A DNA stretch of 64,000 nucleotides. It comes from Nodosilinea nodulosa PCC 7104. Lineage in GTDB: Bacteria; Cyanobacteriota; Cyanobacteriia; Phormidesmidales; Phormidesmidaceae. The translations under genes were made by a program, and so were the position numbers. The notes under the pieces were generated by a model. The model made no database searches and had not been told where the DNA came from. It saw only the letters and a program-made list of their open reading frames with translations. Location: NCBI RefSeq assembly GCF_000309385.1, contig NZ_JH976537.1, positions 2,090,029-2,154,028 of the forward strand, written 5' to 3'. The number at the start of each line of letters is the position of its first letter. The stretch's first letter is position 1. Below are positions 1 to 64,000 of this stretch, one piece after another.

Positions 1-303
1 CGCTACCTGTACTCGACAGGCGCTGCCAAATAGATCATCGGGAGTAGAGGTCGCCAACAAAATTAGATCGACCTCTTCAGCCCCTACCTGAGCCATTGTG
101 AGCGCGTGACGAGCCGCTTCAGTGGCCAGCGTCGTCAGTGAATCGTCAGGAGCCGCAATGTGCCTCTGGCGAATGCCGGTACGGGCCGAAATCCACTCAT
201 CGGAGGTGTCAACGCGCTGGCTGAGAATGTCGTTGCTGAGCTGTACGGTCAGGCAAGCCGAACCGCTGCCCACTAGTGACACACCGGGCATAAGCTGTTC
301 CAC
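1..303 (-). CDS. fabH: 3-oxoacyl-ACP synthase III (FabH), N-terminal part
   Basis: Partial gene: the first 101 codons are present and the rest lies beyond the left edge. FabH condenses acetyl-CoA with malonyl-ACP to start fatty acid synthesis in the cytoplasm. The translation carries the conserved N-terminal stretch [17 protein letters not shown] followed by [11 protein letters not shown] and LLATSTPDD, typical of the KAS III family. The chosen start is a GTG at 303, three bases after the plsX stop; an ATG twelve bases further in (291) is the alternative. The tight spacing indicates one transcript with plsX. The catalytic Cys, His and Asn lie outside the window. Confidence 0.93.
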
Positions 304-306
304 GGG

Positions 307-1341
307 TTACTCTCCGTCTGCTGCGGGCATAGCCACCCGCTGGTACTGGGCTTGAATGCGGTCTTGGACGCGGTTGTCAACCGCCTCTTTGGCCAGGCGA
401 ATAGCGTTAAATACCGACGGGGCCTGGGAGCTGCCGTGGCTGATAACTGTTACCCCGGCTACCCCTAAAAGCAGGCCGCCGCCGTGCTCGGCATGGTCTA
501 CCCGCTGCTTGATGCGGCGCAGGTTCGGCTTGAGGATGGAAGCTCCGATTTTACCCCGAACCCCCTGGGGCAGCTCCTCGCGCAAAATTTGCAGCACCGA
601 CTCACCGACGGCTTCGGCAAATTTGAGCAGCACATTGCCCACAAAGCCGTCGCAAACTACCACATCAAACTGGCCCGAGAGAATATCGCGCCCCTCAGCA
701 TTGCCCGCAAAGGGAATATTGGGATTCTCCTCTAGCAGCTGGTGGGCCCTCAGGGCGGCATCGTTGCCCTTACTGGGTTCTTCGCCAATGTTAATTAGCC
801 CTACCCGAGGATTTTCGACCCCCAGCACATAGCGGGAATAGATAGTGCCCATCATGGCAAACTGCTCTATATATTTGGGGCGGCAGTCCACATTGGCCCC
901 CACATCTAAAATCAGCACTGACTTGTTGGCAACTACGGTGGGGAACACCGCCCCGATCGCCGGTCGATCAATGCCCTTTAGCCGCCCCAGGCGCAGCAGC
1001 GCCGCCGCCATGGCCGCCCCCGAGTGGCCCGCCGACACCACGGCATCGGCCTCGTTGCGCTTGACTAAGTCCATGGCGACATTGATGGATGCCTGGGGCT
1101 TTTTGCGCAGGGCGCTGAGCGGCTCCTCGTGCATTTCGATACTGCCCTCGGCGGGCACTAGCTCAATGCCCGCTAGCTGGTCAACACTGGCGGTTGACGC
1201 CCTAATCTGGTCGATGTCGCCCACCAGGGCCACATCGACATCTAGCTCGGCCTTGGCGCGGATGGCACCTGCAACGATCTCGCCAGGGGCAAAGTCGCCC
1301 CCCATCGCGTCAATGGCAATGCGTGCCCGGTTAAAACCCAT
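307..1341 (-). CDS. plsX: phosphate acyltransferase PlsX
   Basis: PlsX converts acyl-ACP to acyl-phosphate, the first step of membrane phospholipid synthesis in bacteria using the PlsX/PlsY route. The 344-residue protein has the family length and signatures: RIAIDAMGGDFAPG at the N terminus, SAGHSGAAMAAALLRLGR around residues 103-120, and DVGANVDCRP near 145. It lies between rpaB and fabH on the minus strand and almost touches fabH, the usual plsX-fabH pairing. The C-terminal tail after LAKEAV is short and variable. Identification is firm. Confidence 0.97.
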   Translation of the reverse strand: MGFNRARIAIDAMGGDFAPGEIVAGAIRAKAELDVDVALVGDIDQIRASTASVDQLAGIELVPAEGSIEMHEEPLSALRKKPQASINVAMDLVKRNEADAVVSAGHSGAAMAAALLRLGRLKGIDRPAIGAVFPTVVANKSVLILDVGANVDCRPKYIEQFAMMGTIYSRYVLGVENPRVGLINIGEEPSKGNDAALRAHQLLEENPNIPFAGNAEGRDILSGQFDVVVCDGFVGNVLLKFAEAVGESVLQILREELPQGVRGKIGASILKPNLRRIKQRVDHAEHGGGLLLGVAGVTVISHGSSQAPSVFNAIRLAKEAVDNRVQDRIQAQYQRVAMPAADGE

Positions 1342-1392
1342 CTGCTAAATCTGTTAAAAACCTGAGCAAATTCTAGCAGACTACCCTACCGA

Positions 1393-2130
1393 CTATTCTT
1401 CGCCGGGTTCCACTATCCGCTGAAACAGATAGCCAGTACCTCGGGCCGTAAGAATTAGCTCAGGGTTGCTGGGGTCGTCTTCGAGCTTGGCCCGCAGGCG
1501 AGAAATGTGGACATCGACCACACGGGTATCGACGTGGCGCTCGGGGGTGTAGCCCCAAACTTCCTGCAAGATCTCGGAGCGAGAGAATGGCTCCCCAGAG
1601 CGGCTAACCAGCAGCTCTAGCAGGCTGAACTCCATGCCAGTGAGGCGAATGCGCTCGTCGCCCTTATACACCTGGCGCTTGTTGGTGTCGATGCGAATGG
1701 TGTTGACCGAGATCACTCCGGAGCTGGGAATGCCGGTCATGCCGGTCTTGTCGACCCGGCGCAGTACGGAGCGAATGCGGGCCTCCAGCTCCTTGGGAGA
1801 GAAGGGTTTGACCACATAGTCGTCGGCGCCTAGCTCAAGGCCGGTGATGCGATCGGCCACATCGCCCAGGGCCGTGAGCATAATAATAGGAATGTCGGAT
1901 TCTTTGCGCAGCTCTTGGCAGACGCCGTAGCCGTCAAGCTTGGGCATCATCACATCCAGCACCACCAGGTCAGGGGCGGCGTTGCGAAAGGTTTCCAGGG
2001 CTTCTTCGCCATCGGCAGCGGTGACGACGTCGTAGCCAATCATCGATAGGCGGGTCTCGAGGATGCGCCGAATGCTGGCTTCATCGTCGACCACGAGAAT
2101 TTTTTCTTTGTTGTTTTCCAAGGCTTTCAA
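1393..2130 (-). CDS. rpaB: OmpR-family response regulator RpaB
   Basis: A 245-residue receiver plus winged-helix DNA-binding protein. The receiver (about 10-125) has DDE, the phospho-acceptor Asp in LVVLDVMMPKLDGYG, and the TALGD and KPFSPKEL motifs; the C-terminal OmpR domain ends with the RLRAKLEDDP and RGTGYLF motifs. The sequence around KEKILVVDDEASIRRILETR is characteristic of cyanobacterial RpaB (ycf27), which represses high-light-inducible genes and supports photosystem I genes, with the kinase NblS as its known partner. NblS is not in this window. It leads the rpaB-plsX-fabH cluster, 51 bp upstream of plsX. Confidence 0.95.
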   Translation of the reverse strand: MKALENNKEKILVVDDEASIRRILETRLSMIGYDVVTAADGEEALETFRNAAPDLVVLDVMMPKLDGYGVCQELRKESDIPIIMLTALGDVADRITGLELGADDYVVKPFSPKELEARIRSVLRRVDKTGMTGIPSSGVISVNTIRIDTNKRQVYKGDERIRLTGMEFSLLELLVSRSGEPFSRSEILQEVWGYTPERHVDTRVVDVHISRLRAKLEDDPSNPELILTARGTGYLFQRIVEPGEE

Positions 2131-2318
2131 AGCTCCCTACGTAACGTCATATTCTATAAATAATCGCAACGTTTAATAATTAACTTTTGAAAGCTAATTA
2201 GTCGATTGCGCCATGTAGCCAGAGGCACCAATGGCAAAAAGCACCGAAACGCTGCCGGGGCAGAGCCTGAAACATTTGTTTATTCTATGTGTATTGATTC
2301 ATGCTGCATGACAGGAAG

Positions 2319-2341
2319 TCCTGTGCTTCAGGCTTTTTTAA
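2319..2341 (+). terminator. possible terminator-like hairpin between rpaB and radA
   Basis: A short imperfect stem (AGTCCTG with CAGGCT) is followed by six T residues, 85 bp before the radA start. No plus-strand gene precedes it, so it may end a short untranslated RNA from the rpaB/radA divergent region or attenuate the radA leader. The stem is weak, so this is tentative. Confidence 0.3.
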
Positions 2342-2425
2342 GGTTTATTGCAGAACAGCGGTGCTGTTTTAGGCAACAAGCGTCTTAACCGATTCATCGA
2401 GCAAGTCCGTAGAGTAAGGGTGGCA

Positions 2426-3943
2426 ATGGCGAAATCGCGCTCAATTTTTGTCTGCAACGAATGCGGGGCTGAGTCGCCCCAGTATTTTGGCCGCTGCCCC
2501 GTCTGCAACAGCTGGAACGCCTTAGTAGAGCAGGCTCAGCCCGTGAAGGAAACGGCTGCTCGAGCCTCAGCTTTGGGCCGCAGTCGGGGTGGTGCAACGG
2601 CTGCTAAAGCCAGTCAGCCCAGGCTGGCGCTGACTTTAAACCAGATTCAAGACCATCCCCAGGCGCGTTTGCCCTCGGGCTATGGGGAACTGGACCGGGT
2701 GCTGGGGGGCGGTATTGTGCCGGGGTCGCTGGTGCTGCTGGGGGGAGACCCCGGCATTGGCAAGTCAACCCTGCTGCTACAGGTGGCGAACCAGCTGGCG
2801 GCGCGGCAGCGGGTGCTGTACGTGTGCGCGGAGGAATCGGGTCAGCAGGTCAAGCTGCGGTGGCAGCGGTTGGGGCCGGTGGGGAGTGATGGGGTAGGGA
2901 GGGATGGGGCAGGGGGGAAGCGGAAAACGGGAAACGGGAAGCGGGAAACGGGAAACGCAGAGGCGCGTGAGGGTGGGGAATCTGCTGGGGTGGAGGCGGT
3001 GGATTCGCAGCTATTTTTGCTGCCTGAAATTGACCTGGAAACAATCTTGATGGAGCTGGAGTCGCTGAAGCCGACGGTGGCGATTATCGACAGTATCCAG
3101 GCGCTCTACTATGCCGCCCTGACCTCAGCGCCTGGCTCTGTCTCCCAGGTGCGAGAATGTACGTCGGCGCTGATGCAGCTGGCGAAGCGAGCCAACATTT
3201 CACTGTTTATTGTTGGTCACGTAACCAAGGAGGGGGCGATCGCAGGCCCGAAAGTGCTGGAGCACCTGGTCGATACGGTGCTGTACTTTGAGGGCGATCG
3301 CTTTGCCAGCCACCGCCTGCTCAGGTCGGTGAAAAATCGCTTTGGGGCCACCCACGAGCTGGGGGTGTTTGAAATGGTCGATCGCGGTCTGGCGGAGATC
3401 AGCAACCCCTCGGCGCTGTTTTTGGGCAACCGGGATGAGCAGGTGCCCGGCATTGCTACCATCGTCGCCTGCGAGGGCACCCGGCCCCTGGTGGTGGAAC
3501 TGCAGGCGTTGGTCAGCCCCACCAGCTATAGCTCGCCCCGACGCTCGACCACGGGCATTGAGTACAACCGGCTGCTGCAAATTTTGGCGGTGCTGGAGAA
3601 ACGGGTGGGCATTCCCCTCTCGAAGCTCGATGCCTACGTGGCGTCGTCGGGGGGTCTGGCGGTGGGCGAACCGGCGGCGGATTTGGGGGTGGCGATCTCG
3701 GTGGTGGCCAGCTTTCGCGATCGCCTGGTTGACCCCGCGCTGGTGCTAATCGGTGAAGTGGGTTTAGGCGGCCAGGTGCGGCCTATTTCTCAGCTGGAGC
3801 TGCGGCTAAAAGAGGCGGTGAAGCTGGGCTTTAAGCGGGCGATCGTGCCGAAGGGTCAGTCGGTGAAGGTGGAGGGGCTAGAGATTGTGGAGGTGTCGCG
3901 GGTGGTGGACGCGATCGCCCACGCGCTCAAAGGGAGCGAGTAG
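2426..3943 (+). CDS. radA: DNA repair protein RadA with in-frame low-complexity insert
   Basis: RadA (Sms) is a RecA-like ATPase acting on recombination intermediates. Visible parts: a C4 zinc finger at residues 10-27 (CNECG and CPVC), Walker A GGDPGIGKST near 106-115, Walker B AIIDS near 220, the RadA-specific KNRFG motif, and a C-terminal Lon-like domain (VGEVGLGGQVRPI). The ATG at 2426 is chosen because an AAGGG box sits five bases upstream and the family starts at MAKSRSIF; a longer ORF from 2348 is unlikely. The product is 505 residues, about 40 longer than usual, because a repetitive Gly/Lys/Arg-rich segment (roughly residues 150-190) sits between the Walker motifs. Confidence 0.95.
   Translation: MAKSRSIFVCNECGAESPQYFGRCPVCNSWNALVEQAQPVKETAARASALGRSRGGATAAKASQPRLALTLNQIQDHPQARLPSGYGELDRVLGGGIVPGSLVLLGGDPGIGKSTLLLQVANQLAARQRVLYVCAEESGQQVKLRWQRLGPVGSDGVGRDGAGGKRKTGNGKRETGNAEAREGGESAGVEAVDSQLFLLPEIDLETILMELESLKPTVAIIDSIQALYYAALTSAPGSVSQVRECTSALMQLAKRANISLFIVGHVTKEGAIAGPKVLEHLVDTVLYFEGDRFASHRLLRSVKNRFGATHELGVFEMVDRGLAEISNPSALFLGNRDEQVPGIATIVACEGTRPLVVELQALVSPTSYSSPRRSTTGIEYNRLLQILAVLEKRVGIPLSKLDAYVASSGGLAVGEPAADLGVAISVVASFRDRLVDPALVLIGEVGLGGQVRPISQLELRLKEAVKLGFKRAIVPKGQSVKVEGLEIVEVSRVVDAIAHALKGSE
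2885..2970 (+). repeat. purine-rich low-complexity repeat inside radA
   Basis: The coding strand here consists of GGGA/GGGGAA-type tracts with several copies of CGGGAAACGGGAA-like units. It stays in frame and adds about 35 residues (RKTGNGKRETGNAEAR and flanks) where other RadA proteins have only a few residues. It resembles the short GGGAAAC repeats scattered between genes in filamentous cyanobacteria, which is knowledge from memory rather than something shown here. Confidence 0.7.
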
Positions 3944-4066
3944 AACCGGCTGGGCGCTTGGACTGCCGTAAAACCTAAACGTCAGACCTTAGGCCCTTCC
4001 GTCTCCCCTGCCGGAAAGACTAAAATAATGTAAAGAAGATTGAACATTACCTCAGAGGTATGCGCC

Positions 4067-4339
4067 ATGACCCCCAACGTCGAAATTTACACCTGGAGCA
4101 GCTGTCCCTTCTGCATTCGCGCTAAGCGGCTGCTGGACCAAAAGGGCATTGACTACACCGAATACTGCATCGACGGGGATGAGGCCGCCCGCCGCGAAAT
4201 GTCTAAACGGGCCAATGGAGGGCGATCGCTGCCGCAGATTTTTATCAACGACCACCACGTAGGCGGCTGCGACGACCTCTTCGCCCTCGATGCCAAAGGC
4301 GGTGTAGAACCCCTGCTATCAGCGGCTTCTACTAACTAG
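4067..4339 (+). CDS. grxC: glutaredoxin 3 family protein
   Basis: A 90-residue glutaredoxin with the dithiol active site CPFC at residues 13-16, the TVP-equivalent segment SLPQIFIND, and GGCDDLFAL, which binds glutathione in the family. It reduces disulfides and mixed glutathione disulfides in the cytosol. The ATG at 4067 follows an AGAGG box by eight bases; an upstream in-frame codon at 4040 would add nine residues not seen in the family. It faces lrtA and shares a bidirectional terminator with it. Confidence 0.93.
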   Translation: MTPNVEIYTWSSCPFCIRAKRLLDQKGIDYTEYCIDGDEAARREMSKRANGGRSLPQIFINDHHVGGCDDLFALDAKGGVEPLLSAASTN

Positions 4340-4354
4340 CGTACTTCCCATGGC

Positions 4355-4421
4355 AAAAACCCGGTTTCTTTCGCGGCGGGCACAGACTACTTGTGCTTTG
4401 CCTCAAAGAAACCGGGTTTTT
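4355..4421. terminator. bidirectional terminator between glutaredoxin and lrtA
   Basis: A perfect 17-bp inverted repeat, AAAAACCCGGTTTCTTT at 4355-4371 and its complement at 4405-4421, encloses a 33-base loop. Each arm ends in a T-run for one strand, so it can terminate both convergent genes. The same AAACCCGGTTTCT sequence is, from memory, a widespread dispersed repeat in cyanobacteria, so this may be a recruited repeat. Confidence 0.75.
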
Positions 4422-4433
4422 AGCTAGGCAAAA

Positions 4434-5087
4434 CTAGCTGTGGGTAGCGGCTTCAGCAGGGTGCTTAGCCTTACTGCCATTGCCGTTGAGGTGGCCATTT
4501 TGGTTGGGCCTGCGGGGTTGAATTAGACCGTAACCGCCGTGGTTGCGCTCGTAGATCACGTTCATTTCCTGGGTTTCTGCATTGAGAAACATATAGAAAT
4601 CGTGGTCGATCAGCGCAAGTTGCTCCAGGGCGGCTTCTACCGTCATGGGGGCCATGGCAAAGTACTTAGCCCGAATCACCTCGTCGGGTAGCCGAGGCTC
4701 ACTGGTGCTAAGCACCTGGGCAACATCGGTGACGGGCGCTTCGTTTAGGTAGGCCTCGGTGGTTTTGCCGAGGGTACCCTGCATGCGGGTGTTGCGCTTC
4801 TCTTTGAACTTGCGCAGCTGACGGCTAATTTTATCGGCAACCAGGTCGATGCTGGCGTAGAGACTTTCGCTGCTCTCTTGGGCTCTAACGACGGCACCAT
4901 CCACAAAAAGCGTCACTTCGGCGGACTGGCTGGCCCCAATTCTAGGGTTTTTGGCTACGGACAAATGAACGTCAACCTCATTGGTCAGGTGTTTGAAGTG
5001 GCTCACCGCCTTGAGGATTTTTTGCTCCACATGCTCCCGAATCGCGTCTGTGATCTCAATATTTCTGCCATGGATTACCAGCTTCAT
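4434..5087 (-). CDS. lrtA: long-form ribosome hibernation factor LrtA/HPF
   Basis: A 217-residue protein with an N-terminal HPF/YfiA domain (residues 1-100: MKLVIHGRNIEITDAIREHV and DLVADKISRQLRKFKEK) and a C-terminal dimerisation domain (about 140-195: EVIRAKYFAMAPMTVEAALEQL, then FYMFLNAETQEMNVIYER). Long HPF dimerises inactive 70S ribosomes; the cyanobacterial homologue was first described as a light-repressed transcript. An AAGGAG box lies eight bases before the ATG. A basic, low-complexity tail ends the protein. It is divergent from lipB. Confidence 0.95.
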   Translation of the reverse strand: MKLVIHGRNIEITDAIREHVEQKILKAVSHFKHLTNEVDVHLSVAKNPRIGASQSAEVTLFVDGAVVRAQESSESLYASIDLVADKISRQLRKFKEKRNTRMQGTLGKTTEAYLNEAPVTDVAQVLSTSEPRLPDEVIRAKYFAMAPMTVEAALEQLALIDHDFYMFLNAETQEMNVIYERNHGGYGLIQPRRPNQNGHLNGNGSKAKHPAEAATHS

Positions 5088-5241
5088 AAAGCGGACTCCT
5101 TGATACGTCGGCTCATGGTTTCACCCTAACACCTTGTATTCTGCACAACAGCGTCCGTTAGAATCCTTTGCATGGGTTGATAATTCTTGATTGCTAAACT
5201 CTGAAAAATGGGCCATTCGCGCTAATTTACGGTTGACAAGG

Positions 5242-5925
5242 ATGGATCAAAACCATTGGAAATCACCGCTTCCCTGTGATGTTTACAACCTGGGGCTAGT
5301 GCCCTTTGCCGATGCCTGGACGCTGCAAAAGAGCCTAGTGCAACGTCATGGCCACTCCCCCCAGCCCGATCGCCTGCTGCTGGTCGAGCATCCCGGTGTG
5401 TACACCCTGGGCCTGGGCTCTACTCTGGATTACCTCAAGCTGCCAGCCGAAGATTTGCCCTATCCGCTGTTTCGCACTGAGCGGGGCGGCGAAGTCACCC
5501 ACCACTGCCCCGGGCAGCTGGTGGGCTACCCCATTCTCAACCTCAAGCGGCATCGGCCCGATCTGCACTGGTACCTGCGCCAGCTGGAGGCGGTGCTGAT
5601 TTTGACGCTGGCGGAATTTGGCCTGCGGGCCGGACGGCAGAGCGGGCTCACGGGGGTGTGGGTGGGCGATCGCAAGCTGGCGGCGATCGGCATTAAGGTC
5701 AGCCGCTGGATCACCATGCACGGCTTTGCGCTAAATGTGTGCCCCGATCTGGGGGGGTTTGGGGCGATCGTTCCCTGCGGCATTAGCGATAAAGCCGTGG
5801 GCAGCCTGGCCCAATTTTGCCCCGGGATAACGGTGGAGGCCGTGCTTCCAGTCGTCGTGAACAGTTTTGCCCAGGTGTTTGAGCTGAACCCTGTTATACA
5901 GAATGCCGCCCCACTGGGCCTTTGA
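5242..5925 (+). CDS. lipB: octanoyl-ACP:protein octanoyltransferase LipB
   Basis: LipB moves octanoyl groups from ACP to the lipoyl domains of 2-oxoacid dehydrogenases and GcvH. The protein has [20 protein letters not shown], then the [18 protein letters not shown] and THGFALN-like ([12 protein letters not shown]) segments with the catalytic Lys, and CGI near the C terminus with the catalytic Cys. The ATG at 5242 gives 227 residues, the family length; a TTG at 5191 would add 17 residues without support. The last 32 bases overlap the end of the convergent DciA-like gene. Confidence 0.93.
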
Positions 5926-6487
5926 ACCCCTGTACGGCACAAACGCTGCATCGCCCCCAGCGCTTTAGCTCTCCCCCTGGGCAGGGGCAGCCACACTTGG
6001 GGCACAGCGGTTGTTGAGTCGCAAGCTGTTGAGTCATGGCGGCCCAGCGCTCGAAACTCTCCTGGGAGGTTTGGGGGCGTTGGAGCGATCGCGGAATAGT
6101 CTGAGGCTCGAAGCTAGGGTGCTGCCGCAGCCACTGGGGCAGCTCTGCGCCAGCGGAAACCGGTGTTGTGGCAGGCTGAGCAGACTTTTTCTGCCGGTAC
6201 CAGTCGCCGCTGGAGAAGCGAATGTCGCTGAGGCTGAGGTGGAGGCGATCGTTGAGTTTGGCCAGAATGCGCAGGCGCTCCAGGGTCAAGGTCTGCGCCC
6301 ACATGGGATTGACCACCGCCACATACAGCACGTCTTGATCTAGCCGCACCGGGGCGGCCTGGCGGGCTACCCCCTCTCCCACCACCGCAGTCCACTGGTT
6401 GAGCACCTGGCGAAACTGCCCTCGGCTGCGCCACCGAGGCTGCTGTTCGAGCTGGTGAATAACGGTGTGGATAGAGTCGAGGGCCAT
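5894..6487 (-). CDS. DciA-like DUF721 protein with C-terminal zinc finger
   Basis: The N-terminal 95 residues match DUF721/Dci[16 protein letters not shown], a [18 protein letters not shown] segment, [14 protein letters not shown] and a following LNDRLHL helix. DciA loads the replicative helicase DnaB in bacteria lacking DnaC. After a proline/glutamine-rich linker the C terminus carries four cysteines in two CxxC-like pairs (CPKCGCPC and CSVC, residues about 160-185), suggesting a zinc ribbon. The 197-residue length is larger than minimal DciA. Its 3' end overlaps lipB. The helicase-loader role is family knowledge, not shown by the context. Confidence 0.8.
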
Positions 6488-6641
6488 AGGTCATTTATCC
6501 AGTGCTGGGCCGGGGCCGGGCTGAAATTTGGTTTGGGTGGGGAATTCGGCAAATTTAAGGAAGTCGGATTACCCTGAGTTGTAGGACTCTTTCGCTTTGA
6601 GCCTGGCCTCTCAATTATCGCGCCACCTTACCCGCAACTCC

Positions 6642-8222
6642 ATGGCTTCCATTCTTGACCCGCCCATTTTGACCAAAGTCGCCAAAATGAAGGAGCGGGT
6701 CTGCTGGCAGCACCCGGCCCTGAGGCATCGCCGCATCGATCAAACCCGCCTAATTTTAGAGGACGGTCGCAGCGATGACCGCGAGTTTTCGTTTTTAGTT
6801 ATTGGCGACAGCGGGTCGGGGCCGCACCCCGACCATCACCCCCAGCGGCGCATTGCCGAGCAAATGCTGCCCCACCTGCAGGACTGCCGCTTCTTGCTGC
6901 ACACCGGGGATGTGGTATATCAGGTTGGCTCTAGCGAGCAGTACCCAGAGAATTTTATCAAGCCCTACCGGGAATGGCTGGTAGGGGGCGATCGCCCCGA
7001 TCGCGTCGCCTTTGACAAGATGGTATTTCGCTTTCCGTTTTTGGCCGTACCGGGCAACCACGACTACTACAACCTGCCCCGGCTCTACAGTATTTTGGTG
7101 CAGCTGAGTCGGCCTATCCGCAAGCTGCTGCGGCTAAACCTCAACCCCAACGTGGGCTGGCGCGGCTCTGGGGTGGGTGACGCCTACGCTCGGGCTTTTT
7201 TAGATTACCTAAAGCCGCTGCCTGACCACGAGCTAGAGGCCCACCTCGATCGCCACTACGGCCCCTGGAACGAAACCACCGCAGGGCTGCGCTACCAGCC
7301 GGGGTGCTTTACCCGCCTGCCCAACCGTTACTACACCTTTCGCTACGGCGGCATCGACTTTTTTGCCCTCGACTCCAGCACCTTCAACGACCCGGCCCTA
7401 TCGCCCCAGCGCTCTACCAGTAGCCATTACCACCAGCGGCTAGTGGCCCAGCGACAGGCGATTCTGCGCCAGCAGCAGCAGGTGCGCGAGGAGGCCTTCC
7501 AGCTTCCGCCCGATGACCCACACACCCAGGAGCGCCTGGACGACCTTCAGGCCAAGGTTGAGCAGCTAGAGGAAATGCTGCTGGATATTGAAAAACAGGC
7601 CCACCCAGGGCCAACCACGCTGGTCGATACCGAACAGCTGCTGTGGCTGCGGGACGGGCTGATTGCCTCCTGGCAGGACAAGTCGGTGCGGGGGCGGATT
7701 TTATTTTTTCATCACCCGCCCTACGTGACCGAGGCGACCAAGTGGGCTCAGGCGCAGACCATGGCCATTCGCCAAAATCTGCGCTGGGTGCTCGATCAGG
7801 TGGCGGCAGCAGTGCCCGAAATTAGCACCGATCGCCCCCCGGTAAACCTGGTGCTCAACGGCCATGCCCACTGCTTTGAGTACCTCAAAACCGAGGCCAC
7901 AGGCTACGCCGACAGCCACATGAACTGCGTGGTCTGCGGCGGCAGCGGCCTCAGCCTGCGGCGGCAGCGGCCCGAGGGAACCATGCTCTATGAACCCCTG
8001 GGGACGGATCCCAATGGGCAGGTGGCCTTTAATTTGGTGGCCAAGTCACAGCTGTTTATGGGCCTCACTGGCCACAAAACCGAGCGGCGGCGGCCTTACT
8101 CCTTTGTGCGCATTGATGTGACTGGCGATGAGGTGCCTCGGTTTGTGCTGACGCCGCATATCTCAGAGCGATCGCATCAGGATTGGGAGGATTATGTGAT
8201 GGATCCGCTGGTGTTGGGTTAG
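6642..8222 (+). CDS. calcineurin-like metallophosphoesterase with coiled-coil insert
   Basis: All metallophosphatase motifs are present in order: VIGDSGSG, HTGDVVYQVG, VPGNHDYY, then FHHPPY and LNGHAHCFEY. These bind two metal ions and hydrolyse phosphoesters; the substrate cannot be told. Between the third and fourth motifs lies a long helical stretch rich in Gln, Glu and Leu (about residues 260-335, starting RLVAQRQAILRQQQQVREE), likely a coiled coil. The ATG at 6642 is preferred over a TTG at 6597; the choice is uncertain because no good ribosome site precedes either. No signal peptide is seen, so a cytoplasmic enzyme is likely. Confidence 0.85.
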   Translation: MASILDPPILTKVAKMKERVCWQHPALRHRRIDQTRLILEDGRSDDREFSFLVIGDSGSGPHPDHHPQRRIAEQMLPHLQDCRFLLHTGDVVYQVGSSEQYPENFIKPYREWLVGGDRPDRVAFDKMVFRFPFLAVPGNHDYYNLPRLYSILVQLSRPIRKLLRLNLNPNVGWRGSGVGDAYARAFLDYLKPLPDHELEAHLDRHYGPWNETTAGLRYQPGCFTRLPNRYYTFRYGGIDFFALDSSTFNDPALSPQRSTSSHYHQRLVAQRQAILRQQQQVREEAFQLPPDDPHTQERLDDLQAKVEQLEEMLLDIEKQAHPGPTTLVDTEQLLWLRDGLIASWQDKSVRGRILFFHHPPYVTEATKWAQAQTMAIRQNLRWVLDQVAAAVPEISTDRPPVNLVLNGHAHCFEYLKTEATGYADSHMNCVVCGGSGLSLRRQRPEGTMLYEPLGTDPNGQVAFNLVAKSQLFMGLTGHKTERRRPYSFVRIDVTGDEVPRFVLTPHISERSHQDWEDYVMDPLVLG

Positions 8223-8289
8223 GGGGGGACGTGGTGTGCGTGGGGGCGTGGGGGAGTGGGGGAGTGGATGGATGGGGGGGCGATAGGCA
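8222..8289 (+). repeat. G-tract-rich spacer
   Basis: The 68 bases between the phosphoesterase and the DUF924 gene hold repeated runs of four to seven G (GGGGGGG, GTGGGGGCGTGGGGGAGTGGGGGAG). They could fold as a G-quadruplex on the coding strand immediately before the DUF924 start. Confidence 0.6.
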
Positions 8290-8874
8290 ATGGAGCGGGT
8301 GGAGGAGATTCTGCGGTTTTGGTTTGGCGATCCGGCAGATCTCAATGGGGAGTATGGTCAGCAGCGCCAGGTCTGGTTTAAGAAAGACCCAGCCTTTGAC
8401 GTTGCGATTCGGCGGCGGTTTTTAGCGGATGTAGAACGGGCGATCGCAGGGAATCTCGATGGCTGGCGATCGCAGCCTCGCCCCTGTTTGGCGCTGGTGC
8501 TGCTGCTCGATCAGTTTCCGCGCAATCTGTTTCGGGGCGAGGGGCGGAGTTTTGCAGGCGATCGCGCTGCCCTGGCCGCGGCCTACCACGCCCTAGACAA
8601 CGGCTACGACCAGCAGGTGTTGCCGGTGGAGCGGATTTTCTTTTACCTGCCGCTAGAGCACAGCGAGAACTTGGCCAATCAAGAGCGCAGTGTGGAACTG
8701 GTGCGATCGCTCTATGCCGCCCATCCTGAGTTTGAGTCTACCCTCGACTACGCCCTGCGCCACCGGGAGGTGATTCAGCGGTTTGGCCGTTTTCCCCACC
8801 GCAATGCGGTGCTGGGGCGGGAAACAACCCCGGAGGAAGCAGCGTTTTTGCAGCAGCCGGGGTCGAGGTTTTGA
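8290..8874 (+). CDS. DUF924 family protein
   Basis: A 194-residue all-helical protein matching DUF924: EEILRFWFGD at the start, QVWFKKDPAFDVAIRRRF, CLALVLLLDQFPRNLFRG, and IFFYLPLEHSENLANQERSV in the middle. The family is widespread and of unknown biochemical role, with a TPR-like fold. It follows the phosphoesterase by 68 bases of G-rich DNA and may be co-transcribed with it. The ending HREVIQRFGRFPHRNAVLGR is also typical of the family. Confidence 0.9.
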   Translation: MERVEEILRFWFGDPADLNGEYGQQRQVWFKKDPAFDVAIRRRFLADVERAIAGNLDGWRSQPRPCLALVLLLDQFPRNLFRGEGRSFAGDRAALAAAYHALDNGYDQQVLPVERIFFYLPLEHSENLANQERSVELVRSLYAAHPEFESTLDYALRHREVIQRFGRFPHRNAVLGRETTPEEAAFLQQPGSRF

Positions 8875-8878
8875 GCGA

Positions 8879-9000
8879 TTTTGGATTTGCGATTTTGGAT
8901 TTTGGAAACTTGTCTCTATGGGGCAAAGACCTATGAAGCAGAGACTTTGGCTCTAGCGGTGACCCAATCGCCAAGCCAAAATCTAGAATCCAAAATTTCC
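8879..9000. repeat. inverted TTTTGGATT repeat element
   Basis: TTTTGGATTTGCGATTTTGG-like sequence at the left end (8879-8905) is answered by CCAAAATCTAGAATCCAAAA at the right end (8976-8995), with about 70 bases between. The pair lies between the convergent DUF924 and regulator genes and could form a long stem acting as a bidirectional terminator. It looks like a short non-coding repeat element. Confidence 0.5.
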
Positions 9001-9678
9001 CTAGCTGCCCAACCGATAGCCCTTGCCGTAAACCGTATGAATGATGGGCGCAGTACCTTTGGGTTCTATCTTGCGGCGCAGCAGGCGCATTTGGGCCGCC
9101 ACCACGTTGCTGTTGGGGGCCTCCTGGTCGTCCCACACGCCCTGGTAAATTTGCTCGTGGGTGAGCACCTGGTTGGCGTGACGCAGCAGGTAGGCCAGCA
9201 GACGGGTTTCTTTCTCGGAGAGTTCTACGGGCTGACCCTGGCGTTGGGCCAGCTGGTTGGCTTCGTCCAGAGTCAGGTCGGCGTAGGCAAGTCGGGGCTG
9301 AGGGGCGGGTTCCAGGTTGGGCGATCGCCGCAGCAGCGCCCGCACTCGCGCCAGCAGTTCGCGCAGCTCGAAGGGTTTGACCAGGTAGTCGTCGGCCCCG
9401 GCATCGAGGCCATCGACGCGATCGTTGAGGGTGTCTTTGGCGGTGAGAAAGAGTACTGGGGTGCTGTCCTGGCGCGATCGCACCTGCCGGCAGATCTCCA
9501 GCCCGCTCAGCCCCGGCAGCATCCAGTCCAAAATCAGCAGGTCGTAGCCGCCCTGACTGGCCAGAGTGCAGCCCGCTTCCCCGTTGGTAGCCACATCTAC
9601 GGCGTAACCTTCCCGGCTGAGCAGGCGGCTGAGCGGGTCGGCGAGTTCCACTTCGTCATCAACGAGCAGGATCTTCAT
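9001..9678 (-). CDS. OmpR-family response regulator, orphan
   Basis: A 225-residue two-domain regulator: receiver (MKILLVDDEVELADPLSRLL, phospho-Asp in LLILDWMLPGLSG, TAKD, KPFELREL) and C-terminal winged helix (LSEKETRLLAYLL, then QMRLLRRKIEP and VYGKGYRL). It closely resembles the RppA/ManR-type cyanobacterial regulators from memory, but no sensor kinase lies beside it, so the stimulus is unknown. It is transcribed away from the DUF29 gene region by itself. Confidence 0.9.
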   Translation of the reverse strand: MKILLVDDEVELADPLSRLLSREGYAVDVATNGEAGCTLASQGGYDLLILDWMLPGLSGLEICRQVRSRQDSTPVLFLTAKDTLNDRVDGLDAGADDYLVKPFELRELLARVRALLRRSPNLEPAPQPRLAYADLTLDEANQLAQRQGQPVELSEKETRLLAYLLRHANQVLTHEQIYQGVWDDQEAPNSNVVAAQMRLLRRKIEPKGTAPIIHTVYGKGYRLGS

Positions 9679-9736
9679 TCGGGAGGTTAGCGGTTGGGGG
9701 AGTCGGTCAGTGAGGATATCCAGGGCAGTTTGCCGA

Positions 9737-10195
9737 TTAGCGCCAGAATTCCTCTTCCAGCAGTCCTTGTAGCTCTTGACCGAAAGGATTTTCGGCGGGA
9801 AATGTGTTGGTGGGATAGGCGACAGTTGCTTCGGCTAGGGCATCCTGATACACCTCATCGAGCACATTCTGGTAGTAGACCTTGAGGCTGGGAGACTGCT
9901 TAAGGAGACGCTTAAGGGCGTTGCGCTGCTCTAAAATGGTGAGCTGCCAGCCGCGATAATCATCAGGTAAGTCTACGTAGCAACGCTTGAGTAAATGAAC
10001 GAGCAAAACACCCAAGCGGCTCTCTAGCTCTCGCTTTGCGGATTTGCCCAAGTCTTCGATCTCCTCTATTAGCCCCTCCCAGTCGAGCTGCTCGGTGTCT
10101 CTACTCTTCAAACAGGCGACAGTAGCCTCCACCCAGCGGACGAAATCCTCATCGTAGAGTTGATGCAGTGGTGTTTGGAGCCGTAGGTTTGCCAT
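9737..10195 (-). CDS. DUF29 family protein
   Basis: A 152-residue protein with the DUF29 pattern: LYDEDFVRWVEATVACLKSR, the conserved LDWEGLIEEIEDLGKSAKRE, and LLVHLLKRCY followed by W-x-LTI-x-EQR. DUF29 proteins are small helical proteins occurring in many copies in cyanobacteria; their function is unknown. The end is acidic (LLEEEFW). It starts downstream of glpK on the same strand, with about 130 bases between. Confidence 0.88.
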   Translation of the reverse strand: MANLRLQTPLHQLYDEDFVRWVEATVACLKSRDTEQLDWEGLIEEIEDLGKSAKRELESRLGVLLVHLLKRCYVDLPDDYRGWQLTILEQRNALKRLLKQSPSLKVYYQNVLDEVYQDALAEATVAYPTNTFPAENPFGQELQGLLEEEFWR

Positions 10196-10327
10196 ACCAC
10201 CCAGCCAAGGGAGAACTATCCATCAGTGTAGACCACGGGAATGCCGCGAACCGCTGCGGTTTTTGGGCAGAGCAGGACTCACCAGTATCCAGTCATGAAT
10301 GGCCTGGACGGCGGGAGATCATTGAGA

Positions 10328-11839
10328 TCATGCCCAGCCCTTAGCGCGCTCGACAGCCTTGGCCCACATCCCAAAGTTATCCTGGGCTTCGGCCTGCCCG
10401 GCACCGGGTTCAAACACGCGATCGATGGGGCGGCGTTCGACCAGAGTGCGGTAGTCGTCCCAGAAGCCCACCGCCAGACCAGCGGCAAAGGCGGCTCCCT
10501 GGGCGGTGACATCGAGCACCTGGGGCCGCTCGACCGGAATACCCAGCACGTCGGCCTGGAACTGCATGAGGAAATCGTTGTTGCAGGCCCCGCCGTCGAC
10601 CTTGAGCTGGCGAATCGGGGTGCCGGCATCCTGGTTGACGGCATCGACTACCTCTTTGACTTCGTAGGCGATCGCCTCCAGCACCGCCCGCACCAGATGG
10701 TCGCGCGTGGCCCCCCGGGTGAGGCCGAGGAAAGCGCCGCGAGCGCTCATGTCCCAGTGGGGGGCGCCGAGGCCGCTGAGGGCGGGCACAAAGTAAACGC
10801 CGCCATTGTCGGCGGCTTGGCGGGCCAGAATCTCAGTCTCGGCGGCGCTGGAGATCACCTGCAAACCATCGCGTAGCCACTGGATACAGGCTCCGGCGGT
10901 GAACATGCTGCCCTCGATCGCATAGCCAATGTGGGGATGTTTAGGCTCCTCAGTCGCCTCTGACCAGGCCACGGTGGAGAGCAGCTGATTCTGCGATCGC
11001 ACCACCTCATCCCCGGTGTGGGACACCAGAAAGGCCCCGGTCCCGTAGGTGCACTTGAGCAGGCCGGGGCGATCGCAGCCGTGGCCGTAGAGCGCGGCCT
11101 GCTGATCGCCAAAAATGGCCGCAATGGGAATTTCGGTCCCCAGAATGGCCGGATCGGTGTGGCCAAACAAGCCAATGCTGGGCTTGATTGCAGGCATCAT
11201 GTGGGGCGGGATGTTGAACATTTCCAGCAGCGCGTCATCCCACTGGCCGCTGGCGATGTTGAGCAGCATGGTGCGGCTGGCGTTGCTGTGGTCGGTGGCA
11301 TGTACCTGCCGCCCGGTCAGGTTCCACAACACCCAGCTGTCGACCGTGCCCGCCAGAACTTGATCGAAGTCTACGGGCGGGTCCATTTCTTTCTTAGCTT
11401 GCTCTAGCAGCCAGGTCAGCTTGGTGGCCGAGAAGTAGGCGTCGAGCACCAGGCCCGTGCGATCGTAGATCTCTTGAGCTTTGCCAGTTTCTCGCAGCTG
11501 ATTGCACAGGGGCGCCGTGCGGCGGTCTTGCCAGACGATGGCATTGGACAGAGGTCGCCCCGTACTGCTATCCCACAGCAGGCAGGTTTCGCGCTGCACC
11601 GTCAGGCCAATGGCGGCAATGTCGGTCGGCTTCAGCTCGGCCTTAGAAATGGCAGACCCCATGGCCCATTCGATTTCGTCCCAGATCTCACGGGCGTTGT
11701 GCTCCACCCAGCCCGGCTGCGGGTAGTACTGGGTGAGTTCGCGGTAGGCCTGACCTGCGATCGCCCCCTCCCGGTCAAAAACTATCGCCCGGTTGCCCGT
11801 GGTGCCCAGATCCAGGGCCATGATGTAGTTAGCAGTCAT
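10328..11839 (-). CDS. glpK: glycerol kinase
   Basis: GlpK phosphorylates glycerol to glycerol-3-phosphate using ATP. The 503-residue protein shows the FGGY-kinase layout: MALDLGTTGNRAIVFD at the N terminus, NAIVWQDRRTA, the glycerol-binding DHSNASRTML region, IFGDQQAALYGHGC, KCTYGTGAFLV, and VDGGACNNDFLMQFQAD with the adenine-binding GG. The start at 11839 (MTANYIMALD) is preferred over an ORF extension to 11875 that has no family counterpart. No glpF or glpD lies nearby, so it is a stand-alone gene here. Confidence 0.95.
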   Translation of the reverse strand: MTANYIMALDLGTTGNRAIVFDREGAIAGQAYRELTQYYPQPGWVEHNAREIWDEIEWAMGSAISKAELKPTDIAAIGLTVQRETCLLWDSSTGRPLSNAIVWQDRRTAPLCNQLRETGKAQEIYDRTGLVLDAYFSATKLTWLLEQAKKEMDPPVDFDQVLAGTVDSWVLWNLTGRQVHATDHSNASRTMLLNIASGQWDDALLEMFNIPPHMMPAIKPSIGLFGHTDPAILGTEIPIAAIFGDQQAALYGHGCDRPGLLKCTYGTGAFLVSHTGDEVVRSQNQLLSTVAWSEATEEPKHPHIGYAIEGSMFTAGACIQWLRDGLQVISSAAETEILARQAADNGGVYFVPALSGLGAPHWDMSARGAFLGLTRGATRDHLVRAVLEAIAYEVKEVVDAVNQDAGTPIRQLKVDGGACNNDFLMQFQADVLGIPVERPQVLDVTAQGAAFAAGLAVGFWDDYRTLVERRPIDRVFEPGAGQAEAQDNFGMWAKAVERAKGWA

Positions 11840-11875
11840 CGTACCTGTGGGTTTGCAGCGCCAAAAGCGTAGCAA

Positions 11876-12249
11876 ATAACGCCAAACGTCGCCCCATTCT
11901 CAGGGAAGATACCCGGCACTTCAGGCCGCATAATCCCCTGAGCGCGAACGGTACACCGATATAGCTAAGAAATATGTTGAATGGCTGCTGGCAGCCCTGA
12001 CTCGAATGGCTGCGGCACTATGCAAAGGTGTCCAGAAGCGTTCAGAGATGTTCAGAGATGTTCACCGCAGCCCCAGATGCTTACATGTCCCGCGATGCCA
12101 TGTTCCGCGATGCTTTAAGCCGGATTTTTCGGCCTAGCCCACCCCAAAGTTCGGTATCCCCCTCCCCCGGTGGGTAGGCTCTTGTGAAACAATTTTGAGT
12201 ATCAACGGGATACTACCCCCTTGCTGTTCCGCATAAAAGGCCTGCTCCC
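11876..12249. other. divergent glpK / Deg protease intergenic region
   Basis: About 400 gene-free bases that must hold both promoters. The only pattern seen is a short tandem repeat, TTCAGAGATG twice at 12041-12060 followed by TTCAC, and two nearby copies of CCGCGATGC. An AAAAGG box at 12235-12240 serves the protease TTG start. No RNA gene recognised. Confidence 0.5.
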
Positions 12250-13407
12250 TTGAAACAAGGACTCTGGATACCTCTGAAACGCCTGCTGGTGGCCATAGCC
12301 GCTGCGGTGATGATGTTTACCGGCGCGATCGCACCCCCCGCCTATGCCCAATCGGCGGCCACAGAGGCGATCGGTAGCAGCAGCTTTGTAGCCGCCGCCG
12401 TACGCCAGGTTGGCCCGGCAGTGGTGCGCATTGACACCGAAAAAACCATCACCCGCCAGGCCCGGGATCCGCTCTACGAAGACCCCTTTTTGCGAGATTT
12501 TTTTGGCGGCGGCTTTCCCCGCCAGCCCCAGGAAGAACTGCTGCGGGGCCAGGGGTCGGGGTTTATTATCGACAATACCGGCAACATTTTGACTAACGCC
12601 CACGTGGTCAACGGGGCCGATCGCGTGGTCGTCACCCTCAAAGATGGCCGCAGCTTCGATGCCATTGTGGAGGGGGTAGACGAAGTTACCGATCTGGCCG
12701 TGGTCAAAATTGACGATGGCGAAGACGATGTTTTGCCCGTAGCTACCCTGGGCGACTCTGACCGGGTAGAGGTGGGCGATTGGGCGATCGCCGTGGGCAA
12801 CCCCCTCGGCCTCGACAACACCGTCACCCTGGGCATTGTCAGCACTCTCAAGCGCACCAGCAGCTCCGTCGGCATTCCCGGCAAGCGGCTGGAGTTCATC
12901 CAGACCGATGCCGCCATCAACCCCGGCAACTCCGGCGGGCCGCTGGTCAACCAGCGGGGCGAGGTGATTGGCATCAACACCGCCATTCGGGCCGACGCTA
13001 TGGGGATTGGCTTTGCCATTCCCATCAACAAGGCCAAGGAAGTCAAAGACATGCTGTCTCGCGGTGAAACCGTAGCCCACCCCTACATTGGCGTGCAAAT
13101 CGCCAACCTCACCCCCGAGCAGGCCAAGCGCAACAACGCCGACATCAACTCTGGCATGTACCTGCCGGAGGTCGATGGCGTGCTGGTCATCCGCGTGCTG
13201 GAGGGAACCCCCGCCGCCGACGCGGGTCTGCGCCGGGGCGACGTGATTGTGCAGGTCGATGGCACCCCCATTCGCAGCGCCGACGGGCTGCAAATCAAGG
13301 TCGAAAACACCAAGATTGGCGACGCGCTGGAGCTAAAGATTCAGCGGGGCGATCGCCCTATGAGCGTGCGGGTCAAAACCGCCGAACTTCGCGATCAGGC
13401 CGAGTAG
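12250..13407 (+). CDS. Deg/HtrA-family serine protease (HhoA-like)
   Basis: A 385-residue periplasmic or lumenal protease. An N-terminal signal peptide ([22 protein letters not shown]) is followed by the trypsin-like domain with the full triad: His118 in LTNAHVV, Asp148 in VTDLAVVKI and Ser228 in NPGNSGGP. One C-terminal PDZ domain begins near 285 ([31 protein letters not shown]). Cyanobacteria have three such proteins (HtrA, HhoA, HhoB); length and motifs fit HhoA best. The start is a TTG at 12250, supported by AAAAGG nine bases upstream and by the lack of any ATG before the signal peptide core. Confidence 0.92.
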
Positions 13408-13488
13408 CAGCCTGCCCAGGCAGAACCTACCCCTCCCAGACGGGGACATTCAACATTCAACATTCTTTACCAGGAGACTTACCCCACC

Positions 13489-13833
13489 ATGCATTCCACC
13501 GAAGACAGCGGCACCCGTAAAATTCTTTCTTGCGTTAGCCACGGCTCAATTTTCTTCAACACGCTCGTGCTTTCCATCGGCGTTCCCATTGTCATTCTGC
13601 TGGTATCCAACGATGCGGTGATTAAAGAAAGTGCCAAAGAAGCGATTAACTTTCACCTAAACATGTGGGTTTGGTGGATAATCGCTGGCATTTTGGCCTG
13701 GGTTCTAATCGGTATTCCGCTCCTGGTTGTGCTGGGCATTGTGAATTTCATCATGCCCGTCTTCGCCATCTTCAACAGTCTGACCAACCCCAACAATGTC
13801 TTTCGCTATCCGTTTATTCTGCGGGTGTTTTAG
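13489..13833 (+). CDS. DUF4870-type small membrane protein
   Basis: A 114-residue protein with about three hydrophobic segments (FFNTLVLSIGVPIVILL, WVWWIIAGILAWVLIGIPLL, VVLGIVNFIMPVFAIF) and the signature SAKEAINFHLNMW between them, typical of DUF4870/Tic20-like membrane proteins. Function unknown. A CAGGAG box lies 13 bases before the ATG. It follows the Deg protease by 81 bases and may share its transcript. Confidence 0.85.
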   Translation: MHSTEDSGTRKILSCVSHGSIFFNTLVLSIGVPIVILLVSNDAVIKESAKEAINFHLNMWVWWIIAGILAWVLIGIPLLVVLGIVNFIMPVFAIFNSLTNPNNVFRYPFILRVF

Positions 13834-13860
13834 AGCACCGCTGCTGTATCTAAATAGTAG

Positions 13861-13933
13861 TAGGTTGGGTGGAACGAAGTGGAACCCAACATCAGTCAGC
13901 TTTGTTGGGTTCTGCTAGCACGCCACCCAACAT
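13861..13933. repeat. TTGGGT/ACCCAA inverted-repeat element
   Basis: TAGGTTGGGTGGAACGAAGT, then GGAACCCAACA, then TTTGTTGGGTTC and CCACCCAACA form nested inverted repeats downstream of the DUF4870 gene. Related elements occur at 19087-19114, 46040-46074 and 54710-54731, so this is a dispersed family in the genome. Confidence 0.7.
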
Positions 13934-14062
13934 ACAACTCTGGTGCCCTAGCTCCGCCTGGACACCCTACCTCGCGGCTCTGCCGCTCATGCTGACGATG
14001 AGCATTCCCATGCTCTGCATGGGAACGAGGGACGAACGAGGGACGAGGGATAGGAACGAAGG

Positions 14063-14097
14063 AAAAGCCCCCAGAATTTTAAATTCTGGGGGCTTTT
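14063..14097. terminator. bidirectional rho-independent terminator
   Basis: A perfect 17-bp stem (AAAAGCCCCCAGAATTT, one-base centre, complement) with A-run and T-run at the two ends, placed 20 bases past the stop of the minus-strand gene at 14117 and about 230 bases past the DUF4870 gene. Confidence 0.85.
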
Positions 14098-14116
14098 TGC
14101 GGTGTTGGTCTGATGC

Positions 14117-14476
14117 TTAGGCGGCGCGGCGGCGGGGGCGCTTGTGCTCAGACTTTTTCTTGTAGCCGACGGCCTGGGCTTCGTCGCTGTCAGGGCCAAA
14201 GTGGCCGCGTACGGCGGCTTTCATGGCCATGACGGCGTTGTGAAATTCCCACTCGGCCAGGCGGGCTTTGTCGGCGGCGGCTTTGGCTTTGGCCAACAGT
14301 TCGGTCTCTTGCTGCTGCATGGCCTGCATGGTTTGCAGGGCGGCCTGCAGAAATTCGGGCTTGGCCTCGGGGCGGGCGGCGGGGAAGCTAGGGACGGCCC
14401 CTGTGCCCTCAAACGACTCGATATCTTGCAGAATGTGGCGGCTGGGCAGGCGGCGGCTGGTATCGACAATGGCCAT
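14117..14476 (-). CDS. conserved cyanobacterial hypothetical protein
   Basis: A 119-residue protein without recognised domain. It has a helical middle rich in Ala, Gln and Lys (QTMQAMQQQETELLAKAKAA), a short conserved-looking segment (AVRGHFGPDSDEAQAVGYKKK) and a very basic C terminus (KRPRRRAA), suggesting nucleic-acid contact. The start at 14476 has AGAGG seven bases upstream; the open frame continues to 14713 without support. The ribosome site lies within a perfect palindrome (14476-14491), which could control translation. I recall similar short cyanobacterial proteins ending in KKKSE-x-KRP, of unknown role. Confidence 0.75.
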   Translation of the reverse strand: MAIVDTSRRLPSRHILQDIESFEGTGAVPSFPAARPEAKPEFLQAALQTMQAMQQQETELLAKAKAAADKARLAEWEFHNAVMAMKAAVRGHFGPDSDEAQAVGYKKKSEHKRPRRRAA

Positions 14477-14753
14477 AGAGGCACCTCTATAAAAGAACAA
14501 AATTAATAGTTTTGACGGGTTTGCAACGGTGGGGGATTGGTTTTGGTGACGATCGACAGCAGAGTCGCACAGGCGGCTCTGGGCTAAGCGGGGCATGGCG
14601 TTGCTGTCGATAGAATTGCCCACGGAGGTTGCAATCGCGACAAATGCTTTAACGGGTTGGCAAATATGCGTCGAATGGCTTAGAACCCTGACGATGCAGG
14701 CGCAGGTCACCAATGAGATTGAACCGAGGTGCCGTGCAGCAGGACAACGCTAT

Positions 14754-15005
14754 ACAGCGGGGTCGATACGCTTTACAGCTGTGCCACTTCTTTATACAGC
14801 TGTGCCAGTAAAGCTGATCGTGGGGTCGATACGTTTGATCGCGGGGTCAATACGCTTTACAGCTGTGCCACTTCTTTATACAGCTGTGCCAGTAAAGCTG
14901 ATCGCGGGGTCAATCTTTTTGATCGCGGGGTCAATATGCTTGATCGCGGGATCAATATGCTTCACAGCGGGGTCGATATGCTTCATTGGGGGGTCCATAC
15001 GCTTC
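14754..15005. repeat. twelve-unit 21-bp tandem repeat with 84-bp higher-order period
   Basis: Twelve contiguous 21-bp units run from 14754 to 15005, most of them starting ATCGCGGGGTCAATA or ACAGCTGTGCCA. Units 1-4 (14754-14837) and 5-8 (14838-14921) are near copies, giving an 84-bp higher-order duplication; units 2 and 3 equal units 6 and 7 exactly. Because 21 is divisible by three, two plus-strand frames stay open through the array, and part of the minus strand reads as KHIDPAI heptads, but no ribosome site or conserved start supports a protein. Confidence 0.9.
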
Positions 15006-15025
15006 ATTGGGAGGTGAGTAACGTT

Positions 15026-15187
15026 AGTTCGGGATAAGACTCTCACGGGTGACGTAGCGTGGGTCAAACGCAGTGCGACCCACAGGAACTAACAAACTCA
15101 GCTCATAGGCCCGTGGGTTTCGTCCCTCAACCCACGCTACAGCAGCCCTCGTGGTAGGAGTTTCAGCCAAATTTCTTATCCCGAACT
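15026..15187. mobile_element. MITE-like nested inverted-repeat element
   Basis: AGTTCGGGATAAGA at 15026-15039 is matched perfectly by TCTTATCCCGAACT at 15174-15187. Inside is a second pair, GTAGCGTGGGT (15054-15064) and ACCCACGCTAC (15130-15140). The 162-bp unit has no ORF of note and looks like a small non-autonomous element or a long structured repeat. No clear target duplication was found. Confidence 0.55.
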
Positions 15188-15293
15188 CAGGTTGAGTAAG
15201 CTTTACCGCTTGCGATTAGACACCGGGTACCTGAGCGTGCAGGCAAATTTGGCCAACACCAGCAAGCAGGTACCCGGTACCTTGCACGAAAGG

Positions 15294-15572
15294 CTACTCA
15301 ATCAGCACGGTTTTGGTGAGAATCGCCATCCACGTTTGGAGCTCGCCAGGTTGCCCCGGCTCGATGCGGCTGGGCGGCGCGGGGATGGGGTCGCTCCAGT
15401 CGTTGGGGTCGGCGTAGCCGAGGGCGTGGAGGATTTTGATGGTGCGATCGATGGCGGCGAGGCTGCCGTAGAGCATGTGGCGCACCCGCTCTGGGCGAGC
15501 TTGAGGGGTGCTGCGTGAAGACGGCGGAAGATGAGATGCCCCGCTGGCATCGGGTTCGAGATATTCAAACAT
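15294..15572 (-). CDS. small conserved cyanobacterial protein
   Basis: A 92-residue protein. After a Ser/Pro-rich N terminus it has RVRHMLYGSLAAIDRTIKIL, then HALGYADPNDWSDPIPAP, and ends in LQTWMAILTKTVLIE. From memory, this pattern (helix, L-x-Y-A-x-x-NDWS) occurs in many small paralogous cyanobacterial proteins of unknown function. The start at 15572 has GGAG nine bases upstream; an in-frame ATG at 15587 is possible. The upstream open frame overlaps a repeat and is not believed. Confidence 0.75.
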   Translation of the reverse strand: MFEYLEPDASGASHLPPSSRSTPQARPERVRHMLYGSLAAIDRTIKILHALGYADPNDWSDPIPAPPSRIEPGQPGELQTWMAILTKTVLIE

Positions 15573-15608
15573 CGGTTCTGTCTCCATTTGTAGTTGCAGT
15601 GAGCAAGC

Positions 15609-15745
15609 CCTGCCTGCAAGTCCCCTCCTGGGAGGGGCAGGGGTGGGTTCAACTGCGCCCAGCGACTGACATGCCGCAAGCAACATGCTCATCGCCAAGG
15701 CAGACCCACCCCGCCCTGCGGGCACCCCTCCAGTGGAGGGGAAGG
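15609..15745. repeat. composite GC-rich inverted-repeat element
   Basis: Contains two local hairpins, CCCCTCCTGGGAGGGG at 15622-15637 and CCCCTCC/GGAGGGG at 15725-15741, and a long-range pair GGGGTGGGT (15640-15648) with ACCCACCCC (15704-15712). It sits just upstream of the small gene at 15294-15572 and is probably a dispersed repeat. Confidence 0.6.
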
Positions 15746-15858
15746 GCGAGGAAGACAGAACGCGAAAACCCTAGCCACCCGCAGTTGAAATGCAAACTGA
15801 GGGGGCTAGGGTACCATGACCGTAGCCTCGCAATCTGCCTAAGAGACTTGCGGGGTCA

Positions 15859-15893
15859 GCTGTCGGTCGGTGTTAGCCGCACCGACCGGCAGC
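15859..15893. repeat. strong isolated hairpin
   Basis: GCTGTCGGTCGGTG, a 7-base loop TTAGCCG, then CACCGACCGGCAGC give a 14-bp stem with one G-T pair. No T-run follows, and no gene ends here, so it is not a standard terminator. Confidence 0.6.
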
Positions 15894-16042
15894 GCTAAAG
15901 TTTTCGAGTTCTGTGGAATTGCCGCACATTGCTGAACGGCTTAACGATAGAGAGTAGTGGTACAAAAGCTCCCTGTCAACCGTGGTGCGTAACGAAAGCG
16001 TAAAGGGAATTTGAGAAACCTCCGCTGACTTCAAGCGGGTGG

Positions 16043-16194
16043 TTATACTGAATTTTTCTACATAATCACCCATATTGCGATCTTAGGCCGACGATTTTCC
16101 ACCTAATCACCCATATAGGGTGGTTAGGCTGACGGATTTCTACCTAATCACCTATATAGGGATCTTAGGCAGAAAGTTTCCCTCTAAAAATGAG
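16043..16194. repeat. 41-bp tandem repeat, about 3.5 copies
   Basis: Units at 16043-16082 (40 bp), 16083-16123, 16124-16164 and a partial one from 16165. Each carries TTAGGC, then ACCTAATCACC and ATATAGGG. Unit junctions can fold, for example CCTAATCACCC (16102-16112) with GGGTGGTTAGG (16118-16128). It marks the left border of the AT-rich island. Too few and too short-spaced for a CRISPR. Confidence 0.85.
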
Positions 16195-16214
16195 TTAGGT
16201 GTTACAGCAGTTGT

Positions 16215-16323
16215 CATACAGCATTTCCCTGGCTAATGAGGTACAGCTTCAGCTCTAGAACTATTATGGGACAGACGCTTTGACGACTAAGCCGTACCTC
16301 ACGAGAGCGAGAAAGGCTGTATG
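16215..16323. mobile_element. MITE-like element with CATACAGC ends
   Basis: CATACAGC at 16215-16222 and GCTGTATG at 16316-16323 bound a 109-bp segment whose outer 29 bases are imperfect inverted repeats; inside are GAGGTAC (16238-16244) and GTACCTC (16294-16300). No ORF. It lies between the 41-bp array and the first island gene. Confidence 0.45.
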
Positions 16324-16426
16324 GATTGATTAGAATATAACTACGATCTAGATCGCTCATGCTTTAAAAATTGTTGCCCATTCGGCTTAAAAACCAGACT
16401 AACCAAAGCTATATATACAATTCCTT

Positions 16427-17221
16427 ATGAATACAATCACCAGTAAAATTCGTCTCTACCATGCGACTCAATTAAGTGACTTTGAAACTTATCTCAAGTG
16501 CAGTGGTGTGCTATGCAGGGAAGACCTTGAGGCAGCCAACCCCGAGTTTACAAAATTCTTTTCGGATGACAAAGACAAAACTGACAATAATTGGAATAGA
16601 ACATTTGGAAACTTTGCCGATTTCGGTGCTAGGTTTGCCAACTTTGATGGCAGCGTAGTTCCTAATGCTTATGGCCCCATTTGTATAGTTTTCATTCCGG
16701 GACTTGTGGAAATACTTAGTGACTTTAAAGCTACTAAAATCAGTGTAGCTACCGATGGGTATGAGCCAGATTCACACCTCATTTCATTAGATGAACTTCC
16801 AAGCCATTTTGAAGAAACACAATCTGGCGTATTTCCCACAAAGACGAGTTCAGGTATGGAATTTTCGTGCGCTAACCGGATAATTGAGTTTACGAATGTC
16901 GCATATATCATTGTTGATGCGATAGATTATAATGGTAGTTTTTTGCCAGATATAATTACGGAAAAAGTCAGTGGTGCGGGGCTGTCCATCAAGGTTATGC
17001 CTCGGAAAATGAAAAAGCCAGAAGAGAAGCAAGCTATACTATCTGCACTTTTATTATGGGCGGCAACTCTAGGCGGGAAATTGCTTGATGAGAATGAAGA
17101 ACTTGAAAACAGCGTTCCAGATGAATTGAAAGGATGGTTGAAGGGCTTGAATCCAAAAGGGCGCGGCATACTTGCGTCGTGGCTTACATATATTTATTCA
17201 GGCACTTTGCGTTATTTATAA
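16427..17221 (+). CDS. unrecognised protein, first gene of AT-rich island
   Basis: A 264-residue soluble protein I cannot assign. It opens with KIRLYHATQLSDFETYLKCSG, continues with FGNFADFGARFANFD and YGPICIVFIPGL, has SGMEFSCANRIIEF near 150 and a Lys/Glu-rich helical C-terminal third. The early RxYHxT and later ME segment are faintly reminiscent of DarT-like ADP-ribosyltransferases, but this is a guess. Its codons are far more AT-rich than neighbouring genes and it lacks GCGATCGC sites, suggesting transfer. Its TAA stop at 17219-17221 overlaps an AAGGAG box (17220-17225), so the next gene is probably translated with it. Confidence 0.8.
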   Translation: MNTITSKIRLYHATQLSDFETYLKCSGVLCREDLEAANPEFTKFFSDDKDKTDNNWNRTFGNFADFGARFANFDGSVVPNAYGPICIVFIPGLVEILSDFKATKISVATDGYEPDSHLISLDELPSHFEETQSGVFPTKTSSGMEFSCANRIIEFTNVAYIIVDAIDYNGSFLPDIITEKVSGAGLSIKVMPRKMKKPEEKQAILSALLLWAATLGGKLLDENEELENSVPDELKGWLKGLNPKGRGILASWLTYIYSGTLRYL

Positions 17222-17244
17222 GGAGATACATCCTAATCTCTTGG

Positions 17245-18420
17245 ATGGAAGATATTGGATTATTGATAGGTAAAAAATCAAAACTCGTTATGTTTTATTC
17301 AAGAAGAATTAACAAAGAAACTCAGAAAGTTGAGGTCTGGGAATGCGAGTGGTCAAACAAGGGCACTGGCATGGCGAAGAAGGAATTTCTACGTAGAATC
17401 GGTGAAGAAGAAGATATAGAATTTTCTCACGATTCCTATAGCGCGGCAGACGCTGTCTGTTGGGCACCAGGTAGAACAATTGGTAATATCGCGGTTAGTT
17501 CTGAAGAAGCCTTCGGTATGTTTGAGGGGAAGTCAGGCAATGATGCTGTACTCCCTTGTCAAATTATTCCTGCAGGCAAGTTTCGAAACGGAGCAAAGCG
17601 ATGGTATTGCAAGACCCATCAAATACATTGGGGGGTGAAGGCTGACTATGCGGCTGCATCAGAGTCGGGAGAGGTTCTTTGCAGTAATCACCTTACAAAG
17701 ATGAGCTATGTCGTTGACCCCTTAGAAATTGAGTTTAGGGATTTTGAAGAAATCGGTATTTGGTGCTCTCTTCCTCCAGCACTTTCTACCGAGAAAATTG
17801 CAAGAAGATCTCCTAAAATTCATGTTCACAAACGATTTAGCAAAGGTGAACACAAGCTTATAGACAGAGATTTTGATGCAATAGTATGCTCCTATCATGA
17901 GGATATGGGGCTCTTTGCAAATCCGGAAATCACAAAGATACAAGTTACACCTCCTGCCGCATTTGAGTTTGTCCGCTCACTCGAAGAAATGAGGGAAATG
18001 TCATGTGTAACCTGTAAAAAATGTGGCTATCCGCATTTGGATTTAGGCGATTTCGCCAGGAGTCCTCATAAAAAGCATTTCTGCGGGAACTGTGGTAACG
18101 ATAGCATTTGGAGTTCTGAGCCAATCGTCTCTACTCCTTTGAAACCTTTACACGACCAGTTCAGTAATAGCAATAGCTACATCGTTCCTGACAGAGTTGT
18201 TAATCTTGATGAATATGCTGGCTTAAAGTTTGAATTGTGGGCATCTACGCCAGCCGTCCTGTGGACAGCTAGCCGTCCTCAAGAAAAAGGAATTCATGTC
18301 CATGTTTACGACAAGGGTCGACGAGTTGTTGACGATACCTTTGGAACTGTAATTCTTCACGGTCAGGAGCTTCAACGAGATCAGATGTGGGAAAATATGG
18401 TTCAAAATACGCTGTACTGA
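17245..18420 (+). CDS. unrecognised cysteine/histidine-rich protein, second gene of AT-rich island
   Basis: A 391-residue protein of unknown function. Two probable zinc sites are visible: RWYCKTHQIHW with a later LCSNH (about residues 120-150), and a clear four-cysteine ribbon (MSCVTCKKCGYPHLDL, then KKHFCGNCG, about 252-285). The last 60 residues form a beta-rich segment (GIHVHVYDKGRRVVDDTFG). Composition is AT-rich like the preceding gene. The first good ATG is 17245, nineteen bases after a strong AAGGAG box; this spacing is long, so an unusual start codon nearer the box (for example ATC at 17236) cannot be excluded. The stop lies five bases before an attC-like site. Confidence 0.8.
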   Translation: MEDIGLLIGKKSKLVMFYSRRINKETQKVEVWECEWSNKGTGMAKKEFLRRIGEEEDIEFSHDSYSAADAVCWAPGRTIGNIAVSSEEAFGMFEGKSGNDAVLPCQIIPAGKFRNGAKRWYCKTHQIHWGVKADYAAASESGEVLCSNHLTKMSYVVDPLEIEFRDFEEIGIWCSLPPALSTEKIARRSPKIHVHKRFSKGEHKLIDRDFDAIVCSYHEDMGLFANPEITKIQVTPPAAFEFVRSLEEMREMSCVTCKKCGYPHLDLGDFARSPHKKHFCGNCGNDSIWSSEPIVSTPLKPLHDQFSNSNSYIVPDRVVNLDEYAGLKFELWASTPAVLWTASRPQEKGIHVHVYDKGRRVVDDTFGTVILHGQELQRDQMWENMVQNTLY

Positions 18421-18424
18421 TGTC

Positions 18425-18512
18425 ACCTAACAACCCTGGTGCAGCGGATTGGTTAAAGTTATTTTGATAAAATGCAAAGATCTCGACAACCGCTGACCAG
18501 GAACGTTATACC
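18425..18512 (+). other. integron attC-like recombination site
   Basis: TAAC (18428-18431) pairs with GTTA (18505-18508) as R'' and R' boxes; three unpaired bases on each side form the central spacer; CCTGGT-G-CAGCGG (18435-18447) pairs with CCGCTGACCAGG (18490-18501) as a 12-bp L stem with G18441 extrahelical. A18448 is a second extrahelical base before TTG/CAA. The remaining 36 bases fold around ATTTTGATAAAAT as the variable terminal part. The core reads GTTATAC; the consensus is GTTRRRY, so one position deviates. The site directly follows the stop of the preceding ORF, as in integron cassettes. Confidence 0.65.
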
Positions 18513-18643
18513 GCAAGTTCTCGGTAGGGACAGTAACCCCAAGGCTATCTGTTGATGTTCAGCCTCAAGTATCCTTAGAGATTGGTAGAGAAGCCAATTC
18601 TCTAGTTCAAAAACTTTACCCAATATCCATGGGCTTACTTTGA
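18506..18643 (+). pseudogene. possible 3' gene remnant after the attC-like site
   Basis: An open frame without start codon runs from inside the attC-like site to a TGA at 18641-18643, reading for example SVGTVTPRLSVDVQPQVSLE and then REANSLVQKLYPISMGLL. It could be the tail of a gene cut by recombination, or simply chance. The acetyltransferase ATG follows its stop by one base. Confidence 0.25.
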
Positions 18644-18644
18644 G

Positions 18645-19055
18645 ATGCCAGAAATCACCTACAAAACTGATTTAGATAATGTTGATTGGGTAGAAATGAA
18701 AACAACATTACGCCAAGATGCATTTGACAATGGGCGCAGTCCAGAACAGCTTAAAATTTCGTTTAAAAATAGCTATGCTGCCTGTGTTGCCTATGCCAAT
18801 AATCAAATTGTTGGCACAGCTCGCGTTTTGTCTGATGGTGTTTGCAATGCTTATCTTGTTGATGTTTGGACACTTAGCGCATATCGTCGTCAGGGCATTG
18901 CAACAACAATGATACAAAAGCTATTGCATCGGTTAAAAGGGCAACACGTCTATTTATTTACAGATGATGTTCCCGAACTCTACGCGAAACTTGGTTTTGT
19001 AGATCAACCTATTGGTATGGGGCAAGTCGTTGGAACATGGTTGGTCGATGAATAA
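18645..19055 (+). CDS. GNAT family N-acetyltransferase
   Basis: A 136-residue single-domain GNAT. The acetyl-CoA binding motif A is AYLVDVWTLSAYRRQGIATTMIQKLL (RRQGIA at about 83-88), preceded by the strand IVGTARVLSDG and followed by VYLFTDDVPELYAKLGF, all in normal order. The substrate is unknown. Base composition is AT-rich like the island genes, and it starts 133 bases after the attC-like site; small acetyltransferases are common integron cargo. No second attC-like sequence was found after it. Confidence 0.9.
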   Translation: MPEITYKTDLDNVDWVEMKTTLRQDAFDNGRSPEQLKISFKNSYAACVAYANNQIVGTARVLSDGVCNAYLVDVWTLSAYRRQGIATTMIQKLLHRLKGQHVYLFTDDVPELYAKLGFVDQPIGMGQVVGTWLVDE

Positions 19056-19086
19056 TAAAATCAGTGCGATCGCAGATCTCCTGTAG

Positions 19087-19114
19087 ATTGGGTTGACGAA
19101 AGAAACCCAACAAT
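19087..19114. repeat. ATTGGGTT/AACCCAA hairpin repeat
   Basis: ATTGGGTT (19087-19094) and AACCCAA (19104-19110) form a stem just after the acetyltransferase. It belongs to the dispersed family also seen near 13861, 46040 and 54710. Confidence 0.6.
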
Positions 19115-19211
19115 CCCTGCACGATTTATCTCCAACCCACTGTCTCTAAAGCTATTTTGGCACAGCCAGCAAGTCTGCATTCAGCCGCTACGGCAGTCTC
19201 GATAGAGTGAA

Positions 19212-20252
19212 CTAGACCAGCTGTCGATCGATCCAGTCCAGCGCTCGGTTCCACGCCCACCAGGGGTCCCTATCCCCGGCCTGGCGCTGTCCGGCGCTGC
19301 TGCTGTAGTAGCCCACGTGGCCACCATGGTCGGTGAGCACCAGGTCGAGATTGGGGTTGGCAGCGCCGATTTTTTGCAGGTCAGGAATAATCTCCGGGCT
19401 AAACATCGGGTCGTCAGCCGCGTAAAGCACCAGCGTAGGGGTGGTTAGTTCCGCCATAAACGGCAGGGGGCTGCTGGCGTCGTAGTAGGCTTCCACCGAG
19501 GCAAACCCCAGCCGCTCAATCACCAGCTCGTGATCAAAGGCCCAAATGCTGTTGGCCCGCGCGATCGCGGCAGGGTCAAAGTGTTCGGGGTGAAAGCGGT
19601 GCAGGCGCTGGGCCAGGCGTTTGAGTTCCTGGGCGATAGACCGCTCCAGGTATTTACCGAGCGGGTCTGAGGTCAGGTATCGCAGCGATCGATTGGAGTC
19701 GAGGCTTGGGCACACCACCACCACCCCGCCAATGTCGTCTGGCAGAAGGCCGCTGTCGGGGGGCAAGTTCATCGCGGCTTTCGCTCCCCACAGGGCCAGC
19801 TGCCCGCTGAGGGAATAGCCAACGAACCAAAACGGCGGCGCACAGCCCAGCGCCTTGGCCTGCGCGGCCAGGGCAATGTAGTCTTCCCCTTCGTAGATAC
19901 CGTCGGAGGTCAGGGTAGGGGAAAGTTCTGCCGTTTTGCCGTGGGCCCGCCAGTCAAACATCACCAGGCCGTAGCCCCGCTGGTAGGCCTTGCGGCCTAG
20001 AATCTCTAGCTGCCACTGGTCGTCCAGGCTGCCGGTAATGCCGTAGGTGGCGACGATGGTGCCCCGGGGCTGCTTTGGCACCGCCCAGCGCCCAAAAATA
20101 GGTACATTCCCGTGGCCCACAAAGATCTGGTCTTGGTAGGCTACAGGCAATACATCAATGCTCTGGGGCCAGGTTTGGTTGGCCACCAGAGCCGTGTAGA
20201 GGGTCATGGCCAGACCATTCTGGAGAAACCAGGGCGGCGTAAAGGTGGGCAT
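19212..20252 (-). CDS. alpha/beta hydrolase, YheT/EMB8-like
   Basis: A 346-residue alpha/beta hydrolase. The nucleophile elbow is GYSLSG (Ser148), the acid is probably in LYAADDPMF, and the histidine in LTDHGGHVGYY; the oxyanion-side strand is TIVATYGITGSLDDQW and MFDWRAHG follows. Arrangement and length fit the YheT/EMB8 family, whose substrates are mostly unknown. No signal peptide. It is divergent from the biliverdin reductase gene with 111 bases between. Confidence 0.88.
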   Translation of the reverse strand: MPTFTPPWFLQNGLAMTLYTALVANQTWPQSIDVLPVAYQDQIFVGHGNVPIFGRWAVPKQPRGTIVATYGITGSLDDQWQLEILGRKAYQRGYGLVMFDWRAHGKTAELSPTLTSDGIYEGEDYIALAAQAKALGCAPPFWFVGYSLSGQLALWGAKAAMNLPPDSGLLPDDIGGVVVVCPSLDSNRSLRYLTSDPLGKYLERSIAQELKRLAQRLHRFHPEHFDPAAIARANSIWAFDHELVIERLGFASVEAYYDASSPLPFMAELTTPTLVLYAADDPMFSPEIIPDLQKIGAANPNLDLVLTDHGGHVGYYSSSAGQRQAGDRDPWWAWNRALDWIDRQLV

Positions 20253-20363
20253 AGGATCGTAGTAATACTGCCTTCAGCATTCCAGAGAACCCCGCTGAGC
20301 ACCATCCCCCCGCCAGCGGAAAATCGGCGGCGGCAGGAATTTAACCATGCAGGGACAGCGTAA

Positions 20364-21392
20364 ATGACAGGCCTCAGGGTTCAGGGCGACAGGGTGCGGG
20401 TCGGCATTGTGGGGACGGGGTTTGTGGCCCGGCGGCGGGCCGATGCTCTGCAGGGGATGGCATCAGCTCGGATTGTCGCGATCGCCGGACATATCCCCGC
20501 CGAAACCGTCGCCTTCGCCGAGCAATACAACGCCGTCGCCCTAGACCACTGGCAAGACCTGGTCAGCCATGCCGACCTGGATCTGATTGTGGTGTGCCAC
20601 ATCAACCGCGACCACAGCACCGTGGTCGCGGCGGCCCTGGAGGCCAACCGCCATGTTGTAGTTGAGTATCCCCTGGCGCTCAGCGCGGAAGAAGCTCGGC
20701 CCTTGCTGACTCTGGCTAAAGCGAAAGATCGCCTGCTGCACGTCGAGCACATCGAGTTGCTGGGGGGCACCCACCGCGCCCTCAAGGCCAATCTGGCCGC
20801 TGTAGGACAGCCCATCTATGCTCGCTACTGCACCCTTGCCCCCAAGCGCCCCGCCCCCAGGTCGTGGACCTACTGCCCCGATCTGTTTGGGTTTCCGCTG
20901 GTGGGGGCGCTGTCTCGTCTGCACCGGCTGATCGACTGCTTTGGCCCAGTGGCCCGGGTCTACTGCCAAAACCACTACAGCGAATTGGTTGCTGGCCCAG
21001 AGGGCATGACCTGCTACACCACCTGCCTCTGCACCGCCCAGCTCACCTTTGCCTCGGGGCTGATGGCTGAGGTGGTCTACGGCAAAGGCGAGGCGCTGTG
21101 GGAGGCCGCTCGGCGGCTGGAGGTCTCAGGCAGCGCAGGCTCTCTCTGCTTTGAGGGCGATCGCGGCACCCTCACCACCGCTCAAGGCGGTCGTTCCCTA
21201 GCCGTAGGGTCTCGTCGGGGCCTGTTTGCCGCAGATATGGCTCAGGTGATCGAGCATTTACTGACCGGACGGGCGCTGTACTGCACCCCCGATGCCAGCC
21301 TGTCTACGCTTCAGGTGGCCGCCGCCGCCCAGCGATCGGCGGCCACAGGCCAGGTAGTAGCGCTGTCAGCCTCTGGGCCTGTACCGTTGTAG
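20364..21392 (+). CDS. bvdR: biliverdin reductase (BvdR type)
   Basis: A 342-residue Gfo/Idh/MocA-type oxidoreductase. The N-terminal Rossmann motif is VRVGIVGTGFVARRRADAL; the catalytic region has HVVVEYPLALSAEEARPL and LLHVEHIELLGGTHRA; the C-terminal half has YGKGEALWEA and VGSRRGLF. These segments match cyanobacterial BvdR as I remember it, which reduces biliverdin to bilirubin with NADPH and influences phycobilisome assembly. A general dehydrogenase is the alternative, but HIELLGG and GSRRGLF favour BvdR. Confidence 0.87.
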   Translation: MTGLRVQGDRVRVGIVGTGFVARRRADALQGMASARIVAIAGHIPAETVAFAEQYNAVALDHWQDLVSHADLDLIVVCHINRDHSTVVAAALEANRHVVVEYPLALSAEEARPLLTLAKAKDRLLHVEHIELLGGTHRALKANLAAVGQPIYARYCTLAPKRPAPRSWTYCPDLFGFPLVGALSRLHRLIDCFGPVARVYCQNHYSELVAGPEGMTCYTTCLCTAQLTFASGLMAEVVYGKGEALWEAARRLEVSGSAGSLCFEGDRGTLTTAQGGRSLAVGSRRGLFAADMAQVIEHLLTGRALYCTPDASLSTLQVAAAAQRSAATGQVVALSASGPVPL

Positions 21393-21556
21393 AGCATGGC
21401 CAACAGTATTGATCTCCCCCAACTGTGTACCCTCCGAGTTAACAGCCTGCGTTGACGGCAGGGCTAGGGATGAATCAGATCATTTGGTAGCGTTGATGAC
21501 GGCGGGGCATTCATACCCCTTGGAATCATAGGTCAGCGAACGGGAGTAACAACTAT

Positions 21557-22738
21557 ATGACCGCATGTGAGTACAGACCCGGTTTAGAAGGTGTACCGGC
21601 CACCCAATCGAGCGTCAGCTTTGTGGATGGCAAGGCCGGGATTCTGGAGTATCGCGGTATTCCCATCGAAGAGCTGGCCCAGCGCGGCACGTTTTTGGAG
21701 ACAGCCTACCTGCTAATTTGGGGCGGATTGCCCTCCAAGCCCGAGCTAGAAGCCTTCGAGTACGAAATTCGCTACCATCGTCGCCTTAAGTACCGCATCC
21801 GCGACATGATGAAGTGCTTTCCCGAGAGCGGCCACCCGATGGACGCACTGCAAGCCTGCGCCGCAGCCCTTGGGCTCTTTTACTCCCGTCGGGCCCTGGA
21901 TAACCCAATCTACATTCAGCAGGCGGTGGTGCGCCTACTGGCCAAAATTCCCACCATGGTGGCGGCCTTTCAGCTCATGCGCAAGGGCAATGACCCGGTG
22001 CAGCCCCGCGACGATCTCGACTATGCCGCCAACTTTCTCTACATGCTCAACGAGCGCGAGCCAGACCCCCTGGCCGCGCGCATTTTCGATATCTGCCTCA
22101 CCCTCCACGCCGAGCACACCATCAACGCCTCGACCTTTTCGGCCATGGTGACCGCCTCTACCCTAACCGACCCCTACGCTGTGGTGGCTTCGGCGGTGGG
22201 CACCCTGGCGGGGCCGCTTCACGGCGGGGCCAACGAGGAAGTCATCGACATGCTGGAGCAGATCGGCTCGGTGGAAAATGTGCGCCCCTACGTGGAGCGC
22301 TGTATCGCCGAAAAGTCTAAAATTATGGGCTTTGGCCACCGGGTCTACAAAGTCAAAGACCCCCGCGCCACCATTTTGCAAGGCCTGGCCGAGCAGCTGT
22401 TTGCCAAGTTTGGCCAGGACGAGTACTACGCCATTGCCCTGGAGATGGAGCAGGCGGTGTCTGAAAAGCTCGGCACCAAGGGCATTTATCCCAACGTCGA
22501 CTTTTACTCGGGGCTGGTCTACAGAAAGCTGGGCATTCCCACCGATCTGTTTACGCCAATCTTTGCGATCGCGCGGGTGGCTGGCTGGCTGGCCCACTGG
22601 AAGGAGCAGCTGGGCGAAAACCGGATCTTTAGGCCGACTCAGATCTACACTGGTCCCCACAGCCAGACCTATATTGACCTCGCCAACCGCCCTCAAATCT
22701 GGGATAAGCAAGGATTTTCTGTCTCTCTGCCTTCCTAG
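21557..22738 (+). CDS. gltA: citrate synthase
   Basis: Condenses oxaloacetate and acetyl-CoA at the entry of the TCA cycle. The 393-residue length fits the short, two-domain bacterial type. Visible are GIPIEELAQRGTFLETAYLL, HAEHTINASTF (His187), GPLHGGANEEV with substrate His222, MGFGHRVYKVKDPR with His261, and PNVDFYSGLVY with the catalytic Asp. A GGGAG box precedes the ATG by eleven bases. A terminator follows at 22824. 2-methylcitrate synthase is a close relative but no prp genes are nearby. Confidence 0.93.
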   Translation: MTACEYRPGLEGVPATQSSVSFVDGKAGILEYRGIPIEELAQRGTFLETAYLLIWGGLPSKPELEAFEYEIRYHRRLKYRIRDMMKCFPESGHPMDALQACAAALGLFYSRRALDNPIYIQQAVVRLLAKIPTMVAAFQLMRKGNDPVQPRDDLDYAANFLYMLNEREPDPLAARIFDICLTLHAEHTINASTFSAMVTASTLTDPYAVVASAVGTLAGPLHGGANEEVIDMLEQIGSVENVRPYVERCIAEKSKIMGFGHRVYKVKDPRATILQGLAEQLFAKFGQDEYYAIALEMEQAVSEKLGTKGIYPNVDFYSGLVYRKLGIPTDLFTPIFAIARVAGWLAHWKEQLGENRIFRPTQIYTGPHSQTYIDLANRPQIWDKQGFSVSLPS

Positions 22739-22823
22739 GGTACCGACTGATGGGTCAGACCCCCCTGGGCACTCTTTCCCTAAGCGCAGATTATTGATTC
22801 AGTGACGATTTTCAGGAACTCCT

Positions 22824-22857
22824 GCCCCTCTGGCGCTTGCGTCGGGGGGCTTTTGTT
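22824..22857 (+). terminator. terminator after gltA
   Basis: GCCCC (22824-22828) pairs with GGGGC (22846-22850), with an inner CGC/GCG pair, followed by TTTTGTTT. It lies 86 bases past the gltA stop. Confidence 0.65.
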
Positions 22858-23088
22858 TGAGCAATTTTTGACCTGCCTCCATGGGTAACCCTAGAGATAC
22901 TCTGGGGGGCAATCTGGTCACCCATGGTCCCAAATCTCTCCAGCCCTCAGTATTCCCAATACCATGGCCCAAGAATTCCTATGAATCGTCGGCCCCAGCC
23001 CCGGTGGATCGGGGAAGATGACGGTAGAATCTAAAAAACCGTTTTTTCCTCGTTAGAGTCAAACGTACCCGCTGCTAAGGACTGGCCC
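22858..23088. other. ndhA upstream region
   Basis: No gene seen. Contains an inverted repeat CCATGGGT (22879-22886) with ACCCATGG (22920-22927), separated by 33 bases, and presumably the promoter of the ndhA-I-G-E cluster. An AAGGA box lies nine bases before the ndhA ATG. Confidence 0.5.
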
Positions 23089-24207
23089 ATGAATCAAGGA
23101 ATTGACCTACAGGGTAGCTTCGTCAACGCCCTAGTTGACCTGGGGGTGCCCGCAGGAGCCGCCAAAGCCCTGTGGCTGCCCCTGCCAATGGTGGTAATCC
23201 TGGTTGGGGCCACGGTGAGCATTTTTGTCACGGTTTGGCTAGAGCGCAAAATTTCCGCCGCCGCCCAGCAGCGCATTGGCCCCGAGTTTGCCGGTCCGCT
23301 AGGCAGCCTTCAGGCCGCCGCCGACGGCATCAAGCTTATTTTCAAAGAAGACATTACCCCCGCTAAGGCCGACCCGCTGCTGTTTACGCTGGGGCCTGCG
23401 ATCGTAGTGATTCCAGTTTTTCTGTCCTACCTGATTGTGCCCTTTGGCCAAAACCTGGTCATTACCGACATTGGCGTCGGCATTTTTCTGTGGATCGCCC
23501 TCTCCAGCATCGCCCCGATTGGCCTGCTGATGTCGGGCTATTCCTCCAACAATAAGTACTCCCTGCTGGGGGGGCTGCGGGCGGCGGCCCAGTCGATCAG
23601 CTATGAAATTCCCATGGCCCTGGCGGTGCTGGCGGTAGTGCTCATGTCCAACAGCCTGAGCACCATAGACATCGTCAATCAGCAGTCGGGCTACGGCATC
23701 CTGGGCTGGAATATCTGGCGGCAGCCCGCCGGGTTCCTGATTTTCTGGATTGCGGCCCTGGCCGAGTGTGAGCGTCTGCCCTTTGACCTGCCCGAGGCCG
23801 AGGAAGAACTGGTGGCGGGCTACCAGACCGAATATACCGGCATGAAGTTTGGTCTGTTCTACGTGGGTTCCTACGTCAACCTGGTACTTTCGGCGCTTAT
23901 CGTCTCCATCCTCTACCTGGGCGGCTGGGAATTTCCTGTTTCGGTCAGCTGGCTGGCCAGCCTGATCGGGGTGAGCGAAACCACCCCCTGGCTTCAGGTC
24001 ATCACCGCTTCAGTGGGCATCATGATGACCCTGTTTAAGGCCTACGCCCTGGTCTTTATTGCGGTGCTAATCCGGTGGACCATGCCCCGTATTCGCATTG
24101 ACCAGCTGCTCGACTTTGGCTGGAAGTTTTTGCTGCCGGTATCGCTGGTCAACCTGCTGCTGACCGCCGCCCTCAAGCTCACCTTCCCCGTTGCCTTTGG
24201 TGGCTAG
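23089..24207 (+). CDS. ndhA: NDH-1 subunit NdhA
   Basis: Membrane subunit (NuoH type) of the photosynthetic NDH-1 complex, which takes electrons from ferredoxin to plastoquinone in respiration and cyclic flow. The 372-residue protein has about eight membrane segments and the quinone-chamber signatures [51 protein letters not shown] and [14 protein letters not shown]. It is first in the conserved ndhA-I-G-E order. Confidence 0.97.
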
Positions 24208-24320
24208 CTGAGGGATGCTGCCCTACCCTTTAGGTAGTCAGTTTTCTCGGTTGGGCTATGAGCGCTGCGCTGGGCGACGACATCCCCCAATACCCCCTAA
24301 AACTCTGGAGGCTTCCCCCT

Positions 24321-24929
24321 ATGCTGGGTTTTCTAAAACAGGTCGGCGACTATGCCAAAGAAAGCTTACAGGCGGCCAAATATATTGGCCAGGGGCTGTC
24401 TGTAACCTTTGACCACATGAGTCGCCGCCCGGTCACAGTTCAGTACCCCTACGAAAAGCTGATTCCGTCGGAGCGCTACCGGGGGCGTATTCACTTTGAG
24501 TTTGACAAGTGCATCGCCTGTGAAGTGTGCGTGCGGGTATGCCCGATCAACCTACCCGTAGTGGATTGGGAGTTCGATAAAGCCACGAAGAAAAAAGATC
24601 TCAAGCACTACAGCATTGACTTTGGCGTTTGTATTTTTTGCGGCAACTGCGTAGAGTATTGCCCCACTAACTGCCTCTCCATGACCGAGGAGTATGAGCT
24701 GGCCGCCTACGATCGCCACGAACTAAACTACGACAACGTAGCCCTGGGACGGCTGCCCTACAAGGTCACTGAAGATCCTATGGTCACGCCTTTGCGCGAA
24801 CTGGCCTACCTGCCGAAGGGCGTAATGGATCCCCATGACTTGCCGGCCAATGTCCGGCGAGCCGGGCAGATGCCCCAGGAAATTTTAGAGGCGGCCCAGG
24901 CAGAGTCCAAGCCCGAGGCTGAGAGTTAG
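24321..24929 (+). CDS. ndhI: NDH-1 subunit NdhI
   Basis: Iron-sulfur subunit (NuoI type) carrying two [4Fe-4S] clusters that pass electrons to the quinone site of NDH-1. Both cluster motifs are intact: [12 protein letters not shown] and [12 protein letters not shown], each ending in CP. The protein is 202 residues. The ATG at 24321 is chosen for its GGAGG box nine bases upstream and the family start MLGFLKQV; an upstream ATG at 24258 would add 21 non-conserved residues. It follows ndhA by about 110 bases. Confidence 0.96.
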
Positions 24930-25009
24930 CACGGGTCAGGGTTCCGTGGTAAATTCACCTAGGCTGCCGCCGTTGTGAACGCTCGATCTATCACCAGGAG
25001 TTTAGAACT

Positions 25010-25624
25010 GTGACGCTAGCGGAAGGGGTACAACTCGTTACCTTTGGCCTACTGACTGCGATGACCCTAGGCGGTGCCCTGGGAGTCGTGCTGTTAGATA
25101 ACATCGTGTACTCGGCGTTCCTGCTTGGGGGCGTCTTCACCAGCATGTCGGGCCTGTATATTTTGCTCAACGCGGGCTTTGTGGCTGCGGCCCAGGTGCT
25201 GGTCTACGTGGGTGCAGTCAGCGTGCTGATCCTGTTTGGGATCATGCTGGTTAATAAAGAGCAAGCCTATGTGCCGATGAAGCGGGCCTGGCTGGGCAAA
25301 ACCGCTACCGGGGGCGTCTGCGTAGGGCTGTTTGCCTTGCTCACGGCCTCAACTCTAAACACGCCCTGGGCTATTTCCAGCCAGGTGCCCACGGGAGATA
25401 TGGCCACCGTAACCATTGGCATCCACTTTTTTACCGACTATCTGCTGCCCTTTGAGCTGGCCTCGGTGCTGCTGTTGATAGCGCTGATTGGGGCGATCGT
25501 ACTGGCCCGCCGGGAGTTTATTCCCGATGTCGCGCCAGGGGAGCCAGCTTCTGAGGCGCTACAGCTGCCAGAGCGGCCTCGGGAGCTGGTATCGTCGGTA
25601 TCGGGCTCTGAGGCAGACAGCTAG
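25010..25624 (+). CDS. ndhG: NDH-1 subunit NdhG
   Basis: Membrane subunit (NuoJ type), 204 residues with five hydrophobic segments. Diagnostic parts are YSAFLLGGVFTSMSGLYILL, AGFVAAAQVLVYVGAVSVL and the late ELASVLLLIALIGAIVLARR. The C-terminal 30 residues are hydrophilic and variable. Start is GTG at 25010 with AGGAG ten bases upstream. Third gene of the ndhA-I-G-E cluster. Confidence 0.95.
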   Translation: MTLAEGVQLVTFGLLTAMTLGGALGVVLLDNIVYSAFLLGGVFTSMSGLYILLNAGFVAAAQVLVYVGAVSVLILFGIMLVNKEQAYVPMKRAWLGKTATGGVCVGLFALLTASTLNTPWAISSQVPTGDMATVTIGIHFFTDYLLPFELASVLLLIALIGAIVLARREFIPDVAPGEPASEALQLPERPRELVSSVSGSEADS

Positions 25625-25717
25625 TCTAGGGTGCGGCCCAAGCCCTGGTCGGCTGGGGCTACAGACTGCCAAAATTTGATTGTTGCTGGGTAATTTAGGA
25701 CGGATTTTTTGTCAGCT

Positions 25718-26023
25718 ATGCAACTTGAGTATTTTTTGCTGACCGCCGCTGCTCTCTTCTGCATTGGTATTTACGGCCTGGTAAACAGCCGCAACGTCAT
25801 TCGAGTGCTGATGTCCATTGAGCTAATGCTGAATGCGGTCAACCTGAATTTGATGGCGTTCTCCAACTATCTCGATCCGGTGGGCATCAATGGCCAGGTG
25901 TTTGCGGTTTTTGTGATTAGCATCGCGGCGGCAGAGGCGGCAGTAGGCCTCGCTATTGTGCTGTCCATCTACCGCAATCGCGATACGGTGGATATGGAGC
26001 AGTTTAATCTGCTGAAGTGGTAG
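25718..26023 (+). CDS. ndhE: NDH-1 subunit NdhE
   Basis: Small membrane subunit (NuoK type), 101 residues, three membrane helices with the conserved glutamate in [19 protein letters not shown] and a second in [14 protein letters not shown], both part of the proton path. The ATG at 25718 gives the family start MQLEYFLL; a TTG at 25709 is nearer a GGACGG box and would add three residues. Last gene of the ndh cluster, 44 bases before the NAD kinase. Confidence 0.95.
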
Positions 26024-26067
26024 ATCTAAGCCACTGACGTTGAGGTATCAACCCACGGCCTCTTGTT

Positions 26068-26988
26068 GTGCAACTTGAGCAAGTCATTATTGTCCATAAA
26101 GCCGGCAACCGGCTGAGTCAGCAGTGGGCGGAGAAATGTGCCCATCAGCTTGAGGCCCTTGGTAGCAAGGTACTGCGCGGTCCTAGCGGACCGAAGGACA
26201 ACCCCTACCCGGTTTTTTTGGCCTCTGTCAGCCAGCCCATCAACCTGGCGATCGTGTTTGGTGGCGACGGCACGGCCCTGACGGCGGCGCGCAATTTGGC
26301 CTCCGAGAATATTCCTATTTTGGCGGTCAACATTGGCGGCCACCTGGGGTTTTTGACCGAAAGCTCTGAGGAGATGGATGACACTGAGGCTGTGTGGGAG
26401 CGGCTGCTGAGCGATCGCTTTGCGGTGCAGCAGCGCATGATGCTGCAAGCCCGTATCTACGAGGGCCATCGCACCAATCTAGATCCCCTGAGCGAGATCT
26501 ACCTGGCCCTCAACGAAATGTCCATTAAACCGGCGTCCCCCGATCGCATGATCACCTCTATTCTCGAAATGGAGATCGACGGTGAGGTGGTAGATCAGTA
26601 CCAGGGGGACGGTTTATTGATCAGCACCCCCACCGGATCGACGGGCTACACCGTAGCGGCGGGGGGGCCAATTATTCACCCCGGCATGGATGCCATCGTG
26701 GTGACGCCCATTTGCCCGCTCAGCCTGTCGAGCCGCCCCATTGTGCTGCCGCCCGGTTCGGTGGTGAGCGTCTGGCCCCTGGCCGATCCCGATCTCACCA
26801 CCAAGCTGTGGACCGATGGGGTATTGGGGACCGCGATTTGGCCAGGGCAGCGGGTAGACGTGCGCAGCGCCGAGGCCATGGCCCAGTTCATCATTCTGCG
26901 CCAGGACCATTCCTACTACGGCACCCTGCGCAACAAGCTCAACTGGGCCGGTACCCGCATTAACTACATGAATAATCACAGGAACTAG
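26068..26988 (+). CDS. nadK: NAD kinase
   Basis: Phosphorylates NAD to NADP. The 306-residue protein has FGGDGTALTAAR (GGDGT near 65), GHLGFLTE, the NE motif in LALNEMSIK, and TPTGSTGYTVAAGGPIIHP, the complete family set. Start is GTG at 26068. Its position directly after ndhE is plausible for co-transcription. Cyanobacteria usually have two NAD kinases; which this one is cannot be told. A terminator follows at 27093. Confidence 0.94.
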   Translation: MQLEQVIIVHKAGNRLSQQWAEKCAHQLEALGSKVLRGPSGPKDNPYPVFLASVSQPINLAIVFGGDGTALTAARNLASENIPILAVNIGGHLGFLTESSEEMDDTEAVWERLLSDRFAVQQRMMLQARIYEGHRTNLDPLSEIYLALNEMSIKPASPDRMITSILEMEIDGEVVDQYQGDGLLISTPTGSTGYTVAAGGPIIHPGMDAIVVTPICPLSLSSRPIVLPPGSVVSVWPLADPDLTTKLWTDGVLGTAIWPGQRVDVRSAEAMAQFIILRQDHSYYGTLRNKLNWAGTRINYMNNHRN

Positions 26989-27092
26989 TAATCAGTGGCG
27001 GAAGTTTAGGGACTATTTTTGGAGAGCTAGGGAGCAGGGGAGCTGGGGAGCCAAGCGAGCTGGCATAATCGGCATAGTTCAGCCTTCGAGCA

Positions 27093-27160
27093 CTAGGGGC
27101 TGTCATTAACTAGTTGCTGATCACCCAAGCATCAGCGGTTACAGCCCCTAGCCTGTTTTT
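27093..27160 (+). terminator. terminator after nadK
   Basis: CTAGGGGCTGT (27093-27103) and ACAGCCCCTAG (27141-27151) form an 11-bp stem with a long loop, followed by CCTGTTTTTT. Inner bases GCTGAT and ATCAGC pair again, extending the structure. Confidence 0.65.
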
Positions 27161-27219
27161 TGGGTCGGGCGTGGCAATGCTAGTGGAATCAGGACTTTAG
27201 CCAGAATTGATGGCACGCC

Positions 27220-27522
27220 CTAGGAGCTGTGGCGATCGCGCTGAATGTCGTAAATGGCCTTCTCCCAGCACCACTGTTCACTGTGGTTGGGGTTGCGCAA
27301 CTGCACCTGCTCTACCAGCCGCTCGGCCACGGCCCGGTTGCCCCCCACCAGGCGCACCAGCTCTCGCTGGGTATGGCCGCGCACCGATCGCCGGGCGGTG
27401 GCCGTTTCAGGCTCCGGGGTGTTGAGGCGATAGCCGCCGGGGCGGCGACCGGACTGACGGCGTTTGAGCCAGAAAAAAAGAGCGGCGAGCAGTAAAATCG
27501 CTAGCAGTAGAGATAAGTCCAT
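27220..27522 (-). CDS. small membrane-anchored cyanobacterial protein
   Basis: A 100-residue protein with an N-terminal hydrophobic helix (LSLLLAILLLAALFFWL) followed by a basic stretch, which suggests a single-pass anchor with the rest in the cytoplasm. The C-terminal half, LVRLVGGNRAVAERLVEQV and HSEQWCWEKAIYDIQRDR, looks conserved and helical. From memory such proteins occur across cyanobacteria without known function. It faces nadK. Confidence 0.8.
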   Translation of the reverse strand: MDLSLLLAILLLAALFFWLKRRQSGRRPGGYRLNTPEPETATARRSVRGHTQRELVRLVGGNRAVAERLVEQVQLRNPNHSEQWCWEKAIYDIQRDRHSS

Positions 27523-27990
27523 ATTTGAGCGGAGGAATCACGAAATTTGGTCAAAAATGCCTGGCTTAGACTGCTGCGATCGCAATGGTTGCCCTGGCTT
27601 AGCCGATTGTCTGGGCCGACAATGACCCAAGCGAAGATGCAGACTGACCGAGAACCAGAAGCATTAGCTGGTGCGGCTTAGATAGTTCTAACCCACAGTC
27701 TTATTCCAGGATAGTCAAGCTGAGGCATCGGCGTTGGCGGGTTTTCATCCCCAGGTGTAGCAGTGGAGGAGACGTTTGCCCGTGACCCAGGCTTGGCTTG
27801 CGGAGGCGCGATCGCCCCATAGCCGACCCCAGCCACCGGCCAATCCCTTAATACCCTGTGACCCATGGGATTAAGCTCCCAGGTTTTGCTAGGCTTACTT
27901 ATATATTTGTCTGGCCTAACCGGGATTTTGCTGAGGCAGCACCACCGGGCTTAGGTAATCGTTACGTCCCTCATTTGCGCGTCGCCAACC
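27523..27990. other. gene-free region before ycf3
   Basis: Nearly 470 bases with no convincing gene. A 62-codon minus-strand frame at 27678-27866 has no ribosome site and an unlikely composition. No strong hairpin or repeat was seen; the promoters of ycf3 and of the small minus-strand gene must lie here. Confidence 0.4.
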
Positions 27991-28512
27991 ATGCCAAGAA
28001 CCCAACGCAACGACAACTTCATCGACAAATCCTTCACCGTCATGGCCGACATGATCCTCAAAATGATGCCCGCCAAAAAGAGCGAGAAGGAGGCCTTTGC
28101 CTACTATCGCGACGGCATGTCGGCCCAGGCCGATGGGGAATACGCCGAGGCGATGGAAAACTACCGCGAAGCCCTGACGCTCGAAGAAGAACCCTACGAC
28201 AAGAGCTTCATTCTCTACAACATGGGCCTCATCCACGCCAGCAACGGCGAGCACGACATTGCCCTGGAGAAGTACCACGAAGCGCTAGACCTCAATCCTC
28301 GCCTGTGTCAGGCCCTCAACAACATCGCGGTGATCTACCACTACAAAGGCGAGCAGGCCGAGGCCAGCGGTGACACCGACGCCGCCGAAAACTTCTTTGA
28401 CGAAGCGGCCCGCTACTGGCTAGAGGCCATTACCATTGCCCCCAACAACTACATCGAAGCCCAAAACTGGATGAAAAATACAGGCCGCATGAAGAACGAC
28501 ATCTTCTTCTAA
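27991..28512 (+). CDS. ycf3: photosystem I assembly protein Ycf3
   Basis: A 173-residue TPR protein that binds PsaA/PsaB during photosystem I assembly at the thylakoid membrane. It begins [15 protein letters not shown] and carries three TPR units (about 35-68, 72-105 and 120-153), the second containing [21 protein letters not shown]. The end [13 protein letters not shown] is diagnostic. It is monocistronic here or followed by gatC after 140 bases. Confidence 0.97.
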
Positions 28513-28652
28513 CCCGTAGGGCACTGCCCCCTACCGGCCCGCCGCTGGGGCGGTTAAACGTTTGCCTTAGCCTGCTGACGGTGCATTGGATGCCGCCGTG
28601 TTTTATTCATCTGGCCAACAGGCCTCAGCCCTCTTTTCTGGATTACCGTCCT

Positions 28653-28940
28653 ATGATCGACCTCGAACAGGTTCGCAAAGTTGCTTTGCTAGCTAGATTG
28701 GAACTCTCCACGGAGGAGGAAGCTCAGTTTACCGAGCAGCTGGGCGGCATTCTCGACTACGTAGAGCAGCTCAAAGAGCTGAACACCGACAATGTGGAAC
28801 CCACAACCCGCGCCATCGAGCTGAGCAATATTACCCGCACCGACAGCCTTCAGCCCTTCGCCGAACGAGCCGCCATTCTCGACTGCGCCCCCGATCGCGA
28901 AGACGGATTTTTTAAGGTGCCCAAGATCCTCAGCGAGTAG
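28653..28940 (+). CDS. gatC: Asp/Glu-tRNA amidotransferase subunit C
   Basis: GatC stabilises the GatCAB complex, which converts Glu-tRNA(Gln) to Gln-tRNA(Gln), needed in cyanobacteria lacking glutaminyl-tRNA synthetase. The 95-residue protein has VRKVALLARLELSTEEEAQF, ILDYVEQLKELNTDNVEPT and the FFKVPKIL end. The ATG at 28653 is the family start; the upstream frame to 28581 is not conserved. gatA and gatB are not nearby. Confidence 0.95.
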   Translation: MIDLEQVRKVALLARLELSTEEEAQFTEQLGGILDYVEQLKELNTDNVEPTTRAIELSNITRTDSLQPFAERAAILDCAPDREDGFFKVPKILSE

Positions 28941-29149
28941 GCTTGGCTTAAGCCTCTGCTAATGCCTGATTAATCCCTGTATAGCTCATTCCACCGTCAA
29001 AATAGTCTGCTTTCTTACGATTTTCTACCGACAGCGCCAGGGAATCGCAACCTGTAGGACAATCGACCTCAGTTCATTCCATATACGGCAGCCGCCAGTG
29101 GTCTGCTGCGGCTTTAGTCTGTCCTCGGGATTCGCAATGTTGAGGTGCT

Positions 29150-30286
29150 ATGAAGCGTCGGCGGTTAGTTAAAACAACGGCTTGGGGGCTGGCGGCGGCT
29201 GGCGCAGCGGCTTGCAATGGGGCGTCTACCCCAGGGGCTGAAGGTACGGCTAGCAGTGACCTGCCGCGCATTAACTGGCAAATGGCCACCAGCTGGCCCG
29301 CTTCCCTCGACACCCTGCTGACGGGAGCAAAAGTGTTTGCCGAGCGGGTGAGCGCCATGAGCGGGGGGCGGTTTACCATTACCCCGCGCACCGCTGGCGA
29401 ACTGGCCCCGCCGCTGGAGGTCTTGAACGTCGTCTCCCAGGGGGCGGTGCCCTGTGGCCACACGGCCTCTTACTACTACATTGGGCGCAGCCCGGTGATG
29501 GGCTTTGGCTGCGGCATTCCCTTTGGGCTGACGGCCCAGCAGCAAAATACCTGGCTCTACGACGGGGAAGGGCTGACCCAGCTTCAGGCTTTTTATGCCA
29601 GCAAGTTCAACGTCATTCAGTTTCCGGCGGGCAATACGGGCACCCAGATGGGGGGCTGGTTTCGCCGCGAAATTAATACCGTCAGCGATCTGGCCGGGCT
29701 CAAAATGCGCATTCCGGGGCTGGGGGGCCAGGTGATGGGCAAGCTGGGGGTGACGGTGCAAACCCTGCCCGGCGGCGAGATTTTTCAGGCGCTGCAAACC
29801 GGAGCGATCGACGCGGCCGAGTGGGTTGGCCCCTACGACGACGAAAAGCTGGGCCTCAACCGCGTTGCCCAGTACTACTACCACCCCGGCTGGTGGGAAC
29901 CGGGCAGCACCCTGGAGGTGCAGATTAACCTCAACGAGTGGAACAAACTGCCGCCGGTTTACCAGGAGATGGTGCAGGCCGCCGCCTACGAGACCAACCT
30001 GCGCATGCTGTCTCGCTACGAGGCGCTGAATGCGGCGGCGCTGGAGCGGCTGCTGGCCAGCGGCACTCAGCTGCGGCAGTTTAGCGATGAGATTATGACG
30101 GCGGCCCAAGAGGTCACCTTCGACCTCTACGACGAGTTTGCCGCCAGCGATGCCGATTTTAAGGGCATTTATGAAAACTGGCGCGGATTTCGCGATCGCA
30201 TCTACGCCTGGAACCAGCTCAACCAGGGAGGCTTTGAGCGCTTTGTCTACAGCAACCTGAAGCCAGGGGGAAAGCCGCCCACCTAG
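29150..30286 (+). CDS. TRAP transporter substrate-binding protein (DctP family)
   Basis: A 378-residue periplasmic binding protein. The N terminus is twin-arginine-like ([14 protein letters not shown]) and runs into a lipobox-like AAAC at residue 22, so it may be a lipoprotein. Mature-part signatures include [33 protein letters not shown] with the carboxylate-binding Arg, and [17 protein letters not shown], typical of the alpha-keto acid/carboxylate TRAP subgroup. It converges on dctM with 18 bases between, so the binding protein is transcribed separately from the permease. Confidence 0.92.
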
Positions 30287-30304
30287 CTTGAAGCAATGGA
30301 GCAG

Positions 30305-31639
30305 CTACTGGAGCGATCGCGCCACCAGCCAGCTCACCGTCTGGGGAAACACCATTACCACCACTAGCACCACCAGCTGAATGCCTATAAACGGCAGGGC
30401 GCTGCGGTGAATCTCGCGGGTGCTGATCGATTTTGGCGCCACGCTTTGGAGATAAAACAGCGAGAACCCCACCGGCGGTGATATAAACGCCGTCTGTAAG
30501 TTGAGCGCCATCACCACCCCAAACCACACCATATCGATATTGAGCGCCTGGGCCGCAGGCACCAGCAGCGGCATGGCAATAAAGCAAATTTCAATAAACT
30601 CTAAAAACACTCCCATGACAAAAATGACCAGGTTGGCCACCACCAAAAAGGTTAAATAGCCCCCCGGCAGATTCACCAGCAGGTTGGTAATCAGGCTTTT
30701 GCCCCCCAGGGCATCGAACACCAGGCCAAAAAACGACGAGCAAAACAAAATCATCAGCACCACCCCGGTGACCATAGCGGTGGCGTGGGCCGCCTCCTGC
30801 AGCAGCGCTACCGTCAGGCGACGGTTGAGGGCCGCCAGCCCGCAGGCCCCCACCGCCCCCACGGCCCCCGCCTCAGTCGGGGTGGCAACACCAAAGAAAA
30901 TGCTGCCCAGCACCACAACAATCAGCAGCACTGGCGGCACAATCGCCTTCACGGTGCGCTTCAGCAATTCCCAAGCGCTGAGCTGGCGCATGGCCAGGGG
31001 CAGGGGCGGTGCCGTGCTGGGCTTAAAAAACGCCACCAGCAGCACGTAGACGGCGTAGGCCCCGGCCAGCAGCAGCCCCGGTATCAGCGCGCCCAGGAAC
31101 AAGTCGCCCACCGACACCCCCAGCTGATCGCTCAGCACCACCAGCACCAAACTGGGGGGAATCAGCTGTGCCAGGGTGCCCGATGCGATGATGGCTCCGG
31201 CGGCCAGCCGCTGATCGTAGCCGTGGCGCAGCATGACCGGTAGCGAAATCATGCCCATCAGAATGACCGTGGCAGCTACCACTCCGGTCGCCGCCGCCAG
31301 CAGGGTGCCCACCAGCACCACCGCCAGGGCCATGCCCCCTCGCAGCGGACCGAGTACCAGGCCCACAGTCTCTAGCAGCTCCTCCGCCAGGCCCGATTTC
31401 TCCAGCACCGCGCCCAAAAACACAAAAAACGGAATCGCCAGCAGGGTGAAGTTGGCCATGGTGCCGAACCAGATGTTTGGCAGCAGCAGCAGCCGGGCCG
31501 GGTCAAAGGCCCCCAGCAGCCAGCCCACCAGGCCAAACACCAACCCCGTACCGGCAAAGGAAAACGCCACCGGGTAGCCGCTGATCAAAATCAAAAAGAA
31601 GCCAACGAACATCGCGATCGCTAACCACTCGTAGCCCAT
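30305..31639 (-). CDS. TRAP transporter large permease (DctM family)
   Basis: A 444-residue membrane protein with about twelve hydrophobic segments. Signatures include [38 protein letters not shown], and near the end [20 protein letters not shown]. It carries out sodium-driven uptake of an organic acid delivered by the binding protein. AAGGAG precedes the ATG by four bases. It follows the small permease gene by 68 bases in the same operon. Confidence 0.93.
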
Positions 31640-31707
31640 AGCGCTCCTTCAATGGGGGATCTTGAAAACCGAGATGCCGCCGGACAATTTTGGCTCTGCT
31701 CCTGCCC

Positions 31708-32319
31708 CTACTCCAGGGGTGGAAGCTCGGCCTCCGCCTCCAAAAGCAGCGATCCCTCAGCGTAGCCGCACCACACGGCCCAGAACTTAATCGCCTGGGC
31801 AATGGCCTGGAGCAGCAGCAGCCCGAGGCCCACCAGCACCATCGACTTAATGGGTGCCCTGGGCAGACCATTGGCATCGGGCGACACTTCCCAGTGGCCC
31901 CAGGTGCCGTCGGGCAAAAGTCCCCAAGATTGCAGCACCGGGTTGATGGTTACCCACAGCCCCAGCAGGCAGAAGGGAATCAGAAACAGCACCGTACCCC
32001 AAAAGCTGACTAGGGCTTTGCGGCGATCGCTCCAGCCCGCCTCCAGAAAATCGACCCGCACGTTAGCTCCGTGCTTGAGAATGTAGGGAAAGCTGAGCAG
32101 AAACGTGATCGAGAATAGGTACCACTGCAACTCTATCAGTCCATTCGAGGCCAGCTGTAGGCCCAGAAAACGGCCAATGTAGCGGGCCATCACGTTGTAA
32201 AAGCCCACGGCAACGGTGAGCAGCACCAGCCAGCTCAGCCCCTTGCCAATCGGTTCGATCAGCTTGTCAATGGCCCGAGCCAGCCGCAGCAGCCGTTGCA
32301 CTATCCCAGAAGTCAGCAC
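31708..32319 (-). CDS. TRAP transporter small permease (DctQ family)
   Basis: A 203-residue protein with four hydrophobic segments. The first, [20 protein letters not shown], and the following [28 protein letters not shown] are hallmark DctQ sequences. The start is set at GTG 32319, nine bases after a GGAGG box; an ATG at 32415 would overlap the upstream gene and add a basic, non-conserved leader. Between the third and fourth helix is a longer loop ([19 protein letters not shown]). Confidence 0.88.
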
Positions 32320-32401
32320 CCTCTCCTTCCTCCCTGCCGCCGCAGCTCGTGGTTGGAGTTGATAATACCGCTTAAAGAGGCGGTCCAAGACACGGGCATT
32401 T

Positions 32402-33316
32402 CTAGGGCAGAGCATGGTGCTGGTGCCAGTGGCGGGCGATGTCGACCCGGCGGCAAATCCAGACGCGATCGCGGCTCTGCACATAGTCCAAAAATCTGGC
32501 CAGGGCCGCCGTGCGCCCCGGTCGCCCCGCCAGGCGGCAGTGCAGGCCAATACTCATCATCTTGGGGGCTTCATTGCCCTCGGCGTAGAGGGTGTCGAAG
32601 GCATCGCGCAGGTAGGCAAAAAACTGATCCCCCGAGTTAAACCCGGCGTAGGTGGCAAACCGCATGTCGTTGTTGTCGAGGGTGTAGGGGATGATCAGAT
32701 GGGGCTTGCCGTATTCGGTGGTCCAGTAGGGCAGGTCGTCGGCGTAGCTGTCGGCATCGTAGAGAAAGCCGCCCTCTTCCACCACCAGGGCGCGGGTATT
32801 GGGGCTGTTGCGTCCCTGGTAAAAGCCCAGGGGGCGACTGCCCGCCACCTGGGTGTGAATGGCGATCGCGTTGCGAATGTGCTCCCGTTCGGCCTCGACG
32901 CCAAAGTACTGGTAGTCGATCCAGCGGTAGCCGTGGCTGGCGATCTCCCAGTCGGCTTCGGTCATGGCTGCCACCGCCTCGGGGTTGCGGGCCATCGCCA
33001 TGGCCACGGCATATACCGTCAGAGGCAGCCTCCGGCTGTTAAACAGCCGGTACAGCCGCCAAAACCCCGCCCGACTGCCGTACTCATACATCGACTCCAT
33101 ATTCATGTTGCGCACCCCGGTCAGCGGGGCCGCCCCCACGCTCTCCGACAAAAACGCCTCCGAGGCCGCATCGCCGTGGAGAATGCAGTTTTCGCCCCCC
33201 TCTTCGTAGTTGATCACAAACTGTACGGCAATCTTGGCGTTGCTGGGCCACTGGGGATGGGGCGGAATCCGGCCATAGCCAATTAAGTCGCGGGGGTAGG
33301 GCGGGGTAACTGCCAT
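32402..33316 (-). CDS. puuE: PuuE-type allantoinase / polysaccharide deacetylase family protein
   Basis: A 304-residue NodB-homology protein matching the PuuE subgroup: [53 protein letters not shown] in the metal-binding region and [20 protein letters not shown]. PuuE proteins act as metal-independent allantoinases or hydrolyse related compounds; true activity cannot be read from sequence. It is first in an operon with dctQ and dctM, so the transporter may import its substrate or a breakdown product. Confidence 0.82.
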
Positions 33317-33820
33317 AGGAAATTGTGGAGTGGAGTTTACAGCGAGATAAGGCTGGATTTTACGGGTAAAATATCTTCTGGTCTAGCCACAATTTGTGGA
33401 GCCAATCCTCCGCTCTGAGTTCAAAAAACAGATTTTCAAAAACGTGCTCCCTGGGGATGTTTGTCGAAGTGGCTCCAGGCATAGAGAATATCTAAGCGGG
33501 ACTTGGAATAATGTCCTGGAGCAAATTCTTAACCTGGATCCTCCAGAGGCTATTTCCCCCGCAAAAATGGCGTGGGGCCACCAAATGGTTCATTTCCCCC
33601 TCGTTTATGATCGGTAGATCGGCTAATGTCGAGAAGTGGCTAAGGTCGTGACTAAGGTCAAGGTATGTATTAGCCCACCAGCGGGAGAGCGGTGTAGCCT
33701 CAAACCTTGTATTCTGAGGACTCGACTCGCTCTGCTGGCGGCCTGCTTGGCCAATATCGTAACCACCACAGAATTGTGGCAACTGGAGCTACGACTTTGT
33801 TGAACGGAAGAACTAAACCC
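33317..33820. other. gene-free region between puuE and cysH
   Basis: About 500 bases upstream of two divergent genes. GGAAATTGTGG (33318-33328) and CCACAATTTG (33388-33397) form an inverted repeat close to the puuE start, a possible operator. Short open frames here lack ribosome sites. The rest shows no pattern I recognise. Confidence 0.4.
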
Positions 33821-34597
33821 ATGTCAGATGCCGCGCTCTTACCGAGCAGAATGCAGGCTGCCCCCGTTCTGGATCTGAACGCAATTAACCAGGAGTGGGG
33901 AGACAGCGACGCTGCCAGTCTGGTGCAGTGGGGCTACGACACCTTTGGCGATGGCCTGGTCCTGAGCACGAGCTTCGGCATTCAGTCGGCGGTCATGCTG
34001 CACCTGGTAACCCAGATAGTGCCTAACATACCGGTAATTTGGGTCGATACGGGCTACCTGCCGGTCGAAACCTACCGCTTTGCTGAAGATCTGTCGGCGC
34101 GCCTGGGCCTGAACCTCAAGGTCTACCAATCGACCCTCAGCCCAGCCCGCATGGAGGCACTTCACGGTCGCCTGTGGGAGCAACACGATGTCGAAGCCCT
34201 CAACCGCTACGACAAAATTCGCAAGGTAGAGCCCATGCAGCGGGCCTTGAGTGACCTAAACGCCACAGCCTGGCTGACGGGGCTGCGCTCTGACCAGACC
34301 GACCACCGCAAGTCCCTGGGGCGGGTGGGGCAGCAGGGGGGCCGCTACAAGCTGCTGCCCATTCTCCGGTGGACCTCTAAGGATGTCTACAACTACCTGG
34401 TGGCCCACGATTTGCCCTACCACCCGCTGTTTGACAAGGGCTATGTGACCGTGGGTGACTGGCACTCCAGCAGGCCCATTACCGCCGACGACAGCAGCGA
34501 TCGCGACACTCGGTTTAAGGGGCTGAAACAGGAGTGCGGGCTACACCTACCCCAGTCGCCGGAGGAGGCGGCCAGCCTCGACTCCAGTTCGCTGTAG
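33821..34597 (+). CDS. cysH: phosphoadenylyl-sulfate reductase CysH
   Basis: Reduces PAPS to sulfite with thioredoxin or glutaredoxin in assimilatory sulfate reduction. The 258-residue protein has the PP-loop-like [36 protein letters not shown], and the catalytic KQECGLH near the C terminus. The paired-cysteine motifs that bind an iron-sulfur cluster in APS reductases are absent, so PAPS is the likely substrate. GGAAG lies ten bases before the ATG at 33821; a longer frame from 33707 is not conserved. Confidence 0.94.
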
Positions 34598-34598
34598 C

Positions 34599-35093
34599 CT
34601 AGGTTGCCTCGGTCACCGGCACCGGGAAGTTGGCGTGCTTGGCAATCAGCTCTAGAAATTTGGCGGTGCTGCGATCGGGTTCGTAAACGCCGTTTTCCCA
34701 CTCGCTGATGGTTTGGCGGCGCACTCCCATCTGCTCGGCAAACTCCATCTGGGTAAGTCCCATGTGCTTGCGCAGGGCGCGAATGGCGTCTCGCTGCCAG
34801 ACGATCTTGCCGTCTTTGGTCTGAATGTTGTATTCGGCCTCAAACCTGCGGAAGGTTACGACCTTGCTGTCCATATCGACCGCCTGGACGTGGTAACCTG
34901 CCCCCACCCAGGCGCTGGCCTGGAGAGCCGCAGGGGTTTCGCGATTGCTCCACCAGTTTTTGCGATCGCTGGCCGAGTTGGGGAGGGGACTTCTCAGCAG
35001 GGCCTCGATCTCGGTGAAAGGGAGCACTACCTCGACTAGGCCAGATTGCTTGAGGTGATTGAACAAAGGATGATACTTGCTGCCGGGTTTCAT
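34599..35093 (-). CDS. XRE-family regulator with N-terminal DUF7662-like domain
   Basis: A 164-residue protein. The N-terminal 80 residues (KYHPLFNHLKQSG, FTEIEALLRSPLPNSASDRK, WWSNRETPAALQASAWVGAG, VTFRR) match the DUF7662 pattern as I remember it; the C-terminal half is a Cro/C1-type helix-turn-helix (IRALRKHMGLTQMEFAEQMG then RRQTISEWENGVYEP). It is probably a DNA-binding regulator whose N-terminal domain senses something unknown. Its stop lies one base past the cysH stop, convergent. Confidence 0.85.
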   Translation of the reverse strand: MKPGSKYHPLFNHLKQSGLVEVVLPFTEIEALLRSPLPNSASDRKNWWSNRETPAALQASAWVGAGYHVQAVDMDSKVVTFRRFEAEYNIQTKDGKIVWQRDAIRALRKHMGLTQMEFAEQMGVRRQTISEWENGVYEPDRSTAKFLELIAKHANFPVPVTEAT

Positions 35094-35417
35094 GGGAAAA
35101 CGAGACGAATTTCAGGAATAAGCCATCTGACTCTCTATAATGCCGCAAAAAATGGCCACGGCACCTGGAAAGCCGATCTGACTGGGTCCGAACGACCCCA
35201 GCAGCAGTACCCGGAAAGCCTACCGCAAAGAAAAAATCTTGGGCGCTTAAGACTGAGAAAATTTTGGCGTCTAGCCAACACAATTATTCTGTAAAATCAC
35301 GTAGACTTATCTCAAGTTTATGAGAAACATTTTTAATTCTTGATGGATTGGGATGGTAATAGGCTACCTTCAGGGAACTATAGGCATAGTTCTTACCTGC
35401 TTTGTTGCACACCGATC
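35094..35417. other. divergent promoter region
   Basis: 324 bases between the XRE regulator and the membrane protein gene. CTGGGTC-CGAAC-GACCCCAG near 35179-35198 can form a short hairpin. No gene seen. Confidence 0.4.
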
Positions 35418-36218
35418 ATGAAAACCTCTACAGTTCTGGTGCATTCAACCCTTGCGCAAGCTCCTGTCGCTAGTCGGCCCCAGCTTGATAACCCTTGGAT
35501 GCTGGCATCTGGAGGGCTACTGGTGCTGCTTGTGGGGTTGGGTGTCTATTCCCATCTGCAAACCCGCCGCCTGGTTAAGCAACTTAAGTTCGAAACCTAC
35601 AAAAACCAGGAGCTGCAAAAAAAGGTCAAGCTGGCCCTGAAAACCATCAGCAAAATGGAGCAAAACCCGGATCTGATTCACTCGCGCGAGTTCAATCTCG
35701 ACTACCTGCGCATGCGCATGGACGAGGAGCATTTCCACGCGGCGATTGTGAACCAGCTCAAGGTTAAGGTTAAGCAGAAAATTAGCATTGCTCTGCGCCC
35801 CCGCCAGGCCGAGGAAGGCATGATTGGCATTGCCAGTAAGCCCCGGGTTGTGGACGAAATTTTTGATGTTGAGTATGCGCCCCACGACAATCCGCTGGCT
35901 AAGCAGCGGGTGCTATTCCGCATTCAAATCAGGCTGGCCAAACTGCCCACCCAGGCCACCTCATCTACCATTGGCCAGCTAGTCGACTGTATAGAGAACT
36001 TCATGAGTCCCGACGCCGAGGAGACCCACTGGCAGCCAACCATTCAGGGCCGCATTGCCAACATGCACTGGGACCAAAAAGCCAAACCCACCCCGCTGCT
36101 GGTGATTGAGCAGTCTAGCGAAGGAGCCAATGTGACTCTGCGCAGTCGCAATGAGCTTCCGACCAGCACACACAGTCCCAGCACACGCAGTCCTAGGGCG
36201 CAAAAACGATCGGCGTAG
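35418..36218 (+). CDS. conserved membrane-anchored protein of unknown function
   Basis: A 266-residue protein with one transmembrane helix near residues 27-43 (WMLASGGLLVLLVGLGVYS), then a Lys-rich helix that may be a coiled coil (KQLKFETYKNQELQKKVKLAL), and a folded part with the segment FNLDYLRMRMDEEHFHAAIV. The last 30 residues are Ser/Thr/Pro/Arg-rich with a short repeat (HSPSTRSPRAQ). I recall similar cyanobacterial proteins but no function. The ATG at 35418 is preferred over an upstream frame from 35340. Confidence 0.75.
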   Translation: MKTSTVLVHSTLAQAPVASRPQLDNPWMLASGGLLVLLVGLGVYSHLQTRRLVKQLKFETYKNQELQKKVKLALKTISKMEQNPDLIHSREFNLDYLRMRMDEEHFHAAIVNQLKVKVKQKISIALRPRQAEEGMIGIASKPRVVDEIFDVEYAPHDNPLAKQRVLFRIQIRLAKLPTQATSSTIGQLVDCIENFMSPDAEETHWQPTIQGRIANMHWDQKAKPTPLLVIEQSSEGANVTLRSRNELPTSTHSPSTRSPRAQKRSA

Positions 36219-36281
36219 GAAGCAGCGCAAATTGTGCACTGCTCAGTCCGCTCTACGCAATTCATCGCCCCACGCAATCGA

Positions 36282-37538
36282 TCAATGGGCCGCAGAAGCC
36301 ATTGCAATGACTTCTGCGGGGGCCGCAGTCGATCGCGCCTCAGCCATATCGGAGAGAACGGCGTCAAGCAGCTGTTCGCGCAGGTCGGGAATGACGGCCA
36401 GCGCACGAGTCCAGTCGGGAATTTGGGTGCCAGTGGGGTCTTCCAGGTACTGGTTACCCGCTTCTAAAATGACCTGCTCGAAGGTTTCGATGGTCATTTC
36501 TTCTTTGTGGCGATCGTACTCCAGGCCGTTAAAGCGAGCATCGACAAAATACTGGCGGGCCAGATTTTGGGCCTCGCGGCGGTACTTAATGCGCAGGGCG
36601 CGAATGTGGTCATGACCAATCACCACCTGCTCGGTTTCGGTCAGGGTTCTAAACACCGATTGCAGGATGTCGCGGCACATTTTTTGCAGTCCTGAATTGG
36701 CGGAACTGCCTAGGGTCTGGTGCTTGTGCTCAAAAATGCCCAGGTCGATCTGGGCGATGCGCTTGAGGGCCATATTTCGGTAGACCTCGGCCAATAGCCC
36801 CACCTCTAAGCCCCAGTTGCCGGGGATGCGGGTGGTCAGGGCCAGGTCGCTGGAGAGGGCAAACTCGCCCGAGAGGGGATAGCGATAGGCATCGAGGTAG
36901 CGCAGATAATCGCTGTAGCCAAAAAGCTCCATCAGCGAGGTAATCAAAGGCGTCACAAACAACCGGGTGACTCGCCCGTGAAGGCTGCGGGGATTGTCGC
37001 CAATGCGGGCGTAGTAGGCTTTGCTGAAGGCAATGCCAAACTCCTGTTCGAGCAGGGGGTACAGCAGCTTGAGGGGATAGGAGCGATCGTAGGTGGTGAT
37101 GTCGGCATCGTGAAGGGCGATCGCGGCGGCATGCAGAGATGACACCCCCAGCCCTAGCCACACGGCTCGCCCTTTGCCCTTAAAGCGCAGTAGATCCAGT
37201 CCCTTGTCCTTGAGGGTCTGCAAAATGTCGGTAATGCGGGGACCATTTTCCCACAGCACAAAGGTGGGCTGGGGCAGCGGCTCAAAGAACTGAACGGCGT
37301 GGCGGTACTGCTCAAAGCTGTCGGCGTAGAGGCAGACAATCACGTTGTTGACAAAGGGACAGTGGCTGAGGTGATCGCGAATGTTGGCCAGCGCTGGTCG
37401 CTCTAGCTCCTCGTACAGTGACGGAATTAGCACTGCCGTAGGGTTTGTTTGACTCAGTTCGGTCAGGCGCTGCTCTAGGCGTTCGGGGTCGTACCCGAGA
37501 TCGTGGATAGTGGTAATTAGCTCTTGCTTGTAGTCCAT
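36282..37538 (-). CDS. gpgS: glucosyl-3-phosphoglycerate synthase-like glycosyltransferase
   Basis: A 418-residue GT-A glycosyltransferase of the GT81 type. Visible are AVLIPSLYEELERPALANI, KGKGRAVWLGLGVSSL, the metal-binding DADITTYDRSYPLKLLYPLL, and GNWGLEVGLLAEVYRNM with the acceptor-site residues. GpgS joins glucose from an NDP-sugar to 3-phosphoglycerate, the first step to glucosylglycerate, a compatible solute. No gpgP phosphatase gene lies next to it. Mannosylglycerate-type relatives are the alternative. Confidence 0.83.
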   Translation of the reverse strand: MDYKQELITTIHDLGYDPERLEQRLTELSQTNPTAVLIPSLYEELERPALANIRDHLSHCPFVNNVIVCLYADSFEQYRHAVQFFEPLPQPTFVLWENGPRITDILQTLKDKGLDLLRFKGKGRAVWLGLGVSSLHAAAIALHDADITTYDRSYPLKLLYPLLEQEFGIAFSKAYYARIGDNPRSLHGRVTRLFVTPLITSLMELFGYSDYLRYLDAYRYPLSGEFALSSDLALTTRIPGNWGLEVGLLAEVYRNMALKRIAQIDLGIFEHKHQTLGSSANSGLQKMCRDILQSVFRTLTETEQVVIGHDHIRALRIKYRREAQNLARQYFVDARFNGLEYDRHKEEMTIETFEQVILEAGNQYLEDPTGTQIPDWTRALAVIPDLREQLLDAVLSDMAEARSTAAPAEVIAMASAAH

Positions 37539-37991
37539 ACCCAGGTATCCCTAATGGCTAGATTTCATCATAGGGATAAGTGGCGATCGCAAGATGTCTG
37601 ACTCAATACTCCTCTGAATCAATCCGCCGTGGCTCGGGCGGCAGGAAAAAGCCCAAAGAGAGGTTACAGCGACCCAAATTCTGCACCGATGTCCGCAAAA
37701 AAGCTCCTCCGCTTTTGGGCAGAATGGAGCGATCGCCACCGACCTGGCTGGTCTGCGGCGGCCCACCCGGCAGGGACTCCTCATTGTCTTGGGTCGGGCT
37801 GCCCTGAAGCAGATTGGGAATAGCGCCATACAGCTTTTCCCAATCTGCTTCTGTGGCATTGAACCTGTTTTGACCCTCTCACGGCTTGGCCCAGAGGTCT
37901 ATGCGCCCGCTAAATTTTCTTGCTTAGAGTTTTGGAAATGCCTGATTTGCTCGGTGCGCTCACTTAACTTAAAGCGTTAAAGCGCGATCGC
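37539..37991. other. gene-free region with strong hairpin
   Basis: 450 bases between gpgS and a membrane protein gene. It holds a perfect 14-bp stem, AAGCAGATTGGGAA (37807-37820) with TTCCCAATCTGCTT (37837-37850), loop of 16 bases, no T-run. Open frames here are shadows without conserved features. Confidence 0.5.
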
Positions 37992-38462
37992 CTAAAAAAT
38001 GATTATCGCTGCTAGCGCTCCGGCCAAAACACCATAGCAGCAGGCTAACAGGGCCTTAAAAGAGCCTCGGAATTTGTAGCGCCAAAGCATAGATGCCAGG
38101 GTAAGCGAGTAAAGCAGTTCTTCAACGGGAAAGTAGGGAACTTGCTTGTTGATATCGATGCCTATGACCAGCATGGTCCAGAACAAAAATATGACAAAGC
38201 TGTTGATGATGGGGGCACGGCTTTCCCTGGTCGGCACCTGAAGTCGAGCAATAAACCCGAGGTAGACCAAAATAATCAAAGGGAACAGTGCCGCAGCCAG
38301 CCCCCTAGCCCCGGCACCAAAAGAGTAGTCAAAGGCAAGAAAAACGCTGGAAAATAGCTGATAAAGCAAAAAGCCCACAGCCAAAAAAAGCACGAAGAAG
38401 CTGATTAAACCCTTCGATCCTCTGGTCCAATCGCCCGCTAGCGGCCTTCGACGAGATTGCAT
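37992..38462 (-). CDS. small polytopic membrane protein, unknown
   Basis: A 156-residue protein with four or five hydrophobic helices (LISFFVLFLAVGFLLYQLF, LAAALFPLIILVYLGFIA, IINSFVIFLFWTMLVIGI, LLYSLTLASML, LLACCYGVLAGALAAIIIF) after a basic N terminus. No family recognised. Start at ATG 38462 with GAGGG six bases upstream; a TTG at 38474 is the alternative. It is transcribed alone on the minus strand after the 68-residue gene. Confidence 0.7.
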   Translation of the reverse strand: MQSRRRPLAGDWTRGSKGLISFFVLFLAVGFLLYQLFSSVFLAFDYSFGAGARGLAAALFPLIILVYLGFIARLQVPTRESRAPIINSFVIFLFWTMLVIGIDINKQVPYFPVEELLYSLTLASMLWRYKFRGSFKALLACCYGVLAGALAAIIIF

Positions 38463-38506
38463 AGTAACCCTCAAAAATGGCTTTATTTGAGCTGCCGAAA
38501 CAACAT

Positions 38507-38713
38507 TTACAGCTGATAGTCTGGATCAGTCCAGCACTGGGGCAGGGGTTCTCCGGAGGGAAATTGCAGCTGCGATTTCGGAAACGCCTGGGCAGGCTGC
38601 TCTTCTTCCCCAGCCTGCTGCCGTCCCTGCACCTCGTTTTGGAGCGGATCGAACAGCTCTTGGAGACTGGTGACTTTAACTAAAGTCTGATCTTGGGAAT
38701 TTTTAACAAACAT
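38507..38713 (-). CDS. small conserved cyanobacterial protein
   Basis: A 68-residue hydrophilic protein: MFVKNSQDQTLVKVTSLQEL, then LFDPLQNEVQGRQQAGEEEQ, and the end FPSGEPLPQCWTDPDYQL. The LVKV-x-x-L and FPSGE-x-LP-x-CW pattern is, from memory, shared by short cyanobacterial proteins of unknown function. No clear ribosome site precedes the ATG. It may be co-transcribed with the membrane protein downstream, 44 bases away. Confidence 0.65.
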   Translation of the reverse strand: MFVKNSQDQTLVKVTSLQELFDPLQNEVQGRQQAGEEEQPAQAFPKSQLQFPSGEPLPQCWTDPDYQL

Positions 38714-38893
38714 GGCTCAATGCTTAGGTTGATAGTGCCGCCAGCGGGACCGACACCTGTGCATAGTCCAGATTATCCAGTTAGAAATGTCAGGGCTTCT
38801 GCCTAAATGAATAAATAATGGACAGATTCCTGGGTTGTTCAATAACCCAAATAAATATCTAATTTGCTAGCGTTACAAAATTAAATGAGGTTT

Positions 38894-38934
38894 TCTACCC
38901 TGGGGTAGATCTCCCTTTCTATAAAAGGGAAGAT
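38894..38934 (+). promoter_or_regulatory. two adjacent hairpins before hybrid kinase 1
   Basis: TCTACCC-TG-GGGTAGA (38894-38909) and ATCTCCCTTT with AAAGGGAAGAT (38909-38934, one bulge) lie side by side 30-70 bases before the kinase start, in the likely leader. They could regulate transcription or translation. Confidence 0.4.
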
Positions 38935-38963
38935 TATCAGTCATAGGTTTAAGCAAGGACGGC

Positions 38964-41900
38964 ATGCCCCCCTCAGGAGTAACCCAGGATGTATTTTTAG
39001 GTCCAGGCCAAATGGCGTCCCTGATGCGATCGCACGCCTGGTCACAGACCGCCTTGGGCGAGGTTGCCCGCTGGCCTGCTGCGCTGAAGACGAGTCTGGG
39101 CATCTTGCTGAACTCGAATACGCCCATGGGGTGCGTTTGGGGCTGCGATCGCAGCCTGTTTTACAACGATGCCTGGGCTGCGCTGCTGTCTCCGACCTGG
39201 ACTGCGGCGGTGGGGCAGCCCCTGGCCGCCGCCATGGACCAGGGAGCGATCGGGGTCGCCCTGGGACAGGGAATAGAGCAGGTGTTTGCCACGGGGCGAT
39301 CGCTATCGGTGGAAGTAGCTCAGGATGCCAGCCCGCTGACGGTCAACCACAGCTGGGCCTGTAGCGCCATTTGGGATGAGGCTGGGCAGGTAGCTGGGGT
39401 GTTTGCCCTCGGTATGTCCGCCGCCGGAAGACCGCCGCTATCGCAGCTAGATCTGGCCCTAGAGGAGAGCGAAGAGCGCTTTGGCCACCTGGCCGACAAC
39501 ATTTCGCAGCTGGCCTGGATGGCAGATGCCAGCGGCTGGATTTTTTGGTACAACCAGCGCTGGTACGACTTCACCGGCACAACCTTGGGCGAAATGCAGG
39601 GCTGGGGCTGGCAGCAGGTGCACCACCCCGATCACCTCGATCGCGTGGTCAAAAAGGTGAGCCGCTGCTTTGCCACGGGCGAGGTTTGGGAAGATACGTT
39701 TCCCCTGCGGGGGAAAGACGGCGAGTATCGCTGGTTTCTCTCCCGCGCTACCCCGGTGCGCGACGAAGACGGGCAGGTGCTGCGGTGGGTGGGCACCAAC
39801 ACCGACATTACCGACCTGCGTCAGGCCGAGCAGGCCCTTGAGCAGGTAACGGAGCGCCTGAGTATCGCCCTCAAGAGCGCTCCTATTACGCTGTTCAATC
39901 AGGATCAGGAGTTGCGCTACGTCTGGGTGCACAACCCCACTCACAACTACTCCAAAGATCAGATGCTCGGTCGGCGGGATGAAGATTTGGTATCTACGGA
40001 GGCCGCAGCTCGGCTGAGTCAGCTCAAGCGCCGGGTGCTAGATACCGGGGTGGGCCTGCGGGCCGAAGTACGGGTGGAGCACAGCGTCTACGATATTACC
40101 CTGGACCCCATTTGCGATCGCCAGGGCCGCGTCGTTGGCATTGCTGGTGCGGCGGTAGATATCAGCGAGCGGGCGCAGCTGGAGGCCGAGCACAGACAGG
40201 CCGAGGCCACTCTGCGCAACAGCGAAGAACAGCTGCGCCTGGCCCAGCGCGCCGCCGGAGCCGGTCTGTGGGATTGGAATATGGTCACCAATCAGGTGAC
40301 CTGGTCACCGGAGTACTACCACCTCTACGGCCTCGATGCTGAAGTTACCCCCTCCTATGAGAACTGGCTGGCCTCCATTTTGCCCGCCGATCGGCAGCGG
40401 ATTGAACAAGCCACCCAGGCCGCCATCGAGCAGAGACAGGACCTAAAGGTAGATTTTCGCATTGTGCACCCCGACGACGGCCAGCGGTGGATTATGGTGC
40501 GGGGACAGACCTTCTGCGACGCGGTGGACAACCCCATTCGCATGACGGGGATTGCGATCAACATTACCGAGCGAAAACGCTTTGAGCAGGCCCTGGTGGA
40601 GAGTGAGGCGATCGCCCGGACCCAGGCCGAAGAGCTGGCTGCCCTAATGGAGGCCACCCCGGCGGCGATCTGGATTGCCCACGATGCGGACTGTCACTAC
40701 ATGACGGCCAACCGCATGGCCTACGAGCTAATGCAGACCGAACCAGGCGGGCCAACCACGGCCACGCCGCCCGAGGGTGAACCGGGGCTGCCCTTTAAGC
40801 AGTTTAAGGAGGGGCAGCAGATCGCACCCCAGGATCTGCCCATGCAGAAGGCGATTCGCACCCGGCAGGAGGTTGTCGATGACATCGAGTTTGTCTACCC
40901 CGACGGGACGGTGCGCTCTATCTATGGCAAGGCCGTGCCGCTCTACGGCCCCGGCGGAGCGGTGCGGGGAGCCATTGGCGGGTTTACCGAAATTACGGCG
41001 CTCAAGCGCAGCGAGCGCGAGCGCGAGCAGCTGCTCCAGCGGGAGCGCATCGCCCGCGAAGAAGCCGAGCAGGCCAATCGGCTCAAGGATCAGTTTTTGG
41101 CGGTGCTCTCCCACGAGCTGAGGTCGCCCCTCAACCCCATTTTGGGCTGGTCGAAGCTGCTGCAAACTCGCAGCTTCGACCCTGATAAAACCGCTCAGGC
41201 CCTGGCCACCATTGAGCGCAACGCCCAGCTCCAGGCCCAGCTGGTCGACGATTTGCTCGATTTAGCCAAAATTTTGCGCGGCAAGCTCCACCTCACCCCG
41301 GTTTCAATCGCCATGGCTGGGGTGGTTGAGTCGGCCCTGGAGACGGTAAAAACAGCGGCGGCCAAGAAATCCATCGCCCTCGCCCTCGACCTCGATCGCA
41401 CCGTGCGGGTCGCTGGCGATGCGGCCCGCCTCCAGCAAATCGTGGGCAATCTGCTGTCGAACGCCGTCAAATTTACGCCCCAGGGGGGCCAGATTACGGT
41501 CACCCTGCGCGCCGCGACCGACCAGGCCGAGGTGGTTGTCAACGATACGGGCATTGGCATTAGCCCAGACTTTTTGCCCTACCTGTTCGAGTCGTTTCGC
41601 CAGGAAGATATTTCGATTACCCGCCGCCACGGTGGGCTAGGGCTGGGGCTGGCGATCGTGCGGCAGCTCGTGGAGATCCACGGCGGCAGCATTACCGCCT
41701 GCAGCCCTGGGGAAAATTTGGGCGCCACCTTCACCGTTCGGCTGCCCCGGCTGCCGGGCAATGCGGCTGAGGCTCCGGCTGCTGCTCTGGCTCGCCCGAC
41801 CGTGGATTTAAAGGGCATTCGGGTGTTTTCGATCGACGATTCGGCGGATACGCGAGAATTTCTGACGGTGCTGCTGGGGCAATACGGTGCCGACGTGGTG

Positions 41901-42191
41901 ACCGCAGGCTCCGCCGCCGAAGCGCTGGAAAGGCTAGAGTCCTGGCGCCCCGATGTGGTAATCAGCGACATCGGTATGCCCGAGATCGATGGCTACAGCC
42001 TCATCCAGCGCATTCGCGCGCTGCCCCCCGAGCAGGGAGGCACAATTCCTGCGATCGCGCTCACCGCCTACGCCCGCGATGAAGACCAGCAGCAGTCGCT
42101 GGCTAGCGGCTACCAGCGGCACCTGAGCAAACCCCTGGACCTCGAAAAGCTGTTGCAGGCGGTGGTCGAGCTTACCCAGGGCCGAACCTAG
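38964..42191 (+). CDS. multi-PAS hybrid histidine kinase 1
   Basis: A 1075-residue soluble sensor kinase. Order: N-terminal PAS-like domain (20-150, LKTSLGILLNSNTPMGCVWG), four PAS domains (about 171-288, 296-405, 420-540, 555-680), HisKA with phospho-acceptor His717 in FLAVLSHELRSPLNPILGW, an HATPase domain (NLLSNAVKFTPQGG, GLGLGLAIVRQLV), and a C-terminal receiver with the Asp in VVISDIGMPEIDGYS. No membrane helix is present. The signal is unknown and there is no DNA-binding output nearby. It is closely related in its kinase part to the kinases at 43007 and 48918. Confidence 0.93.
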   Translation: MPPSGVTQDVFLGPGQMASLMRSHAWSQTALGEVARWPAALKTSLGILLNSNTPMGCVWGCDRSLFYNDAWAALLSPTWTAAVGQPLAAAMDQGAIGVALGQGIEQVFATGRSLSVEVAQDASPLTVNHSWACSAIWDEAGQVAGVFALGMSAAGRPPLSQLDLALEESEERFGHLADNISQLAWMADASGWIFWYNQRWYDFTGTTLGEMQGWGWQQVHHPDHLDRVVKKVSRCFATGEVWEDTFPLRGKDGEYRWFLSRATPVRDEDGQVLRWVGTNTDITDLRQAEQALEQVTERLSIALKSAPITLFNQDQELRYVWVHNPTHNYSKDQMLGRRDEDLVSTEAAARLSQLKRRVLDTGVGLRAEVRVEHSVYDITLDPICDRQGRVVGIAGAAVDISERAQLEAEHRQAEATLRNSEEQLRLAQRAAGAGLWDWNMVTNQVTWSPEYYHLYGLDAEVTPSYENWLASILPADRQRIEQATQAAIEQRQDLKVDFRIVHPDDGQRWIMVRGQTFCDAVDNPIRMTGIAINITERKRFEQALVESEAIARTQAEELAALMEATPAAIWIAHDADCHYMTANRMAYELMQTEPGGPTTATPPEGEPGLPFKQFKEGQQIAPQDLPMQKAIRTRQEVVDDIEFVYPDGTVRSIYGKAVPLYGPGGAVRGAIGGFTEITALKRSEREREQLLQRERIAREEAEQANRLKDQFLAVLSHELRSPLNPILGWSKLLQTRSFDPDKTAQALATIERNAQLQAQLVDDLLDLAKILRGKLHLTPVSIAMAGVVESALETVKTAAAKKSIALALDLDRTVRVAGDAARLQQIVGNLLSNAVKFTPQGGQITVTLRAATDQAEVVVNDTGIGISPDFLPYLFESFRQEDISITRRHGGLGLGLAIVRQLVEIHGGSITACSPGENLGATFTVRLPRLPGNAAEAPAAALARPTVDLKGIRVFSIDDSADTREFLTVLLGQYGADVVTAGSAAEALERLESWRPDVVISDIGMPEIDGYSLIQRIRALPPEQGGTIPAIALTAYARDEDQQQSLASGYQRHLSKPLDLEKLLQAVVELTQGRT

Positions 42192-42197
42192 CCTCGC

Positions 42198-42893
42198 TTA
42201 GCTCCTAGCCCCCGCTGTGCTCAGCAATTGCAGCAGGGCCTGGGCGCTGGCTTCGGAGGAAGCGGGGTTTTGGCCGGTAATCAGGTGGCCATCGCCGACC
42301 ACATAGGATTGCCAGTCATCGCCTTTCGAGTACAGGCCGCCGTTTTGCTTCAGCATGTCTTCTACTAAAAAGGGCACAACCTCGGTAAGGCCGACGGCGG
42401 CTTCTTCGGTATTGGCAAAGCCCGTCACCGTTTTGTTTTTCACCAAAAATTCGCCCTCGGGCGTTTTGACATGGCGCAGCACCCCAGGGGCGTGGCAGAC
42501 AGCGGCCACGGGCTTACCCGCTCCGTAGAAGGCCTCAATCAGCGCAATGGAATGGGCGTTGTCGGCCAGATCCCACAGCGGGCCGTGGCCGCCGGGGTAG
42601 AACACGGCATCGTAGTCACTGGCGTCAATGGTTGTCAGTCGGGCCGTATTGGCCAGAGCGGCCTGGGCATCAGCGTCCTGCCTAAAGCGCTTGGTGGCTT
42701 CGGTCTGTGCGTCGGGGGCGTCACTTTTGGGGTCGAGGGGGGGCTGGCCGCCCTGGGGCGAGGCCAGGGTAACCGTGGCCCCGGCGTCTTTAAATGCGTA
42801 GTAGGGGGCGGCAAACTCCTCTAGCCAAAAGCCGGTTTTTTGGCCGCTATCGCCCAACTGGTCGTGGGATGTGAGTACCATCAGTATTTTCAT
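42198..42893 (-). CDS. DJ-1/PfpI-family protein
   Basis: A 231-residue class I glutamine amidotransferase-like protein. The nucleophile elbow is AAVCHAPG, preceded by AVFYPGGHGPLWDLADN and followed by VTGFANTEE and LITGQNPASS. This arrangement resembles Hsp31-like DJ-1 proteins with glyoxalase III or protein-deglycase activity. It ends six bases from hybrid kinase 1, convergent, and is followed upstream by a 19-bp tandem duplication. Confidence 0.9.
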   Translation of the reverse strand: MKILMVLTSHDQLGDSGQKTGFWLEEFAAPYYAFKDAGATVTLASPQGGQPPLDPKSDAPDAQTEATKRFRQDADAQAALANTARLTTIDASDYDAVFYPGGHGPLWDLADNAHSIALIEAFYGAGKPVAAVCHAPGVLRHVKTPEGEFLVKNKTVTGFANTEEAAVGLTEVVPFLVEDMLKQNGGLYSKGDDWQSYVVGDGHLITGQNPASSEASAQALLQLLSTAGARS

Positions 42894-42905
42894 AGGTCGT
42901 CCTTG

Positions 42906-42943
42906 TTTCTTGGGTGCTACTTGGTTTCTTGGGTGCTACTTGC
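42906..42943. repeat. 19-bp tandem duplication
   Basis: TTTCTTGGGTGCTACTTGG at 42906-42924 is repeated at 42925-42943 with one final base change. It lies 12 bases upstream of the DJ-1/PfpI start codon, within its leader or promoter. Confidence 0.85.
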
Positions 42944-43006
42944 GTTGTCAGGGGGAATATGGGCAGGGAAAAGGGTGTTTTGCCAAAGCTCAAAGCCCCC
43001 AGAGCC

Positions 43007-45673
43007 CTAAGCGCAAGGCTCAGCGTCGCCGATTAGCTCCGTTAAAGTAAGGCGCAGCTTTTCGACATCCAGGGGTTTGGTCAGGTGGCGCTGAAAGCCA
43101 GCCTCCAGGGCGCGATCGCGGTTTTGGGCATCGGCGTAGGCGGTGAGCGCGATCGCGGGAATGCGACCCCCCTCCACCTCAGGCCGCTGCCGCAGGGCGC
43201 GAATCAGCATAAAGCCATCCTGGTTGGGCATGCCAATGTCGCTGATCATCACATCGGGGCGGTGTTGGGCAACGATCTGAAGGCCCGCCTCTGCAGAGCA
43301 AGCCGTCAGTACCTCCATACCGTAATCCTCCAGCAGCGCCGTCAGCAGGTGCAGCGAGTCGAGATCGTCATCGATGACCAGGACCCGTCGCCCAGCGAGG
43401 CTAGCGGGTTGCGCTAGGCTGGCAAAGACCGGCAGCAGCGACGCCACCTCACGCCGGGGCAGCCGTACCGTAAAGGTGGATCCCCGATGAGCGCCGGGGC
43501 TAGATACCGAGACCTCGCCGCCGTGCTGCTCCGTCAGATAGCGCACGATGGCCAGCCCCAGCCCCAGTCCGCCAAAGGCGCGGGTGCTGCTGCTGTCGGC
43601 CTGGCGAAACTGCTCAAAGACATGGGGCAAAAAATCGGCGCCAATGCCCAGGCCCGTATCCTGCACTTCAATGACGGCATAGTTGCCATCCTGACGCAGC
43701 CTGACGGTGACCTCACCCCCCTCAGGGGTGAATTTGATGGCGTTTGACAACAGGTTCCACACGATCTGCTGGAGGCGGTTTTGGTCCCCTGACACCGCCC
43801 CCACCGCCGGGTCAAAGTCGGTGTGCAGCGTAATGGCCTTGGCCTGGGCCGACAGCCGCACCGTCTCCAGGGCAGCGTTGACCACGGGGGCCAGATCTAC
43901 GGTGTGGATATCGAGCAGCAGCTTGCCGCGCAAAATGCGCGAGACATCGAGCAAGTCTTCGATTAGCTCGGCCTGAACTTTGGCGTTGCGTTCGATGGTC
44001 TCCAGGGCGCGGGCGCGCGTATCCTCGTCTAGGGGCCGCGATCGCAGCAGCGACGCCCAGCCCAAAATGGGGTTCAGCGGCGTGCGCAACTCGTGGGAGA
44101 GCATCGCCAAAAACTCATCTTTAATACGGTTGGCGGCTTCTGCCTCCGCCCGAGCTACCCGCTCCTGGGCCAGGGCGCGATCGCGCTCCACCAGCGCCAG
44201 CTTCTGGTCGTGAATATCGGTAGATGAGCCAAACCACCGCAGCACCTCTCCCCCGTCGCCCTGAAGCGGAAAGGCCCGCACCAGGTGCCAGCGGTATTGG
44301 CCATCTACAGCCCGCAGCGGCCTGACCTCCAGGGCCAGGGGCTGGCCAGTTTGCAGCGATTTGGTCCAGGCTATCTGGCAGCGATCGCGGTCCTCCGGGT
44401 GCAGCACCGACAGCCAGCCAGCCTCGAAGCTCTGGGCCGGGGTCAGCCCTGTGTAGTTGTACCAGCGCTGGTTGCAGTACTCTAGCTGGCCGTTGGGCAA
44501 CGCCGTCCAAAACATCTGCGGCATCGAGTTGGCCAGGGTGCGAAAGTGCAGTTCGCTCTTGCGCAGGGCGGCCTCGGCCTGCTTTTGCTCCGTAACGTCG
44601 TAGTTAATTTCCAGGATGGCGTTGGGCTGGCCAACCGAGGTCTGCTGTAGCGTCCAGCGGCTGCTAATAATAGCGATCCGACCGTCGCGGGTGGTCTGGG
44701 TCAGTTCCCCCTGCCAGTGCCCCTCCCGCAACACAGCCGCGCGAATGGTTTCGAGCGGCTGGGGCAAAACGGTTTTCAGCAGATCCATGGCCGATCGCCC
44801 GATCGCCTCTTCCGCAGACCAACCGTAGCGCCGCGCCGCCCCCTGGTTCCAGTAGGTAATCTTGGCGCTCTCCAGCTCCCAGATCATAATGCAGTCGTTG
44901 GCTAGGTTCAGCATTTCCATCTGCTGACGCAGCTGGCGCTCGTCTTCCCGGCGATCGGTCAGATCCCGAAAGTAAACCGCCAGGCCATTGACCAGCGGAT
45001 TCATGTGCATTTCAAACAGGCGATCGGGGTGAACAAAGCCCGATGTCTCCATGACAATCGGCTGTCGGGTAACCATCGCTTGCCGGAAGGTCTCCCCCAT
45101 GGCGGTTCCTTCCAAGCTGGGCCACACATCCCAAATTCGCCGATTCATCAGGTCTTTGAGCGGGAGATTGAACACCCGCTGAGCCTGGGGGTTGACATAC
45201 ACCAGCCGCCACTGCAAGTCGAGGGCGTAAAACCCTTCGGTAATGCTCTCCAAAATAGCGGTAACCCACTGGTTGGTGTGGCCCAGGGAAGCTTCACTCT
45301 CCTGTAGCCTCAGGGAGCTGCGCTCCAGGCGTTGATGAGCCAATCTCAGCGAACCGCACAGGACGCTGATAACAGAGCACTGAACGACAAATACACCAAA
45401 CCGAATAAATGCCGGAGCACCCAGACTGAAGGCGTACTCCGGCAGAACAAAAAAATAGTTGCTCACAAGGGCGGCCAGAATTGTGGTCAACAACCCGCAG
45501 CCAATTCCACCCCAGCGAGAAGCCACCACCACCGACCCAAAAAACAGCAAAAATGGGGTCTTAGCCATGTCTGCTACGGGATCGAGAATGCCCATAAGCA
45601 GTAGAGCAGTTGTCACGCAAAGCGCCGCTATGCCATAGGCCCTGGGCCGTAAATCGATCGAGTGTGAACTCAT
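43007..45673 (-). CDS. membrane-bound multi-PAS hybrid histidine kinase 2
   Basis: An 888-residue sensor. The first 110 residues carry about four membrane helices in a DUF4118-like arrangement (FLLFFGSVVVASRWGGIGCG, LLTTILAALVSNYFFVLPEY). Then come three PAS domains (about 125-240, 245-360, 365-490), HisKA (FLAMLSHELRTPLNPILGW), HATPase (LLSNAIKFTPEGGEVTVRL, FGGLGLGLAIVRYL) and a receiver with Asp in VMISDIGMPNQDGFM. Like KdpD, DUF4118 anchors the sensor in the membrane. No partner regulator is adjacent. Confidence 0.93.
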   Translation of the reverse strand: MSSHSIDLRPRAYGIAALCVTTALLLMGILDPVADMAKTPFLLFFGSVVVASRWGGIGCGLLTTILAALVSNYFFVLPEYAFSLGAPAFIRFGVFVVQCSVISVLCGSLRLAHQRLERSSLRLQESEASLGHTNQWVTAILESITEGFYALDLQWRLVYVNPQAQRVFNLPLKDLMNRRIWDVWPSLEGTAMGETFRQAMVTRQPIVMETSGFVHPDRLFEMHMNPLVNGLAVYFRDLTDRREDERQLRQQMEMLNLANDCIMIWELESAKITYWNQGAARRYGWSAEEAIGRSAMDLLKTVLPQPLETIRAAVLREGHWQGELTQTTRDGRIAIISSRWTLQQTSVGQPNAILEINYDVTEQKQAEAALRKSELHFRTLANSMPQMFWTALPNGQLEYCNQRWYNYTGLTPAQSFEAGWLSVLHPEDRDRCQIAWTKSLQTGQPLALEVRPLRAVDGQYRWHLVRAFPLQGDGGEVLRWFGSSTDIHDQKLALVERDRALAQERVARAEAEAANRIKDEFLAMLSHELRTPLNPILGWASLLRSRPLDEDTRARALETIERNAKVQAELIEDLLDVSRILRGKLLLDIHTVDLAPVVNAALETVRLSAQAKAITLHTDFDPAVGAVSGDQNRLQQIVWNLLSNAIKFTPEGGEVTVRLRQDGNYAVIEVQDTGLGIGADFLPHVFEQFRQADSSSTRAFGGLGLGLAIVRYLTEQHGGEVSVSSPGAHRGSTFTVRLPRREVASLLPVFASLAQPASLAGRRVLVIDDDLDSLHLLTALLEDYGMEVLTACSAEAGLQIVAQHRPDVMISDIGMPNQDGFMLIRALRQRPEVEGGRIPAIALTAYADAQNRDRALEAGFQRHLTKPLDVEKLRLTLTELIGDAEPCA

Positions 45674-46039
45674 GGCGGTTTCAAGGTCAGCAGCACCCGG
45701 AAATATAGTACTGGGAAACGCAATTCCAGCCTGCCGCTGAAGTTATAGGTAAGTTATAAATACCCAGTAAAACAGCCTAACATAGTTCACCTTGCAAACC
45801 TTAATCCTGCGGCAAAACCCTCCTTTAGTCCTATGTCTTACGACAGATATTTAGCATCGTCTTCAGCCTATAGCGATTCCTAACGTGAATAAAAGTGTTT
45901 GCCTCTGGCTTTCAGAAAGTCATACTTCTAGAGAATATGCCTCTGTACTAGCTGTTTTTCCTAGTTCACTAGATGCATTTAATAGATACTCTCAGCCGTA
46001 GCTAGGTTAGCCTTAGAGCCGCCCAACAAAATCGTTACT

Positions 46040-46074
46040 GGTGTTGGGTTTCGCTTCGCTCAACACCAACCTAC
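46040..46074. repeat. GGTGTTGGG/CAACACC hairpin repeat
   Basis: GGTGTTG (46040-46046) and CAACACC (46061-46067) enclose GGTTTCGCTTCGCT. A related sequence, GGGTTTCGACTTCGCTCAACCC, occurs at 54710-54731. Confidence 0.65.
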
Positions 46075-46221
46075 ATTGGAGCTTTTATCAGCCAATCGGG
46101 TTTGCTAGATACACTCAGCCTAGTTCAAAGCTGCTGCGATATTAAAACATAGATTTAGACAGAAAAATCTGGCCTTCTGCCACCGTCAACGACATTGGCC
46201 TGCGGCCTCGGCCCATACAGC

Positions 46222-46272
46222 CCGCAGGTCAGGCCAGACAATATTAAGTCTGGCCTGACCTGCGGTGCTCTT
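46222..46272 (+). terminator. perfect 18-bp terminator-like hairpin without upstream gene
   Basis: CCGCAGGTCAGGCCAGAC (46222-46239), loop AATATTAA, and its complement at 46248-46265, followed by TGCTCTTTT. The T-rich side is on the plus strand, where no gene lies upstream; on the minus strand it follows the lipoprotein gene by 48 bases and may stop that transcript. Confidence 0.65.
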
Positions 46273-46313
46273 TTATTTTCACCAACTTTTTGCCACCAAA
46301 CGGTGAGAGCCGT

Positions 46314-46730
46314 TTAGTCTAGCGCGCTGGTGGCGCGATCGACCGCACCCTGGGCATTTTGCTTCAGGTTGCTGAGACTCTTCTGGGTGTTTTCGGCGGC
46401 ATTTTCAGCGGCCTGCTGAGTCGATTCACCGATGTTGTCGGCTGCCTCTTTGAGAGGATTTTTGCTGTTTTGCTGAATCCTTTGCTCGGCCTGGCGAATC
46501 ATGCGATCGGCCTTGGCATCGGCAGCGCTGGTGTCGCGGATGGTGTCTTTGTGTGGGTACATGCCCTCACTGTCGGCCGCTTGGGCGGCACCAAAAGTAT
46601 TATTTGGAGCGGGCACGGCGGCCTGGGTAGTACCACAGGCGGTGGTAGCCATCACCACCAGGCCAGCGAGAAAAACAATGGCCCACTGCCGCCAGAGGGT
46701 GGGATTAAAAAATCGTTTTACAGTCTGCAT
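46314..46730 (-). CDS. small lipoprotein with helical C-terminal domain
   Basis: A 138-residue protein. A signal peptide (LWRQWAIVFLAGLVVMATTAC) ends in a lipobox with Cys at about residue 32, so it is probably anchored in a membrane facing the periplasm. The mature part is Gln/Asn/Ala/Lys-rich and helical (ADRMIRQAEQRIQQNSKNPL, then NIGESTQQAAENAAENTQKS), like LEA-type or apolipoprotein-like repeats. From memory, cyanobacterial DUF6658 proteins look similar. GGAGACG precedes the ATG. Function unknown; the hemerythrin-like gene upstream may share its transcript. Confidence 0.8.
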   Translation of the reverse strand: MQTVKRFFNPTLWRQWAIVFLAGLVVMATTACGTTQAAVPAPNNTFGAAQAADSEGMYPHKDTIRDTSAADAKADRMIRQAEQRIQQNSKNPLKEAADNIGESTQQAAENAAENTQKSLSNLKQNAQGAVDRATSALD

Positions 46731-46797
46731 AAACGTCTCCTTTGAATCATTACGTTGACATTGAACAAATCGAAGCTTTCTCTGCAAATCCCTAACT

Positions 46798-47826
46798 CTA
46801 TATTTGGGTTTGCAGCGTTTGCTTACTCTCCTTAAACCGCACGCCCAGCTGCTGGCGATCGCTCGGGGATAGATGTTTGCGCATGGCTGCAAACATGGTG
46901 CTTTCCTCCTGACGGGTGTGGTCACCTACCATGGCCTTGAGCTGCTTGAGCTTGGCCATAAACAGATCATCCAAAGCGGGCATGGCCCTTAGATCGTCAA
47001 GCAGAGTTTCCATGGCGGTCTGCTCGTTGTACAGCTCCTGGGTGTTGTCGCTGCCGTAGAAGGGCCTGACCACCGGGTAAACCACGGCTTCCTCTGCTTT
47101 TGAGTGCACCAGCAGATCTTTGTAGAGCTGCCCAAACAGGACATTGCCCTGCTCGACGGTATTGGCGCTGCGAATTTCGCTGATCAGGGTTTTGGCCTTC
47201 TGGTGATCCATAAAGATCAGATCCATGACGTCGACGGCAGTGCTGCCTGACGCGTGGGTGGCAGCACTGCCGACAATTCCGGTGGCGGCAGCGATCGCAT
47301 CCTGCACCCGCCCCCACAGCCCCTGCTGGGGTTCCTGGCCGGTTAGCTCCAGGGTGCCGAGATATTCGAGCATGCCCTTGAGCTGCTCCTGGTGGGCGCG
47401 ATTTTCAAAATTGACGGTGTGGAGGGGGGCCAGGGCCGCTTCTACGTCTTTGCCCACCACCTGGGCCGCCTTGTGCACCACCAGGCCCGAAACCACCTGG
47501 CCATGCTTCAGCAGCTCGTGCTGAGATAGTTTTTCGTACAGGCTCAGCTCTGAACCGGCAAGGGTGTCCTTCACCGTGGTGATCATAGACTGCACGGTAG
47601 TCTTAGGCTCGGACTGCACGCCGTACTGAGTAATGGCAGTTTCTACAATATCTAAATTTTTGTGGTCGTCTTCGAGCATATCCTCCAGTCGATTGCGCAG
47701 ATCGTCATTGCTGCACTGATTTAGAAATTGCTGCTCATTGTCAATAATTAAGGTTTGAATGGCCTTAATGTCGGCGAGTTTTTCCGCGATCGCGGCTCGC
47801 TTTTGATCATTTAGAATGGCGGGCAT
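46798..47826 (-). CDS. hemerythrin-like (HHE) domain protein
   Basis: A 342-residue helical protein. The C-terminal 130 residues fit the HHE cation-binding domain: MDHQKAKTLI, DLLVHSKAEEAVVYPVVRP and VGDHTRQEESTMFAAMRKH supply the histidines and acids for a di-iron centre. The N-terminal half (DNEQQFLNQCSNDDLRNRLE, EDDHKNLDIVETAI) is another helical bundle with similar His/Glu spacing, so the protein may be a duplicated bundle. Role likely oxygen, NO or iron handling under stress. It is divergent from the BON gene. Confidence 0.85.
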   Translation of the reverse strand: MPAILNDQKRAAIAEKLADIKAIQTLIIDNEQQFLNQCSNDDLRNRLEDMLEDDHKNLDIVETAITQYGVQSEPKTTVQSMITTVKDTLAGSELSLYEKLSQHELLKHGQVVSGLVVHKAAQVVGKDVEAALAPLHTVNFENRAHQEQLKGMLEYLGTLELTGQEPQQGLWGRVQDAIAAATGIVGSAATHASGSTAVDVMDLIFMDHQKAKTLISEIRSANTVEQGNVLFGQLYKDLLVHSKAEEAVVYPVVRPFYGSDNTQELYNEQTAMETLLDDLRAMPALDDLFMAKLKQLKAMVGDHTRQEESTMFAAMRKHLSPSDRQQLGVRFKESKQTLQTQI

Positions 47827-47933
47827 GAAGAGGTCTCCAGTGACATTCAGCTACAGTCTAAGCACTGCAAATCAGAGGCATATCTGTCCATAGAGCTGAA
47901 AAGAAACCTCAGCCAAAATAATTTCCTCAGCAG

Positions 47934-47981
47934 ACAGCAGTAGAGCAGCTATATCTAGGGGTATAGCTGCTCTACTGCTGT
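47934..47981. promoter_or_regulatory. 20-bp perfect inverted repeat in divergent promoter region
   Basis: ACAGCAGTAGAGCAGCTATA (47934-47953), an 8-base loop TCTAGGGG, and the perfect complement at 47962-47981. It is midway between the divergent hemerythrin-like and BON genes, so it is not a terminator of either. It may be a regulator site or part of a small RNA. Confidence 0.6.
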
Positions 47982-48085
47982 TGAGAGATGTGTGTCTAAG
48001 CGCAGTTTCCTATACTACTGATTAGTTCTGAATAAGGCGCGATCGCCTCGCGACCTTTTCAACCATTTAGTATTGGAGTAGCCCT

Positions 48086-48547
48086 ATGTCGATTGCTTTA
48101 GAAATTGGAATTGCGATTCTTGGCCTGGGGATAGCCCTGCAGGCGGTACGCCTGACCAGAGCAGGAAAGGCTGGCCTGGTAGCCCTAGCCTGCTTGGCGG
48201 TTATGCTGCTCGGGTTTACCCAACCGGCAGTTGCCGGGGCAGTCAACGGTGACACCTTAACCAGCGGCCAGAAAGACCTCAACGAAACCCTCCAGACCGA
48301 TCCCCAGGGCAATCAGTACCAGGGCATTGAGTATGCCGACACCAAAGGTACTCCCCTGGGCGATCAGGAAATTACCGATCGCGTTGAAAGCAGCGCTCCC
48401 AAAAATTTGAAGGTCAGCGTGTCTAACGGCTCGGTCCGCCTTTCTGGCAAGGTATCTGACCGCAGCACAGCCCAGGCCATTGTAGAAGACATCAAGTCTA
48501 TTCCTGGGGTCCATGAAGTAGCCTATGACCTAGGTCTGAAGCGCTAG
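48086..48547 (+). CDS. BON-domain exported protein
   Basis: A 153-residue protein. One hydrophobic helix at the start and a second (VALACLAVMLLGFTQPAVAGA) that looks like a signal sequence place it outside the cytoplasmic membrane. The C-terminal 65 residues form a BON domain (ITDRVESSAPKNLKVSVSNG, VRLSGKVSDRSTAQAIVEDI, PGVHEVAYDLGL), which binds phospholipid in OsmY-type proteins. Likely an osmotic or envelope stress protein. A terminator follows. Confidence 0.88.
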   Translation: MSIALEIGIAILGLGIALQAVRLTRAGKAGLVALACLAVMLLGFTQPAVAGAVNGDTLTSGQKDLNETLQTDPQGNQYQGIEYADTKGTPLGDQEITDRVESSAPKNLKVSVSNGSVRLSGKVSDRSTAQAIVEDIKSIPGVHEVAYDLGLKR

Positions 48548-48570
48548 TTCTAACTTCGTTAAAAACCAGG

Positions 48571-48606
48571 AAGCGGGCGATCCAGGGCGGATTGCCCGCT
48601 TTTTGT
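48571..48606 (+). terminator. rho-independent terminator after BON gene
   Basis: AAGCGGGCGATCC (48571-48583) pairs with GGATTGCCCGCTT (48589-48601), 13 bp with one G-T pair and a 5-base loop, followed by TTTG TT. It is 24 bases past the stop. Confidence 0.9.
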
Positions 48607-48917
48607 TAACTTCTGGCGCTGGCGCTAAGACATCGCTCGGGGGAGCAGGCCCAAAGTCTGCCAAAGTCTATCTAAGGAGGGAGTGCTTCTAGTTTGGGGC
48701 ATTCTACCCTAGGCAAAGGGGAGATGAAGGGTTGATCGGCTCGTAAACACTAAAGTCCGTGACTGTTGCGCGGGCTATTTCTTAGTTGGATAGTTTGCGA
48801 TCGCCTGGCTGGCTGCGCTGGCTTTTCGCTCTCGAAACGTAGCATTGAGATGGGGCGTTTGGCCCGTTGCAAAATGTGCTACGACAGGTTTTCTCCAGTG
48901 TATCTCCTGAATCGCCA
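48607..48917. other. upstream region of hybrid kinase 3
   Basis: About 310 bases with no gene. A GGAGGGAG run lies at 48676-48683, too far from a start to act as a ribosome site. No repeat or strong hairpin seen. It must carry the kinase promoter. Confidence 0.4.
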
Positions 48918-51900
48918 ATGCCCTCTGCTCCCCTCCCCCCCAACGAAGCGGAACGCCTGAAAGCTCTGCGGCGATACAACATTTTAGATACTCCTCCCGA
49001 GGCCCAGTTCGATCGCATCACCGCTCTGGCGGCGCGGCTGTTCCATGCGCCGATTGCGCTGATATCGCTGATCGATGATTCCAGAGCCTGGTTCAAGTCA
49101 TGCTACGGATTCGAGCGGCGGGTGGTCCAGCGCCATGCCTCCCTTTGCAGCTACGCGCTGGCCTCCGACCAGGTTCTCGTTCTCCCCGATGTCAGCCAGG
49201 ATGAACGCTGCGCAGATAACCCGATGGTATACGGAGATCCAGGGTTGCGCTTCTATGCTGGGGCGCCGCTACGCACCCAGGAGGGGTTTACCCTGGGCAC
49301 CCTCTGCGTGCTCGACACCCAGCCACGCGAAGGGCTAAGCGAAGACCAAAAGGCCGTGCTGGCTGACCTGGCGGCCATGGTTGTCGATGAACTAGATCTG
49401 CGCCTGGCCGCCCACAGAGTTGCCGAAATTGACGCGGCTCTGCTGGCGGTAACCAAAGGGGTCGCAGATCGGACGGGCAGCGCCTTTTTTGCGGCCCTGG
49501 TACAGCACCTGGCCCAGACCCTGGGGATCGACTATGCCTATGTTGGCCTCGTCGATCGCGAGGAGCCGGACCGGATTGTCACGGTTGCCGCCTGGGGTCA
49601 GGGGAAACTTCTTGAGAATTTTGCCTACCTGGTGCGCCACACCCCCTGCCAGCAGGTGCTGCTCAGCCGAGAGCTGTGCTGCTATCCCGGCGGGGTCAGA
49701 ACGCAGTTTCCTGACGCTGCGCTGCTTCAGCCGCTGGGCATCGACAGCTATGCCGCCATTCCCTTTTTGGATGCCCAGGGCGTGCCGCTGGGGCTGCTGG
49801 GCATCATGGACTGCAACCCCTTCCTCAACGTTCAGCTCACCGAAGCGCTGCTGCCTATTTTTGCCCTGCGCGTTGCCAGTGAGCTGGAGCGCCAGCACAC
49901 CGATGCCGTCAGGCTGCGGGTGCAGCAAGATCTAGAAAACCTGGTGGCCCAGCGCACGGCGCAGCTGTACCAAACCAATCAGCAGTTGCAGATCGAAATT
50001 GCCGAGCGCCAGCAGGCGGACACGGCCCTGCGCAAGGAGCGGGAGATGCTGCGGGTGCTGCTTGAAAATGTGCAGGCGGGCATTGTGGCCTGCGATGAGG
50101 CGGGCATCTTGACCCTCTTTAACCAAACCGCCCGAGAGTTTCACGGTCTGCCCCAGCAACCTTTGCCCCCAGAGCAGTGGGCTACCTATTACGACCTCTA
50201 CCAGGCCGATGGCAAAACGCCGATGCCGATGGCGGCGATTCCGCTGTTTCGTGCGCTCCAGGGGGAAGGGGTAGATAACGCTGAAATGGTGATTGCACCA
50301 AAACAGGGTGGCAAGAGCCGCACCGTACTGGCTAACGGCCAGGCGATCGCCGCCGTCGACGGCAGCTGCCAGGGGGCGGTGGTGGTGATGCACGATATCA
50401 CCGAACGCAAGCAGATGGAAGATGCCCTCCGGGCCAGCGAGGCGCAGCTATCCAGCATTTTCGAAACTATTCCCGACGGCATCATTATTTTGGATCGGCA
50501 TGGACAGCTGATTGCCGTCAACTCCGCCGCAGAGAAAATCTTCAGACTCAGTCGCGATGGGCTGACGGAGCGCACCTACAACGATCTGGCCTGGGCCATT
50601 ACGACGGTGGAGGGGGACTCCTTTGACGAGGAGGATCTTCCCTTTGTGCAGGTGATGCGCACCCGCAAACCGATCTATGGCGTCGAGCACGCCATTACCC
50701 AGGCCGACGGCACGAGGACAATTCTGTGCATCAATGCCTCACCCCTGGTTAACCCCGAGGGCGAGATTAGCCATGTGGTGGCCTCGGTCAGCGACATTAC
50801 CGAGCGCAAGCAGGCCGATCTAGCTCTGCAAGCCTCCGAAGAGCGCTATCGCTCAGTGATTGAAACCACCGCCGAAGGTATTGTATTGCAGGACAGTAGC
50901 GGCAGCATCTACACCTGCAACGCCAGCGCCGCTGAAATTTTGGGCTTGACCGTCGATCAAATTATGGGGCGCACCTCCCTAGACCCTCGCTGGTCGGCCA
51001 TTCATGAGGACGGCACGCCGTTTCCGGGGGAGCAGCATCCGGGTATGGTGACCCTGCGCACAGGCAAACCGCAGTCTAACGTGGTGATGGGGGTCAACAA
51101 ACCCGACTGTACCCTGACCTGGATTTCGATCAATACTCGCCCCCTGTTTCACCCCAAGCAGGACACCCCCTTTGCGGTGGTGGCCTCATTTTTTGACATC
51201 ACCGATCGCAAACTGGTTGAGGCTGAGCGCGCCCAGCGCATTCGCGAGCAGACGGCTCGCCTGGATGCAGAGGCAGGGCAGTTTCGAGCGGCCCTGCTGG
51301 TCGATATCAGCACTACTCTGGCCTCGCTCCTCAATCACACCGACACCCTACAGCGGGTGGCCGATCGGGTGGTGCCCTTCTTTGCCGACTGGTGTGCGAT
51401 CGATTTACTGACTCCCAGCCAGGGCCTAGAGCGGGTGGCCATAGCCCACTGCGATCCAGCCAAGGTGGAGCTGGGCTGGCGGGTTCATCGACAGTACCCC
51501 ACAGCGATCGCCGGGACAGCGGGCATTGCCAAGATTTTGCGCAGCGGCCAGACCGCGCTAGCGACGGATATTCCGGCATCGGCCCTGGCGGCAGTGGCCC
51601 AGGATGGCGAGCACCTGCGTCTGCTGCGGGAGCTGGGGCTAACTTCCTGCATTGCGGCGCCGCTGGTGGCTCGGGGCCAGACCCTGGGGGTGATTTCTTT
51701 TATCACCGCTGAATCGAATCGCCGCTATGGGACCACCGATCTGGCCCTGGCCGAGAATGTGGCCCACCAGGTGGCGATCGCCGTAGACAACGCCCGTCTC
51801 TACCAGGATGAACAGAACGCCCGCAGCGAGGCCGAGGCCGCCAATCGCATCAAGGACGAGTTTCTGGCGGTGCTCTCCCACGAGCTGAGGTCTCCCCTCA

Positions 51901-53018
51901 ATCCGATTTTGGGCTGGTCGCAGCTGCTGCAAAAGCGCCAGCCCGATGCGGCCACCCTGACGCGGGGCCTCCAGACCATTGAGCGCAACGCCAAACTCCA
52001 AACCCAGCTGATTGCCGATCTGCTCGATGTCTCACGCATTTTGCAGGGCAAACTCAGTCTGGAGATCGCCCCAGTATCGCTCCAGGCCACCCTGGAGGCC
52101 GCCATGGAAACCGTGCAGCTGGCGGCGGAGGCTAAGGCCATTCAGCTGCGTACCCGATTTGACCCAGCCTTGCCCACCGTTCTGGGCGATGCCGGTCGAC
52201 TCCAGCAGGTAGTCTGGAACCTGCTGTCTAACGCGGTAAAGTTTACCCCCGAGGGGGGCCAGGTGGAGATTGAGCTAGAGGCTGTCCCCGCTGAATTCCC
52301 TGGCGCCAGCGCAGTCGGCCAGCACCCCCCTCTGGCCCACGCCCAGATCACCGTTACCGACACCGGCAAGGGCATTACCCCAGAGTTTTTACCCTATATC
52401 TTTGACCGCTTTCGCCAGGCAGACAGCAAGACCACCCGCCAGTTTGGCGGGCTGGGGCTGGGGCTGGCCATTGTGCGGCAGCTCGTGGAACTCCACGGCG
52501 GCACCATTGCGGTGGCTAGCCCCGGCGAGGGGCTGGGGGCCACCTTTACGGTGCGGCTTCCCCTCCAGAGCGGCGCTACTCCCCCCGACAGCGGTGAAAA
52601 CATCGCCCCGGCCCATCGCTCGGGGCAGCCCGCCACCCTTACCGGCGTGCGCATTCTGGTGGTCGAAGACGAGGCCGACGCCCGCGATCTGCTGGTGCTG
52701 GTCTTGGAGCAGGCTGGGGCGATCGTCACCGCTGTCGCCGCCGCCACCGAAGCCCTAGAACGGCTGCCCCACCTCGACTTGGATGTGCTGATTAGCGATA
52801 TCGCCATGCCCACGATGGATGGCTACATGCTGGTGCAGCAGGTGCGATCGCAGCTGGCTCGCCAGGGTAAACAGCCCACATTTAAAGCGGTAGCCCTAAC
52901 CGCCTACGCTGGAGAAATCAATCAGCAGCAGGCGCTAGCCGCTGGCTTCCAGCGCCACCTCAGCAAACCCTTTGAGCCCGCCGATCTGGTAGCTGCGATC
53001 GCAGCCCTGATGAAATAA
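48918..53018 (+). CDS. GAF/PAS hybrid histidine kinase 3
   Basis: A 1366-residue soluble sensor. Order: GAF (about 15-170, FDRITALAARLFHAPIALIS, YAGAPLRTQEGFTLGTLCVL), a second GAF-like domain (about 175-320), three PAS domains, a third GAF (about 800-960, GLTSCIAAPLVARGQTLGVI), HisKA (FLAVLSHELRSPLNPILGW), HATPase (NLLSNAVKFTPEGGQVEI) and a receiver with the Asp in VLISDIAMPTMDGYM. No bilin-binding Cys motif was found in the GAFs. Start at ATG 48918; a TTG at 48867 would add 17 residues. It faces a lone receiver protein 36 bases away. Confidence 0.92.
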   Translation: MPSAPLPPNEAERLKALRRYNILDTPPEAQFDRITALAARLFHAPIALISLIDDSRAWFKSCYGFERRVVQRHASLCSYALASDQVLVLPDVSQDERCADNPMVYGDPGLRFYAGAPLRTQEGFTLGTLCVLDTQPREGLSEDQKAVLADLAAMVVDELDLRLAAHRVAEIDAALLAVTKGVADRTGSAFFAALVQHLAQTLGIDYAYVGLVDREEPDRIVTVAAWGQGKLLENFAYLVRHTPCQQVLLSRELCCYPGGVRTQFPDAALLQPLGIDSYAAIPFLDAQGVPLGLLGIMDCNPFLNVQLTEALLPIFALRVASELERQHTDAVRLRVQQDLENLVAQRTAQLYQTNQQLQIEIAERQQADTALRKEREMLRVLLENVQAGIVACDEAGILTLFNQTAREFHGLPQQPLPPEQWATYYDLYQADGKTPMPMAAIPLFRALQGEGVDNAEMVIAPKQGGKSRTVLANGQAIAAVDGSCQGAVVVMHDITERKQMEDALRASEAQLSSIFETIPDGIIILDRHGQLIAVNSAAEKIFRLSRDGLTERTYNDLAWAITTVEGDSFDEEDLPFVQVMRTRKPIYGVEHAITQADGTRTILCINASPLVNPEGEISHVVASVSDITERKQADLALQASEERYRSVIETTAEGIVLQDSSGSIYTCNASAAEILGLTVDQIMGRTSLDPRWSAIHEDGTPFPGEQHPGMVTLRTGKPQSNVVMGVNKPDCTLTWISINTRPLFHPKQDTPFAVVASFFDITDRKLVEAERAQRIREQTARLDAEAGQFRAALLVDISTTLASLLNHTDTLQRVADRVVPFFADWCAIDLLTPSQGLERVAIAHCDPAKVELGWRVHRQYPTAIAGTAGIAKILRSGQTALATDIPASALAAVAQDGEHLRLLRELGLTSCIAAPLVARGQTLGVISFITAESNRRYGTTDLALAENVAHQVAIAVDNARLYQDEQNARSEAEAANRIKDEFLAVLSHELRSPLNPILGWSQLLQKRQPDAATLTRGLQTIERNAKLQTQLIADLLDVSRILQGKLSLEIAPVSLQATLEAAMETVQLAAEAKAIQLRTRFDPALPTVLGDAGRLQQVVWNLLSNAVKFTPEGGQVEIELEAVPAEFPGASAVGQHPPLAHAQITVTDTGKGITPEFLPYIFDRFRQADSKTTRQFGGLGLGLAIVRQLVELHGGTIAVASPGEGLGATFTVRLPLQSGATPPDSGENIAPAHRSGQPATLTGVRILVVEDEADARDLLVLVLEQAGAIVTAVAAATEALERLPHLDLDVLISDIAMPTMDGYMLVQQVRSQLARQGKQPTFKAVALTAYAGEINQQQALAAGFQRHLSKPFEPADLVAAIAALMK

Positions 53019-53053
53019 CGGTGCTTTCCTTGTTCGCTCAGCCCTTAGCTCGA

Positions 53054-53446
53054 TCAACTGTCGTGCTCGCAATCCTCCAGGAGGGTTGCCACTTTGCTGA
53101 GGAGTTGATCAAACTCAATCGGCTTGCGAATAAAATTATTCGGCCCCAAAGCAAGACCCTGAGCAGAACTGATGGTGTCGTAGGCCGTAACCATTAAAAT
53201 CGGCATAAACGGCAGATTTGGGTTTTGCCGAATTTGTCGGGTTACCTCGTAGCCGTTCATATCCGGCATCATCACATCCATCAAAATTAGGTCGGGAGGC
53301 TCACGCTTAACTTTTGCCAAAGCCGTTCCGCCGTTGCCCGCGGTATCGACTTCGTAACCTACAGTTTCTAAAACAGTCTGTAGCAAAAACAAATTGTCAT
53401 CGATATCGTCGACAACAAGAATCCGAAAATCTGATGGAGTACACAC
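53054..53446 (-). CDS. single-domain response regulator
   Basis: A 130-residue stand-alone receiver: ILVVDDIDDNLFLLQTVLET, phospho-Asp in LILMDVMMPDMNGYE, TAYDT and IRKPIEFDQLL. It could act as a CheY-like shuttle or as a phosphorelay partner for one of the nearby hybrid kinases, the one at 48918 being closest and convergent. The start is a GTG at 53446. Confidence 0.88.
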   Translation of the reverse strand: MCTPSDFRILVVDDIDDNLFLLQTVLETVGYEVDTAGNGGTALAKVKREPPDLILMDVMMPDMNGYEVTRQIRQNPNLPFMPILMVTAYDTISSAQGLALGPNNFIRKPIEFDQLLSKVATLLEDCEHDS

Positions 53447-53793
53447 AGTAACAGGTTGATAAAGGTATTGAATATCGCATTTCTCAAACTAGTGAGCTGC
53501 ACCACCGAACGGACTAAATCTCTCAGCTAGGTTTTGCCGTCAAGCAACCCTGTGGAGAGTTAACCGTGGCGAACCGTCCACAGCCTGGGCTGCTCAAAAG
53601 CAGCCCAAAGACCGATTTCGCTGGCTATTTAAGGGGCTCACTGGGGGCGTCTTACTATGCAATTATCCTAATCGATAAGCGATTATGCTTACCTCAAACT
53701 TCCGACACAGATCAATTTAATTCAAGGTATAAAAAAAGGTAGGCCGAAACCTACCCTTTAACTGTCTGCTGTGTTGACAATATCGGTGCTTAG
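53447..53793. other. region between two minus-strand genes with hairpins
   Basis: 347 bases. A 9-bp hairpin TGGGCTGCT-CAAA-AGCAGCCCA lies at 53586-53607 in the leader side of the receiver gene. The terminator of the upstream membrane protein gene is at 53731-53755. No gene seen. Confidence 0.5.
53731..53755 (-). terminator. terminator of the membrane protein gene at 53794
   Basis: On the minus strand GGTAGG (53755-53750) and CCTACC (53743-53738) form a 6-bp stem followed by seven T residues, 39 bases after the stop codon. Confidence 0.7.
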
Positions 53794-54474
53794 TTAGCGA
53801 TCGCCAGCCCCGTAGACCCGAGGACGGCGGGCGCCTGAGGCGGCACCAGCCAGGGAAGCCACCAAACCCAGCAGCGACCCCAAGGCAAAGGACCAGCCAA
53901 CGGTAGCGGCATTGCCAGCCACCCGCTGGGCCTGCTGGGTGGTCACGCTGGGATCTTGAGGCACATCGGGCAAAACGTTGGGAGGCACCTGATTGATCAC
54001 GGCGCTAGCCCCCTGAGCCGCCAGACCAAAAGCGCCCGCCACGCCGCTGGAGAGCAGCCAGGCGCTGACGGCCAGAGTTGTGGCCCACAGAATTGCGCCG
54101 TTGAGCATGGCGGTTTTGCGGTTCATGGGACCGCAGGCACGGGCGGCAATCCAGCCCCCCAAAAACAGCGCAATCAGCAGGCTGACAATCGACCAGATGC
54201 CAACGGCGGTGCCAACCCCAGCGGCATCTCCCTGGGGCGTATCCATATTGGCCAGGCTGGTAAGGCCAATAGCTGCTCCTAGCCCGGTTAAAACCAGCTG
54301 GGTCGCGATCGCAACCACCAGCCCGGCAAAAATCGGCCCCCAGCGCACTAGGTCGTGATACTCAGCTACCGGCACCACAGCCTCGGTCCCTCGGTAGTTG
54401 GGGTTATTAACAGGGGTGTCCCTATAGGGGCCTGGCTCGCTTCTGAGCCCGCCTGGATCATTGGAGTAAGTCAT
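53794..54474 (-). CDS. polytopic membrane protein of unknown function
   Basis: A 226-residue protein with a hydrophilic Pro/Asn-rich N terminus and four hydrophobic helices: GPIFAGLVVAIATQLVLTGL, VGIWSIVSLLIALFLGGWIA, ILWATTLAVSAWLLSSG and FALGSLLGLVASLAGAASGA. Glycine-rich helices and the RxCGPMNRK loop are notable. I recall similar bacterial proteins labelled PhnA-like without evidence of function. It has its own terminator. Confidence 0.75.
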   Translation of the reverse strand: MTYSNDPGGLRSEPGPYRDTPVNNPNYRGTEAVVPVAEYHDLVRWGPIFAGLVVAIATQLVLTGLGAAIGLTSLANMDTPQGDAAGVGTAVGIWSIVSLLIALFLGGWIAARACGPMNRKTAMLNGAILWATTLAVSAWLLSSGVAGAFGLAAQGASAVINQVPPNVLPDVPQDPSVTTQQAQRVAGNAATVGWSFALGSLLGLVASLAGAASGARRPRVYGAGDR

Positions 54475-54709
54475 TGGTTCACATTCCTTTCAGTCAGATG
54501 CTTGCGCTTGCTGCTGCCAAACATATTTTCAAATCAATTCTTGCCCACTAATTTATGCCCTAGCTGTATCGGCCCCATCTACCCACGGGTACAAAAGGAC
54601 CGTCCAAAAGAGGCATATGACCCTTGGAGACACTTCCGGGAAAGAGAAATCTCGAGGAAAATTAGGAGGACCAATAGGGGGAGCAAATGAAACCTCAGCT
54701 TAAGTTTTT

Positions 54710-54731
54710 GGGTTTCGACTTCGCTCAACCC
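54710..54731. repeat. GGGTTTCG/CAACCC hairpin repeat
   Basis: GGGTT (54710-54714) and AACCC (54727-54731) around TCGACTTCGCTC; the same design as the element at 46040-46074. Confidence 0.6.
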
Positions 54732-54803
54732 TCTACCCATCAATGGAGCGAACATTGAGTAGAGCCGAAATGCGTTTCATAGACAATCAGACCTATCTAC
54801 TTA

Positions 54804-54842
54804 TTATTGCAGCAGCCCATACTCCTTGGGCTGCTGCAATAA
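54804..54842. repeat. 16-bp perfect hairpin
   Basis: TTATTGCAGCAGCCCA (54804-54819), loop TACTCCT, then TGGGCTGCTGCAATAA (54827-54842). No T-run follows and no gene ends here, so its role is unclear. Confidence 0.7.
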
Positions 54843-55124
54843 GTATTCTGCGCGAGGCTTCTCTATCGTTCAGAGGAGGTGATTTACAAAATTTAATCGC
54901 TGACCGAAAATAATTCTGCCTTTCGGTACATGTTAATGGGAAGAGTAAACGTTTATTTCTGATAATAAATAAAATACAGTTGTGGTTGCGGTTTTAGGCA
55001 CGCGATCGCTGGCCTTCTGACAAGCCGTTAGCCTAGGTTTAGCATTATTTTTTGGGCGCACTTTTAACTGAGTCGAGAAATTAAGCCGGTCTTCATTCAA
55101 AAGCAAGAGCAGCAAGGAGATATT

Positions 55125-56414
55125 GTGAACAACGTGCTAGGAATTATTCTGGGTGGTGGGGCTGGCACTCGCCTCTACCCGCTGACCAAAACCCGCGCCA
55201 AGCCTGCGGTGCCCCTGGGAGGGAAGCATCGGCTGATTGATATTCCAATCAGTAACTGCATCAATTCCGATATTTCAAAAATTTACGTGCTGACGCAGTT
55301 CAACTCGGCTTCCCTAAACGCTCATATTTCCCGATCTTACAGCTTCTCAGGGTTTCAGCAGGGGTTTGTAGAAGTACTGGCTGCCCAGCAAACCCCCGAA
55401 AACATGGAATGGTTTCAGGGCACTGCCGACGCCGTGCGGCAGTACATAGATCGCTTTAAAGACATGAATGTAGATGAGTACTTAATCCTGTCGGGCGATC
55501 ATCTGTACCGCATGGACTACCGCGATTTTGTTCAGCACCACCGCGATACCAACGCCGACATTACGCTATCAGTACTGCCGGTAGACAGCAAGCGGGCCTC
55601 CAGCTTTGGCCTGATGAAAATTGACGATTCTGGCCGCATCGTTGACTTTAGCGAAAAACCGAAGGGCGATGCCCTGGCAGACATGCAGGTAGATACTACT
55701 ACCCTAGGCCTTTCCCCCGAAGAAGCCAGGGCAAAACCCTACATTGCCTCCATGGGAATTTACTTATTCAAGCGTGAGGTGCTGATTGACCTGCTCGATA
55801 AGTATGCTGACCAGACCGACTTCGGCAAAGAAATTCTCCCTAACTCCGCCAAAGATCATCGAGTCCAGGCCTACCTGTTTAACGATTATTGGGAAGATAT
55901 TGGCACTATCGAGTCATTTTTTAACGCCAATCTGGCTCTGGTCAAGCAGCCCAACCCGCTGTTTAGTTTCTATGACGAGTCTGCCCCGATCTACACCAGG
56001 GCGCGATACCTGCCGCCCACTAAATATCTCCAGTGTACGATTAGCCAGTCCATGGTAAGTGAGGGCTGCGTACTCAAAGAATGTCAGATTAGCAATTCGG
56101 TGATTGGCATTCGCTCTCGAATTGAGTCGGGCTGCATGATTGAGGACAGTTTGGTAATGGGGGCTGACTATTACCAGGATAATTTTGAGCGACGAGGCAA
56201 CTGCGATCGCACCACTATTCCCCTCGGCATTGGCTCGGGCAGCACTGTTCACCACGCCATTATCGACAAAAATGCCCGCATTGGCTGCAATGTTCAAATT
56301 CTCAATAAAGACCGTGTTGAAGAGGCCGACCGAGAGGATGAGGGATTTTACATTCGCAGCGGCATTATCACCGTGTTGAGGGGGGCTACTATTCCCGACG
56401 ACACCGTTATTTAG
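55125..56414 (+). CDS. glgC: glucose-1-phosphate adenylyltransferase
   Basis: Makes ADP-glucose, the committed step of glycogen synthesis. The 429-residue length is that of cyanobacterial GlgC. Visible are [20 protein letters not shown], the substrate loop [45 protein letters not shown], and the C-terminal beta-helix ending [15 protein letters not shown]-terminal lysines for 3-phosphoglycerate activation are in the expected region. Start is a GTG at 55125 with AAGGAG five bases upstream. Confidence 0.97.
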
Positions 56415-56449
56415 CCTAGATGTAGCCTAAAGCAGCGGATTTTTAGCTT

Positions 56450-56560
56450 GTAGCCACAGTCACTCAGGTCATGGCATCCAGAGGCGTTTGAGCATTTTGA
56501 GGGGAAATGCCTTAATCAATCAGACCAGACTGGCTACAGCCATATCTGACCACCAACTGC
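56450..56560. repeat. diverged palindromic repeat, copy 1
   Basis: Shares AGTCA, GCATCCAGA, CGTTTGA, ATGCCTTAA, CCAGACTG and TACAGCCATAT, in that order, with the element at 56967-57060. GGCAT and ATGCC form its inner inverted repeat. Confidence 0.5.
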
Positions 56561-56676
56561 GCAGCAGGCCAATGGACTGAAGTCCTGCTTTAGCGAAAGT
56601 GTTCCTATTGACCGATGGGCAATACAGGCAGCTTTCTTAGACTGTAAGGGTGTTCAATGAATTTGGAGAATAACCC

Positions 56677-56859
56677 ATGGGTATTCAAGATAGAGCCGAA
56701 GCTACCGCCAAGAATGTTGAAGGTAAGGCCCAAGAGGCCGCTGGTAAAGTGACCGGCAGCACCTCCGACCAAATGGAAGGCAAAGCCAAGCAAGGCGAAG
56801 CCAAGGCTAAGCACGCTAAAGAAGATGTAAAAGATCAGGCCAAAAAAGCCATTGACTAG
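56677..56859 (+). CDS. CsbD-like stress protein
   Basis: A 60-residue, highly charged helical protein: AEATAKNVEGKAQEAAGKVT, then GSTSDQMEGKAKQGEAKAKH, the CsbD pattern. CsbD proteins accumulate under general stress in many bacteria; their molecular function is unknown. The stop codon is part of an inverted repeat, and a strong terminator follows. The gene sits between two copies of a palindromic repeat. Confidence 0.92.
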   Translation: MGIQDRAEATAKNVEGKAQEAAGKVTGSTSDQMEGKAKQGEAKAKHAKEDVKDQAKKAID

Positions 56860-56893
56860 TTAAATTTGGCTAACCGTTTTAGCCAAATTTAAC
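56859..56893 (+). terminator. 15-bp hairpin at the csbD-like stop codon
   Basis: GTTAAATTTGGCTAA (56859-56873), loop CCGTT, TTAGCCAAATTTAAC (56879-56893). It begins on the last base of the TAG stop and may stabilise the mRNA 3' end ahead of the terminator. Confidence 0.6.
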
Positions 56894-56901
56894 CATCAGC
56901 T

Positions 56902-56932
56902 TAGGGAGCAGTCTCCTGCTCCCTATTTTTTT
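56902..56932 (+). terminator. rho-independent terminator after csbD-like gene
   Basis: TAGGGAGCAG, loop TCTC, CTGCTCCCTA, then seven T residues: a textbook terminator. Confidence 0.93.
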
Positions 56933-56966
56933 GCCAAGCAGCTGAACAACGCTGAAGCTATTGCCA

Positions 56967-57060
56967 TAGTCAAGTTGGTTAGGACATCCAGAAACCCTAT
57001 GAATATTCAAACGTTTGAACGTTCATAGGGACATGTCTTAACCAGACTGAATACAGCTAT
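56967..57060. repeat. palindromic repeat, copy 2
   Basis: GGTTAGGACAT (56977-56987) pairs with ATGTCTTAACC (57033-57043); inside, CCCTATGAA pairs with TTCATAGGG, and the centre is the palindrome CAAACGTTTG. The whole 67 bases are nearly palindromic. It resembles the element before the csbD-like gene. Confidence 0.65.
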
Positions 57061-57100
57061 ATTTTTTGAGTTTTTTGCCGATGCCGCCGATTGATTGAGA

Positions 57101-57610
57101 TCAGCTATCCACCGAGTAGCTGCCCGACTTGCCGCCGATTTTCGACAGTAGGCGAATGCTGCGAATTTCGATGGATTTCTCTAGCCCCTTAGCCATGTCG
57201 TAAAGGGTGAGGGCGGCAACGCTGACGGCGGTGAGGGCCTCCATTTCAACGCCGGTTTCGGCTTTGGTTTTGACCGTCGCCTGAATTTGGTAGCCCGGCA
57301 GACTCGGAACGGGAACGATCTGCACCTCCACCTTTTGGAGCGGCAGAGGGTGGCAGAGGGGTATCAGGTGAGCGGTTTGCTTAGCGGCCATAATGCCGGC
57401 GATGCGGGCAGTCCCCAGCACGTCACCCTTGGGGGCGTTGCCAGCCTCAATCGTGGCCAGGGTTTGGGGCTGCATGACGACCGTGGCCTCGGCTATGGCC
57501 TGCCGTACGGTCTGGGCTTTGGCGGCGACATCGACCATGTGGGCCTGGCCCTGGGCATCGAGGTGAGTCAGCGCCGCCGTCGAATCAGACACGGAAGGAT
57601 TAGTTGTCAT
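57101..57610 (-). CDS. moaC: cyclic pyranopterin monophosphate synthase MoaC
   Basis: Acts in the first stage of molybdenum cofactor synthesis with MoaA. The 169-residue protein has [50 protein letters not shown], and [20 protein letters not shown] followed by LTLYDMAKG with catalytic Lys and Asp. The ATG at 57610 is preferred to the longer frame from 57658. No other moa gene lies nearby. Confidence 0.96.
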
Positions 57611-57658
57611 GGATATAAATTTGCCAAAGGAACATGCTATTATAGGAAGCCTGCACAA

Positions 57659-57732
57659 GGGCGTGTAGCTCAGTGGACTAGAGCACGTGGCTACGGACCA
57701 CGGTGTCGGGGGTTCGAATCCCTCCTCGCCCG
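57659..57732 (+). tRNA. tRNA-Arg (ACG)
   Basis: 74 bases fold as a cloverleaf: acceptor GGGCGTG/CTCGCCC (one T-T mismatch at the sixth pair), anticodon stem CGTGG/CCACG with loop CTACGGA giving anticodon ACG, and T-arm loop TTCGAAT. The discriminator is G. CCA is not encoded. Confidence 0.95.
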
Positions 57733-57750
57733 TTTCTAATCAAGTCTCGC

Positions 57751-59106
57751 TTACCCAGCTCCGTTAGGGCTGCGGTTGGGCGGCTCAACGGCATAGAGGT
57801 CTCGGCCATGGCCCAGGGCAAACCTGAGGGAGTGACTGAGGTCTTTGCTGTTGGCGGTGACAAAAATGGCCAGACCCAGGCAGGTCATTAGCCTAGAGAG
57901 GCCAAAGATGCCCCGGTAGCCCAGCTGATCGGCAATGGTGCCAAAGATGGGGCCAGCCAGGGCGATGCCAACGTCAAATCCCACCATGGCCAGACCAAAG
58001 GTGCGACCGCGATCGCTGGGGGTAGAGCGATCGCCCATCAGCGCCGCAATCATTGGAATCAGAGTGCCGCCCGCAAATCCCTGGACCAGTCCCGCCAGCA
58101 AAAACATCGGCGCGCTGCGGGCCAGCCAAAACATCCCCATGGCCAAGCTATAAACGAGCAGGCTGGCGGTAATAAACCGCCCCCGCCCGTAGCGATCGCT
58201 GGCCCGCCCGGCCACCAGGCGAGACATAAAGCTGGCCAGGGCCGAGGCGCTGTAGATCAGCCCCACATTCAGAGCCAGGCCCGCCTCGCGCACGTACAGC
58301 GGCACAAAGGTGCTGAGGGTGCCAAAGGCTAGCCCCACCAGCAGCAAAATCGCCGCTGGGGTTCGTACCCGGCCGCTCCACAGCTGCCCCCAAAACTCCT
58401 TGGCCCCGTCGCCTTCAGCCCGGCGGGGCTGATAGGGCTCGTGCAGATACATCACCAGCCCCAGGCCAACGATACCCAGCAGCCCCATGGCCAAAAATGC
58501 CGTGGTAAACCCTGTCGCCTCGTAGAGAAAGCCCCCCAGGGCCGGGCCGAGGGCCAGGCCAATCGGGTTAACCAGGGTCATGTAGCCAATCAGCTCGCCG
58601 CGCTGGGCGGGAGGGGCCAAATCGAGCACCAGAGCGCTGTAGGCCACCACAAAGGCGGCAATGCTCAGCCCGTGAAAAGCCCGCACGGCGACCATGGCCA
58701 GGATCGAGGTGTCGAGGGTAATGGGTTGTCCGGCCAGCGACAGCGGCACTGTCCAGCGGGGCAAAAACTGCACCAGCAGGTAGCCAAAGGGGGCGATCGC
58801 GATCGCCCCCATCCCCACCAGCAGCACCACCTTGCGGCCCCGCTGATCGGCCAGTCGCGCCAGGTAGGGCCGCGCCGCCAGCAGGCCGATGGCGAAAGAC
58901 GCCATCACAATGCCGATCTGCTGACCGCTGCCGCCCAGGGTTTCAATAAACAGGGGCAGCGTTGGCAGCAGGCCCGCCAGCCCGGCCCAAAAGCACAGCC
59001 CAGCGGCGAACAGCACCGTCAAATTGGTGCGCACCGAGGGGCTAAAGGTTGAGAAAATAGTCAAAACAATCGCTCTCCGAGTAGAGTTCCGGGTGCTCGG
59101 CAGCAT
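57751..59106 (-). CDS. major facilitator superfamily transporter
   Basis: A 451-residue protein with about twelve membrane helices and the MFS motif A between helices 2 and 3 (LARLADQRGRKVVLLVG), repeated in the second half (LVAGRASDRYGRGRFITAS). It resembles drug/metabolite exporters, but the substrate is unknown. The ATG at 59106 gives a short leader; a TTG at 59064 with GGAG ten bases upstream may be the true start. The C-terminal 30 residues are hydrophilic. Divergent from the DUF1643 gene. Confidence 0.88.
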   Translation of the reverse strand: MLPSTRNSTRRAIVLTIFSTFSPSVRTNLTVLFAAGLCFWAGLAGLLPTLPLFIETLGGSGQQIGIVMASFAIGLLAARPYLARLADQRGRKVVLLVGMGAIAIAPFGYLLVQFLPRWTVPLSLAGQPITLDTSILAMVAVRAFHGLSIAAFVVAYSALVLDLAPPAQRGELIGYMTLVNPIGLALGPALGGFLYEATGFTTAFLAMGLLGIVGLGLVMYLHEPYQPRRAEGDGAKEFWGQLWSGRVRTPAAILLLVGLAFGTLSTFVPLYVREAGLALNVGLIYSASALASFMSRLVAGRASDRYGRGRFITASLLVYSLAMGMFWLARSAPMFLLAGLVQGFAGGTLIPMIAALMGDRSTPSDRGRTFGLAMVGFDVGIALAGPIFGTIADQLGYRGIFGLSRLMTCLGLAIFVTANSKDLSHSLRFALGHGRDLYAVEPPNRSPNGAG

Positions 59107-59152
59107 GCCGCTCCGGTTGAATCACCGCATCCCAGTCTTCTAATGTAAACAA

Positions 59153-59686
59153 ATGTTGCAGTCGTCAGCCATAGAGCGCAGCGCCAGCTTTGATCCCACG
59201 GGCCGCTATCGGTACAGTCTGGGGCGTCGGTGGAGCTCAGCTCCCACCTTGGCCATCATCATGCTCAATCCCAGCCAGGCGGACGGTAGCGTAGACGACC
59301 CCACCCTGCGCCGCTGCATCGGGCTGGCTCGGGGCTGGGGCTTTGGGGCGATCGCGGTGGTCAACCTGTTTGCCTACCGCACCCCCCACCCGAGAGTGCT
59401 GCGCCAGGTCGATGACCCCGTTGGCCCCGACAACGATGCGGCCCTAGTCTCAGCCGTTCAGCAAGCTAGTCATATTCTGCTGGCCTGGGGTAACGAGGGG
59501 CACTGGCTGGGACGCGATCGCGCCATCCTGGCGCTGCTGAATTCCTACCAGGCTCAATGCCACTGCCTAGGACAAAACCGCACCGGCCAACCCCGACACC
59601 CCCTCTACGTACCCCGCAGCGCGTCGCTACAACCCTGGAGCCGTCAGGTATCCCGCCGCGACGAACCCCGCCGCTCAGGTTTTTGA
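59153..59686 (+). CDS. DUF1643 family protein
   Basis: A 177-residue protein matching DUF1643: FDPTGRYRYSLGRRW, LAIIMLNPSQADGSVDDPTL, RRCIGLARGWGFGAIAVVNL and FAYRTPHPRVL, then ILLAWGNEGHW. The family is widespread, often mobile, of unknown function. Its last 43 bases overlap the end of the rhomboid gene on the other strand, and the C-terminal part is less typical. Confidence 0.9.
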   Translation: MLQSSAIERSASFDPTGRYRYSLGRRWSSAPTLAIIMLNPSQADGSVDDPTLRRCIGLARGWGFGAIAVVNLFAYRTPHPRVLRQVDDPVGPDNDAALVSAVQQASHILLAWGNEGHWLGRDRAILALLNSYQAQCHCLGQNRTGQPRHPLYVPRSASLQPWSRQVSRRDEPRRSGF

Positions 59687-60348
59687 TAAACCCCATAGGC
59701 GGCAAAAATGCCTAGCAAAAAACCAAACAAGTGGCCCCACCAGGCCACCATGGGCTGGGTCGGCAGCATGCCAAAAATAAAGTAGCTGTAGTTGATCAGC
59801 ACGAACACCGAAATCAGCAGCGGCACCACCCGCCGCTCTAGCCAGCCAATGCAAAGCAGATAGCCAAACAGCGTGTAGACAACGCCGCTCAGCCCGTGAA
59901 CGCTGCTGGGGCCAAGCAGCCAGGCCGCCACACCGCCCCCCAGCCAGCCCACCAGCAGCGTAATCCAGTAGTCGCGGCGGCTTTTGGCCAAAATCAGCCA
60001 GCTAAAAATGAGAAACCCAACCGTGTTGGCCATCAGGTGAGCGAAGCCAGAATGGGAAAACGCCGACAGAAAAATGCCCGGTATACCCTCAATGCTGCGG
60101 GGGTGTAGGGGCAGGTTCCAGCGACCGCCAAACACCACCTGATCGATAATTTCCTGCGCCCAGGGAATGGCTACCAGGTAAAGAGGTAAGAAAAAATTAG
60201 CCTTTAGCTGCTGGCCCCAGCTGCCAGGCGCCGATGTATTGGGGGCTGGCGCCGATTTGTCGGCAGGGCGCTGGGCCGCCGGAGGAGAGGCACTACCGAT
60301 CTCCACCTCTAGCTGCTTGAGTCGGGCCTGTAGGTCTGCGTCGTCCAA
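59644..60348 (-). CDS. rhomboid family intramembrane protease
   Basis: A 234-residue protein: a hydrophilic N terminus of about 48 residues rich in Ala/Pro, then six membrane helices. The catalytic Ser154 lies in HGLSGVVYTLFGY and His206 in WWGHLFGFLLG; HLMANT (His104, Asn108) supplies the oxyanion-hole residues. GLSG replaces the commoner GASG. Start is a TTG at 60348 as no suitable ATG exists. Substrates unknown. Confidence 0.87.
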   Translation of the reverse strand: MDDADLQARLKQLEVEIGSASPPAAQRPADKSAPAPNTSAPGSWGQQLKANFFLPLYLVAIPWAQEIIDQVVFGGRWNLPLHPRSIEGIPGIFLSAFSHSGFAHLMANTVGFLIFSWLILAKSRRDYWITLLVGWLGGGVAAWLLGPSSVHGLSGVVYTLFGYLLCIGWLERRVVPLLISVFVLINYSYFIFGMLPTQPMVAWWGHLFGFLLGIFAAYGVYQKPERRGSSRRDT

Positions 60349-60549
60349 GGTGGTTGCGAAGAGTGGCGAAAGGGGAATCTGCCCAGGTAAACTCTGGGGC
60401 TATAGCCAGAGTAGCGCTTCCGTCCTGCCACTGCCCAGCACCAAAATTCCGGCCCTGGGGCTAGCTTGGTGACAGATTGGACACAGTTCTCTAGCTACAA
60501 TCTCTTCAGGCTGAACGACAGAGCGCTGTAGCCTTTGCCCCACAGCCAA

Positions 60550-60622
<73 letters not shown>

Positions 60623-60886
60623 CAATAAATCGCCCCTCTATTTTAGGGGGTGTAGGTAGATCTCAGGGCAGACTAGACAAATAGAATGTTGAAAAAACCG
60701 CAGCGGAATGCTGTCGGTGCAGCCAGGGCCGCTAAAATAGGTCTCTTAACGACAGACTTTACAATATACGAGGGTTTGCCAGACTTTATCCCATCAACAT
60801 TGACGCAGTATTAAGGGTGCGGTTTACCGTTGCAGCCGCCGCCTACTGCAGGTACTCACCTCAGCTAGGAGTCAGCAGGCCATAAC

Positions 60887-61558
60887 ATGTTTATCCTCAA
60901 GCGGCAGGATGTGGACATCAAAACGATGCACCATCCTCAAAAAGATCAACAGATCCCGATTTTGTCTTACCAAGGGCAAACCTTTCGGCTGCTGAGCGTG
61001 TTTACCGCTGCCCAGGAAGACGATGCGAGGGCGCTGTGGCGCGACCTGACCGACAACCGGGGCAAAGCCTGCGTACTGCTAGAAGAACCCGAGCGCTTTA
61101 GCATCTGGGGCAAGATTCGCCTCGACCAGTTTGACCACGATACGGGCGGCGATACGGGCACTCCGCCAGCGGAGGCGACCTACATTAAGGCCTGCCTGCT
61201 CATGCTCCAGGTGCTGTACATGGATGTGGAAGACTTGCTGGGGGCCAAGCAGGCCCGCCAGTTCGAGGGCGACATTAGCAAGGTGTTTGTGGCCTGGAAG
61301 TTTCCCCAGGCGGCCACCCCCGATGCCGTGAAAAATTTGTTGACCGTGGACCCGCTAGCGATGCCGCAGCTGCCGCCCTGGCAAGATCACCACCTGCATC
61401 GCCTGCTAGAAGAAACCCACCGCATTGGCAAAGACTACTTTGGCAACGCTAACTTTGGCGATCGCGCCCTGGAGGCCGTCGAAGATCTCACGACCAACGA
61501 GCAAGCTCTGTTTCGGCAGTGGTTGCAGCAGTCGCCAACGGGCAAGCTGTGGGTGTAG
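60887..61558 (+). CDS. conserved cyanobacterial protein (Npun_F0813-like)
   Basis: A 223-residue soluble protein: MFILKRQDVDIKTMHHPQKD, ILSYQGQTFRLLSVF, DNRGKACVLLEEPERFSIWG, and the end QALFRQWLQQSPTGKLWV. From memory it matches a cyanobacteria-only family labelled Npun_F0813; no function is known. No membrane segment or signal peptide. It is transcribed from a 260-base region following the tRNA. Confidence 0.75.
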   Translation: MFILKRQDVDIKTMHHPQKDQQIPILSYQGQTFRLLSVFTAAQEDDARALWRDLTDNRGKACVLLEEPERFSIWGKIRLDQFDHDTGGDTGTPPAEATYIKACLLMLQVLYMDVEDLLGAKQARQFEGDISKVFVAWKFPQAATPDAVKNLLTVDPLAMPQLPPWQDHHLHRLLEETHRIGKDYFGNANFGDRALEAVEDLTTNEQALFRQWLQQSPTGKLWV

Positions 61559-61760
61559 CAGGCGTATGCTCAGCCCTGGGTGCCCAGCTCTAGAGTTTAA
61601 GAATTATTGCTCTGCGCGACTAATTAGATCTATTCTTGGGGGCCGGATGCCCATAGGCGTAGGTACTCGGTACAATTCAGGCGTTGCGCTGGGCTTTTTG
61701 CCGAGGCCGCTCGATGGTTGCGGTGGTCAAAGACCGTCCCTGGGGGCCATCGCAGTTTTT

Positions 61761-61790
61761 AGTCGGCATTGGTGCAGTCGGCATTGGTGC
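61761..61790. repeat. 15-bp perfect tandem repeat
   Basis: AGTCGGCATTGGTGC at 61761-61775 is repeated at 61776-61790, just upstream of the membrane protein gene's ribosome site. Confidence 0.85.
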
Positions 61791-61816
61791 CGTTGAGTTC
61801 CTTCAGGAGTGAACCC

Positions 61817-62800
61817 TTGAGCAAGTCATCAACCCCTTCTTCCGCCCGTGATATGTCTACCCCGCTGCTGGTGGGGGCATGCATTGCCTGGGGCACGGTT
61901 ACGCTGCTGTTCTTTTTGCTGTTTACCGCCCCAGGGGAGGATGGTGCTCAGCCCGCCTGGTTTTTGCTGGGAATCAACCTGCTAGAAACCGGTGCCTTTC
62001 TGCTGGCCTCGGTGCTGTGCTTTCGCAACTGGCGCAGTACCCAAATTGCCAGCGGTCGCAACGTGTGGTTCTGGATTGGCCTGGGGCTGTTGTTCTATGT
62101 TTTCGGCAACATTTTGTTCTTCCTGTGGGGAAATATCTGGGGCCTCGACCCGGCGGTGTCGCTGGGCGACTTTTTCTACATCTTTAGCTATATCTTTCTG
62201 GCGGCGGGCATGTTTAAGGCGGTGCTGCCCCGGCGGCTAAACCTGGAGCTGCCCCAGTGGCTGATGGTGATTGGCATTGGTCTGGGCGGTATTTTGCTGG
62301 CAATTTTTGTCAATCTGGCGGCGGCGGAGGCGACGGTAATACCCAGCGCCCCAGGAGCCGAGGTTTACCTATCCCAGGCGGAGGCGCCGCCGGTGGCCGT
62401 GCCGGACGCAGCGCCGGAGGTTGCCCCCACCCCCCCCGAGCCGTCCAAAGCCCCTGGCTGGGTGTCGCAGCTAGACAAAAAACTTGAGCCGCTGGCCGAT
62501 GGGGTCGGCCTCATGTACCTGATTGGCGATATTGTGCTGCTGATTATTGCCGGGACGCTGCTGGTGGCGTTTTGGGGTGGGCGCTACTCGCAGTCCTGGA
62601 AGCTGATTGCGATCGCGGCCTTTTGCCTCTATATCGCCGACATGTTTTTCGCCTACGCGGTCAACACTGACACCTACATCGAAGGCAGTCTTTGGGAAGT
62701 CTTCTGGACGTTTTCGGCGGTGTTTTTTGGCCTCGGGGCGGTGGTCGAGCACGCGGTTTCTGTCCATTCCCGGCGCAGCACCCGGCGCCGCCGCAGTTAA
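61817..62800 (+). CDS. polytopic cyanobacterial membrane protein, unknown
   Basis: A 327-residue protein with about eight hydrophobic helices, starting LLVGACIAWGTVTLLFFLLF, plus a long Pro/Ala/Glu-rich loop near residues 190-230 (PPVAVPDAAPEVAPTPPEPS) and a basic end (RRSTRRRRS). No family recognised. A TTG at 61817 has AGGAG seven bases upstream and is preferred; an ATG at 61853 is the alternative. Confidence 0.75.
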   Translation: MSKSSTPSSARDMSTPLLVGACIAWGTVTLLFFLLFTAPGEDGAQPAWFLLGINLLETGAFLLASVLCFRNWRSTQIASGRNVWFWIGLGLLFYVFGNILFFLWGNIWGLDPAVSLGDFFYIFSYIFLAAGMFKAVLPRRLNLELPQWLMVIGIGLGGILLAIFVNLAAAEATVIPSAPGAEVYLSQAEAPPVAVPDAAPEVAPTPPEPSKAPGWVSQLDKKLEPLADGVGLMYLIGDIVLLIIAGTLLVAFWGGRYSQSWKLIAIAAFCLYIADMFFAYAVNTDTYIEGSLWEVFWTFSAVFFGLGAVVEHAVSVHSRRSTRRRRS

Positions 62801-62868
62801 GCCGATGGGACATCCTCCAGGGATATTGGCCTTAAGATGTTAGATGGCATTGTTACGGAACCCACGGC

Positions 62869-64000
62869 ATGGCACCCAAAAAGCTGACAGAGGCTGACAA
62901 GACATCTATCTTGAGCCTGTACCGCCAGCCCAAAGAGACCACATCGACACTGGCGGAGCGCTACGGGGTCAGCAACAGCACGATCAGTCGGCTCCTGAAG
63001 GCCAGTCTGCCCGAGGCCGAGTACAGTGTTTTGATTCAGAAAAAGCGAGGCGCTACAGAGAAGACCGCTCCAGAGAAGGCTGCTTCAGAAAAGCCTGTAG
63101 TCGTCCCCCCAGCGCTATCCCTAGACGAAGCCCCGGCCAAAGCCAAGCCCCGCCGCAAAAAAGACGCCGATCCCGAGGTCGCTCCCTCCGAGCCAGCGGC
63201 TGAGGTCGCGCCCGCCGAGGCCGAAGCCGACGCGATCGCCCCGGCCAAACCCACTCGCAAGCGGCGCTCCAAGGCGGCTGAAGCATCCACCGCTTCTGAT
63301 GCCGCCTCCGACACCTCCGAAAGCTCCCCCGAGGTTCTGCCTGAGCCTGCCCAGCTTTCGCTGCCCGAGCCGACGGCGGCCCCAGAGAAACCGGCCCGCC
63401 CGGTCCTAAAGTCGTCCCAGGCGGCGGCGATCGCCCCTCCACCGACCTCGAACGAGGCCAAAGCTGCCTCAGAAGCCGCTCCAGAAGCCGCTGATCTCGA
63501 CGACGACTGGGACGACGACGCCATTCTGGGCGACGATTACGACGATGGCGACGACAGCGACGACGAGGATGACGACGACGAGGCCGGCTACGCCTGGGAG
63601 GGCAGCGGCACGGCCCAGCGGCAGGGCGCTGATAGCTCCAACCTTGGTATTTTAGAGATTTCACCCCTCACTGCCGAAGCGCTGCCGCCCTTGTGCTATG
63701 TCGTGGTCGAGCGCACTTCCTCGGAGCTGGTAGTGCTGCCCCTGCGCACCTTTGCCGACCTCGGCCAAATTCCTGAGGCCGAAGGCGATTCGCGCACCCT
63801 GCCCGTGTTTGAAAACCACAACGTGGCCCGTCGATTTTCGCGGCGCAACCAGCGGGTGGTCAAAGTGCCTGACGGAACCCTGCTCCAAACCACCAGTCCC
63901 TACCTCCAGGCTAAGGGCATTACCCGCCTGCTAATTGACGGGCAGGTATTTTCCCTCGGCCAGGACCCGGTAGAGGCGGTGGCCCCTAGCTCCGACGAGT
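62869..64000 (+). CDS. helix-turn-helix protein with acidic linker, 3' end missing
   Basis: At least 377 residues, cut by the right edge. The N-terminal 50 residues form a transposase-like helix-turn-helix (SILSLYRQPKETTSTLAERY then GVSNSTISRLLKASL). A Lys/Ala/Pro/Glu-rich linker of about 150 residues follows, then a strongly acidic run (about 210-242, DDDWDDDAILGDDYDDGDD). From about 255 a folded domain starts (LGILEISPLTAEALPPLCYV, VVERTSSELVVLPLRTFADL). From memory, such proteins are conserved in cyanobacteria. Probably chromosomal DNA-binding rather than a transposase. Function unknown. Confidence 0.8.
   Translation, partial: MAPKKLTEADKTSILSLYRQPKETTSTLAERYGVSNSTISRLLKASLPEAEYSVLIQKKRGATEKTAPEKAASEKPVVVPPALSLDEAPAKAKPRRKKDADPEVAPSEPAAEVAPAEAEADAIAPAKPTRKRRSKAAEASTASDAASDTSESSPEVLPEPAQLSLPEPTAAPEKPARPVLKSSQAAAIAPPPTSNEAKAASEAAPEAADLDDDWDDDAILGDDYDDGDDSDDEDDDDEAGYAWEGSGTAQRQGADSSNLGILEISPLTAEALPPLCYVVVERTSSELVVLPLRTFADLGQIPEAEGDSRTLPVFENHNVARRFSRRNQRVVKVPDGTLLQTTSPYLQAKGITRLLIDGQVFSLGQDPVEAVAPSSDE

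Follow-up and report, generated by a model that had tools for sequence, protein, structure and literature searches.

The 21-bp tandem array of Nodosilinea nodulosa PCC 7104 that we analyzed belongs to a repeated module, in which it lies on the 3' side of a small multicopy gene (gene A) with a structured leader; judged from its homologies, this module of A, leader and array is integron-derived. The window, which is the whole stretch of DNA that was analyzed, contains 64,000 nucleotides of contig NZ_JH976537.1. Our tentative reading, held a little short of an even chance, is that the array is a non-coding row of helically phased dyad sites that works as duplex DNA within this module. Each 21-bp unit, about two turns of B-DNA, would carry a short dyad, so that the dyad sites would stand in a row on one face of the helix. 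Either a putative protein would bind the dyads, or the array would be an architectural element or a boundary that lies past A in a decayed integron platform. On the strand of A the module runs from attI-like dyad repeats through intI (intact, broken or lost), a promoter and the structured leader to A and finally to the 21-bp array. The features of the window are collected in Table 1.

Table 1. Features of the array locus in the window (positions count from the first letter of the window)
Feature	Position	Strand	Remarks
Gene B	14117–14476	minus	119 aa, multicopy; next gene past the array here and in other A loci
21-bp array	14754–15005		Twelve units; units 1–4 and 5–8 form an 84-bp duplication
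13th unit, first 16 bases	15006–15021		Compared with L014 and L002
Inverted-repeat insertion in unit 13	15022–15199		Element plus second TGAGTAA copy
Hairpin ACCGGGTACCTG...CAGGTACCCGGT	15222–15278		Between array and gene A; common to L009/L002 and L014
Gene A	15294–15572	minus	92-aa protein, multicopy; array 3' of the gene
Extra stretch between leader and A	15573–15750		Not present in most copies; splits the leader and A matches
Promoter-like sequence and structured leader of A	15751–15990	minus	TTGACA-N17-TACTCT at 15979–15951
attI-like region	16031–16215		41-bp dyad repeats at 16054–16170; homologue lies immediately upstream of intI in L269 and L267
attC-like inverted repeat, weak candidate	18425–18511	plus	Follows ORF 17134–18420

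The original prediction described an exact minisatellite of twelve 21-bp units with a higher-order duplication of 84 bp. Twelve units do lie there head-to-tail and in phase, and the identity at a lag of 21 is 0.67 over the array. Elsewhere in the window, at 1255 places, this identity averages 0.286 (sd 0.039) and does not exceed 0.446. The 84-bp duplication was confirmed as well: units 1–4 and 5–8 are identical at 76 of 84 positions, and the lag-84 identity of the array, 0.90, compares with a maximum of 0.476 elsewhere in the window. The proposed expansion at two levels, of the 21-bp unit and of the 84-bp block, is supported. The description as exact does not stand, since ten of the twelve units are distinct and their pairwise identity ranges from 8 to 21 of 21 positions, with a median of 13. 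The array is also slightly longer than first described, as a 13th unit begins at 15006 and is split by an insertion; the rest of this unit appears to be the GCTTT at 15200–15204, past the insertion. The presence of homologous arrays in further assemblies, independent of this one, speaks against an assembly artefact.

The element inserted in unit 13 is 162 bp long (15026–15187), with perfect 14-bp inverted ends at 15026–15039 and 15174–15187, and it is bracketed by the 7-bp direct repeat TGAGTAA (15015–15021 and 15193–15199). In a search of 28 genomes one copy was found in the window genome (G000) and four in G007. Three other loci (L013, L024 and L025) have a different inverted-repeat element, GTAGGGTGGGCACCGCCCACC...GGTGGGCAATGCCCACCCTAC, between A and the array, and the site between the two may therefore attract insertions.

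Two other classes of repeat were considered and rejected. A CRISPR array is made of identical repeats and unique spacers, whereas here the units vary and follow one another with no spacers between them. Identity with attC or attI sites was dismissed because the units in the window contain no RYYYAAC or GTTRRRY core boxes.

A protein of heptapeptide repeats, read either as KHIDPAI on the minus strand or from an open plus frame, has some basis in the window itself. As had been noted originally, two plus-strand ORFs (14595–15017 and 14729–15037) stay open across the array and a minus frame reads as KHIDPAI-like heptads, although in-frame stops are present in that minus frame. One plus frame also has few stops over 27 arrays, the counts per 1953 codons being 82, 105 and 17 in the three plus frames and 64, 87 and 118 in the minus frames. 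Thus stops occur in all six frames overall; moreover, the substitution rates at the codon positions (0.116, 0.106 and 0.113) are equal in every frame, as measured in 11 of the hand-picked orthologue pairs described below. By these stops and the absence of a codon-position bias we reject heptad coding, which we regard as barely credible, and the original view of the array as non-coding is supported. The divisibility of the unit by three looks incidental.

Gene A has 16 matches in the window genome, and its close relatives in named records come from Nodosilinea, Phormidium tenue FACHB-1052, Tildeniella, Shackletoniella and Leptolyngbya strains. At the thresholds used, searches of Pfam, NCBIfam and PADLOC gave no match for protein A, and its predicted structure (pLDDT 66, pTM 0.43) is too weak for a structure search. 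In some copies (L021, L116) the linker within protein A has an in-frame repeat of its own, of 8 amino acids (SSSGVETR-like). Gene B, with 7 matches in the window genome and no family match above the cut-off, lies beyond the array in many A loci. In an empty-site comparison of the glgP locus, A and B matches were found in some species, but in mixed orientation and with differing gene order.

A search of the window genome for more arrays found three further sites with homologous ones, the match at one of these sites being weak (E 0.0016). Array matches with E ≤ 1e-5 occur in 12 of 57 genomes including the window genome, all within one GTDB genus, and the exact paired-unit pattern was seen in none of 10 genomes of other genera. 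The wider sample consisted of 130 distinct A loci, of which 128 have at least 400 bp downstream. An array was called where the lag identity was at least 0.57 over 84 bp in the 600 bp after A, a threshold chosen post hoc, after an earlier array result had been seen. With this call, 61 of the 128 loci have a downstream tandem array and 67 have none; in the upstream control, arrays were called in 11 of 121 loci, with lags of 40–42. In 54 of the 61 downstream arrays the best lag is exactly divisible by 21: 42 (n = 21), 84 (n = 15), 21 (n = 9) and 63 (n = 9). From this distribution the 84-bp block of the window can be seen as a recurrent theme. Among the exceptions, four are off by one (85, 85, 64 and 83) and three are unrelated (45, 45 and 16).

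Further variants were observed around A. In L194 and L196 the 21-bp array is replaced by a tandem array of 45-bp units that is nearly perfect (identity 0.96 and 0.94, respectively), and in L106 and L130 the array after A is phased by 21 bp with quite different, AACGGCAGGCTGG-like units. Two loci of another family (L298 and L060, G036) show a faint, unproven 21-bp periodicity after A in unrelated sequence (lag-21 identity 0.55 and 0.52); the top three lags of L298 are 21, 42 and 63. Arrays were also found at four places where A was not detected (L015, L019, L030 and L032). A search for leftover units in 62 array-less A loci gave 11 with a score of at least 10 as compared with 7 on the reverse strand, which is no clear signal.

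Tandem head-to-tail units together with a unit number that varies between relatives, here between species, are the marks of a bacterial minisatellite or VNTR, and in both respects the window array resembles this class. It is unlike this class in that arrays of its type are tied to one gene family and its leader in dozens of loci, and in that the period remains a multiple of 21 in most of them despite differing unit sequences.

The units also share a symmetry. Among 465 possible five-pair antiparallel stems, the largest Watson–Crick excess belongs to the one that pairs position 21 of the previous unit with 15, followed by 1 with 14, 2 with 13, 3 with 12 and 4 with 11. Its excess is 0.130, whereas the mean is 0.0003 (sd 0.025) and the best parallel control reaches 0.072. 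Perfect 4-base arms are present in 60 of 480 units, against 20 expected, and the pairs of arms differ (ATCG/CGAT 22, TCTG/CAGA 14, ACTG/CAGT 12 and ATTG/CAAT 7), so that it is the symmetry that is kept and not the sequence. The unit set was limited to in-phase stretches, with L106, L060, L042, L076, L030 and L019 omitted and L114 cut to 7 units, and the dyad is weak in many units. The arms change less than the central spacer (0.096 versus 0.142, p = 0.002) in 11 hand-picked pairs, a comparison in which the arrays overlap with those used for the discovery of the dyad.

Such stems could also act in RNA, where the 3' part of the A transcript, or else an antisense RNA, would fold into consecutive short hairpins that influence stability or termination. 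The location of the array 3' of A is in line with this option, and so is the folding of the window array, whose plus strand folds better than any of 200 shuffled sequences (z −4.22; z −2.01 for the minus strand). Over 41 arrays, on the other hand, neither strand is favored: the mean z-score is −1.65 on one strand and −1.80 on the other, and several values are positive. The stem pairs show no preference for G·T or A·C, and there is no G·U signal on either strand. RNA-specific structure is thus unsupported over the 41 arrays and we consider an RNA element improbable; the absence of G·T or A·C preference, together with the like scores of the two strands, fits with duplex DNA.

The comparison of orthologous loci is where a role for the spacing can be weighed. 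That the arrays change by whole units between species is certain, and this change may proceed by slippage or unequal recombination, often in blocks of 42 or 84 bp. The first comparison used 15 hand-picked orthologue pairs (17 were listed and 2 were missing), 14 of which were drawn from 28 pairs listed of 227; the 14 other listed pairs were omitted, several of them with messy array gaps. In this selection, indels that are not multiples of 21 numbered 2 in the arrays and 18 in the flanks. The comparison was then repeated without picking on all 212 candidate pairs, of which 26 were alignable with a flank identity of at least 90%. In these pairs the arrays differ by 693 substitutions, by 12 non-21 indels and by 21 indels of whole multiples of 21; the corresponding flank counts are 571, 34 and 0. 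When each locus is used once, 12 independent pairs remain, with 342 substitutions, 8 non-21 indels and 8 multiples of 21 in the arrays versus 237, 15 and 0 in the flanks. The difference in non-21 indels in this independent set has p = 0.029, and wider cut-offs give p = 0.045, 0.089 and 0.038. This deficit in the arrays relative to the flanks is suggestive but not secure, and so selection on the array spacing is suggested at most. As for the letters, substitutions are no rarer in the arrays than in the flanks (11.3% versus 8.7% in the 12 independent pairs), which means that the array letters are not conserved.

These numbers bear directly on a neutral origin, in which the array is an old slippage product that hitch-hikes beside A. 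Whole-unit copying would then keep the 21-bp phase and template switching between the arms would make the dyads, all without selection. A substitution rate at or above that of the flanks is what such a minisatellite would show, as is a free variation of unit number between orthologues, for example the 168 bp by which the arrays of L017 and L026 differ in length. The 67 A loci without an array and the insertions within the window array point in the same direction. Against it stand the recurrence of one period family next to A across many loci and species, the lower number of non-21 indels than in the flanks and the slower change of the dyad arms. Yet, unit exchange could keep the phase without selection. 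Because the indel effect is weaker in the unpicked pairs than in the hand-picked ones, we lowered our confidence in the phased duplex sites and raised that in the neutral minisatellite, which we now hold to be almost as likely.

A leader of about 190 nt, together with the promoter-like consensus TTGACG-N17-TATTCT, is located directly upstream of A in 110 distinct copies. A consensus promoter scan of 14000–16450 flagged none, so the promoter is to be taken as a reading of the conserved sequence. The mean column identity is 79% over 55 aligned leaders, and RNAalifold predicts 53 pairs with a long closing stem. Covariation is small: both partners vary in 2 pairs, and for one of these the change is seen in 18 sequences. 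At the Rfam gathering score the window gives 2 tRNAs only, and 15700–16010 gives nothing near the cut-off. In the leader, TTTT follows a hairpin that is adjacent to an alternative pairing of GGCTAGG with CCTAGCC, which may point to attenuation; a terminator scan flagged none at the leader. Pairing between the variable loop of the leader and its own array found no support: in 30 loci reverse complements occur at 0 per kb in the own array and 0.74 in others.

All 98 leader loci with enough flank have gene A, and 47 of the 98 have an array. With the leader covariance model, matches were obtained in 30 of 194 genomes, and in 22 of the 109 genera sampled in the class. Outside the genus, an A relative lies downstream in 14 of 16 leader loci chosen from the matches listed, some of them (G033, G027, G036) previously known to carry A; the remaining two are a contig end and L300.

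The link to integrons comes from the other side of the leader. In 10 of the 98 leader loci the leader is immediately preceded by an integrase gene of the same orientation, a count that leaves out 6 of 16 matches as these cover only the attI-like stretch (up to about 30 integrase residues). Three of the ten frames are unbroken (L260–L262) and seven are broken or partly deleted. The L260 protein reaches 486.8 bits with the integron integrase model TIGR02249 (cut-off 265). Unbroken intI genes without a nearby leader or A also exist (L263, L264 and L268–L271), and dyad repeats of 41–42 bp lie upstream of intI. Over 168 bp the attI-like region of the window shares 75.6% identity with the sequence that lies upstream of intI in L269 (E 6e-26 among the collected loci), and it abuts the leader directly, without intI between. 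Strict inverted repeats upstream of leaders occur at 0.28 per 400 bp (0.13 in shuffled sequence, 0.29 at 900–1300 bp upstream), showing no local excess, and hence the attI argument rests on the homology of 16031–16215.

Cores resembling attC are concentrated on the attI-like side of the leaders, where 60 were counted in 151 kb, versus 2 in 153 kb on the array side; the 60 split into 32 and 28 by strand, as attI-like dyads are counted too. The candidate attC-like site of the window has a score of 16, and the minus strand and both strands of a control region of the window also have one score of 16 each; as single-stranded DNA it folds with z −2.02 (8 of 200 shuffles as good). Three candidate cassette genes lie on the plus strand past the attI-like region (16427–17221, 17134–18420 and 18645–19055), two without a Pfam match above the cut-off and one distantly like GNAT acetyltransferases.

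The proximity of an integrase raises the option that the array is a row of recombinase sites. Its dyads would bind a tyrosine recombinase, either the integron integrase or another one, and the array would be the counterpart, on the far side, of the attI-like repeats. A dyad with a 6-bp center is a common recombinase layout, which the dyad of the units resembles, and three of the ten A loci with intI also have an array. This option is weakened by the scarcity of attC- and attI-like cores on the array side and by the persistence of arrays in the window genome, where no match to the 73-aa N-terminal domain of the integrase was found at E ≤ 1e-8; we rate it slightly below even the RNA element.

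Compared with a chromosomal integron (intI, attI and attC cassettes), the module is alike in that related A loci carry an integron integrase and the window keeps a homologue of the stretch that lies upstream of intI elsewhere, and unlike in that the window genome is without an intI match. Integrons, as intI, are on record in cyanobacteria (PMC2426708, PMC8618304), and cyanobacterial LexA is mentioned in PMC3108266. The leader, A and the 21-bp array on the 3' side of intI depart from the integron structure as described in the accessible part of PMC8618304. The intergenic TAACTGA direct repeats of Beggiatoaceae, as far as they are presented in the accessible part of PMC4679880, are similar as short direct repeats between genes with several copies per set; their unit has 7 bp and one fixed sequence, whereas the window array has a varied 21-bp unit with a dyad. 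No description of such a module was found among the titles and abstract openings of a literature that lay largely outside subscription journals, and within the same literature no joint treatment was found of integron with Nodosilinea, or of integron integrase with cyanobacteria and Leptolyngbya.

A bolder proposal, which we consider unlikely but well above the RNA and recombinase options, is that cyanobacterial integrons have an undescribed second half 3' of intI. It would consist of a promoter with structured leader, protein A and a phased dyad array, kept and multiplied after the loss of intI, and its parts would jointly control or stabilize the locus.

With these results, what seemed to be an isolated minisatellite becomes the marker of a multicopy, apparently integron-derived module of array, protein A and leader. 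The leader is a candidate for a new family of RNA, or of folded DNA, in its own right. If selection acts on the phase of the array, we would have here a clear example of intergenic repeats in bacteria that are kept for their helical spacing and not for their sequence, and the natural copy-number variants at orthologous loci make such phase selection testable in culturable cyanobacteria.
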